Shown: positions 1 through 40,002 of the stretch, piece after piece
How the letters are laid out: each line of letters opens with the position of its first letter
Position numbering within the stretch: position 1 is the first letter of the stretch
NCBI GenBank assembly: GCA_015523445.1
Contig: WAKG01000115.1
Coordinates: forward strand, 1-40,002
DNA length: 40,002 nt
Origin: Desulfurococcales archaeon
GTDB taxonomy: Archaea > Thermoproteota > Thermoprotei_A > Sulfolobales > Acidilobaceae
Direction of reading: 5' to 3'
Translations under genes and position numbers: made by a program
The notes under the pieces: generated by a model
Seen by the model: only the letters and a program-made list of their open reading frames with translations
What the model was told of the DNA's origin: nothing
Databases searched by the model: none

Positions 1-315
1 CTCTATGCCTGTCTCATCTGTGAAGGGTGGGAGTAGCTGGTTCTTGACGAACGCTGCCTCCTCTACTGGGGCTAGCTGGGTCGATGCAAATACTATCTTC
101 ACCTTCTCCCTTGTCTCCTGGGCTGGTGTTGGCGTCTGCTCTGCCTGTGTTGGCGTGGTCTGTGCCGGGGTCTGGCCTGTAGGAGTGGTCTCTTCTGCGG
201 GTGTCTGAGCTTCTTCTCCGCCCCGCATCATAAATGCTGCGGCTGCTAGTATAATCACTATAACGACGACTATACCCACTATCTGGGTTGTTGAGAGTCC
301 ACGACTCTTACGCAT
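1..315 (-). CDS. Truncated N-terminus of a secreted/membrane-anchored protein, probably an ABC transporter solute-binding protein
   Basis: Minus-strand frame open from ATG (rc of 313-315) to the window edge: MRKSRGLSTTQIVGIVVVIVIILAAAAFMMRGGEEAQTPAEETTPTGQTPAQTTPTQAEQTPTPAQETREKVKIVFASTQLAPVEEAAFVKNQLLPPFTDETGIE. One TM/signal segment, a Thr/Pro/Gln-rich linker, then an SBP-like start. Not in the ORF track because its stop lies outside the window. Confidence 0.7.
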   Translation of the reverse strand, partial: MRKSRGLSTTQIVGIVVVIVIILAAAAFMMRGGEEAQTPAEETTPTGQTPAQTTPTQAEQTPTPAQETREKVKIVFASTQLAPVEEAAFVKNQLLPPFTDETGIE

Positions 316-455
316 GGCTCTTCCCTCCATAAGGGCTTGCCCTGTGTATTGGATGTAATTGTGGGTAGGGAGGTAATAAGGCTAGGCCCAGCCAAGTATT
401 TATACAAAAAATTTTTTAATACTGGATGCTACTGTAAACCCCTCGGGATGTAGGG

Positions 456-2885
456 ATGCAGCAGAAGACAGGGCTCAGGATGAGTCATAAGAGGGAGGAG
501 ATAGTTAAGATCGTAGGTATGCACTGCGCCAACTGCGCCCTCACAATACAGAGGGAGCTAGAGAAGCTAGGCGCACAGGCACAGGTCTCCCTTGCAACAG
601 AAGACGCCAAAATAGTCTACGACCCCTCCAAGGTCCCGCCCAAGAAAATAATAGAGGCGATACGCAAGGCCGGATACGACGTCTACAAGGAGGAGGCAGT
701 ATACACCGTGGAGGGCCTATCATCCGCCGAGGACGACAAGTGGGTCGAGTCCAAGCTATCATCCATGGACGGCGTCTTCCTAGTACACTCAAACAGCGCC
801 CTAGGCACGATAAGGGTTGTATACAACCCCCTAATAGCTAGCCCCGCAAGGATAAGGGAGGCCATAGAGAACCTAGGCCTCAAGGTCCTAGAAGAGAAGA
901 CTGGTGCCGACGTTGAGGATCCCGCAGCGAAGCTAGCCGAGAAGGAGTACAAGACCCTCAGGAGGCTGCTAGCCATAGCAATGCCACCAACAATCATCCT
1001 CCTAATACTACAATACACAAGCCTAGGTGCAGGAATACCCATAGAGCTAGCCGGATTTATACTAGCCACCCCAGCAATGATAGCCGGGTCCCTAAGATTC
1101 CTCAAGCCCGGCGTCAGGGCCCTCCTCAACAGGAGGCCAAACATGGACTCCCTAGTAATCCTAGGCACCTACTCAGCCTACCTATCCTCCATAGCCATAA
1201 CACTAGGCCTCCTCGAGGGCTATGCATTCTACGAGGCCGGAGCCGCTGTGATGAGCTTCATACTACTAGGCAAGTACCTCGAGGCCAAGATGAAGGCTAG
1301 GACCGGGGAGGCGATCAGGAAGCTCATAGAGCTCCAGCCCCGCAAGGCCCGGGTTATAAGGAACGGTAAGGAGGAGGTTGTGGATATAAGCATGGTGAAG
1401 GTAAAGGATGAGGTCCTTGTCAAGCCAGGCGAGAGGATACCCGTTGATGGAGTGGTCAAGAGCGGGCAGGGGTATGTGGACGAGTCCATGCTAACGGGGG
1501 AGCCGGAGCCGGTCGAGAAGAAGCCCGGTGATCCTGTAGTTGCCGGCACCACGCTCCTCAGGGGCTCCCTGATAATCTCAACCACTAGGGTTGGATGGGA
1601 CACATTCCTAGGACAGATGATAAAGCTTGTGAGGACAGCCCAAGCCTCGAAGCCCAAGATCCAAGCGCTGGTTGACAGGGTGGCCGGGGCATTTACATGG
1701 ATAGTCATAGGGATAGCGATAGGGACCCTAACCTACTGGAGCCTGGTTGCGGGAGCCCCCCTATGGCAGGCCATACTCTTCACAGTAGCTGTACTAGTGG
1801 TTGCATGCCCCTGCGCCCTAGGCCTAGCGACCCCCATGGCCATAGTGACGGGGTTCGGAAGGGCAGCGCAGCTAGGTATACTAATTAAGGACCCTCAGGT
1901 GGTCGATAAACTGCCCAAAGCCACCGTGGCTGCCCTAGACAAGACTGGAACCCTAACAGAGGGCAAGCCCAAGCTAAGGAAGGTCGTGACTGCTAGTGGG
2001 TTCGACGAGGACGATGTACTAGCCTTGGCGGCATCTGCAGAGTCTAGGAGCGAGCACCCCCTGGCCCAGGCCATAGTAGAGGCGGCCCATAGCCGGGGGC
2101 TCATGGTCGCCGAGCCAGAGTCATTTGACAGCTTCACGGGTATGGGGGTGCTAGCCGTAGTCTCTGGCAGGAGCGTGGCTGTTGGCAGTGAGAAGCTCAT
2201 GGAGACAGGTGTTGGGGTTAGTGTTGACCAGCTTAGAGGTGAGGCTTCAAGGCTGAGGAGTATGGGCTATACTGTCGTCTATGTGGCGGTAGATGGCGTG
2301 CTGGCAGGGTTGCTGGCTATTGGGGATGAGCTGAGGCCTGAGGCCGAGCAGGTGGTTAAGGGGCTAAAGGAGAGGGGCCTAAGGGTAGTCATGCTTACCG
2401 GGGACCACGAGGAGACTGCTAGGGCGATAGCCTCCAGGCTAGGGATAGAGTATAGGGCTAGGGTCACCCCGGAGGAGAAGGCTGAGATCATCAAGGAGAT
2501 GCAGCGGGGAGGCGATGTGGTAGTTATGGTTGGAGATGGTATCAATGACGCGATAGCCCTCTCCCAGGCCGACGTGGGCGTGGCCATGGGCTCCGGGACC
2601 GACATAGCCAAGGAGGCTGGGGATGTAGTTATACTTAGAGGCGGCCTCAAAAGCGTTGTCACACTGCTAGACCTCGTCTCAGCGGTCAGGAGGAAGGCGA
2701 TGGAGAACCTATTCTGGGCTTTCATTTATAACGTCGCCCTGATACCAATAGCTGCGGGGGCCCTATACAGTAGCCTAGGTATAATGCTTAAGCCCGAGAT
2801 GGCCGGCCTGGCCATGGCGATGAGCAGCGTCTCCGTGACCACATGGGCCCTCACATTGAAGAAGTGGAGGCCCAAGGAGGTGTAG
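456..2885 (+). CDS. copA: Heavy-metal (Cu+) translocating P1B-type ATPase
   Basis: HMA motif GMHCANC; CPC motif ([11 protein letters not shown]); [10 protein letters not shown] phosphorylation motif; [19 protein letters not shown]. The start could instead be ATG 480. Confidence 0.95.
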
Positions 2886-2892
2886 ACCCGGG

Positions 2893-3411
2893 ATGGAGAC
2901 TAGGAGGATCCTGCCTATAAGGCTGGAGGAGGTCAAGGCTCTTAGCGACGAGTTCAGAATCATGATCCTAGAGATGCTCGAGGAGAGGCCGATGAGCGTC
3001 ATGGAGATCGCGGAGGCTCTCAGGGAGAAGGGTATAGTGAAGACCCCCAACGCGATAAGGTACCACCTAGCCGTGCTTAAGGATGCAGGTCTAGTGGAGC
3101 TAACTAGAGTCGGGAAGGTCCTCAAGTACCGTGCAAGGGACAAGTACTACGCCTACACTGGATCCCCCGAGGTGGAGGAGATCCTAGATAGACTGGCTAA
3201 CGCTGTAAAGGATGATGTAGGTGTTGCTGTTGAAAAGCTGCTCACACAGTATAGGGCAGATGTAAAGGAGGCTGCTGTCAAGCTTAAGCCCTGCGAGTTC
3301 TGCGTGACCAAGCACTTCGTGGAGCAGGTTGTGTTCGAGGTTGTTAAGAGGGCGGTAGGCGAGGTTCTAGCTGATAGGATGAGGAGTCACAGGGCTAAAG
3401 TTAAAGCTTAG
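2893..3411 (+). CDS. ArsR-like winged-helix transcriptional regulator with C-terminal CxxC motif
   Basis: Winged-HTH pattern EFRIMILEMLEERPMSVMEIAEALREKG...NAIRYHLAVLKDAGLVELTRVGKVLKYRA; C-terminal KPCEFCVTKH. Starts 7 bp after the copA stop. Confidence 0.85.
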   Translation: METRRILPIRLEEVKALSDEFRIMILEMLEERPMSVMEIAEALREKGIVKTPNAIRYHLAVLKDAGLVELTRVGKVLKYRARDKYYAYTGSPEVEEILDRLANAVKDDVGVAVEKLLTQYRADVKEAAVKLKPCEFCVTKHFVEQVVFEVVKRAVGEVLADRMRSHRAKVKA

Positions 3412-4621
3412 CCTCCACCCTCTCCACAGCTATCGCGGCAGCACCCCCCAGCCCGTGGCATATACTTACCACGCCCCTCCTAGCCTGCCTCCTCTCTAGT
3501 ATATTGACTAGCTCTATAGTAATCCTAGCCCCAGTGGAGCCCAGGGGGTGGCCCACTGCTATGGAGCCACCGTGGACGTTCAGCCTCTCATAGGATACCC
3601 CCAGGTCCCTATTCATTATCAAGCTGTTCACGGCGAAGGCCTCATTATTCTCCCAGTAATCCACCTCGCCTACACTCCACCCTAACTGCTCCAGTAGGAG
3701 CCTCACCGCCTTCACCGGGGCCACGGGGAACCTCTTAGGATGTACCCCTGCGAAGGCCCATGCCCTGACTACTGCCCTTGGCTTGAGGCCATACCTCTCC
3801 ACCGCCTCCCTGCTGGCTAGGAGTACTGTGGCAGCCCCGTCGCTTAGCTGGCTGCTGTTCCCGGCTGTGTGGGGTCCTCTCTCTGTGAATACTGGCTTGA
3901 GGCTTGCAAGCTTCTCCAGCCTAGTGTCTGGCCTTATGCCCTCATCCCAGTCTAGTAGCGTTCTCCCGCCATGCTCTACTGGGACCACGTGGTCCTTGAA
4001 TAGGCCCTGGTCCCATGCCTTGGCTGCCCTCATGTGGCTCTGGTATGCTATCCAGTCCAGCTCCTCCCTCGGCGCGTTGTACTCCCACGCTGTCTCGTCT
4101 GCCTCCTCCCCCATGAGGCCCCCGTATATGGGGTCGCGGAGGCCGTCGTGGACCATCGCGTCCCTGATGCCTGCCTCCTCCTTGAATATGTACCTTATAC
4201 CCCATCTTGCGCTTGTTGGTAGGAGGAATGGGGCTTGGCTCATGCTCTCCATCCCTCCTGCCAGGGCTATCTCTGCCATGCCGCTGGCTATGTAGATGGA
4301 TGCATCTATGATGGCCTTGAGGCCGCTGGCGCATACCATGTCCACGTTACTTGCCTCTATATCCTCCGGGAGCCCTGCCTTTATAGCTGCGTGCTTAGCA
4401 GTGTTCATGCCTGTCCCCGCCCTTATTACTTGTCCCATTAGTATGAGGTCTATCATGTCTGGGTAGAGCTGGTTCCTCTCCACTAGGCTCCTTATGGTTA
4501 TGGCTGCTAGGTCTGTGGGGTGCACGTCTCTGAGGCTCTTGCCGAACTTGCCCACTGGCGTCCTCACACCGTCTATAATATAAACCTCCTTAGTCAGTAG
4601 TCGAGCCCTACTCGTGGGCAT
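3401..4621 (-). CDS. Thiolase (acetyl-CoA C-acyltransferase/acetyltransferase)
   Basis: Thiolase motifs: VCASGLKAI (active Cys), GGMESMSQAP, NNEAFAVN, HGGSIAVGHPLGSTGARI, CHGLGGAAAIAVE. Confidence 0.93.
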   Translation of the reverse strand: MPTSRARLLTKEVYIIDGVRTPVGKFGKSLRDVHPTDLAAITIRSLVERNQLYPDMIDLILMGQVIRAGTGMNTAKHAAIKAGLPEDIEASNVDMVCASGLKAIIDASIYIASGMAEIALAGGMESMSQAPFLLPTSARWGIRYIFKEEAGIRDAMVHDGLRDPIYGGLMGEEADETAWEYNAPREELDWIAYQSHMRAAKAWDQGLFKDHVVPVEHGGRTLLDWDEGIRPDTRLEKLASLKPVFTERGPHTAGNSSQLSDGAATVLLASREAVERYGLKPRAVVRAWAFAGVHPKRFPVAPVKAVRLLLEQLGWSVGEVDYWENNEAFAVNSLIMNRDLGVSYERLNVHGGSIAVGHPLGSTGARITIELVNILERRQARRGVVSICHGLGGAAAIAVERVEAKL

Positions 4622-4660
4622 ACCAAGACACCCATAGACTCCAATCTAACACCCCTATAC

Positions 4661-4692
4661 CCATGCAGGTATTTATATCCAAATCCATGCAG
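4661..4692 (+). repeat. Direct repeat CCATGCAG-N16-CCATGCAG flanking a TATA-like element
   Basis: CCATGCAG at 4661-4668 and 4685-4692, flanking GTATTTATATCC, upstream of marC (+) and thiolase (-). Confidence 0.5.
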
Positions 4693-4710
4693 CACCCAAC
4701 CCCCTAGGCG

Positions 4711-5280
4711 GTGATGGCCGTGATAGACCCTACACCCTTCATAATGCTCTTCGTCGTAATGGACCCGGTAGGCGTGCTACCCTACTTCCAGTCAGCCCTC
4801 CAGAGGGTGGAGCCTGGGGAGAGGCCGAAGGTCCTCAGGCTTGCACTCCTAGCAGCGCTCGTCATGCTAGTCACCTTCACCCTCCTGGGGGATGCTCTCT
4901 TCAAGGTCCTAGGGGTCACGGTGGATGATTTCAGGGTGGCAGCTGGGATCATACTCCTAGTCTACGCAGTCGCCAGCCTCTTCGAAGTTCAGATAGGCGC
5001 TGCAAGGGACGTGGGATCAGTGGCCATATTCCCACTAGCCACTCCACTCCTTGCAGGTCCCGGGGCGGTCTCTGCAGTGATCTATATAAAGTACACCTAC
5101 GACACGGCTACAGCACTACTCTCCATAGTGCTAAACATAGGGGTGGTCTACCCCATACTGGCCTCGAGCACGCTCCTCCTCCGGGTCCTAGGTAGGCATG
5201 GAGCCCTGCTAGTGGACAAGTTCATGAGCCTAGTTATGGCTGGGTTCGCGGTTTCCATAATAAGGGAGGGCCTAGCCTAG
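4711..5280 (+). CDS. MarC family integral membrane protein
   Basis: Hydrophobic, ~190 aa; MDPVGVLPYF near the N-terminus and the PLATPLLAGPGAVSAVI signature of the MarC/UPF0056 family. Confidence 0.85.
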   Translation: MMAVIDPTPFIMLFVVMDPVGVLPYFQSALQRVEPGERPKVLRLALLAALVMLVTFTLLGDALFKVLGVTVDDFRVAAGIILLVYAVASLFEVQIGAARDVGSVAIFPLATPLLAGPGAVSAVIYIKYTYDTATALLSIVLNIGVVYPILASSTLLLRVLGRHGALLVDKFMSLVMAGFAVSIIREGLA

Positions 5281-5316
5281 GGGCCACGGCTAGACAGTTG
5301 GCGGTGTAGGGGAGTG

Positions 5317-5324
5317 TATAAAAG
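5317..5324 (+). promoter_or_regulatory. Putative archaeal TATA box upstream of the 644-aa ORF
   Basis: TATAAAAG about 40 bp upstream of GTG 5362. Confidence 0.5.
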
Positions 5325-5361
5325 CTAAATAGGCTATACCAATTATTGTCAGGGTGCAATT

Positions 5362-7296
5362 GTGGATAATGCAACTGGCAATAGTAGCCTGGAGAGGCTG
5401 ATACTGATAGCTGGGCTTACTGGTGTGGGCCTCAGGCAGGTCTACCAGTGGCTACTGGACAACGCGGAGGAGATGGATGGCCTGAAAAGGGAGTGTATAG
5501 TACACTTCGAGGATAGGCTACTAAGCCGCATGCCCAGATCCTGCGTGGGTATAGAGCAGGTAGCAGGCCTAATACCGGTATCTAGGGACGCCGGGAGAAA
5601 TCTCTTTGAGAGCACGGCATCGGAGATAATACGCCACCTAGCCAGCAACGAGTGCAGGATCTCAGTCGTATTCATACACCTATCCTACCTCAGCCACGGT
5701 ACGGTGATCACAAATCCAGCCCTAGGCCGCCTGCTCAACTCTGCCCACAGCCTCAACATAGTATACCTAATAGACGACTTCTACGATGCCCTTGAAAGGA
5801 TCCAGAGGAGACTCGATGAAGGGATGGCTAGGACGGGAAGAGCCGGCCTAATAGGGTCCCCCTTCACCATAGACCCGATAGGATACCTGATGTGGAGGGC
5901 TATAGACTACAACCTAATCACTGCGCTGGAGACGTTCAAGCCCGGGACAAGGACCTTCCTCTTGGGTGTCAAGCACCCTCTGGAAACCTTCAAGAGGCTT
6001 ATGGCCAGCCTCATATCGAATAGTGGGACACGGTACATCTACACTTACGTCTCCCACACTATAACAGCGCCCAGGAAGCTCTACTCTCACGGATTCACCG
6101 AGTCCCTGAGGGATAACCCGGTTGTGCTAGCCATAGAGGCGCTGAAAGAGGCGTTGATCGAGGTTGATAAGTGCCTAGTATTATTCGAGCCAACAACTGT
6201 AGATGAGCTACTATCAGACAACGCGAAATACCTGCTGTCAACTTTGAAGGTGTGCAGTCAACCTGAGTCTAGCCAGCTCTGCGATGAAGAGGATCATGAT
6301 GTTGAGGATAGCCAAGGATCCAGTTGCCTGTGCACACTCAAGTACATGGTCTGCGGCAATGACCAGCAATGTTTCCAGCACATAGATGATATTGTCAGTA
6401 TGGCAACGGTAAACCACTCACTCATAGTAACGTGGAGGAATAGATGGCCTCTCCACGCCAGCACACTCTACGAGGATGTCTCCAACTATAATGTGGGGGC
6501 CACTCATGACGGCGGCCCCACGGGGCCCATATACCGTTATCTCTACCGGGGCGATAATATTCTAAACATCATAGATAGCAGGTTCGAATACGTATATGGG
6601 GGGGCCGAGCAATACGCAGAAATGATATCACTAATTGAATTTGAGCTACTATTCCCCTTCTACTCGAGGATTAGAGGTGCAGGAGAGGCTCCAGTGTTAG
6701 ACAAGCTGCTATTCCAGGTTAAGAAGCAGATCGAGATGAGAGATTACCACTACGTCTCCCAAGCCACAACTATAGCCGTGATTATGCCACTTATAGTAGC
6801 CACTCCTAGGGACCTATGGGATCTGGGGGTTGAGCAGGCGCAGGAAGCGGCGGGAATATATTATATCAGGAGTAGGGGCGTGGAGGCCGAGATGCAGAGG
6901 GCAGTAGCACTAGCTAAGCCGATAATAGTTTATGTGCTACCCATAAGCGTTAGGGCCCTAGCCTCCAGCCTTTCTAAGAATAGCGGTGACGAGGCCCAGG
7001 CACTGGAAAAGGCGGTAAAGCTTCTAGAAGACAAGTCGATATTCAGTTTATGCCAGGAAATTAAAGATGAGAACCATAATCTACAGGATCTACTGGCAAA
7101 TTGCACACGTAACCTAGGAGGGCTATTTACACCTAGCAGTGCAGGGGTGAGATACTGCGTAATCCCGTATATGCTGGATGAGGATGATATGACCGGTGAC
7201 TACTATAGTAGTCTAGGCGAGCTTAAGGAGAAGTATAGGATAGCCCTAATGGAGGCCCATAAATCCGTCTCCCCCAATATGTGCAATATCGGGTAG
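5362..7296 (+). CDS. Hypothetical protein; N-terminal degenerate P-loop-like motif, Cys-rich middle, possible nucleoside deoxyribosyltransferase/TIR-like C-terminal region
   Basis: 644-aa ORF, GTG start. LILIAGLTGVGLRQVYQ resembles a Walker A but lacks GK[ST]; ISVVFIHLS and IVYLIDDFYDAL look like beta-strand/P-loop kinase segments; RDYHYVSQATTIAVIMP...SRGVEAEMQRAVALAKPIIVYV resembles the SxG..xE..xA..xKP segment of NDT-like folds. Confidence 0.8.
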   Translation: MDNATGNSSLERLILIAGLTGVGLRQVYQWLLDNAEEMDGLKRECIVHFEDRLLSRMPRSCVGIEQVAGLIPVSRDAGRNLFESTASEIIRHLASNECRISVVFIHLSYLSHGTVITNPALGRLLNSAHSLNIVYLIDDFYDALERIQRRLDEGMARTGRAGLIGSPFTIDPIGYLMWRAIDYNLITALETFKPGTRTFLLGVKHPLETFKRLMASLISNSGTRYIYTYVSHTITAPRKLYSHGFTESLRDNPVVLAIEALKEALIEVDKCLVLFEPTTVDELLSDNAKYLLSTLKVCSQPESSQLCDEEDHDVEDSQGSSCLCTLKYMVCGNDQQCFQHIDDIVSMATVNHSLIVTWRNRWPLHASTLYEDVSNYNVGATHDGGPTGPIYRYLYRGDNILNIIDSRFEYVYGGAEQYAEMISLIEFELLFPFYSRIRGAGEAPVLDKLLFQVKKQIEMRDYHYVSQATTIAVIMPLIVATPRDLWDLGVEQAQEAAGIYYIRSRGVEAEMQRAVALAKPIIVYVLPISVRALASSLSKNSGDEAQALEKAVKLLEDKSIFSLCQEIKDENHNLQDLLANCTRNLGGLFTPSSAGVRYCVIPYMLDEDDMTGDYYSSLGELKEKYRIALMEAHKSVSPNMCNIG

Positions 7297-7321
7297 TTGC
7301 CATAACTGGATAGCCTGGTAC

Positions 7322-8038
7322 TTAGCCTGCCTGGGCTTCCCTCACAGTATTCACTATTATGAAGGCTGCTGCCGCACCAATCAGGGCTTGCCCTATATTT
7401 ATTGGTATCTCCGCCGCCGCCGAGATGCCGTACCCCAGTATTGTGGCCTCGTATATGAAGTATCCTGCAACCATTTCCATGCCAGCTATCAGCATTGCAA
7501 CAGCCATAGCTGCCGCTCTTGGACCCCTCCTCTCCCCTATATAGATTATTGCTAGGGCCGTGGCCGACGCGATAGCTAGCCAGGCTGGCCCAGGTATGCG
7601 TATCTCATATACTCTACCCCACAACTCTATCTGGGTCGCACCCCCATATACACCGCCGTATATGGCCATGCCAGCCACTAGTATACCTAGCCCCACTATC
7701 AGGGCTATGATGGGTGTGAACCCCTTGATACCCTCATACCTCCGGAGCCTCTCGTAGATCACTCCGGCCAGGAGGCCCTCCACCCCCTTAATGACCAGGG
7801 TGCCGGGGGCATACTGGGAGTACCCTAGGTATAGGTCTGCCAGGCTACTACCCAGCCCCCCTGCTATCCCTCCAACAATGGGGCCTCCGAGGAGAGCGGC
7901 TGTATACACCATAGACTCCCCCAGGTTGAAGTACCCCCCGGTTATTGGGGTGCTAACTGATATTAGGGTGGCAGCGAATACTAGGGCTGTGAATACTGCT
8001 GCAAGCGCCAGAGTCCTAGGCCCCAGATCCATTACCAC
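7322..8038 (-). CDS. ECF transporter S component-like membrane protein
   Basis: LAAVFTALVFAATLISVSTPITGGYFNLGESMVYTAALLGGPIVGGIAGGLGSSLADLYLGY...KGVEGLLAGVIYERLRR; typical substrate-binding ECF S-component pattern, ~6 TM segments. Confidence 0.82.
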   Translation of the reverse strand: MVMDLGPRTLALAAVFTALVFAATLISVSTPITGGYFNLGESMVYTAALLGGPIVGGIAGGLGSSLADLYLGYSQYAPGTLVIKGVEGLLAGVIYERLRRYEGIKGFTPIIALIVGLGILVAGMAIYGGVYGGATQIELWGRVYEIRIPGPAWLAIASATALAIIYIGERRGPRAAAMAVAMLIAGMEMVAGYFIYEATILGYGISAAAEIPINIGQALIGAAAAFIIVNTVREAQAG

Positions 8039-8083
8039 GCACCATGGTAAGGAGGGGTGAGCCCGGGTATAAGAAGGGTTCCG

Positions 8084-8098
8084 TTAGCCGGGGGCTAA
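8084..8098. repeat. Perfect inverted repeat TTAGCC-GGG-GGCTAA in a divergent intergenic region; candidate operator
   Basis: TTAGCC (8084-8089), GGG spacer, GGCTAA (8093-8098), between ECF-S (-) and the M20 peptidase (+). Confidence 0.5.
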
Positions 8099-8132
8099 TG
8101 TTTTAGGCCCCATCCCCATCCGTTATGAATGG

Positions 8133-9464
8133 GTGTACCCTAGAGTGGAGGTCCTAGAACTCCTAGCCGAGCTAGTAGCGCTGGACACAGTGAATGACCC
8201 ATTAAGGGGGAAGAGGGTTGACCTAGCCAAGGGGGAGGAGGTTGCCAGGGTCCTCGAGAGAGCCTGGGGCAGGAAGCCGATGATAATTGAGAGCAATGGA
8301 GTGCCCACACTAATCTACACTGCTGGCCAAGGCGCCCCCGTAACACTCTTCCTAGCACACTTCGACACCGTCCCCATAGGGCCCGGGTGGAGTAGGCCCC
8401 CACTGGAGCTAACCCTAGACTCCGGCAAGGCCTATGGCAGGGGAGCGGTGGATGATAAGGCTAATGTAGCCGCGATAACTATGGCCCTCAGGGACCTCGA
8501 GCCACCACAAGGCACTATCGTCGTAGCCTTTACCAGTGATGAAGAGATTGGAGGGGCTAACGGTGCAGGGTACCTTAGGTCCTGGCTGCAGGACAATGGC
8601 CTCTGGCCTGACAGCCTTGTTAATGGAGATGGAAGCCTGTCAATGGTGATCAATAGGAGGAGGAACGCTTTCAACGTGGTAGTTAGGGTTAGGAGGATGG
8701 TAGAGACTGTTGTTGGATGCACCTCTACTGTAGAGTTTAGGGCCCGGATACCTAGGAAGGAGACTATGCACGCAGCATACTTCACTCCCGGGGTGGATAC
8801 GCACCCCCTTATAGACGCTGCGGAGCTGGTTAGGGTTAGGGGGCTCCTAGCCTCCAGGCTGGAGGGTGACTGGGTTAAGTCTAACGTGATCCCGGGCAGG
8901 GTTGTGGCCAGCCTCGTAGAGCCCGGGTGTGAGGGTGGCAGCGTTGAGGTGGACCTGGGACTTACCAGGCTGCTGGAGGCTTTGATCCCCCTTACCAGGC
9001 CCGTGGTGGAGACCCTGCATTATAGTGATTATGGGGTGACCGCTACACCCAATATTTACAGGGTTGTGGATGATTGGCATGAGGTTGTCATAGATGTTAG
9101 GGCTATGGCCGAGTCTAGGAGCGTGCTGGAGGCCTATACTAGGATCATCGATGAGGTACTTGGTGATGTGGAGGCTGAGGTGGAGGTTAGGGGAGGCGGA
9201 GGCTATCTATACACTCCTGCAGGCTCCCGCCTAGTAACCCTTGCCTTATCCGTCAATAGGGGACTGGGATTGCCTGATAAGCCTGTGGAGGCTGGAGGTG
9301 CGAGTGACTCCAGGTACTTCTCGCCTCTGGGCGTGAAGGCTATCGATTATGGACCTCGTGGTGGTAACGTTCATGGACCTGACGAGTATGTTGAGGTAGA
9401 GGCCCTGGAAAAAGCTGTTAGGTTTTATAGGGAGATGGCTAGGAGCCTGCATGGGCTAGCTTGA
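8133..9464 (+). CDS. M20 family metallopeptidase/deacylase (ArgE/DapE/ACY1-like)
   Basis: LFLAHFDTVPIGPGWSRPP; YGRGAVDDKANVAA; FTSDEEIGGANGAGYL; GGASDSRYF; M20 motifs. GTG start. Confidence 0.9.
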   Translation: MYPRVEVLELLAELVALDTVNDPLRGKRVDLAKGEEVARVLERAWGRKPMIIESNGVPTLIYTAGQGAPVTLFLAHFDTVPIGPGWSRPPLELTLDSGKAYGRGAVDDKANVAAITMALRDLEPPQGTIVVAFTSDEEIGGANGAGYLRSWLQDNGLWPDSLVNGDGSLSMVINRRRNAFNVVVRVRRMVETVVGCTSTVEFRARIPRKETMHAAYFTPGVDTHPLIDAAELVRVRGLLASRLEGDWVKSNVIPGRVVASLVEPGCEGGSVEVDLGLTRLLEALIPLTRPVVETLHYSDYGVTATPNIYRVVDDWHEVVIDVRAMAESRSVLEAYTRIIDEVLGDVEAEVEVRGGGGYLYTPAGSRLVTLALSVNRGLGLPDKPVEAGGASDSRYFSPLGVKAIDYGPRGGNVHGPDEYVEVEALEKAVRFYREMARSLHGLA

Positions 9465-10289
9465 GAGCTGCCTGGCCAGCCTGTATACTAGTGGGATTAG
9501 CATGATGGCGAAGGCTATTGCTACGCCTAGGCTCAGCGTGTTCACAACCCTGCTGGTGCCCGGGAAGTTTGAGAATATCGCTGCCAGCCCCACCATTATG
9601 AATACTATGTATACTATGAACTTTGCGTATGGGGCGAAGTCCCTGAAGCTCGGCTCCCTCTCCAGTGCCTCTATTATGGTGTTGCCCACGACTATGCCCA
9701 GGCCTATTATTATAAAGCCCAGTATCAAGGGGTAGACTAGCTCCCCGCGGAGCTGCATCAGGTCTAGGGCTATCGTTATGACTACAGCTATCATGCCAAT
9801 ATGAACCGTGTTCTTGATTAGGTTAGCGACGAACTCGTTGGAGCCGCTGAGCCCTGCGAGTATACCCGCCCCTATAAAGTCGGCTAGCAACCCCACTAGT
9901 AGGAGGCCGTAGACTATGATCAGGACTCCGCCTAGCAGCTTGGGTAGGTAGTAGATTATAGAGGTAAGGACCTGTTCCGGCCTCCCGCCTATGTCGAGTA
10001 CTGGCAGGACAAGCATCAGGGCTAGGACGAATACGAACGCCTTAACTATGGCCCCAGTTATATCTGATAAATCCAGGCCAGCCTCTTTATACCTCCTACC
10101 GATCTCGGTCTTCTCTATAGGCTTCTCCAGCAGCCTATCCACGATCCTGTTAACAGTCTTCCCAGCTATATCGCCCACAAAGTAGCCAGCAGCCAATATT
10201 ATGACTGCGCCCAGCAGGTTGGGTATGTACGCTATTATATCAGACGCGACTTGTGACAACTGCTCTGCTAGCGTAGCCATCATGCACAC
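9456..10289 (-). CDS. Membrane protein with conserved TM-helix repeats (MscS-associated type)
   Basis: Repeats of the form NLLGAVIILAAGYFVGDIAGKTVNRIVDRLLEK and PKLLGGVLIIVYGLLLVGLLADFIG. Likely start is ATG at 10283, preceded by GGAGGTG. Confidence 0.72.
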   Translation of the reverse strand: MCMMATLAEQLSQVASDIIAYIPNLLGAVIILAAGYFVGDIAGKTVNRIVDRLLEKPIEKTEIGRRYKEAGLDLSDITGAIVKAFVFVLALMLVLPVLDIGGRPEQVLTSIIYYLPKLLGGVLIIVYGLLLVGLLADFIGAGILAGLSGSNEFVANLIKNTVHIGMIAVVITIALDLMQLRGELVYPLILGFIIIGLGIVVGNTIIEALEREPSFRDFAPYAKFIVYIVFIMVGLAAIFSNFPGTSRVVNTLSLGVAIAFAIMLIPLVYRLARQLSS

Positions 10290-10415
10290 CTCCAGATATA
10301 TTATTTGATCTAGCTAACAGTCCTGGAGGGGTATAAAAGCGGCTATACTTGAGCTAATCAGTAATTATCCCTAATAGCGCCCCCTACAGGTACTAGGGCT
10401 GGAGGCTAATGAGTT

Positions 10416-10976
10416 GTGCCATGCCCATCGCTCAAGGCTATAACAAGGCCCGATAGGCCCGGGCTTAGGCCTGTTCGGGTGAGGATCGTATATAGGGATA
10501 GTGGGGAGCTGGGGGCCATGCTGACAGGCCTCCTAAGCCCAGGACTCAGCCTAACCATACCTATAGACCCGGCGGGGCTAGATACAGGCGAGCTGGCGGA
10601 GGCGCTATGCTGCGCCCCCAGGACCAGCCCTACCGAGGCTATATTTAACATAGCCACCGCCATCGCCCTAATCATAGGCTCCGCGACCGGGATAAGGGAG
10701 GCTATAATACTGGGCCTAGCCGGGATGGCTGTAACCCTAATCCAATACCTAGCTAGGCTGGTAGGCTCCAGGAGGCTTTGCAGGGTGACTCCTCGAGCGG
10801 TAATGGTGGCTGGCCTGGTCAAGGGCCTTACAGTGGAGACCCTAAGAGCCGTGAAGGGATGCCGCCCTCCGTGTGGCAGGCTGATAGCCTATGGGGGCCA
10901 GGTGTATAGGGTTGAGGAGTATAGCGAGTATGAGGGTGGGGTTGAGGTCATCCTGGAGCCGATGGGCTCTGCATAG
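10416..10976 (+). CDS. Hypothetical protein with a central TM pair
   Basis: 186-aa ORF, GTG start, TATA-like TATAAAA at 10332-10338; hydrophobic IFNIATAIALIIGSATGIREAIILGLAGMAVTLIQYLARLV. Confidence 0.65.
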   Translation: MPCPSLKAITRPDRPGLRPVRVRIVYRDSGELGAMLTGLLSPGLSLTIPIDPAGLDTGELAEALCCAPRTSPTEAIFNIATAIALIIGSATGIREAIILGLAGMAVTLIQYLARLVGSRRLCRVTPRAVMVAGLVKGLTVETLRAVKGCRPPCGRLIAYGGQVYRVEEYSEYEGGVEVILEPMGSA

Positions 10977-11997
10977 TATAAATGCTGGTAGGAAGGATTG
11001 ATAGCGGCACCCTAGCCTCCACGTATATCCTCCTAGCCCTAAACCCCCTTCTAACGTATAGCCCAGCAACCTCCGGGATTGCATGTAGAACCACGCTCTC
11101 CACACCCTCCGAGAGGAGTACGTTGACAGCCCTGGCTAGGAGCGTGGAGCCCACGCCCCGGCCCTGGCTGTCCCTGGCTACAGCGAGGAGTGCTATATAG
11201 CCTACCCTGACACCACAGATCGACTCGTAGATGTAGAGGTCCACAAATCCCTGAGGCACCCCATCTACCAGCGCCAGGAGCACCTTAGGCTCCAGCCTCG
11301 CCTTAAGCCTCCTAAAGTACCCCCTGGCCCGGGTGGTATCCCAGTCATGGTGTCCCTCGTATACGCTGAATGCGTCATTGTAGATACTAACTATGGCCTC
11401 TAGGTCCTCATCACTGCTCCAAGGATATGCTTCCCTAACCACAATGCCTGGAGGCTCCTCTACTACAACAGGGCCCCGGGCCTCCATGAGGAGGCCCGAC
11501 GGCTTGTAGTGCTCCAGGCCCCTCACAAGGCGCTGGGCAAGTGCCATAGTGTAGCCTCCGAGTAGCCCTAGCCTGAGCTTTGTGGCGCCTCGAGCCTCCT
11601 GCCATGCCTCGAGGCTGTGGCGGGCCCAGGATAGGAGTAGCTTGGCCGCCTCCAGCATTGTGCTTGTCGGTATTAGCGGGTTGATCCTCATCATGACCCA
11701 GGAGATGCTTGGGTTCTCCCTCCTCTTCCAAGCCCATGCATAGCCAGCCACTACGTTATCCTCTAGCGCTATGGCCATCTCCTCCGGGTCTGTATCCCCC
11801 TCCTCCAGCCAGCTCCTGACAGTCTCTACGTCTATCTGCATGTCAAGGCACTCGCCTGTATGGTGTAGGAATGAGTTCTCCACCCTGGCTATCTCGGCTT
11901 CTAGCCCCTCGCCCCTAGTCCATACTAGCAGCTTCAATGTGGAGCCTCCCTGGGGTTTCTCCCTTGTCGGTACTGCCAGTATTAACGTCATCGTCAA
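10948..11997 (-). CDS. GNAT family N-acetyltransferase
   Basis: C-terminal GNAT motif: VRVGYIALLAVARDSQGRGVGSTLLARAVNVLLSEGVESVVLHAIPEVAGLYVRRGFRARRIY. Confidence 0.88.
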   Translation of the reverse strand: MTMTLILAVPTREKPQGGSTLKLLVWTRGEGLEAEIARVENSFLHHTGECLDMQIDVETVRSWLEEGDTDPEEMAIALEDNVVAGYAWAWKRRENPSISWVMMRINPLIPTSTMLEAAKLLLSWARHSLEAWQEARGATKLRLGLLGGYTMALAQRLVRGLEHYKPSGLLMEARGPVVVEEPPGIVVREAYPWSSDEDLEAIVSIYNDAFSVYEGHHDWDTTRARGYFRRLKARLEPKVLLALVDGVPQGFVDLYIYESICGVRVGYIALLAVARDSQGRGVGSTLLARAVNVLLSEGVESVVLHAIPEVAGLYVRRGFRARRIYVEARVPLSILPTSIYTMQSPSAPG

Positions 11998-12074
11998 CCG
12001 GGGAGTTGACGTGTGATCCTAGACACGCATATCTAGACCATAGGTCTCCAACTCCACATACTAGGGTGCGCCAG

Positions 12075-12779
12075 GTGATCTATGGGCTCCTCCAGCGCGT
12101 CCTAAGGCTACTAGCCTATAGGGAGGAGGATTCTATCCTCTATAGGGCACATATACTCTTCAAGCTGGCTGCATTAGGGATTGCCTGGGCTACTCTCCTC
12201 CATGCAGACACCCCCCAGGGTATCGCTGCAGGCCTACTATACCCCATACTCCTCCACACGCTCTCGCCTAGATGGCTGGCTAAGCACGCCATGGTTGCCG
12301 CAATGATCCCTACACTCTTCATAGGAGTTGCAGGAGCCCTTCTCTCACCCTATCCACCATTGAGTCCTGACTGGGGCTCTAGGCTTGTAGTGTTGACAGC
12401 AAGGACCTATGGGCTAGCCTCTGCAACTCTGATCACGTTCGCGACTACCAGCCCGTCTAGGCTAGCGTCCCTCCTAGCCAGATCCCCCTTCGCCCACGAC
12501 CTAACAACTCTATTCTACAGGCTGGCCCCCCTAACCCTAGGCGATCTGGCAGAGGCTATGGCGGCCCAGAGGATGCTGGGGAAGCCCGTGCACCACACAC
12601 TCATCCCCCTAGTAATATCGTCGCTTAGAAGGGCTGAAGGCGTCACAGTCTCCCTCCAGGCCCGTGGTTATAGAAGTGATAGGAGGACAAGTATAACCGG
12701 GCCTGGAGACCCAGTCTGGGGCCTAGCCCTCCTAGTAGCCTCCCTAGCTTCCCTAGGCATTTCACTGTTAGCTGGGTGA
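12075..12779 (+). CDS. ECF transporter T component (CbiQ/EcfT family)
   Basis: C-terminal coupling motifs: LGDLAEAMAAQRMLGKPVHHTLIPLVISSLRRAEGVTVSLQARGYRSDRRTS (EcfT A..xRG type). The ORF is open from 11937, but GTG 12066 or 12075 is a likelier start because the upstream part overlaps the GNAT gene. Confidence 0.82.
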   Translation: MIYGLLQRVLRLLAYREEDSILYRAHILFKLAALGIAWATLLHADTPQGIAAGLLYPILLHTLSPRWLAKHAMVAAMIPTLFIGVAGALLSPYPPLSPDWGSRLVVLTARTYGLASATLITFATTSPSRLASLLARSPFAHDLTTLFYRLAPLTLGDLAEAMAAQRMLGKPVHHTLIPLVISSLRRAEGVTVSLQARGYRSDRRTSITGPGDPVWGLALLVASLASLGISLLAG

Positions 12780-13477
12780 CCGCTATCCCTTTTAGACCCC
12801 TCGAGCATGGTATAGCTAGTAGGTTAGGGGTGGATCGGATGGTCTATGTAGACTTGACTATGAAGCTCAGCCCCCAGACACCGGTCTTCCCTGGTTATCC
12901 ACAGCCTGTTATACATAAGTGGACCACCATCAGGGAGGAAGGCTACTATAGTAACATGATCTTCATGGTCGAGCATACAGGGACCCACATGGATAGCCCC
13001 GCACACTTCATAGAGGGTGCCCCCACAATAGATGAGATACCGCCTGAGAAGTTCGTGGCCAGGGCTGTGGCCCTAGACTTCTCGGGCAAGGAGCCAGGCG
13101 GGGCGGTAAGCGAGAGGGAGGTGGATGAGGCGCTCTCTAGGCTGGGCGTGGAGCCCGGGAGGGGATGGTATATACTCTTCCGCTACGGCTGGGATGATGT
13201 AAGGGGTGATGAGTGGGTTAGGTACCCCTACCTCTCCGACGAGGCGGCTGAGATGATCAAGGGGCTGGGTGTTGAGGGTATAGGTATGGATACTCCCAGC
13301 CCCGATGTGGCCCCCTTCAATGTGCACAAGATACTCCTACCCGAGTCCATAGTGATCGTGGAGAACATGGCCAACCTAGCTAGGGTCGCTGGTAGGGTGT
13401 TCGAGCTCATAGTGACCCCGATAAAGATATCTGGGGGGAGCGCCGCCCCGGTGAGGGCGATAGCCAGGCTCCCCTAA
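12776..13477 (+). CDS. Cyclase family protein (kynurenine formamidase-like)
   Basis: YVDLTMKLSPQTPVFPGYP; HTGTHMDSPAHFIEGAPTIDEIP; family motif HxGTHxDxPxHF. Start overlaps the previous stop (GTGA); ATG 12839 is an alternative start. Confidence 0.88.
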   Translation: MTAIPFRPLEHGIASRLGVDRMVYVDLTMKLSPQTPVFPGYPQPVIHKWTTIREEGYYSNMIFMVEHTGTHMDSPAHFIEGAPTIDEIPPEKFVARAVALDFSGKEPGGAVSEREVDEALSRLGVEPGRGWYILFRYGWDDVRGDEWVRYPYLSDEAAEMIKGLGVEGIGMDTPSPDVAPFNVHKILLPESIVIVENMANLARVAGRVFELIVTPIKISGGSAAPVRAIARLP

Positions 13478-13499
13478 CCCCCCGATGTTAGGGTAGGGT

Positions 13500-14213
13500 G
13501 TGATGGCGAGGACCTGCCCCCAGTGTGGCATGAACGTTGAGGTCACGATCTCGGGTGTATGCCCCAGTTGCTTTAGCATGACCTATGGTGTAGCTAAGCT
13601 ACCGGGAAGGGTTGAGGCTAGGATCTGTAGGTACTGTGGCAGGGTTAGGATTGGAGGTAGGTGGTTTAGGGCAGAAAGTTTCGCCGAGGCTGTTGAGGCC
13701 GTTGCCAGGTATGAGGCCTCTAAGGCCAAGCCAGTCCCGCCCCTCCACAATGTAGCGCTGGAGGGTGTGGAGTTCACGACCCGCCCCAACTGGACTACCA
13801 GGGTTAGCCTCAAACTCGCCTCAACCTATAGGGGAGCCCGCCTAGCCAATACGGTGGAGATAGTGGTCACCCTCAAACCCTCGATCTGCCCCCTATGCAA
13901 GACTCGTGTCAGCGGTGAGTACGATACCCTTCTCAACTTACTAGACGCGCCGGAGGATATGGAGGACGAGGTTGTTGAAGCCGTATTGAGCCTTGGCCTA
14001 GAGGCTCAGCTGGTAGACATTATAAGGGTCAGGGAGGGCCTAGGAGTCTACCTCACCAATAGGGGTGCTGCCAGTAAGCTGCTAAGGTCTCTCTCGAGGA
14101 GGTATCGAGTAGTGAGGCTGGGAATGGCGCATGAGGATGTCGGGATAGACTCCAGCGGTAGGAGGCGGGCTAGGACGACCATAAACGTTAGGATCCTGGG
14201 TAGAAAACGATAA
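13500..14213 (+). CDS. NMD3-like zinc-finger protein
   Basis: CPQCGMNVEVTISGVCPSCF; ICRYCGRVRIGGRW; SICPLCKTRVSGEYDTLLNL; NMD3 N-terminal zinc-ribbon family. Confidence 0.85.
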   Translation: MMARTCPQCGMNVEVTISGVCPSCFSMTYGVAKLPGRVEARICRYCGRVRIGGRWFRAESFAEAVEAVARYEASKAKPVPPLHNVALEGVEFTTRPNWTTRVSLKLASTYRGARLANTVEIVVTLKPSICPLCKTRVSGEYDTLLNLLDAPEDMEDEVVEAVLSLGLEAQLVDIIRVREGLGVYLTNRGAASKLLRSLSRRYRVVRLGMAHEDVGIDSSGRRRARTTINVRILGRKR

Positions 14214-14247
14214 TTAGACCTGCCTCAACATCCCTGCCACCGGATAC

Positions 14248-14448
14248 ATGCAAGGCGGGGTGCAGCCCGGGGTGCCAGGAATAGAGGAGGCAAAGAGAAT
14301 GCTCGAGGAAACTATAAGCCTTGCCAGGAAGCTCTATGGCAACAGGTGGATGAGTGCCCTCGAGGAGCTGGAGGACATGTATGAGGGTGACCCCTTCGAG
14401 GTACTAGAGCATCTCAGGAGGGAGGCAAGGAGGAGGGGCCTCGCCTAA
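14248..14448 (+). CDS. Small hypothetical protein (66 aa)
   Basis: Compact ORF between co-oriented genes; helical composition IEEAKRMLEETISLARKLYGNRWMSALEELEDMY. Confidence 0.5.
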   Translation: MQGGVQPGVPGIEEAKRMLEETISLARKLYGNRWMSALEELEDMYEGDPFEVLEHLRREARRRGLA

Positions 14449-14482
14449 GATAATATAGGGCCCAGCTCCCCCACGGTGCTGG

Positions 14483-15076
14483 GTGCCCCGATTGGCTGAG
14501 GTCCTCGACCTATACTTCAACATACTAGTTATTCTGAATCCCTTCACAGCCGCATCTGTCTACCTAACTCTAGCCGGAGACGATCCTAGAGAGGCGCACA
14601 GGGTCGCCATTGTAAGCCTCGCACTAGTCATCCTCCTGGGCACTGCTGTGATCATCGCTGGGGAGCAGCTCCTCAGAGTACTGGGCATAGACTTGCCCAG
14701 CCTTGGCGCTGGTGGAGGGATCCTGCTTATGGTGATAGCCGTAGATATGATTACAGGAGAACATAAGGTTAGGAGCGTGGAGCCCGGAGAGCTGGCTGTA
14801 GTACCCCTGGCAACACCCATGATCCTAGGCCCTGGGGCTATGACTGTGCTACTCCACCTATCAGCTCAATACCCGAGGGATGCTGTGATACCAGCATTTA
14901 TACTGGCAGCACTAACAGTAGGTGTAGTCCTCTATACCTCCCCTATACTCAGGAGGGTCCTAGGCGTGACGGGGGTGAAGGCTCTGTCAAAATTCATGGC
15001 TTTACTGATAGCTGCCGTTGCGGCTGATATGATCCATGGAGCCCTTGTGGAGTGGGGCATAGCTCCTAGGGGATGA
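14483..15076 (+). CDS. MarC family integral membrane protein (second copy)
   Basis: NPFTAASVYLTL near the N-terminus; VPLATPMILGPGAMTVLLHL signature. Confidence 0.82.
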   Translation: MPRLAEVLDLYFNILVILNPFTAASVYLTLAGDDPREAHRVAIVSLALVILLGTAVIIAGEQLLRVLGIDLPSLGAGGGILLMVIAVDMITGEHKVRSVEPGELAVVPLATPMILGPGAMTVLLHLSAQYPRDAVIPAFILAALTVGVVLYTSPILRRVLGVTGVKALSKFMALLIAAVAADMIHGALVEWGIAPRG

Positions 15077-15079
15077 GTT

Positions 15080-15784
15080 GTGGTCGAGGCTATACTACTG
15101 GGGACTGGGGCTGCCCTCCATCCCGGTAGGGGGCATAGCTCCCTCCTAATTCTCGGCCCCGGGGAGGCTCTGCTTGTCGATGCCGGGTGCACGGTGCCCC
15201 ATAGCTTGGCTAGGGCTGGTGTTAACCCGGCCAGGGTGGCTAGGGTTATCGTAACTCATGGACATGCGGATCACTACTGTGGGCTTACACATATAGCGTT
15301 TATGAAGACCTTTACCGGGACTCCCGAACTGAGTGTATACACAACTAGCCATGCGGTGCCCCTAGTTGAGAGGCTTCTGGCATCAATTCACAGGCCCGGC
15401 GCTGTTAGGGCTAGGGTTGAGGTCCTAGAGCCGGGTAGGACCTACATTATAGGCCCCTACAGGGTTAGTACCTTCAGGGCCATCCATAGCGTTGAGGCCC
15501 TAAGCCTCGAGATTAGTGTCGATGGGAGGAGGATCCTTGTTAGTGGCGACACGGAGCCTACTGTGGAGTATAGGAGGCTAGCTGAGGGGGCAGACCTGGC
15601 GGTGCATGAGGCTTCCCTACCTGAATCATCGCCTGGTAGTGGGCATAGTAGTGTGGGTGAAGCCCTCTCCCAGGTTGCACGGGCCAGGGTTGGACTGCTG
15701 TATCATCTAACCCCAGAGTCTGAAGAGGCCGCTCGCCAGGCCGGGATCAGCTTGCCGGAGGACCTGTATAGGATACAGCTGTAG
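15080..15784 (+). CDS. MBL-fold metallohydrolase (RNase Z/UPF0173-like)
   Basis: VTHGHADHYCGL; LVSGDTEPT; HEASLPES; GTG start. Confidence 0.88.
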   Translation: MVEAILLGTGAALHPGRGHSSLLILGPGEALLVDAGCTVPHSLARAGVNPARVARVIVTHGHADHYCGLTHIAFMKTFTGTPELSVYTTSHAVPLVERLLASIHRPGAVRARVEVLEPGRTYIIGPYRVSTFRAIHSVEALSLEISVDGRRILVSGDTEPTVEYRRLAEGADLAVHEASLPESSPGSGHSSVGEALSQVARARVGLLYHLTPESEEAARQAGISLPEDLYRIQL

Positions 15785-15862
15785 CCTATCGGGTTATCTC
15801 CGGGCTGGCGGGTGGTAGTCATACAGTGGTTGATGAATAATATTCCAGAGCATACCATAAGA

Positions 15863-15870
15863 TTTTTAAA
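15863..15870 (+). promoter_or_regulatory. Putative archaeal TATA box (TTTTTAAA)
   Basis: TTTTTAAA immediately upstream of, and overlapping, the annotated ATG at 15870. Confidence 0.55.
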
Positions 15871-16220
15871 TGGTGACTCGATTGGCCACCATAAAGTATA
15901 CAGGAGATCCTGTCAGGCCGGATATGAGGAGGCTTAGGACCTGGCTGGTAGACCTTGTCTTAGCCCATCTCCTGGTTAGGGGGGAGGCCAGCGTTGCAGA
16001 GGTCACTATATACGCATCCAAGTACTACAATGTAAACCCCGAAGTGCTAGAGGCCGACGTGGCCGCTGAGCTGGAGAAACTAGTTTTAGGAGGCCTAGCC
16101 ATCAAGGTGAATGGCCGCTACAAGATCAGGAGGGACAAGGTCTCGGATCTGACCATCGAGAGGCTAAGGGAGCTCGGCCTCATAGACAAGGGCCAAGCCG
16201 GGAAGCTAGGTCTTTATTAG
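15870..16220 (+). CDS. Small winged-helix-like hypothetical protein
   Basis: DLVLAHLLVRGEASVAEVTIYASKYYNVNPEVLEADVAAELEKLVLGGLAIKVNGRYKIR: helix-turn-helix plus wing pattern. Start uncertain (see findings). Confidence 0.65.
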   Translation: MVTRLATIKYTGDPVRPDMRRLRTWLVDLVLAHLLVRGEASVAEVTIYASKYYNVNPEVLEADVAAELEKLVLGGLAIKVNGRYKIRRDKVSDLTIERLRELGLIDKGQAGKLGLY

Positions 16221-16245
16221 CCCCCCACACAACCCTAACGCCTAC

Positions 16246-18027
16246 GTGGTTGGCATGGGGTATAGCCCCGAGTGTATGGATAGGCTATCCGACCTAAGAA
16301 TTGTATCAGACCCTGTACACGGAGTCATACGTATACCCCAGCTCCTCTTCGATGGGGTGATAGATGACCCTCTATACCAGAGGCTGAGGAGCATAAAGCA
16401 GCTGGCACTCACCTACTACGTTTACCCTGGTGCGGTTCATACAAGGTTTGAGCATAGCCTTGGAGTAGCCCACGTTGCAGATAAGATACTGGAGGGCGCC
16501 ATATCTAATACCAGGAGGTATATACTCTCTGGGCGCACCTGGGCATCGCCCAGCGATGTGGAGTGCCTATCCCATGTGCTTAGCCACCTAGAGGCTATGC
16601 GGCCAGCCCTCATAGCCGCCGCGCTTCTACACGATGCAGGTCATCAGGCCTACTCCCACAACTTCGAGATGGCGCAGAGGGATCTGCTACTGGTTCTAAA
16701 CAATATGGCTCCTGGGGTGAGGGCTAGCCACGAGATGGTATCGATAGAGCTGGCCACCCTATTCCAGGAGAAGGCTAGGGATAGATGCATCAAGGACGTC
16801 CTATCCGATGCAGTGGAGATCCTCAAGTATGCATACGATAGTAAGTATAGGATAGAGGTAGAGGCTAGTGCGGAGACGAGGCCAGCCTGCCCGGAGGAGG
16901 AGGGCCAGTACAGGAGGTACAGGTACCTGGCGATATCCATCCTGGCCAGCATGATAGATAGCCCGCTAGATGCTGACAGGCTCGACTTCCTCTACCGGGA
17001 CAGCTACTACTCGGGTAACCCACTAGGCTACATAGACATCAACAGGATCTACAATATAGTCGTTATAGTGCCCTACACAGATGGTGATGGGGTTAGGAGG
17101 CTAGCGCTAGGGATAACCGAGAAGGGATCCACAGTCCTAGAGTCAACACTACTAGCCAGGCAGTTCATGTACAACACTGTCTACCTCCACCCCGTGTCTA
17201 TGGGCTACGATGGCATGCAGTTCAGACTGACAGCACTACTATACCTAGTATCCAAGGCCTTAGAGGACATGGGGGCCATGGATAGCCTGCCAGGGACGTA
17301 CAGGAACCTGTTCAACGCTATATCCATGGGATTCGAGAATCCCATAGAGCTCGCCCGCCATGAGAGTGGAAGACTGTCCCTAGCCCTGGTAGACCCCCTG
17401 ATCGACACGGTTACCTCAGAGATAGCCCGGGGAGAGGCTCCTAGAGAGGTCTACGATGCCGCTAGGAGCCATAGGGTGTGGGGGGACTCCCTATGCCTAG
17501 CCCTAGCACTAGCTAGCAGGGGCATAGCGTTTAGGAGGCACTGGAGCTACCTAATGGTTGAAGGCCAGGCCGCTGTAAGTATATCCAGGAAGCTGAGGTC
17601 GATAGTGGAGGGGAGGGCCCGGGAGCTTGACGTTGATAGGTTGAGAACTCTCATTTCACCCATGGTTATACTAAACTATGAAGTACTCAAGGTTTACGAT
17701 AGCGGGGAGCATAGGGTCTACACTATAACCGGATCAGAGGGCAGAGCGGTGGCTGTTGACGTGATCGAGAGTGGAAGGGCCCCCATACTAACAACGCTAG
17801 ACGCTGCTAAGGGGTTCATGCTCTCCAAGATCATGATACTCCATCCCAGCCCCGATACTGGCATGGGCTCCCAGGGGTGGACGGAGAAGAGGGGGAAGAT
17901 CACGGTTGCAGACATAGAGGAGGCCGCTAGGATCTGCCGCATCTCGATGGAGGCGGTTGAGGACCTACTCTCCAGGGCCCGGGAGGACTCGTACAGGCTG
18001 GCGTCAACCCTCCTCGAGGCCTCCTAG
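16246..18027 (+). CDS. HD-domain phosphohydrolase (SAMHD1/dNTPase-like)
   Basis: ISDPVHGVIRIPQLL; QRLRSIKQL...HTRFEHSLGVAHVADKI; AALLHDAGHQAYSHNFE; MIDSPLDADRLDFLYRDSYYSG. Confidence 0.88.
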   Translation: MVGMGYSPECMDRLSDLRIVSDPVHGVIRIPQLLFDGVIDDPLYQRLRSIKQLALTYYVYPGAVHTRFEHSLGVAHVADKILEGAISNTRRYILSGRTWASPSDVECLSHVLSHLEAMRPALIAAALLHDAGHQAYSHNFEMAQRDLLLVLNNMAPGVRASHEMVSIELATLFQEKARDRCIKDVLSDAVEILKYAYDSKYRIEVEASAETRPACPEEEGQYRRYRYLAISILASMIDSPLDADRLDFLYRDSYYSGNPLGYIDINRIYNIVVIVPYTDGDGVRRLALGITEKGSTVLESTLLARQFMYNTVYLHPVSMGYDGMQFRLTALLYLVSKALEDMGAMDSLPGTYRNLFNAISMGFENPIELARHESGRLSLALVDPLIDTVTSEIARGEAPREVYDAARSHRVWGDSLCLALALASRGIAFRRHWSYLMVEGQAAVSISRKLRSIVEGRARELDVDRLRTLISPMVILNYEVLKVYDSGEHRVYTITGSEGRAVAVDVIESGRAPILTTLDAAKGFMLSKIMILHPSPDTGMGSQGWTEKRGKITVADIEEAARICRISMEAVEDLLSRAREDSYRLASTLLEAS

Positions 18028-18684
18028 ACCCTCCCCTCTAGCCTCTCCAGCTACCATCATGACGGCGAATCCCGCAAGCACGATAGCTAGGATCCCTAGT
18101 AGGATGGCGTAGGGCTTGACTCCCAGTACTCTGGCAACGCCGCCACCCCAGGCTAGGAGGCCTAGCCAGGCATAGTCCATCCACACATGGCTTATGTACA
18201 TCACGGTGAAGCCCCGGGTTCCGTGCTTAGCCGCCCCCTCGACCAGGGGGTATCCCACCGTGGCCCACCAGGCTAGGAAATAGGGGTTTAGGGCTGTCAG
18301 CACAACACCTGCTAAGAAGGCCTGAATGGGGGTGAAGGTCCTAGCCCCTGCCTCCACCTCCAGCGTTCCTCCAATGTAGAGGGTGTAGGCGTCCCTGGCT
18401 AGCAGGTAGGAGAAGTATAGTAGGAAGATGACCACTATAGCTACTAGGAGGCGCCTCCACCTGCCCAGCCACCTCATTATACCCTCGAGGAACCTGACCA
18501 GCACGTAGACGTAGGGTAGCTCAGCAGCTGTATGGCCCAGAGCGACTAGGAGGCCCCCCATAGGGCCTAGGCTGGCCCCCACCGCTACCCCCACGGCCGA
18601 GAGGGGTCCGGGGCTGAGGGCGCCGCTGGGTGTTATGAGTAGGGTCTTAGCCACCAGGCTATTCAGCGACACCGTGGAGGGCAC
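18004..18684 (-). CDS. LysE family transporter
   Basis: LSPGPLSAVGVAVGASLGPMGGLLVALGHTAAELPYV; ALNPYFLAWWATVG; ~6 TM. GTG start. Confidence 0.82.
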   Translation of the reverse strand: MPSTVSLNSLVAKTLLITPSGALSPGPLSAVGVAVGASLGPMGGLLVALGHTAAELPYVYVLVRFLEGIMRWLGRWRRLLVAIVVIFLLYFSYLLARDAYTLYIGGTLEVEAGARTFTPIQAFLAGVVLTALNPYFLAWWATVGYPLVEGAAKHGTRGFTVMYISHVWMDYAWLGLLAWGGGVARVLGVKPYAILLGILAIVLAGFAVMMVAGEARGEGLGGLEEG

Positions 18685-18767
18685 CTCTAGAGCGAGACGA
18701 CTGTTAGCCCACTTAAAACTTGAGGTGGCCCTCCTTGTTTATAGTAATGGTTTTATTCCCGGATTGA

Positions 18768-20792
18768 ATGTGTGGTTTACTAGACGCTCCTGTGGGATTA
18801 GTGTGGGGTGGTGTCTTGTCTGAGGAGGCTCTACCCTTCAAGGAGAAGTACTATCCTGGCCTAGAGGAGTACCTGGACTTCTACGAGGAGAGCGTAGGGG
18901 ACATAGAGGGGTTCTGGGACTCAAGGGCCCGGGAGCTGGAGTGGTATAGGACCTGGGATAAGGTCCTGGACGACGACAGTAACCCGCCCTTCTACAGGTG
19001 GTTCATAGGGGCCGAGACAAACATCAACCTCAACGCCCTAGACAGGTGGATCGGCACCCCGATCTTCGACAAGGTGGCCTACTACTGGGAGGGCGAGCCT
19101 GGGGATAGGAGGACGATAAGCTATAGGGAGCTGTACAGGGAGGTGAATAGGCTAGCCTGGAGCCTTAGAGAGGAGGTAGGGATTAAGCCCGGGGATACAG
19201 TCACAATCTACCTCCCAATGATCCCCGAGCTACCCACAACCATGCTAGCAGTAACCAGAATAGGCGGGATCCACAGCGTGGTGTTCTCGGGCTTCAGCAG
19301 CAGGGCCCTGGCTGACCGTATAGTCGATGCCAAGGCCAAAGTCCTTGTGACCGCTGACGGGTTCTACAGGAGGGGCAGGGTTATCAGGCTGAAGGACTCG
19401 GCCGACGAGGCTATAGCCCTGGCTAGGGAGCAGGGGGTAGAGGTTGAGAAGGTTGTAGTGGTTAGGAGGGCCGGGGCGGAGGTTTCGTGGAGCGAAGGCC
19501 GCGATGTGTGGTATCATGACCTGCTGGAGAGGGCACCCAGCAGGGCCTACGTTAGGCCCGAGCCTAGGAAGGCGACCGACGTGCTCTTCATACTCTACAC
19601 GAGCGGTACGACTGGGAGGCCCAAGGGGATCATGCACAGCGTCGGTGGATACATGACCTACGTCTACAACGTGTTCCAGTGGAACTGGGACCCGGCCCCG
19701 GGGGACGTGTATTGGTGCGCCGCAGATATAGGCTGGATCACAGGGCACACCTACATAGTCTACGGCCCCCTGATGAATGGTGTAACAAGCGTCATGTACG
19801 AGGGGGCCCCCGACTACCCGGATCCCAGCAGGATATGGGCCATGGTGGATAGGTATGACGTGACAACCTTCTACACCAGCCCCACCCTACTCAGACTACT
19901 CAGGAAGTATGGGGACCAGTGGGTGGAGAAGCACAGCCTCGAGACCCTCCGCCTCCTAGGCACCGTGGGGGAGCCGATCAACCCGGAGGTGTGGAAGTGG
20001 TACTATGAGAAGATCGGGAAGAGGAGGGCCCCGATAGTCGATACTTGGTGGCAGACCGAGACGGGGGCTGCTATGATAAGCCCTGCCCCTGGGATAAGCC
20101 TAGTACCCCTGAAGCCTGGAAGCGCCACCCTACCCCTACCCGGCATAGTGGCTGAGGTCCTAGACTACACCGGGGACCCCGCGGAGCCCGGGAAGAAGGG
20201 GTTGCTGGTGATTAAGAAGCCGTGGCCAGGCATGCTCATGGGTATATGGGGCGACCCGGAGAGGTACGTGAGGACCTACTGGAGCACGTTCAGCAAGCCC
20301 GAGGAGGGTGTCTGGATCTACTACCCGGCAGACTACGCGGTTAGGGACGGGGATGGCTACTTCTGGCTACTGGGCAGGGCTGATGAGGTCCTCAACGTAG
20401 CTGGCCATAGGCTGGGCACCATAGAGCTGGAGGACGCCATACTAACCCATCCAGCAGTGAGCGAGGCAGCAGTCGTGGGGGCCCCAGACCCGGTGAAGGG
20501 CCAGGTCCCCGTGGCTGCTGTCGTCCTTAGGGACGGCTACGAGCCCAGCCCGGAGCTGGAGGAGGATATTAAGAGGAGGGTGAGGGAGCTGATAGGCCCC
20601 ATAGCGGTCCCGGCCAGGATACTATTCGTGAAGAAGCTCCCCAAGACCAGGAGCGGCAAGATAATGAGGAGGATACTAATCGCCCTCCTCCAGGACAAGC
20701 CGATCGGGGACACCTCAACCCTCGAGGACCCCACCGCCGTCGAGGAGGTAAAGAAGGCCGTGGAGGAGTTCAAGAGGCTAGCCAAGGGATGA
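18768..20792 (+). CDS. acs: Acetyl-CoA synthetase (AMP-forming)
   Basis: LFILYTSGTTGRPKGIMHS; YWCAADIGWITGHTYIVYGPL; DTWWQTETGAAMISP; LPKTRSGKIMRRIL. The true start may be TTG 18816. Confidence 0.94.
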   Translation: MCGLLDAPVGLVWGGVLSEEALPFKEKYYPGLEEYLDFYEESVGDIEGFWDSRARELEWYRTWDKVLDDDSNPPFYRWFIGAETNINLNALDRWIGTPIFDKVAYYWEGEPGDRRTISYRELYREVNRLAWSLREEVGIKPGDTVTIYLPMIPELPTTMLAVTRIGGIHSVVFSGFSSRALADRIVDAKAKVLVTADGFYRRGRVIRLKDSADEAIALAREQGVEVEKVVVVRRAGAEVSWSEGRDVWYHDLLERAPSRAYVRPEPRKATDVLFILYTSGTTGRPKGIMHSVGGYMTYVYNVFQWNWDPAPGDVYWCAADIGWITGHTYIVYGPLMNGVTSVMYEGAPDYPDPSRIWAMVDRYDVTTFYTSPTLLRLLRKYGDQWVEKHSLETLRLLGTVGEPINPEVWKWYYEKIGKRRAPIVDTWWQTETGAAMISPAPGISLVPLKPGSATLPLPGIVAEVLDYTGDPAEPGKKGLLVIKKPWPGMLMGIWGDPERYVRTYWSTFSKPEEGVWIYYPADYAVRDGDGYFWLLGRADEVLNVAGHRLGTIELEDAILTHPAVSEAAVVGAPDPVKGQVPVAAVVLRDGYEPSPELEEDIKRRVRELIGPIAVPARILFVKKLPKTRSGKIMRRILIALLQDKPIGDTSTLEDPTAVEEVKKAVEEFKRLAKG

Positions 20793-21724
20793 GGGAGCCC
20801 AGGACCTGCGTCATAGACGCCCATACCCACTCCCCCGGAGGCCCCCGAGGGATAAGGGGCCTAGTGAGGAGGCTAAGGTCCTCGGGGGCTCACGCCGCCG
20901 TAATACTAGGCATCCCCCCGCTCAAGCCCCCAAGCATACCCATGGATGAGGTGGTCAGGGAGCACGCCAGGGCGGAGGGGCTGATAAGAAAGTATGCCCC
21001 ATGGATCGCGGAGGCCCTAAGCCCCGAGAGCCTTATGGCCTCCACTATACTCCTAACACGCTCCCTCCAGCCCCTATGCCAGGCCCTGGGCACGGGTAGG
21101 GGTGACTATACCATACTGGCTGGGGTGAACCTAGGCATGGAGGGCGAGGACCTTGCCAAGTGGCTCCACAATGCCCTAGACAGGGGTGCGGGCGGCTTCA
21201 AGGTCATATCCACCCTCCAGCTCAGATACCTTGACGACCCCTCAATGCGCATAGTCTTGGAGGTGGCGGAGAAGCGCGGGGTCCCCGTAGTAGTCCATGC
21301 AGGGTGTGACCCCGGTATATGGGAACTCCCCGCCTTCTGCCGCTACGGCGATCCTTCGAGGCTTGAGGGGCTACTGAGGGAGCACCGGGATGCAGTGATT
21401 GTTATCGCCCATGCAGGGGGGTACAGTGCTATAGCCCCGGGGGTCTTCACAGAGGAGGCCCTCCACCTGGCTAGAAGGTTTAATGGTGTTAGGGTTGACA
21501 CTTCAGCACTCCCCCCGGAGCTGGCCGCCTATGTGGCCTCAACCCTCCCCAAGGGTAAGGTCCTCTATGGCACCGATTACCCTGTGGTTGATGGCCTGGA
21601 CCCGGGAGCCTACCTTAGAGAGGTCTATACGATCCTCAGGACACGGGGCGTATCGAGGGAAAGGCTAGAGGCATATCTCCACGGGGCGGCGGAGGAGGTC
21701 TTCGGGGTCAAGTGTCCAGGGTGA
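20789..21724 (+). CDS. Amidohydrolase family protein (TIM-barrel metal-dependent hydrolase)
   Basis: CVIDAHTHSPGG; VPVVVHAGCDPGIW; VIVIAHAGGYSAIAPG; LYGTDYPVVDG. Start overlaps the acs stop (ATGA). Confidence 0.85.
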   Translation: MREPRTCVIDAHTHSPGGPRGIRGLVRRLRSSGAHAAVILGIPPLKPPSIPMDEVVREHARAEGLIRKYAPWIAEALSPESLMASTILLTRSLQPLCQALGTGRGDYTILAGVNLGMEGEDLAKWLHNALDRGAGGFKVISTLQLRYLDDPSMRIVLEVAEKRGVPVVVHAGCDPGIWELPAFCRYGDPSRLEGLLREHRDAVIVIAHAGGYSAIAPGVFTEEALHLARRFNGVRVDTSALPPELAAYVASTLPKGKVLYGTDYPVVDGLDPGAYLREVYTILRTRGVSRERLEAYLHGAAEEVFGVKCPG

Positions 21725-21782
21725 TACCACGCCTGCACCTCCCACTACCCCCTGGACCCCTACATATTGTGGGGGTCCAGGG

Positions 21783-22592
21783 TTGGATGATGATGTGAAG
21801 GTATTAACGCCTGGCTTCAGGCTACTGTTAGACATAATAGCCTCGGCGGTGGGAGCAGGACTTGCATATAGCTTCGCAGCAACCCAGGCCCCGGGCCCCG
21901 GTATGTGGGCTGACGCAGCCTACTCCGCTATACTGGCTGTTACCGGAATTGTCTCTGGGGTACCCGGGCCGCTGCTGGCGGCGTCCTCGCTCCCCGTGGC
22001 TGTGTGGGGGCTTATACCGGCTAAGGCAGCCCTACTAGCCCCCTTGCTGGCTAGGGCTGCCAGGTTCCTGTGGGACGTTAGGATCCTGGTGCATGGGATG
22101 AGCAGGCTTGGTAGGATGATCGATACCCTCCTGATCCAGGCAGGTATCCTGGCTGCTATAGCCCTAGTCGGCGGGGCCCTTAGCCTCTACATGGTCGAGT
22201 CTGGAGCCCAGGGCAGCGGGGTCTCTAGCGTGTGGGACGCCTTCTGGCTAGCCCTGGTCACGATAACCACTGTGGGCTATGGAGATGTGGTCCCCTCCAC
22301 GCCAGAGGGGAGGGCTATAGCAAGCCTCCTCATGCTCGTCGGCATAGGCCTATTCACATTCTTCCTATCAAGCCTGGCCTCAGGAATATCTAGGATCGCT
22401 ACCATAGGGGAGGAGCCGCGCAACCCCCTGGAGAGGAGGAAGAAGATCATAGCGGAGATGATCAGGAACATAGAGGAGCTGGGCGAGGAGGACTTCAACA
22501 GGCTCAAGGCCCAGCTAGACCTACTATACCTCCTAGCCACGGCGGAGAGGAGGGTAAAGAAGGGTATGGAGAAGCTTATGGACCAAGTATGA
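21783..22592 (+). CDS. Potassium channel family protein
   Basis: Pore signature VTITTVGYGDVVPSTPEGR flanked by TM helices; TTG start. Confidence 0.9.
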   Translation: MDDDVKVLTPGFRLLLDIIASAVGAGLAYSFAATQAPGPGMWADAAYSAILAVTGIVSGVPGPLLAASSLPVAVWGLIPAKAALLAPLLARAARFLWDVRILVHGMSRLGRMIDTLLIQAGILAAIALVGGALSLYMVESGAQGSGVSSVWDAFWLALVTITTVGYGDVVPSTPEGRAIASLLMLVGIGLFTFFLSSLASGISRIATIGEEPRNPLERRKKIIAEMIRNIEELGEEDFNRLKAQLDLLYLLATAERRVKKGMEKLMDQV

Positions 22593-23211
22593 GGCCCGGG
22601 TCCCTTAGGAATGGGTTCCACTCTAGCTCCCTCCCCATACTAGTCTCGGGCCCGTGGCCCGGCAGCAGCCTAGTCCTAGGGTCTAGCACGTCCTTAACCC
22701 TCTCTATACTCCTCACCATCTCCAGGGGGCTGGAGCCGGGCAGGTCCACCCTTCCTATCCCATCCATGAATATCAGGTCCCCTACTAGCGCTAGGGGAGG
22801 GTCCTCTGTGTAGAGTATTATATGGTCTGGGCTATGGCCTGGAGTGTGCATCACTCTGAACACCAGTCCTCCAACTGATAGCGTTTCTCCATCTACCAGT
22901 ATAAGGTCGGGCTGGGATTCCTGGATGCGGGCCTCTAGTCCCCAGGACCTGGCTAGTGCGGCCGACTCCATAGCCACTCTTGGCTCTAGGGGATGCGCTG
23001 CTAGTATGGCTCCCTCCTTTTTGAGGCAGTCCACGCCCTGTGTGTGGTCGAAGTGTCCATGGGTTACGGCTATTACTATTCTTCTACAGCCTAGCCTGGC
23101 CACCTTCTCCCCTATACACTCGCCTGGGTCCACTACTAGGCATTCTCCCCGGCTCTTTATGATGTATGTGTTTACCTGTAACTGCCCTAGTACCAGCTTC
23201 TTGACGTTCAA
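22576..23211 (-). CDS. MBL-fold metallohydrolase (glyoxalase II-like)
   Basis: VTHGHFDHTQGVDCL; HTPGHSPDHIILY; LVGDLIFMDGIGRVDLPG; LLPGHGPETSMGRE. Confidence 0.9.
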   Translation of the reverse strand: MNVKKLVLGQLQVNTYIIKSRGECLVVDPGECIGEKVARLGCRRIVIAVTHGHFDHTQGVDCLKKEGAILAAHPLEPRVAMESAALARSWGLEARIQESQPDLILVDGETLSVGGLVFRVMHTPGHSPDHIILYTEDPPLALVGDLIFMDGIGRVDLPGSSPLEMVRSIERVKDVLDPRTRLLPGHGPETSMGRELEWNPFLRDPGLILGP

Positions 23212-23229
23212 CCCCTAGGCCTCGAGTGA

Positions 23230-25296
23230 CTAGTCTAACCGCGCCTCATTTATCTGTTCTAGCGTGTACATGTTGTATGCCCTTACTATTAGCGTTGTTT
23301 CTGGCTGTTGGCCTGGTGACATGTATGTTACTGGCGTGGCTTTGCCCGTTGTTGAGGCTAGGTATATTGTGTCTTCTATGTGGAATGCCTTGAGTAGCGC
23401 TTCCTCCGGGCCTATCCATAGGTATCCCTTCAGGGCTAGCTCTGGCTTGGTTGTGTTTACTTGGACTACCGCGTACCCCTTCATCGTGCCCTTGCCAGTG
23501 CCGTTGTAGACTACTATGGGTACTGATATGATGCCCTTCTCCATGTCTATGTCTAGCAGCCTGTAGCCATAGGGGAGGTCTATTAGGGGGCTCCATGCTG
23601 AGAGCCCCTTGATGTAGAGCCTATCCATGGGCTCGGGAGCCCCCTTGGTTGATATATTGTATATGGTCAACCTGACACTGTCTAGTCTATCTGTCCTCTC
23701 ATAGCCTATGCCTAGTAGCAGGCCTCCTGGTAGGGGGTGTAGGTAGTCATCGAAGCCTGGAGCCTTCAGGTACCCCATTATCACTGGCTCCCTCGGGTCT
23801 GTCAGGTTTATCGCGAAGAGTGGGTCAACCCGGCGGAAGGTTACCAGGTATACCATGTCGCCCATGAACCTGACACCATATATATCCTCGTTAACCGCTA
23901 TCTCATCCAGCCTTGACACTTCTCTTAGGCTACCAGCGTCTAGTATGTAGAGCCTAACCTTTGACCACTCCACAGTGTCAACAACAACCCTGAGGTATCC
24001 CTTATACTCGTCCATGCCCCAGGTGTCCCTGACCCTGCCATCTACCACTGTGTACGCCTCTACCTCGCCCCTGACCGGGTCAATCCTTGTGATCATCGTG
24101 TTCGGCTCTGCCTTTGGCACTGGCCTGACTATGACGACCAGCTGCTCCACCTCTAGGCTGGGGCCCGGCAGCCTGGCTGGCTCTAGTATAACGGGGCCTC
24201 CCCAGCCCGTCTGGGCTACATATAGGGTGCCGTTGGCCGTCATATAGATCGCTGTTGCCCTGGGCCCCAGTATACCAGTGTAAGTATAGCTCATATTCCT
24301 AACATCTACTGCTACTACATTAACGTATGTCTCAGGAGTGCCTGTTACAGCCACTTTATCCGGGCTAGGGGGCATACCATTGATCAGGGGCCTTAAACCG
24401 GGGTATGATGCCGGCTGGTTTAGCACTAGCACTAGGGTGTCGTTGAGTAGGCGTGAATCCACTAAGCTACCAGTTGCCCAAAGCGTGCCTACTACCCCGG
24501 CGCCAGGGCTGTACTTGACTATGAAGACTCTATCCAGCCCCCACTGTGAACTCTCCCTTATAACAGCGATCACGCCATCCTGGTGGAGGTAAACGCCCTC
24601 TATCCAGGGCCATGTAGGTATGCCAGCCGCGGGTATAAGCCTCCCGCTTACATTGTATGCTATAATAACCTCCTTCCCCACGCCCTCAAGCAGGTCCTTA
24701 ATACTGATGCTGTCAACTATGCTTAGCTCCTCAGGGGGCCACGCTTTGACCAGGTATAACATGTCCCTAGTCGCCACGAATGCATGGGTTCCATTCACCT
24801 TGACCACGTCAACCTCATCAACACCCTGAACCCTGACATTGGTCTTACTATACTCTCCTGGAGTCTCCCGCGGCATTGAGGTGGCTGGAACCCCCATCTC
24901 CGGTACAGCTGCGATGGGGGCTGCGATGGGGGTTACCGTGACTGGGCCCACGTCCTTGTATAGGGGTCTGGGGCTCCATTGTGATACTTCTGCAAGCAGC
25001 TGGTCTATGCTCTCCCAGCTTAGAGGCTCTACTATCCCATCTTCCACGCTGAAGCCATTCTCCTCTCTGATATCCTGCTGACCTTGCTGGGGGCTCCATG
25101 TTATTGTCCTTTGTATAGTGTATGTTACTGTCTTGGATATTGTAGTGGTAGTCGTCTCTACACTCTGCTGTGTTGCTGTTTGCATGCCTGTGTAGAATGC
25201 TATGGGTATTAGTAGGATAGCTAGTAGCAGTGCCGCTAGTGGTACCGACACCGTTTTACCCGTGTACCTTGACATGCGTCTCACCACTTGTATCAT
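23230..25296 (-). CDS. Secreted beta-propeller domain protein
   Basis: N-terminal TM/signal (VPLAALLLAILLIPIAFYTG), GEYSKTNVRVQGVDEVDVVKVNGTHAFVA motif of the Beta_propel family, repeated strand-rich blades. Likely start ATG 25275. Confidence 0.85.
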   Translation of the reverse strand: MIQVVRRMSRYTGKTVSVPLAALLLAILLIPIAFYTGMQTATQQSVETTTTTISKTVTYTIQRTITWSPQQGQQDIREENGFSVEDGIVEPLSWESIDQLLAEVSQWSPRPLYKDVGPVTVTPIAAPIAAVPEMGVPATSMPRETPGEYSKTNVRVQGVDEVDVVKVNGTHAFVATRDMLYLVKAWPPEELSIVDSISIKDLLEGVGKEVIIAYNVSGRLIPAAGIPTWPWIEGVYLHQDGVIAVIRESSQWGLDRVFIVKYSPGAGVVGTLWATGSLVDSRLLNDTLVLVLNQPASYPGLRPLINGMPPSPDKVAVTGTPETYVNVVAVDVRNMSYTYTGILGPRATAIYMTANGTLYVAQTGWGGPVILEPARLPGPSLEVEQLVVIVRPVPKAEPNTMITRIDPVRGEVEAYTVVDGRVRDTWGMDEYKGYLRVVVDTVEWSKVRLYILDAGSLREVSRLDEIAVNEDIYGVRFMGDMVYLVTFRRVDPLFAINLTDPREPVIMGYLKAPGFDDYLHPLPGGLLLGIGYERTDRLDSVRLTIYNISTKGAPEPMDRLYIKGLSAWSPLIDLPYGYRLLDIDMEKGIISVPIVVYNGTGKGTMKGYAVVQVNTTKPELALKGYLWIGPEEALLKAFHIEDTIYLASTTGKATPVTYMSPGQQPETTLIVRAYNMYTLEQINEARLD

Positions 25297-25361
25297 GGAC
25301 TGGCTATGGTTATAGATCTAGGCATTGGAGCATTGTTCCTAGCCGTGTTCTAGCGTCTAGT

Positions 25362-25655
25362 CTAGCGTGGTGGCAGGAGTAGGCTCCTGCATTCTCCCCC
25401 TGTTCCCCTTTCTAGGTGCGCCCTGTGTATGCAGCAGGTTGCAACTCCCTCGCCGCTGGGGTCTTGTATGTCCACTAGTATGTACTCTCCCTCTATCCTG
25501 GCCTTAAGGTTGTGGGGCCTCCTGGATATGTTCCTGACTGTGACTTCTAGGGTCTTGCCCTGGTATGTTATCCTGATCTTTGCATTGTAGAGCTTGTTCC
25601 CCGCCTCCTCTATGGCTAGGAGTTGGGCTGTTGGTGTATACACGCCGACCATCAT
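25362..25655 (-). CDS. Hypothetical protein (97 aa)
   Basis: Uninterrupted ORF between co-oriented genes; beta-rich sequence KIRITYQGKTLEVTVRNISRRPHNLKARIEGEYILVDIQDPSG. Confidence 0.55.
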   Translation of the reverse strand: MMVGVYTPTAQLLAIEEAGNKLYNAKIRITYQGKTLEVTVRNISRRPHNLKARIEGEYILVDIQDPSGEGVATCCIHRAHLERGTGGECRSLLLPPR

Positions 25656-25705
25656 ATATATTTATATGTTAGAATTTTGCTGGTTAAATACCTTACCGGG
25701 AAACC

Positions 25706-26068
25706 CTAGCCGCTACACCCCTCCCTAACCCGCTCAACCAGCTCCCTACACTCCCCCAACCTCCTCCTAGACGTTATAGAGCCGGAGCTAGCCGCCCTCT
25801 CGAGAGCCTCAACCACCCTACACAGGAACTCCTCTAGACCAACACCGGCTAAAGCCAGAGCCCTCTCCAAGCCTAGAGGCCTAGTAAAGGTGTTCATGAA
25901 TGGGAGGGTCTCATCAAGTATTATTGTGCGTAGCCCCACTCCTATACTGTTATTAGCAATAACCGCTTTATCCCTAGAGACCGGTATATGAACCTCATAA
26001 TCTCCTGGAGGTGGAGCCAGGCACCTGACCAGCTCCTCACCCTGAAGGCCCTCGCATGGACACGCCAT
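25706..26068 (-). CDS. Hypothetical protein (120 aa), translationally coupled to the NfeD-like gene
   Basis: Start overlaps the stop of the upstream NfeD-like gene at 26068; amphipathic C-terminal helices, conserved-looking Cys. Confidence 0.6.
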   Translation of the reverse strand: MACPCEGLQGEELVRCLAPPPGDYEVHIPVSRDKAVIANNSIGVGLRTIILDETLPFMNTFTRPLGLERALALAGVGLEEFLCRVVEALERAASSGSITSRRRLGECRELVERVREGCSG

Positions 26069-26454
26069 TACTCCTCAGCCTCCACGATAAGGGTTAGGTC
26101 CTCCATTGATTTCACCCTAACTATAGACCCCTTTGGTATCACCCCTCCAGCCGAGACCGCCCTCCACAATTCCCCACCAACAATCACCATGCCCTCCGGG
26201 TCTAGATCCTCCACAACCCTCCCCCTAGCACCTATTAGGGCCTCGGGGCCCACCTTTACCTCCCGGGAGTGGGCCTCCACAACCTTGTATACTAGGAAGG
26301 CGGTGGCGGCGCCTAGACCTGCTAGGATCACTAGTGCCTGGGCTAGGCTTATCGTCCCGCTCGTGTAGAGAATATAGACTCCTATGCTGATAAGTAGGAT
26401 GATCACAGCAGCCTCATCTATCACCGCTAATAGTGCCTCTAGTACTTTACCCAA
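26068..26454 (-). CDS. NfeD-like membrane protein with C-terminal OB domain
   Basis: Two TM segments followed by GPEALIGARGRVVEDLDPEGMVIVGGELWRAVSAGGVIPKGSIVRVKSMEDLTLIVE (NfeD C-terminal pattern). Confidence 0.85.
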   Translation of the reverse strand: MGKVLEALLAVIDEAAVIILLISIGVYILYTSGTISLAQALVILAGLGAATAFLVYKVVEAHSREVKVGPEALIGARGRVVEDLDPEGMVIVGGELWRAVSAGGVIPKGSIVRVKSMEDLTLIVEAEE

Positions 26455-26506
26455 CCCGGCGTCCCCTGGCCTCGACTATAGAGGGTTATATGGTGCTGGA
26501 TTTTAG

Positions 26507-26534
26507 GGTAGCGTGCACCTACGTCCACGCTACC
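26507..26534. repeat. Perfect 9-bp inverted repeat, 10-nt loop (GGTAGCGTG-N10-CACGCTACC)
   Basis: Read directly: GGTAGCGTG (26507-26515), CACCTACGTC loop, CACGCTACC (26526-26534), in the nfeD/CBS divergent intergenic region. Confidence 0.75.
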
Positions 26535-26650
26535 TGTACCACCGCAATTGAAAATGTCAGCACTGTTAAACTTAAAAGCCTAGATTATACTATATTATAT
26601 TACTGTGGTGGTGCCGCCTGCCCGCGTTATCCTCACTCAACAGAATCCAA

Positions 26651-27430
26651 GTGTCGAAACTCATGGACCCACGGCCCCTGAGCGTGCCCCCATCCAGCTC
26701 GGCGGCAACTGTCAGGAGGATCATGAGGGAGACCGGAGCCAGGGTTGTCCTAGTTGCTCATGAGGCTATGCTTGATGGATGGATCCCCCGGAGGCTTGCA
26801 CTGCTGGTGACGTCTAGGAAGACTACGGCCACAGCTAGGGACATCATGGAGGATCCTCCGGTAATAGTTTCACCCAGCGAGAGCGTGGCCTCCGCCCTCG
26901 AGTCCATGCTCCGTGTTGACGAGTGGTATGCCCCCGTAGTGGGGAATGGCATGATAGCCGGGCTACTAGGCCTAGAGCACGTTATAGCCGAGCATCTCCG
27001 CCTCAACCCAGGCCACCTGGCCAGCATAAGGCTCGACGAGGTCATGAGCAGGGATCCGCTCACCGCCAGCCCTGATGACTTCATAGCTAGTATATGGAGG
27101 ATTATGGTAGAGAGGAAGTATGCCGGGCTCCCCGTAGTTGACGATAGGGGTAGGCTAGTCGGGATCATAACCCAGTATGATCTTCTCAGGAAGGGTTACG
27201 CTAGGGTTGAGCTGACCAGCGAGGCGGGGCAGCATAGGGGGCCTAGGGTTAGAGAGGCTATGACCTACACGGTGCATTACCTCTACCCGTGGAGTAGCCT
27301 CGAGGAGGCGGCTAGGCTCGTAGCCGAGAGGGGATACGGGAGGATCCCGGTAGTCGAGGATGAGGCCTCCCGTAGGCTAGTGGGGATCGTGGATAGGGAG
27401 GATATAGTTAGGGCTGTGATGGGGTGGTAG
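26651..27430 (+). CDS. CBS-domain protein (about 4 CBS repeats)
   Basis: Repeated CBS motifs: DIMEDPPVIVSPSESVASALESML; EVMSRDPLTASPDDFIASIWRIMVERKYAGLPVVDDRGRLVGIITQYDLL; EAMTYTVHYLYPWSSLEEAARLVAERGYGRIPVVED...LVGIVDREDIV. GTG start. Confidence 0.9.
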   Translation: MSKLMDPRPLSVPPSSSAATVRRIMRETGARVVLVAHEAMLDGWIPRRLALLVTSRKTTATARDIMEDPPVIVSPSESVASALESMLRVDEWYAPVVGNGMIAGLLGLEHVIAEHLRLNPGHLASIRLDEVMSRDPLTASPDDFIASIWRIMVERKYAGLPVVDDRGRLVGIITQYDLLRKGYARVELTSEAGQHRGPRVREAMTYTVHYLYPWSSLEEAARLVAERGYGRIPVVEDEASRRLVGIVDREDIVRAVMGW

Positions 27431-28428
27431 CGGTGGCCCGTAGACCCCCTGTGAGGAGGGTTCAGAGCGCCCGGGTCAGGAGTCCCGGGCCCGTCTCCAG
27501 GGTTATCCCCCGCTCCAGTCCTGAGGGGATCAGGTTGCTCCGTGCTGATGGCACACCTAACTGGAGCCAGAGGATCTATGAGAAGCCCGGGGAGGCTAGG
27601 CTCCTCGCATCCAGGCCTCCACGCTCCATAGTCTACAGCTCAACCATACTGGAGGCTGTGGAGGCTATAGCGGAGCACAGGGTCAGGGGGCTGGTAGTTG
27701 TGGACTCGAGGGACTCGCTTAAGGGTATACTTCTAACCACCGACATAATCAACTATCTAGGCGGAGGCGACTACTATAATATAGTGATTGCCAGGCATAA
27801 TAGGAGTATATTCAAGTCGCTTAGGAACGAGCTCGTACAATCCATATACAACCCATCCCCCATCTACGTCTATACAGACCAGAGTCTGGAGGATGTGTTG
27901 CACGCTATGATAGGTGAGGGTATCGGGCTTATCCCGGTAGTTTACGGGGATGGCACTGTTTATGGCGTGCTTACTGAGCACGACATGGTGAAGTACCTGG
28001 CTAGGAGGAGCGTTGGGAGGAGAGTCAGGGACTACATGACCACGCCTGTTGTAACTATAGATGCTGAGTCCACGATCAGGAGCGCGGCTAGGCAGATGGT
28101 CAGATACGGGTTCAGGAGGCTCCCTGTAGTCTCTGGCGGGGATTCCAGCGTCAAGGGGATGGTAACGGCCAAGGATTTAGTGGTCTTCTTCGGGAGCCAC
28201 GAGGCCCTCTCCAGGTCAACCACTGGCAACATAGAGGAAGCGCTTGAGACCCCTGTCTATGAGGTGATGCAGTCCGGGGTATATACTATAGATGCGGATG
28301 CCGACGTGGGCGAGGCCGCGTCTGCTATGATCGAGTATGGGGTCAGCAGCCTGCTGGTTACAGAGGAGGATAGTATAATAGGGATTATAACGGAGAGGGA
28401 CGTGCTCGTTTCCCTAGTTGTGGGGTGA
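27424..28428 (+). CDS. CBS-domain protein (about 4 CBS repeats)
   Basis: STILEAVEAIAEHRVRGLVVVDSRDSLKGILLTTDII; QSLEDVLHAMIGEGIGLIPVVYGDGTVYGVLTEHDMV; DYMTTPVVTIDAESTIRSAARQMVRYGFRRLPVV; EVMQSGVYTIDADADVGEAASAMIEYGVSSLLV...IIGIITERDVL. Confidence 0.9.
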   Translation: MVAVARRPPVRRVQSARVRSPGPVSRVIPRSSPEGIRLLRADGTPNWSQRIYEKPGEARLLASRPPRSIVYSSTILEAVEAIAEHRVRGLVVVDSRDSLKGILLTTDIINYLGGGDYYNIVIARHNRSIFKSLRNELVQSIYNPSPIYVYTDQSLEDVLHAMIGEGIGLIPVVYGDGTVYGVLTEHDMVKYLARRSVGRRVRDYMTTPVVTIDAESTIRSAARQMVRYGFRRLPVVSGGDSSVKGMVTAKDLVVFFGSHEALSRSTTGNIEEALETPVYEVMQSGVYTIDADADVGEAASAMIEYGVSSLLVTEEDSIIGIITERDVLVSLVVG

Positions 28429-29297
28429 CCAGCGTGGCTCCCAGGATCTCATCATATATGAGTACACCTGTACTCGCCGTAAGGCCCACCGACACCCTGG
28501 CCTACGCCAGGAACCTGATGCTGAAGAGGGACGTGGGCAGGCTGGTGGTGGTGGACTCAGATGAGAGGCTGGCCGGCATAATAACCCTGAGCGATATAAC
28601 TGAGGCACTAGTATCCAGGTTCCCCACTAGGACTATCGACACAATACTGGTTGAGGAGGTGATGACTAGGGACCCGATAACCATAGAGGCTACTAGGAGC
28701 ACCAAGACTGCTGCTCAGATAATGGTGAAGAGGAGGATAGGCGGCCTCCCAGTTGTGGATTCCGGGGGGAGCCTCCTGGGTATAGTGACGAGGAGCGACG
28801 TGGTTAGGGCCTTTGCCGACAAGTACAGGGGTAAGTTCACGGTGGGCGAGCTGATGCGCAGGACCTACGCTAGAGCGGAGAGGGGCCATAGCCTCTACTA
28901 TATATCCAGGCTCATCCAGTCAGACCCTGCCGGGAAGGTTATAATAGTCAACGAGGCTGGAAGGCCGATAGGTGTCATAGCGAAGAGGGATCTCGTATTC
29001 ACGAGGATCGATGCTACAGTCGCGGCTACAAGGGGGAAGGATAGGTATGTAAAGGTGAAGACGACCAGGAGATACGCACACAGGATGGTATCGGCTAGGG
29101 TCTACATAACTCCGATAGCTGAGGACATAATGACGCCCGACCCCATAGTGGCTAGGCCCAGTGATGACGCCGCCACAGCGGCAGGCCTCATGGTGAGGGA
29201 GGGGATCGGGGTTCTACCCGTCGTGGATGAGGATGGCTCGATGCTGGGAGTTTTCAGCAAGATCGAGGTTCTAGCAGCCTTCGCTTATAGAGCCTAG
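28425..29297 (+). CDS. CBS-domain protein (about 4 CBS repeats)
   Basis: YMSTPVLAVRPTDTLAYARNLMLKRDVGRLVVVDSDERLAGIITLSDI; EVMTRDPITIEATRSTKTAAQIMVKRRIGGLPVVD; DIMTPDPIVARPSDDAATAAGLMVREGIGVLPVVDEDGSMLGVFSK. Start overlaps the previous stop (GTGA). Confidence 0.9.
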   Translation: MTSVAPRISSYMSTPVLAVRPTDTLAYARNLMLKRDVGRLVVVDSDERLAGIITLSDITEALVSRFPTRTIDTILVEEVMTRDPITIEATRSTKTAAQIMVKRRIGGLPVVDSGGSLLGIVTRSDVVRAFADKYRGKFTVGELMRRTYARAERGHSLYYISRLIQSDPAGKVIIVNEAGRPIGVIAKRDLVFTRIDATVAATRGKDRYVKVKTTRRYAHRMVSARVYITPIAEDIMTPDPIVARPSDDAATAAGLMVREGIGVLPVVDEDGSMLGVFSKIEVLAAFAYRA

Positions 29298-30223
29298 CCT
29301 AGTATAGAGGAGGCGAACCTCTCAGGGTCAAACCTCTCTAGATCACGGTAGCCCTGGCCGACCCCCACATAGAGTATGGGCCTCCCCGTGGCCGCTGCTA
29401 CTGATATGGCGGTGCCACCCTTGACATCCGCATCCATCTTGGTGAGTATAACCCCGTCTACACCCACCTCCTCATTGAATCTCCTAGCCTGCTCAACCGC
29501 GTCATTCCCAGTCAGGCTATCCACTACCAAGACTTTCAGGTCGGGCCCCGCCACTCTAACGATCTTCCTCAGCTCCCCCATCAGGTCGTAGTCTACATGC
29601 ATCCTGCCAGCGGTATCCACGAGGACCACGCAGTAGCCCCGAGCTTTGGCATGATTTATGGCATCCACCGCCACGCTCGCAGGATCTCTGCCATAATCCC
29701 CCTTCACTACGGGTACTCCCAGCCTCTCTGCATGGGTTTCCAGCTGCTCCTGCGCCCCCGCCCTGAATGTGTCGGCTGCGGCCAGCACCGGGGTCATGCC
29801 TGCCTCCTTGAGCATTGCCGCAATCTTGGCTATAGTGGTTGTCTTCCCAACCCCGTTCACGCCCAAGAATACTACTACGAGTGGCTGCCCGGTCTTGCAC
29901 TTCTCGCGTGCAAGCTCCACTATGTCTGGGCCTGGCCTGCCAAGCTTTTCTAGTACCTTCCTCCTCACCGCCTCTACCACGATCTTCTCTACATCCTCGC
30001 CTCTCCTAACCTTGGAGCCGACTAGGCTCCTCCTTACCTCCTCCACTATCTCCTCAGCCACCTCGTAGGCCACGTCGGCCTCCACTAGGTTTATTAGGAA
30101 CTCCTCTAGAGCATCCTCTATGTCTGACTCGCTTATCGTCCTATAGGCTACCTTCTCCCCTACACCCGCCTTCAGGGCTGAGGCGGCACTAGTTATTGCC
30201 GCCTTGAGCCTGTTGAACACCAC
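29294..30223 (-). CDS. ftsY: Signal recognition particle receptor FtsY
   Basis: GVNGVGKTTTIAKIA; AADTFRAGAQEQLETHAERLGVPV; LVDTAGRMHVDYDLMGELRKI; TKMDADVKGGTAISV; GVGQGYRDLERFDPERF. Confidence 0.96.
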   Translation of the reverse strand: MVFNRLKAAITSAASALKAGVGEKVAYRTISESDIEDALEEFLINLVEADVAYEVAEEIVEEVRRSLVGSKVRRGEDVEKIVVEAVRRKVLEKLGRPGPDIVELAREKCKTGQPLVVVFLGVNGVGKTTTIAKIAAMLKEAGMTPVLAAADTFRAGAQEQLETHAERLGVPVVKGDYGRDPASVAVDAINHAKARGYCVVLVDTAGRMHVDYDLMGELRKIVRVAGPDLKVLVVDSLTGNDAVEQARRFNEEVGVDGVILTKMDADVKGGTAISVAAATGRPILYVGVGQGYRDLERFDPERFASSILG

Positions 30224-30234
30224 CCCCAGGCCAC

Positions 30235-30672
30235 CTACTGGCTCCCCTGCCTAGCCTGGGCCTGCTGGGCCAGGGCTAGCTGCTGCAGGAGGGCCTGGTA
30301 CTGCTCGTAGAGGCTTGTAAGGTCCTTGAGCTGCTTTGTGGCCTCGCTTATGCTCCTGGAGACCCTCTCCTCCTTCTCTTCCAGTATCTTGAGGGCCTTC
30401 TCCCTGGGAAGCCTGGCATATATGCCCATACCTAGGTGTACAAGGAACCTATCCCTGTCCTTGGCCTCTACTAGTGCGATCGCATTCATGTTCGGGTCTA
30501 GAGGAGCCAGCACGGGCTCCTCGGTGCTTGCTATGGCCTCTATGCTCTGCTTCGACCTGTGTATGTTGTCCCTGGTAGCTGTCAGCTCGGCCAGTATGCC
30601 TTGGAGCTTGTTTATCTGGGCCTCTATGGCCTGCACCTGGGCTATGAGCGCCCTAGGATCTACCTGCGCCAT
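30235..30672 (-). CDS. pfdA: Prefoldin subunit alpha
   Basis: [47 protein letters not shown]...VHLGMGIYARLPREKALKILEEKEERVSRSI: coiled-coil prefoldin pattern. ATG 30672 preferred over the ORF-track start at 30687. Confidence 0.9.
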   Translation of the reverse strand: MAQVDPRALIAQVQAIEAQINKLQGILAELTATRDNIHRSKQSIEAIASTEEPVLAPLDPNMNAIALVEAKDRDRFLVHLGMGIYARLPREKALKILEEKEERVSRSISEATKQLKDLTSLYEQYQALLQQLALAQQAQARQGSQ

Positions 30673-30935
30673 TACTCCTTCACCCACCTTGTCAGGGCTG
30701 CTAGCCTGTGGATCCTGAGGTCATCCACCTCCTCCAGCGAGACCTCCTCGACGCTCCTTATCCTTATATGGTACCGCCTCAGCTTGTGCCTGCTACCCAG
30801 CTCAGAGTAGACCTTCTCCACGGCATGCTCCGGCTTGAGGGCCCTAACGTATATGGTGAACTTCCTCCACTCGGGGAACCGGTCGTGGGAGAGCATCATC
30901 TCCCCCGACACCTTGAATACCTTGACCTCGCTCAC
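30672..30935 (-). CDS. rplX: 50S ribosomal protein L18Ae/LX
   Basis: [67 protein letters not shown]; position between eIF6 and prefoldin alpha. Confidence 0.9.
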
Positions 30936-31618
30936 TCCACACCACCTCCCAGGGCCATCTGTATCCTAGCCAGCTCGGGGCCGCGGGTGTCCTCGCCAAC
31001 CACGGCGCCCCTACTGTTTGCTACTAGCCCGGTTCTAACGAAGGATACCCCGAAATTAACCGTTCCGGTTAGTATGGGAACCTTGAACAGGCTGGATAGC
31101 TCCTTCACCTCATCCTCGCTGGCATCCGGGTGAACCAGGCCACCGCGGTTGGTTACTACCAGTACCGAGCCGACGGTGAGTACCCCTGCTATACTCGTCT
31201 TGACCACCTCCACGCCCAGCGCATCCTGTATCGCCTTGACAGTCTCATCCTCCAGCTGGGGATAGACCACTGCCGCCCTATCATTAGCCGCGACCAGGTT
31301 CCCCAACGCGTTGTTCCTAGTCTCAACCACCACTACATTGACGTCGCCCAGTGCCTCCTTTATCCTCTTAACCTCCTCCAAGTCGCTGGTCTTGGGTAGT
31401 AGGACTGCATTGCTATTGCCAGCAGCCATCACCCCTACAAGCCTGGTCCCGGATACCGGGGTCCTAACAACTGGAACCCCCGTGACCTCTTCTATCCTCC
31501 TAGCCTCCTCCCCCGTTATGTCGGGTGATGCTAGGACGTAGGAGTCGGTGGCGTGAAGGTAAACGCCCACGTTGGAGTTGCCGTGGATGTTCATGAGGGC
31601 CACGTCGAACCTTGCCAT
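30932..31618 (-). CDS. eif6: Translation initiation factor 6 (aIF6)
   Basis: [35 protein letters not shown]...[37 protein letters not shown]...[37 protein letters not shown] 31618 preferred. Confidence 0.95.
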
Positions 31619-31682
31619 CGTGACGCACCTCAACCATTAGACCGGCCGGAGAGGTTCCTTTGCCCCCGTAGTGGGTGGCTGG

Positions 31683-32033
31683 CTACTTTGCCTCCTTGGG
31701 CTGATAGGTGCCGGGCCTCAGCTTTGGCCCGGCCAGCCTCACCCTAGCCACTAGTACCTCGGCCTCCTCCTTCTCCTCCTCGGAGAGCTTCTCCTTCTTA
31801 ACAGACACCAGGACCTTGATCCTCCTAGGGGGCTTCTCCCTGCCCCGAGACCAGATATAGTTATTTACCTCTGTATCGATTATGACGTGTTCAGCTCCTG
31901 TATGCCTCTCAACGAACCTGCGGAGCAACCTAACCGCTCTGTCGGCCCTGTTGGTCCTCCTACCCCAGTAGACCCTCTGGAGGGGGACTATATAGACGTA
32001 GTAGCCCTCTTTCCCCTTAGGCATCACCGTCAC
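31683..32033 (-). CDS. rpl31e: 50S ribosomal protein L31e
   Basis: YIVPLQRVYWGRRTNRADRAVRLLRRFVERHTGAEHVIIDTEVNNYIWSRGREKPPRRIKVLVSVKK. Confidence 0.93.
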   Translation of the reverse strand: MTVMPKGKEGYYVYIVPLQRVYWGRRTNRADRAVRLLRRFVERHTGAEHVIIDTEVNNYIWSRGREKPPRRIKVLVSVKKEKLSEEEKEEAEVLVARVRLAGPKLRPGTYQPKEAK

Positions 32034-32040
32034 CCCACTA

Positions 32041-32196
32041 CTACACCTTCAGCTTACTCCTCCTCCAATGCCTCCTCTTGGGGTTAAAGGTGTACCTCCT
32101 CATAGTCTTCACTATGACCCATGCTGGCACCGGGCTGTTACTCTTCAAGGCCCGGGCCAGCCTCAGCTTCCTCCCGAGCGGCTTAGCCCTAGCCAT
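32041..32196 (-). CDS. rpl39e: 50S ribosomal protein L39e
   Basis: Hand-translated minus strand: [51 protein letters not shown] (51 aa). Shorter than the ORF-track cutoff. Confidence 0.95.
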
Positions 32197-32210
32197 CCCA
32201 TGCCACACCT

Positions 32211-32567
32211 CTACTTCCTCTTGAACTTAATCTCGAAGCTGCGCCGGCTCCTTGAGTCCAGCTCTAATAATATAGCCTTTACCTGGTCATCCCCTACCGG
32301 AGGTGATAGACGGCCTGCCTGGACTAGCTGGAGTATCACATCCTCCGCTGCCCTGGCTAGCTCCGGCTTGACCAGCCTTATGTTTGCTAGCCTGCTCCTG
32401 GCCTCCTCGGTCAGTATGCTCCTGAGTAGGGCCTGCCTCCTAGCCTCCATCTCTGCCTCTAGCTGCTTCCTCCTTTCCTCCTCCTCTAGCTGCTTCCTCA
32501 TCTCAAGCAGCTTCCTCCTCCGTATCGCCTCGAGCTCCTCGTCGTCGTATGGATACGACACTCCCAT
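32211..32567 (-). CDS. DNA-binding protein, PDCD5/TFAR19 family
   Basis: [81 protein letters not shown]. Confidence 0.92.
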
Positions 32568-32603
32568 CCACCACCCTAACCCGGCCGCTTCCGGGGGTTA
32601 TAA

Positions 32604-34859
32604 TTAGGGCGCCCGTCCCCTATATCTATAGTATAGTAGATACCCTGCAGACGCTGCCAGGTATGCTAGAATTGATGCCAGTGTGACTCTTGCCATGTCG
32701 CCATGGAGCTTATTTGTTATTATGAACCTGGCCCCCTCACTGGCCTCTACTAGCCACCCGTTCATGATCCCGTTAACCTTCACATGATCAACTACCGTTC
32801 CCCCCTCTATCTTCATCTGCCATCTCTCATCGTAGCCTGTTAGTAGCACTATTACCAGCCTACCGCTGCACTTAACCACGCCCTCGTACTGCACGGGGCT
32901 CTTCTTCACCCACTCCAGCGATCCGCTGCCACATGTCGGCTCTGGTATCGGCCTCTCCGAATCCACTATGGCTAGCCTGCCCTGGTCTGGGTTCCCAGCT
33001 ACTTTCTTGGCCATATCCTTCATATCGCCGCTGTGTGGAATTATCTTGTCTGCCGCGTAGAGTATGGGGTAGGCGTCGAGTTTATACACTTCTATGAAGT
33101 CTAGAGTGGCTTCAGGCCTCATACCCTCTAGGACCTTCTTTACTACCCCATAGCCAGTGTCCTTGAAGAGTAGCTGGGGCTTATACGAGTCTATACCCAT
33201 AGACAGGACTATATAGTTTATACCCCATATCTTTGAAATCTCCATCCATCCCTGGGACCCTGTGCCTACCATCTTTAGATACATTTCTATCTCCTCCTGG
33301 TACGGGGATTTTATGTACTCGCTGCCAGCCCCGGTTACTATCGGTTTTGACAGGAAAACGGCGTAGGGGTTTCCGAAGCCCCACACGATGTCTCCATACT
33401 TGAAGACTATGTAGACTCCGGTTGGTGGCATGAATGTTGACCAGCTTGCCTCTCCTAAGATCGAATCCAGCTCATTATATATATGGAATGGAATGTTGTA
33501 GCCCTTACCCTGGGCCGGGTCCAGCCAGTTAGTGGCCACCGAGCCAGTGTATAGGGGGAAGGCTGAGACTATCCCTAGGAACATGATTAACGAGGCCACC
33601 AAGGTAAGCCCCCATGGAGGCCTCCACTGGGAGGCCCTAGACGCTAGTAGGGCTACCAGTAGCCCTGTTACGAGGGAGACTAGGTAGAACCAGTTGTAGG
33701 TGTTCCTGAAGGGGGCCACAACCTTAATCTTGACTAGCCAAATGTATAGGTCCCCTAGGACCCTACTCCCTAACACTAGTACATATAGCATGGCTAGGGC
33801 GGCTAGTAGCAAAAGCCTGCCCCTTCTAGGAGCTTGGCCCAGTATGCCCCCTAGCACTGGTAGGACAAGTGTTAGGGAGAGGGTGACTACTATCATGAAG
33901 GTGGTGTAGTAGACCTCATGGTAAGGCACATAGTAGACCTCCAGGTTCTTCTCATACTTGGTAAAGCTCCACATGTATAACATCCTAAACACATCTATAA
34001 GCCCTGTATCCGGCTGGATACCTGATAGCCTTAGGGCCCTGAACTGGGACGTGAAGATATCAATATTATACATTGTAAAGGCTGCTAGAGGTGCTAGGGC
34101 GATAGCCACAAATAGCATTGCTGGGGCCAGCCTCCTGAGGCCCCTAAATATAGGCTTAACGGGTAGACTGACCTCCAAGACCCCATCACGGTACCTGGCC
34201 CTAAACCACCTAACTGTATACAGGTAGGCCAGTACCAGGAGCTGCCAGTAAACAGCAATGTAAAATATCCTTACATTAGGATACCTAGACAGCACAAGGA
34301 GCAGGGTAAGTGGGTAAACCAGTATAGCCAGCCTGTTCCCCCTAATCACCTTTATCAGCGCCAGGGTTGAGAGGGATACGAAGAGCATGGTGTACGTTAC
34401 AACTATAGCACTTATCTCCCTATCAATCACCATGAAGGGAGTATTGAATATGTAGAAAGCCGCGGCCAGCGCACCAGCCCTAGATCCAGTTACCTCCACG
34501 AACATTGCATAAACTGCAAGGAACGAGGCCACGGATACCAAGTATACCGATACTGCCTCCACCACACAAGGGCTACCAAGGCCAGCCTTGACAAGGATGA
34601 AGGATAGGGCCTCAACAGGGTTTAGAAGCCTGAAGGGGTAGGGAGAGGGGAGGCCAAAGTCTATTTCATCTATGAAGTAGAAGTACCTAACCTCGGCAGC
34701 CCTAGGGTTGAAGAAGAGCCTAAGATCGCCCGACAGAGGTATGCGGGGACAGTCGAACCAGGTTATTATCCTGAGGCTTAGAAGGAAGGCGATGATGAGG
34801 GGGGCGAAACGGATTATCCCCGGCCCAACCTGCTCGAGCCGGGGCCGGGATATCCTCAT
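32604..34859 (-). CDS. Large polytopic membrane protein (GT-C glycosyltransferase/YfhO-like) with C-terminal extracytoplasmic region
   Basis: 751 aa, many TM helices, N-terminal loop PRIPLSGDLRLFFNPRAAEVRYFYFIDE, soluble C-terminal region ending in a TM and basic tail (YLAASAGYLLYYRYRGRAP). Confidence 0.75.
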   Translation of the reverse strand: MRISRPRLEQVGPGIIRFAPLIIAFLLSLRIITWFDCPRIPLSGDLRLFFNPRAAEVRYFYFIDEIDFGLPSPYPFRLLNPVEALSFILVKAGLGSPCVVEAVSVYLVSVASFLAVYAMFVEVTGSRAGALAAAFYIFNTPFMVIDREISAIVVTYTMLFVSLSTLALIKVIRGNRLAILVYPLTLLLVLSRYPNVRIFYIAVYWQLLVLAYLYTVRWFRARYRDGVLEVSLPVKPIFRGLRRLAPAMLFVAIALAPLAAFTMYNIDIFTSQFRALRLSGIQPDTGLIDVFRMLYMWSFTKYEKNLEVYYVPYHEVYYTTFMIVVTLSLTLVLPVLGGILGQAPRRGRLLLLAALAMLYVLVLGSRVLGDLYIWLVKIKVVAPFRNTYNWFYLVSLVTGLLVALLASRASQWRPPWGLTLVASLIMFLGIVSAFPLYTGSVATNWLDPAQGKGYNIPFHIYNELDSILGEASWSTFMPPTGVYIVFKYGDIVWGFGNPYAVFLSKPIVTGAGSEYIKSPYQEEIEMYLKMVGTGSQGWMEISKIWGINYIVLSMGIDSYKPQLLFKDTGYGVVKKVLEGMRPEATLDFIEVYKLDAYPILYAADKIIPHSGDMKDMAKKVAGNPDQGRLAIVDSERPIPEPTCGSGSLEWVKKSPVQYEGVVKCSGRLVIVLLTGYDERWQMKIEGGTVVDHVKVNGIMNGWLVEASEGARFIITNKLHGDMARVTLASILAYLAASAGYLLYYRYRGRAP

Positions 34860-34878
34860 GGATACGCACCATGTCTGG

Positions 34879-35340
34879 CTAGAGGTATCGTCTAAGCTCA
34901 GGCCTAGCTTCTACCAGCTCAGCCATGACTTCCTTAGCCGCCTTGTCTAAGAGACTCCTACCCTGGGGCGAGAGAACCCTTCCCCTGCCAGGCCTCTTCT
35001 CAACAAGGCCCGCCTGCTCTAGTTGCTGGAGTATCTTCCTAGGTATGCTCCCCGAGCCCTTCCTGAAGTGCTCTGGTGCAGAGCCCCTGTTCTGCCTCCC
35101 ACCGTAGATAGTCCTGAAGGTTCCAACCCCTATGGGGTCGCCCGACTTGTAGAGCTTCCTTAGTATGGAGGCAGCCCTCTTGTACCACCAGTCTGGGTCC
35201 TCTGGCGGCTTCTCCTTGTGGGCCCCGGTCTTGGTGTAGAATGCCCAGGCTGGGGGCGAGACCTGGGGGTAGTCCTGCTTTAGCTTCTGAGCCACCCTCT
35301 CAATCAGCTTGTCTGCGGGCACGTCTAGTGCAGTGACCAC
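34879..35340 (-). CDS. rps19e: 30S ribosomal protein S19e
   Basis: TALDVPADKLIERVAQKLK...PPAWAFYTKTGAHKEKPPEDPDWWYKRAASILRKLYKSGDPIGVGTFRTIYGGRQNRGSAPEHFRKGSGSIPRKILQQLEQAGLVE. Confidence 0.96.
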   Translation of the reverse strand: MVTALDVPADKLIERVAQKLKQDYPQVSPPAWAFYTKTGAHKEKPPEDPDWWYKRAASILRKLYKSGDPIGVGTFRTIYGGRQNRGSAPEHFRKGSGSIPRKILQQLEQAGLVEKRPGRGRVLSPQGRSLLDKAAKEVMAELVEARPELRRYL

Positions 35341-35343
35341 GCC

Positions 35344-35664
35344 TTACCTCCTCCGTTGATTGGCCCGTTGCCTCTTGGGGGTTTTAAGTGGTTTCCTGGG
35401 CTTCTCCTTGTATAGTATTAGTGTTCTGCCCCTTACACCCATTAGCCTTGCCCCAGTGGCTTTAGCGATCACCTCCGCCATACTCCTCCTATCCATGTCC
35501 TCCACCTCTAAGCTCGCCCTAAGCATCTTTACCTTGACCACCTCCTCCCTGTCTAGCCTCCTCCTTATCTCCCCGATTACCCCTGGGGTTAGCCCGTTCT
35601 TCCCTATGATCACGTCTGGCCTGGAGTGGTACTTCCTCCTCACCCTCGCCCTTAGGCCTTCCAC
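35344..35664 (-). CDS. YhbY/CRM-domain RNA-binding protein
   Basis: VIIGKNGLTPGVIGEIRRRLDREEVVKVKMLRASLEVEDMDRRSMAEVIAKATGARLMGVRGRTLILYK. Confidence 0.88.
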   Translation of the reverse strand: MEGLRARVRRKYHSRPDVIIGKNGLTPGVIGEIRRRLDREEVVKVKMLRASLEVEDMDRRSMAEVIAKATGARLMGVRGRTLILYKEKPRKPLKTPKRQRANQRRR

Positions 35665-36004
35665 CCTTGCATCTCCTCCTGTACGGATACCTGTGTATCC
35701 AGCCGCAGTGGAGGCAGGTGACGGTTTTATAGGCTAGGCATCCCTGGCTCCTAGTCCTCACCCTAGCTGTTACTCCGGGTATTAGGGGGGCCTTACACCT
35801 CCTGCAGAGTCCCCTCTTCATCCACCTGGGCATTCTGACCCTGGTCTCTACGTGGAGCCTCCATATCTCCCACCCTATCCTTGATGCCCTATCCAGCCTA
35901 CCCCTCCTAGCCTCCTGCTGGGCTATCCTGTAGAGCCTAGCCATGCTCTGCCTTACCAGGTCCCTGAGCCTGTCATTACCCCGCCTGGACCGCCTCCTCC
36001 TCAA
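35519..36004 (-). CDS. rnp4: Ribonuclease P protein component 4 (Rpp21/Rpr2 family)
   Basis: RRGNDRLRDLVRQSMARLYRIAQQEA...WEIWRLHVETRVRMPRWMKRGLCRRCKAPLIPGVTARVRTRSQ...KTVTCLHCGWIHRYPYRR: zinc-ribbon CxxC...CxxC. Confidence 0.88.
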   Translation of the reverse strand: MRRRRSRRGNDRLRDLVRQSMARLYRIAQQEARRGRLDRASRIGWEIWRLHVETRVRMPRWMKRGLCRRCKAPLIPGVTARVRTRSQGCLAYKTVTCLHCGWIHRYPYRRRCKGGRPKGEGEEEVPLQARRDHREERANPRGNRGDKEEARQGGGGQGKDA

Positions 36005-37838
36005 TCCTCCTCAGCTGCCTCCTATACATCTCGTACAGCTCCTCCTCGGTTGTCGCATCCTCCGGCCTCTTGTCGGGCCTCCACCTTATGAATCGGGGGA
36101 ACCTTATCGATATGCCGACCCCAGTCTTGGCCCTGTTGTAGCAGCACGTGTGCATTGGGGATAGGGTTAGCTCTGCCCCCAGTATCTCGGCTACTATACT
36201 TGGCTCGATCCACACGTCTGGCTCCATCTTGGAGTCTACCCTGGGGTGCTTGTGGGGTATGATTAGGGGTTTGAGCATGTCCTGCATCTTCTCCAGCTCC
36301 TCGTCTGTGAATCCTGTTGCCACCTTGCATACGGTCCTAAATGTGTCTGTCTCAGGGTTGTAGGCTGCCATGAGCAGGCTGCTTAGCTTCCCTCCCCTCT
36401 TGCCCTTCCCGTAGAATGCGCCAACAACTACTAGGTCTACTGTGTCTATCATCTCGCTCTTATAGTCCTTCTTGATCTTCACCCATAGCCAGCCTCTGAC
36501 CCCGGCTACATAGTAGCTCTGGCTGTGGAGGGCTTTCACCATTACACCCTCGGCCCCATCCTCTACTGCCTTGAGGAAGAAGCTCCATAGCTCCTGAGGG
36601 TCTCCTGTCTCCATGTACTCTGCTAGCCTGAACGTCTCCTCCGGCTGTATCGAGTCTAGTAGCCTCTTCCTCCTCTCTGGGAGGGGCATGCCTGTGAGGT
36701 CCTCGCCGTCCCTATATAGCATCTCAAATAGGAACACAGCTACGGGCACCTCTCTCATTATCTTGTGTATGTCATGCTTCCTCTTCCTATGCATGAGCTC
36801 CTGGAAGGGCTTGAGCTCCATGGTGTCGGGGTCTATGGCTACGATCTCCCCCTCAACTATAGCCTCCCCAGCCCTCACCGACCTCCTAACCATCTCAACC
36901 ACGTCGGGGTACATCCTGGTTATGTTCTCCAGCCTCCTGGAGAATATGACGACCTCGTCCCCGCGCTTGTGTATCTGCGCCCTTTCCCCATCATACTTAT
37001 ACTCGACCAGCGCCCTGCCCCCTACCTTCCTGAGAACCTCCTCCGGGTCCCTGCCCCTCTCAGCCAGCATAGGCCTTATGGGCACCCCATCCCTTGGGTG
37101 GATCTCCTTGAGCGCCTCCACCCCCCTCTCCACTAGAAGCCTAGCTATATAGCCTAGGTCAGCCATGAGGTTGTAAGCCCTCTCAACAATCTCCCTGGCA
37201 TGTGCCCCGCCCCCGTATGCTACTGCTAGAGCGTCTAGTACCGTTGCATCCCCTATACCGACCCTCAGCCTGCCCTCTATGAACCTCACTATGTACTTAG
37301 CCTCGAGTGGATCCGCCTCCGCGAGTAGCCCGGCCAGGAGGCGCAGCTTTATGTCCCTGCTTCCCTCGCCCTGGGCCTGGGCTATCCTGAGGAGCGTGTT
37401 GTAGACCCTGTTCACGGTTAGCGCCTCCTCCTCTACCCCCATAAAGGCGTCTAGCCCCATACCCCTGCCCCGCCTCTTGGCCCTGTACTGCCTGGCAACC
37501 CTCTCAGCAGCCTCGCCTAGGTCTCCAATTGACTTGAACAGCCTCTCAACAGTGGACTCGCTTGCCTTGTAGGCTAGCGCTATGGCCTTGATAAGCAGCT
37601 TCTCCCCTATACCCAGCTCTGGAACATCCTTCCAGTCAGGGGCCAGCTTACCCTGTATTATGTAGACTACCTTGTCTATAACCTCTGGGGGCGTGGCCTT
37701 GAACAGTTTGACCAGAGTCAGCATGAGCTGGGTCCTGGCCGTCACTCTCTCCATGGCAGCGAAAGCCTCTGCTACAACCCTAAACCTGAGGTCGGCCATC
37801 ACATCCACCCATGAAGCATCCAATATTATACCTAGCAC
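35976..37838 (-). CDS. lig: ATP-dependent DNA ligase
   Basis: ALVEYKYDGERAQIHKRGDEVVIFSRRLENITRMYPDVVE; EGEIVAIDPDTMELKPFQELMHRKRKHDI; GAFYGKGKRGGKLSSLLMAAYNPE. Likely start ATG 37799. Confidence 0.96.
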   Translation of the reverse strand: MLGIILDASWVDVMADLRFRVVAEAFAAMERVTARTQLMLTLVKLFKATPPEVIDKVVYIIQGKLAPDWKDVPELGIGEKLLIKAIALAYKASESTVERLFKSIGDLGEAAERVARQYRAKRRGRGMGLDAFMGVEEEALTVNRVYNTLLRIAQAQGEGSRDIKLRLLAGLLAEADPLEAKYIVRFIEGRLRVGIGDATVLDALAVAYGGGAHAREIVERAYNLMADLGYIARLLVERGVEALKEIHPRDGVPIRPMLAERGRDPEEVLRKVGGRALVEYKYDGERAQIHKRGDEVVIFSRRLENITRMYPDVVEMVRRSVRAGEAIVEGEIVAIDPDTMELKPFQELMHRKRKHDIHKIMREVPVAVFLFEMLYRDGEDLTGMPLPERRKRLLDSIQPEETFRLAEYMETGDPQELWSFFLKAVEDGAEGVMVKALHSQSYYVAGVRGWLWVKIKKDYKSEMIDTVDLVVVGAFYGKGKRGGKLSSLLMAAYNPETDTFRTVCKVATGFTDEELEKMQDMLKPLIIPHKHPRVDSKMEPDVWIEPSIVAEILGAELTLSPMHTCCYNRAKTGVGISIRFPRFIRWRPDKRPEDATTEEELYEMYRRQLRRIEEEAVQAG

Positions 37839-37951
37839 TGCCTGAGCCTATAAGAGGGGGAGCCAAGACCACGCTACACAGGGGATGAGCGGACCCGGCA
37901 AGACCGAGTAGTGGGGAGGACCCAGGTTAGCGACCCCTAGGAGGGACTGGT

Positions 37952-39445
37952 ATGGGTAGGATTGCTGTGATCGGGTTTGACGGGGCCACCTGGAGGGTAC
38001 TTAGACCCCTGATAGATGAGGGGAGGATGCCAAGCCTAGCCGGCCTCATAGACTCCGGGTCCAGCGGAATCCTCTGGAGCACGACCCCCGCGGTCACCTT
38101 CCCAGCGTGGCACTCCATGCTCTCCGGCCTCAACCCGGGCAAGGTAGGTGTATATGGCTTCGCCCAGGTCGATGTGGGGGCGGGTAGGTATGTGCTCAAC
38201 ACTGTGAACTCCTTCCGGGGCGACCCTGTGTGGAGGATCGCTGGGGAGTATGGATTGAGGAGTGTTGTGATCAACGTTCCCACGGCTAGGGTGGAGCCTG
38301 TCAGGGGTGCAATCGTGGGGGGGCCCTTCACGGCTGGCCGACTGGTCTATCCGCGCGAGTACGCTGGGCTAGTCAGAGAGGCTGGCTATGAGGCCTATCC
38401 CGAGGAGCTGTCTAAGAGCATGCTCCACAGGGGCTCCAAGCCTGGTATGGACTCGGTCAGGAAGGCTATAGGTAGCAGGTTCCGGGTGGCGAGGCTCCTC
38501 CTCGAGAGGATGAAGCCCGATCTCCTCGTCATGGTTATCTTCGTGATAGACAACCTACAGCACTTCTACTGGGGAGACAGCATAGTTGAGGAGGCGTGGG
38601 AGTACATTGACGAGGAACTGGGCCGCCTCCTCAAGGAGCTAGGTGGCTATAACGTGCTGGTCGTGTCAGACCACGGCTTCACCCGTGGAACCTCCACCGT
38701 GTCAACCACCATGGCACTGGAGGAATACGGCCTCGTCACAGTGAAGAGGAGGGGCTCCAAGCTTACAATGCTAGGGGGCCTAGTCAAGCTGGGTGCAAGG
38801 CTAGGCGTGGCTAGGGCTGCAAGGAGGATCCCCTGGCTCTACTCCAAGCTGGCAAACATGGCGTCTAGACTACAGCAGGGAGAATGGGTAGGAGCCAAAG
38901 CTCTAGAGGCAATGATAGATTGGAGGAAGAGCAAGCTAATCCCTGTAGACTCCCTGCTCTACGTCAACCCTAGGGCATGCCCTAGGAGGGAGGAGTGCCT
39001 CAGCCAGGCAGAGGAGGCTCTCCACGGGGTCTCTGGGGTCAAAACTATCCATAGGGCCGAGACCATATACACCGGCCCCCTCCACGGAGCCCCCGATCTG
39101 ATTGTTGAGGGCGAGACAGGGGTGGACATAGTTGACTCGCCCAACATGGAGGCCCCGGTAGTGGAGGGGCTAGTGCGGCCAGGGTGGAGGGCCATCCACG
39201 AGCCCCAGGGCATACTAGTAGCCTCGGGCCCAGACGTGGAGCCAGGCAGGAGGCTGGAAGCTAATATAGTGGACGTGGCGCCCACAGTCCTAGCCCACCT
39301 AGGAGTACCACTCTACGACGACATTGATGGAGCCCCGATACCCGGCGTAGCCCCAGACAGGATGCCCGAGAGGCCCAGGGGCAGGAGCCTAGCGGCTAGG
39401 CGTGCTAGGGAGGCACTCAGAAAAAGGCTCAAGGGGAAACGCTAA
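37952..39445 (+). CDS. Alkaline phosphatase/type I phosphodiesterase superfamily protein
   Basis: VIGFDGATWRVLRPLIDEGRMPSLAGLIDSGSSGILWSTTPAVTFPAWHSMLSGLNPGKVGVYGF; FVIDNLQHFYW; LVVSDHGFTRG; NIVDVAPTVLAHLGVPLYDDIDG. Confidence 0.9.
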   Translation: MGRIAVIGFDGATWRVLRPLIDEGRMPSLAGLIDSGSSGILWSTTPAVTFPAWHSMLSGLNPGKVGVYGFAQVDVGAGRYVLNTVNSFRGDPVWRIAGEYGLRSVVINVPTARVEPVRGAIVGGPFTAGRLVYPREYAGLVREAGYEAYPEELSKSMLHRGSKPGMDSVRKAIGSRFRVARLLLERMKPDLLVMVIFVIDNLQHFYWGDSIVEEAWEYIDEELGRLLKELGGYNVLVVSDHGFTRGTSTVSTTMALEEYGLVTVKRRGSKLTMLGGLVKLGARLGVARAARRIPWLYSKLANMASRLQQGEWVGAKALEAMIDWRKSKLIPVDSLLYVNPRACPRREECLSQAEEALHGVSGVKTIHRAETIYTGPLHGAPDLIVEGETGVDIVDSPNMEAPVVEGLVRPGWRAIHEPQGILVASGPDVEPGRRLEANIVDVAPTVLAHLGVPLYDDIDGAPIPGVAPDRMPERPRGRSLAARRAREALRKRLKGKR

Positions 39446-39858
39446 CCCGCAGAGGGGAGCTCCTCCACATCAACCTCCTCGTGGAGCGCCCTCGCTATCA
39501 GGGGCAACGTAACCAGGCCGACCACTACACCCTCCTGATCAACTACAGGCGCAGCCTTAGCACCAGCTAACAACATTAACGGCAGCACCTTGTCAAGCCT
39601 CATACCCGGCCTCAGCACCAGCGGGCTCCTATTCATAACATCCTCAACCCTAGCCCCGCCCAGCCCCTCACACAGCGCCCTAGCAGCAGCATCCTGGCCT
39701 ACGACGCCAAGAAGCCTCCCAGCATCGTCTACCACAACCAGGACCCCATCCTCATCCATCCTACACAGTGCATCCCCCAGCCTCTCCTCCGGCCTGGCAG
39801 TGGGATACACCTGCTTCATGGCAGCCTCAACCGTTACGTCACAACAACCCCTCAACAT
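39442..39858 (-). CDS. Two-CBS-domain protein
   Basis: AAMKQVYPTARPEERLGDALCRMDEDGVLVVVDDAGRLLGVVGQ; DVMNRSPLVLRPGMRLDKVLPLMLLAGAKAAPVVDQEGVVVGLVTLPLI. ATG 39858 preferred over 39891. Confidence 0.85.
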   Translation of the reverse strand: MLRGCCDVTVEAAMKQVYPTARPEERLGDALCRMDEDGVLVVVDDAGRLLGVVGQDAAARALCEGLGGARVEDVMNRSPLVLRPGMRLDKVLPLMLLAGAKAAPVVDQEGVVVGLVTLPLIARALHEEVDVEELPSAG

Positions 39859-40002
39859 TACAACCCACCCACTTAGTATACAATGGTACAACCCGCTACC
39901 TATAAGTATCTACATAAACAAAACCAGTACCTAAACACAACTCCAGCTTATACACACCATGAAGAACCGAGGCGCTTTAAACCCAGCCCAGAGCCCCTCA
40001 CC

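Follow-up and report, generated by a model that had tools for sequence, protein, structure and literature searches.

A widespread two-domain protein family of Thermoproteota that joins a degenerate adenylate-kinase-like domain to a PF05014-type domain resembling nucleotide N-glycosidases

What kind of protein is encoded by the 644-codon gene in the 40,002-nucleotide stretch of a Desulfurococcales archaeon analysed here (contig WAKG01000115.1, positions 1 to 40,002; the window), and what might it do? A first-pass annotation had described the product as an orphan with a degenerate P-loop, a catalytic region like that of nucleoside 2-deoxyribosyltransferases (NDTs) or TIR domains and a Cys-rich insert, and had considered a stress or antiviral effector. 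The open reading frame was found as described and every motif quoted for it is present. The gene and its upstream element are:

5362-7296, + strand: GTG start; 644-aa protein with a pseudo-adenylate-kinase domain and a PF05014-type N-glycosidase-like domain
5317-5322, + strand: TATAAA (TATA box), 45 bases 5' of the GTG, read directly from the sequence

The TATAAA at 5317 agrees with the earlier claim that the gene has a TATA box of its own and presumably serves as an archaeal promoter element. The gene had also been called more AT-rich than its neighbours: its GC content of 50.5% is indeed the lowest among the 23 larger genes compared (51.2-61.8% in the rest), but its GC3 of 59.2% is unexceptional. 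The open reading frame is far beyond a chance ORF, as shown by an orthologue in a congener (60-61% identity), a low dN/dS (~0.1-0.2 in both domains) and an independent profile match: a family profile made without the window protein and its congener gave a single match spanning residues 12-528 (E~1e-43, with the database size set nominally at 20,000). Purifying selection acts on both domains. A decaying pseudogene was ruled out by the dN/dS of ~0.17 in the N-domain.

The label "orphan" did not hold. It is understandable because searches with the 644-aa protein as a single query were empty, giving no meaningful match in Pfam, PHROGs, PADLOC, NCBIfam or the PDB. Relatives were obtained from 15 of 60 related genomes by a genome search, and stepwise profiles gave matches in 47 of 214 genomes of the order (E<=0.001), some of them adenylate kinases. 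At the scale of the phylum, 95 of 398 sampled Thermoproteota genomes were matched at E<=1e-10; by our reading of the match table, ~67 of these contain two-domain members, the rest being true adenylate kinases that are reached via the N-domain. The family core measures ~355-440 aa. Long forms (520-680 aa), with inserts in the C-domain and a C-terminal tail, were found only in the window protein's own family, and by its profile matches the 644-aa protein is a long-form member of this widespread two-domain Thermoproteota family. The family is thus widely distributed in archaea, yet missed by standard annotation.

In the second half of the protein, the first strand and the G..E..A..KP core of NDT-like folds had been pointed out from the sequence, and profiles and hhalign placed them exactly there. 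The features of this part, with counts from an alignment of 64 diverse family members (identities down to ~17-20%), are:

6025-6945, + strand: PF05014-type C-domain, residues ~222-528, with lineage-specific inserts within (profiles, hhalign)
6046-6075, + strand: first-strand motif YVSHTITAPR; Y229 aligns with the catalytic Tyr of DNPH1 (human Y24, rat Y13), 64/64
6187-6207, + strand: EPTTVDE, residues 276-282, second strand and the loop after it; P277 invariant (alignment)
6442-6450, + strand: R361-W362-P363, conserved in Sulfolobales- and Thermoproteales-type members (W in 44/64)
6739-6762, + strand: RDYHYVSQ, residues 460-467; D461 aligns with the general acid of DNPH1 (human D80, rat D69), 64/64
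6871-6891, + strand: SRGVEAE, residues 504-510; E510 aligns with the nucleophile of DNPH1 (human E104, rat E93); E510 and G506, 64/64

Residues 222-528 are best assigned, at the level of the family, to a PF05014-type domain. PF05014 gave no match to the 644-aa protein alone and its scores on the full-length family members scanned lay under the curated cut-off; when the C-domains of 33 family members were scanned, 24 gave a match at E<=0.01, the best at 1.3e-7. A C-domain profile built without the 644-aa protein matched residues 228-287 and 449-527 of it. Alignment of the C-domain with standalone archaeal PF05014 proteins by hhalign reached 98.8% probability, against at most 2% for 20 column shuffles and 1% for the N-domain. 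In the model of a compact relative (408 aa; pLDDT 90.3, pTM 0.91), the C-domain strands 206-211, 251-254, 343-347, 373-376 and 393-395 alternate with helices, as expected. The 50 rows of Foldseek matches listed were all taken up by the N-domain, and support for the predicted fold of the C-domain comes from the profiles and from the strand order in the compact model.

Such a domain could belong to an NDT, which would move deoxyribose between bases in nucleoside salvage; the kinase-like domain would then be an appendage with a structural or regulatory function. NDTs are members of the same PF05014 superfamily, the Tyr, Asp and Glu are conserved and NDTs do appear in the C-domain profile search, at E values of 0.07-0.8 (2a0k, 0.07). 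Nucleotide N-glycosidases scored clearly better, the best solved relatives being the CMP N-glycosidase 4jen (1.1e-4) and DNPH1/Rcl (0.002). The Asp of the NDT motif D-x-G-x-x-x-E, moreover, is replaced in all members: position 504 holds Ser in 44 and His in 20 of the 64 and never Asp, while standalone archaeal proteins of strict NDT type (L138-L140) keep Asp at the equivalent position. By alignment, S504 is the counterpart of the phosphate-binding Ser of DNPH1 (human S98, rat S87), that is, of the phosphate Ser of nucleotide N-glycosidases rather than of the NDT Asp. We consider an NDT unlikely.

Only W178, Y229, P277, D461, G506 and E510 are invariant in the 64 sequences, and three of these six (Y229, D461 and E510) correspond to the catalytic triad of DNPH1/Rcl. 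In human DNPH1, the triad is formed by Y24, D80 and E104, with S98 as a phosphate ligand (PMC10603095). In the PF05014 superfamily, a Tyr instead of a Phe near the catalytic Glu marks a preference for deoxyribose (PMC7308715). The SIRGG phosphate loop of DNPH1 is absent; the family has a PI[TS]-type (PITxxR-type) segment, which reads YVSHTITAPR in the window protein. From the invariance of the triad, the Ser or His in place of Asp and the Tyr that marks deoxyribose, we therefore infer that the C-domain would be a (deoxy)nucleotide N-glycosidase.

Two parts of the protein are peculiar to its lineage:

6232-6417, + strand: Cys-rich insert, residues 291-352 (C298, C307, C322, C324, C331, C337; alignment)
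6949-7293, + strand: lineage-specific C-terminal extension, residues 530-644 (42% identity with the congener)

The Cys-rich insert was correctly noted, with six Cys between 298 and 337. It is full-length only in the 644-aa protein and its congener, with 66 and 68 aa between the flanking columns compared with 1-38 aa in the other members, and the two inserts are 25% identical as against 73-75% for the cores. Judged from this alignment, it is a fast-evolving, genus-level embellishment outside the catalytic core. A catalytic role of the insert was ruled out by the compact members, which do without it. Proteins of the long form (>520 aa) contain 7-16 Cys, as compared with 0-6 in compact members. 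Disulfide stabilisation, which is reported to be common in thermophilic archaea (PMC3177088), would be the simplest reading of the insert. The C-terminal extension comprises 115 aa here versus ~30 aa in compact members.

The first half of the protein was predicted by the first-pass annotation to have an adenylate-kinase-like fold with a Walker A motif lacking GK[ST], and both predictions were borne out. Its features are:

5395-6006, + strand: archaeal-adenylate-kinase-like N-domain, residues ~12-215 (profile, Foldseek)
5413-5436, + strand: degenerate Walker A, residues 18-25, GLTGVGLR, with Lys replaced by Leu and Ser/Thr by Arg (alignment)
5893-5898, + strand: W178-R179, a pair conserved in the kinase-like domain (Trp 64/64, Arg 63/64)

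A family N-domain profile matched the adenylate kinases of A. pernix (6ln3, E=2.2e-13) and Sulfolobus (1nks, 4.9e-10). In an AlphaFold model of the 644-aa protein (a monomer, as are all the models; pLDDT 80.7, pTM 0.86), the best 17 Foldseek matches were archaeal adenylate kinases at probability 1.00 (6pk5, 1nks, 6ln3); the best matches of the compact relative included archaeal adenylate kinases along with P-loop kinases of other kinds, shikimate kinases among them. The stretch homologous to archaeal adenylate kinase comprises residues 12-215. On the 644-aa protein itself, none of the adenylate kinase models passes its cut-off. Distant members rise above the Pfam AAA_17 cut-off (L114, 1.1e-10; L117, 6.4e-10), and PRK04040, the archaeal adenylate kinase model, matches L117 at 3.3e-11, which is under the model's curated cut-off, reached by none of the family members scanned.

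The Walker A GK[ST] is present in 0 of the 64 members. The position of its Lys (residue 24) is occupied by Leu in 21, Arg in 17, Lys in 9 and Met in 6 of them, or by another residue, and a Lys at this position never precedes Ser/Thr. As read from the alignment, this loss argues against adenylate-kinase phosphotransfer. A bifunctional enzyme has nevertheless to be weighed, in which the N-domain would phosphorylate or hydrolyse nucleotides via a non-canonical P-loop and feed the N-glycosidase domain. The purifying selection on the N-domain is comparable to that on the catalytic core, Arg or Lys takes the Walker Lys position in 26 of the 64 members, and W178, R179 and R146 are nearly invariant. 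With no GK[ST] in any member, Leu-Arg in the window protein and an intact adenylate kinase encoded separately in the same genome, we regard this explanation as improbable, though not negligible. The purifying selection on the N-domain suggests, therefore, that the domain is kept for a role other than ordinary phosphotransfer.

The proposal of an effector in stress or antiviral defence fared poorly. Such an effector would cleave NAD or signal by means of a TIR- or SLOG-like C-domain, and PF05014, TIR and SLOG domains do share a general fold type. The best TIR-type match of the C-domain profile was a weak one to ThsB (E=0.27), TIR gave no match to the 644-aa protein in Pfam or PADLOC, and SLOG cluster4 matched single family members marginally. 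A SIR2 gene lies near the family gene in some putative Pyrobaculum and Thermodiscus loci. In the window, a defence-island context had been put forward as a check. The neighbours include a copper-type P-ATPase, an ArsR-like regulator, a thiolase, MarC, the S component of an ECF-type riboflavin transporter and an M20 peptidase, in the same order as in the sister MAG L052; this is a housekeeping neighbourhood and not a defence island. PADLOC found no defence gene in it except a Csa3-type regulator adjoining the copper ATPase. Among the loci compared, the family gene has no universal neighbour, and its context differs between lineages. Searches of viruses with the single 644-aa protein and of plasmids (tblastn) with a distant family member gave no relative, and a Foldseek search of a viral library gave kinase-type matches, in which a two-domain relative was not recognised. 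In view also of the absence of a PADLOC match on the protein itself, the conservation of the family across many lineages and the nucleotide N-glycosidases as its closest profiles, a TIR- or SLOG-like effector is very unlikely. The chance of a non-enzymatic sensor, in which both domains bind nucleotides and neither catalyses, is next to negligible: a catalytic motif is visibly lost in one domain, but the C-domain triad is retained in 64/64 at such low identities, which would be needless for a pure binder.

Some other genes of the window were recorded. The regulator at 2893-3411 (+), of the ArsR HTH type, also matches the model of the CRISPR-associated Csa3 (7.5e-16); located directly after the copper-type P-ATPase, it is probably a metal regulator rather than a Cas protein. 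Two ORFs are without a Pfam match at 1e-5, one of 751 aa at 32604-34859 (-) and one of 186 aa at 10416-10976 (+), the latter also present in the syntenic L052.

The explanation that we consider probable is that the family combines a disabled adenylate-kinase domain with a PF05014 (nucleotide N-glycosidase-like) domain and disposes of unwanted deoxynucleotides. The C-domain would cleave a nucleoside 5'-monophosphate hydrolytically at its N-glycosidic bond, the substrate being probably a deoxynucleotide. The predicted roles, as in DNPH1, are attack on C1' for E510, that of the acid for D461, discrimination of the sugar for Y229 and binding of the 5'-phosphate for S504. The N-domain may bind a nucleotide, as a substrate or as an allosteric signal, without phosphate transfer, and the physiological role could be the removal of unwanted or damaged (e.g. 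deaminated) deoxynucleotides. Counting against this explanation are the His in place of Ser at the phosphate position of 20/64 members and the replacement of the SIRGG loop.

Genes found next to family members might indicate the substrate. In Caldivirga, the family gene touches or overlaps a DUF99 gene on the same strand, with gaps of -7 to 3 bases (L098:4041-5724, also L064-L066, L095-L097 and L099; PF01949, E=1.4e-55), suggesting that the two form an operon. DUF99 is endonuclease dU (PMC11585767). In L115/L116, a DUF99 gene is located ~1.1 kb from the family gene on the other strand. L120 has a dCTP deaminase-like gene (PF22769; 3806-4336) only 69 bases away from the family gene, and in the related locus L111 the distance is ~0.9 kb. 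Other recurrent neighbours are DUF711 (PF05167), within ~5 bases on the same strand in six loci (L110, L127, L175-L178), and an HD-like protein in another group of loci. Given tens of lineages and genomes of ~1,600 genes, some genes are expected to turn up as partners in two lineages by chance, and none of the partners counts as proof; the dU links come from few independent events and could be due to chance. The proximity of endonuclease dU and dCTP deaminase makes a role in deoxyuridine or deaminated-nucleotide metabolism attractive without proving it. A more specific reading, possible though doubtful at present, is that of a widespread archaeal deoxynucleotide sanitiser: a DNPH1-like enzyme, gated by a nucleotide-sensing pseudo-adenylate-kinase, that would hydrolyse dUMP or another deaminated dNMP and work alongside endonuclease dU and dCTP deaminase in archaea of hot habitats, in which deamination proceeds fast. 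If the activity proposed for the family were confirmed, Thermoproteota would have an equivalent of DNPH1, which sanitises the human nucleotide pool, and the N-domain would be an example of a pseudo-adenylate-kinase serving as a nucleotide sensor.

In comparison with known systems, the parts of the family are familiar and the combination appears undescribed, no description of an adenylate-kinase-like domain fused to a PF05014-type domain having been found in the open literature searched. AdkA (PRK04040; 6ln3, 1nks, 6pk5), which converts ATP and AMP to 2 ADP, has the fold and the sequence profile of the N-domain in common with the family; the family differs from it by the missing Walker A GK[ST] and by the fusion to a glycosidase-type domain. 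NDTs (PF05014) share the superfamily, the catalytic Glu and the first-strand Tyr with the C-domain and differ in the Asp before G..E, which is Ser/His in the family, and in their weaker profile scores. A group of standalone archaeal PF05014 proteins of ~140-170 aa (L148, L152, L153, L157-L160, L163-L165, L167) carries GPI.G (GPIQG) and LSAGxCMELFYAK-type motifs. In one comparison, proteins of this group (e.g. L148, L152, L158) aligned with the C-domain by hhalign at 98.0% over 142 columns (E=2e-13), including an SPF/SPW segment after the catalytic helix; they are without a kinase-like domain, and in most of them the first-strand Tyr is replaced by Phe. The nearest systems are DNPH1/Rcl and the CMP/hmCMP N-glycosidases (4jen, MilB), similar to the C-domain at the profile level. 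DNPH1/Rcl, which converts a dNMP to a base and deoxyribose 5-phosphate, is a homodimer in which the second phosphate Ser is contributed by the partner subunit. All of these are single-domain proteins of ~145-175 aa, whereas the family described here is fused to a kinase-like domain and, relative to DNPH1/Rcl, has PITxxR for SIRGG, the RWP motif and long inserts. What it has in common with them is the Tyr-Asp-Glu triad, the S-x-G-V-x-x-E sequence and the nucleotide-type Ser instead of the NDT Asp.
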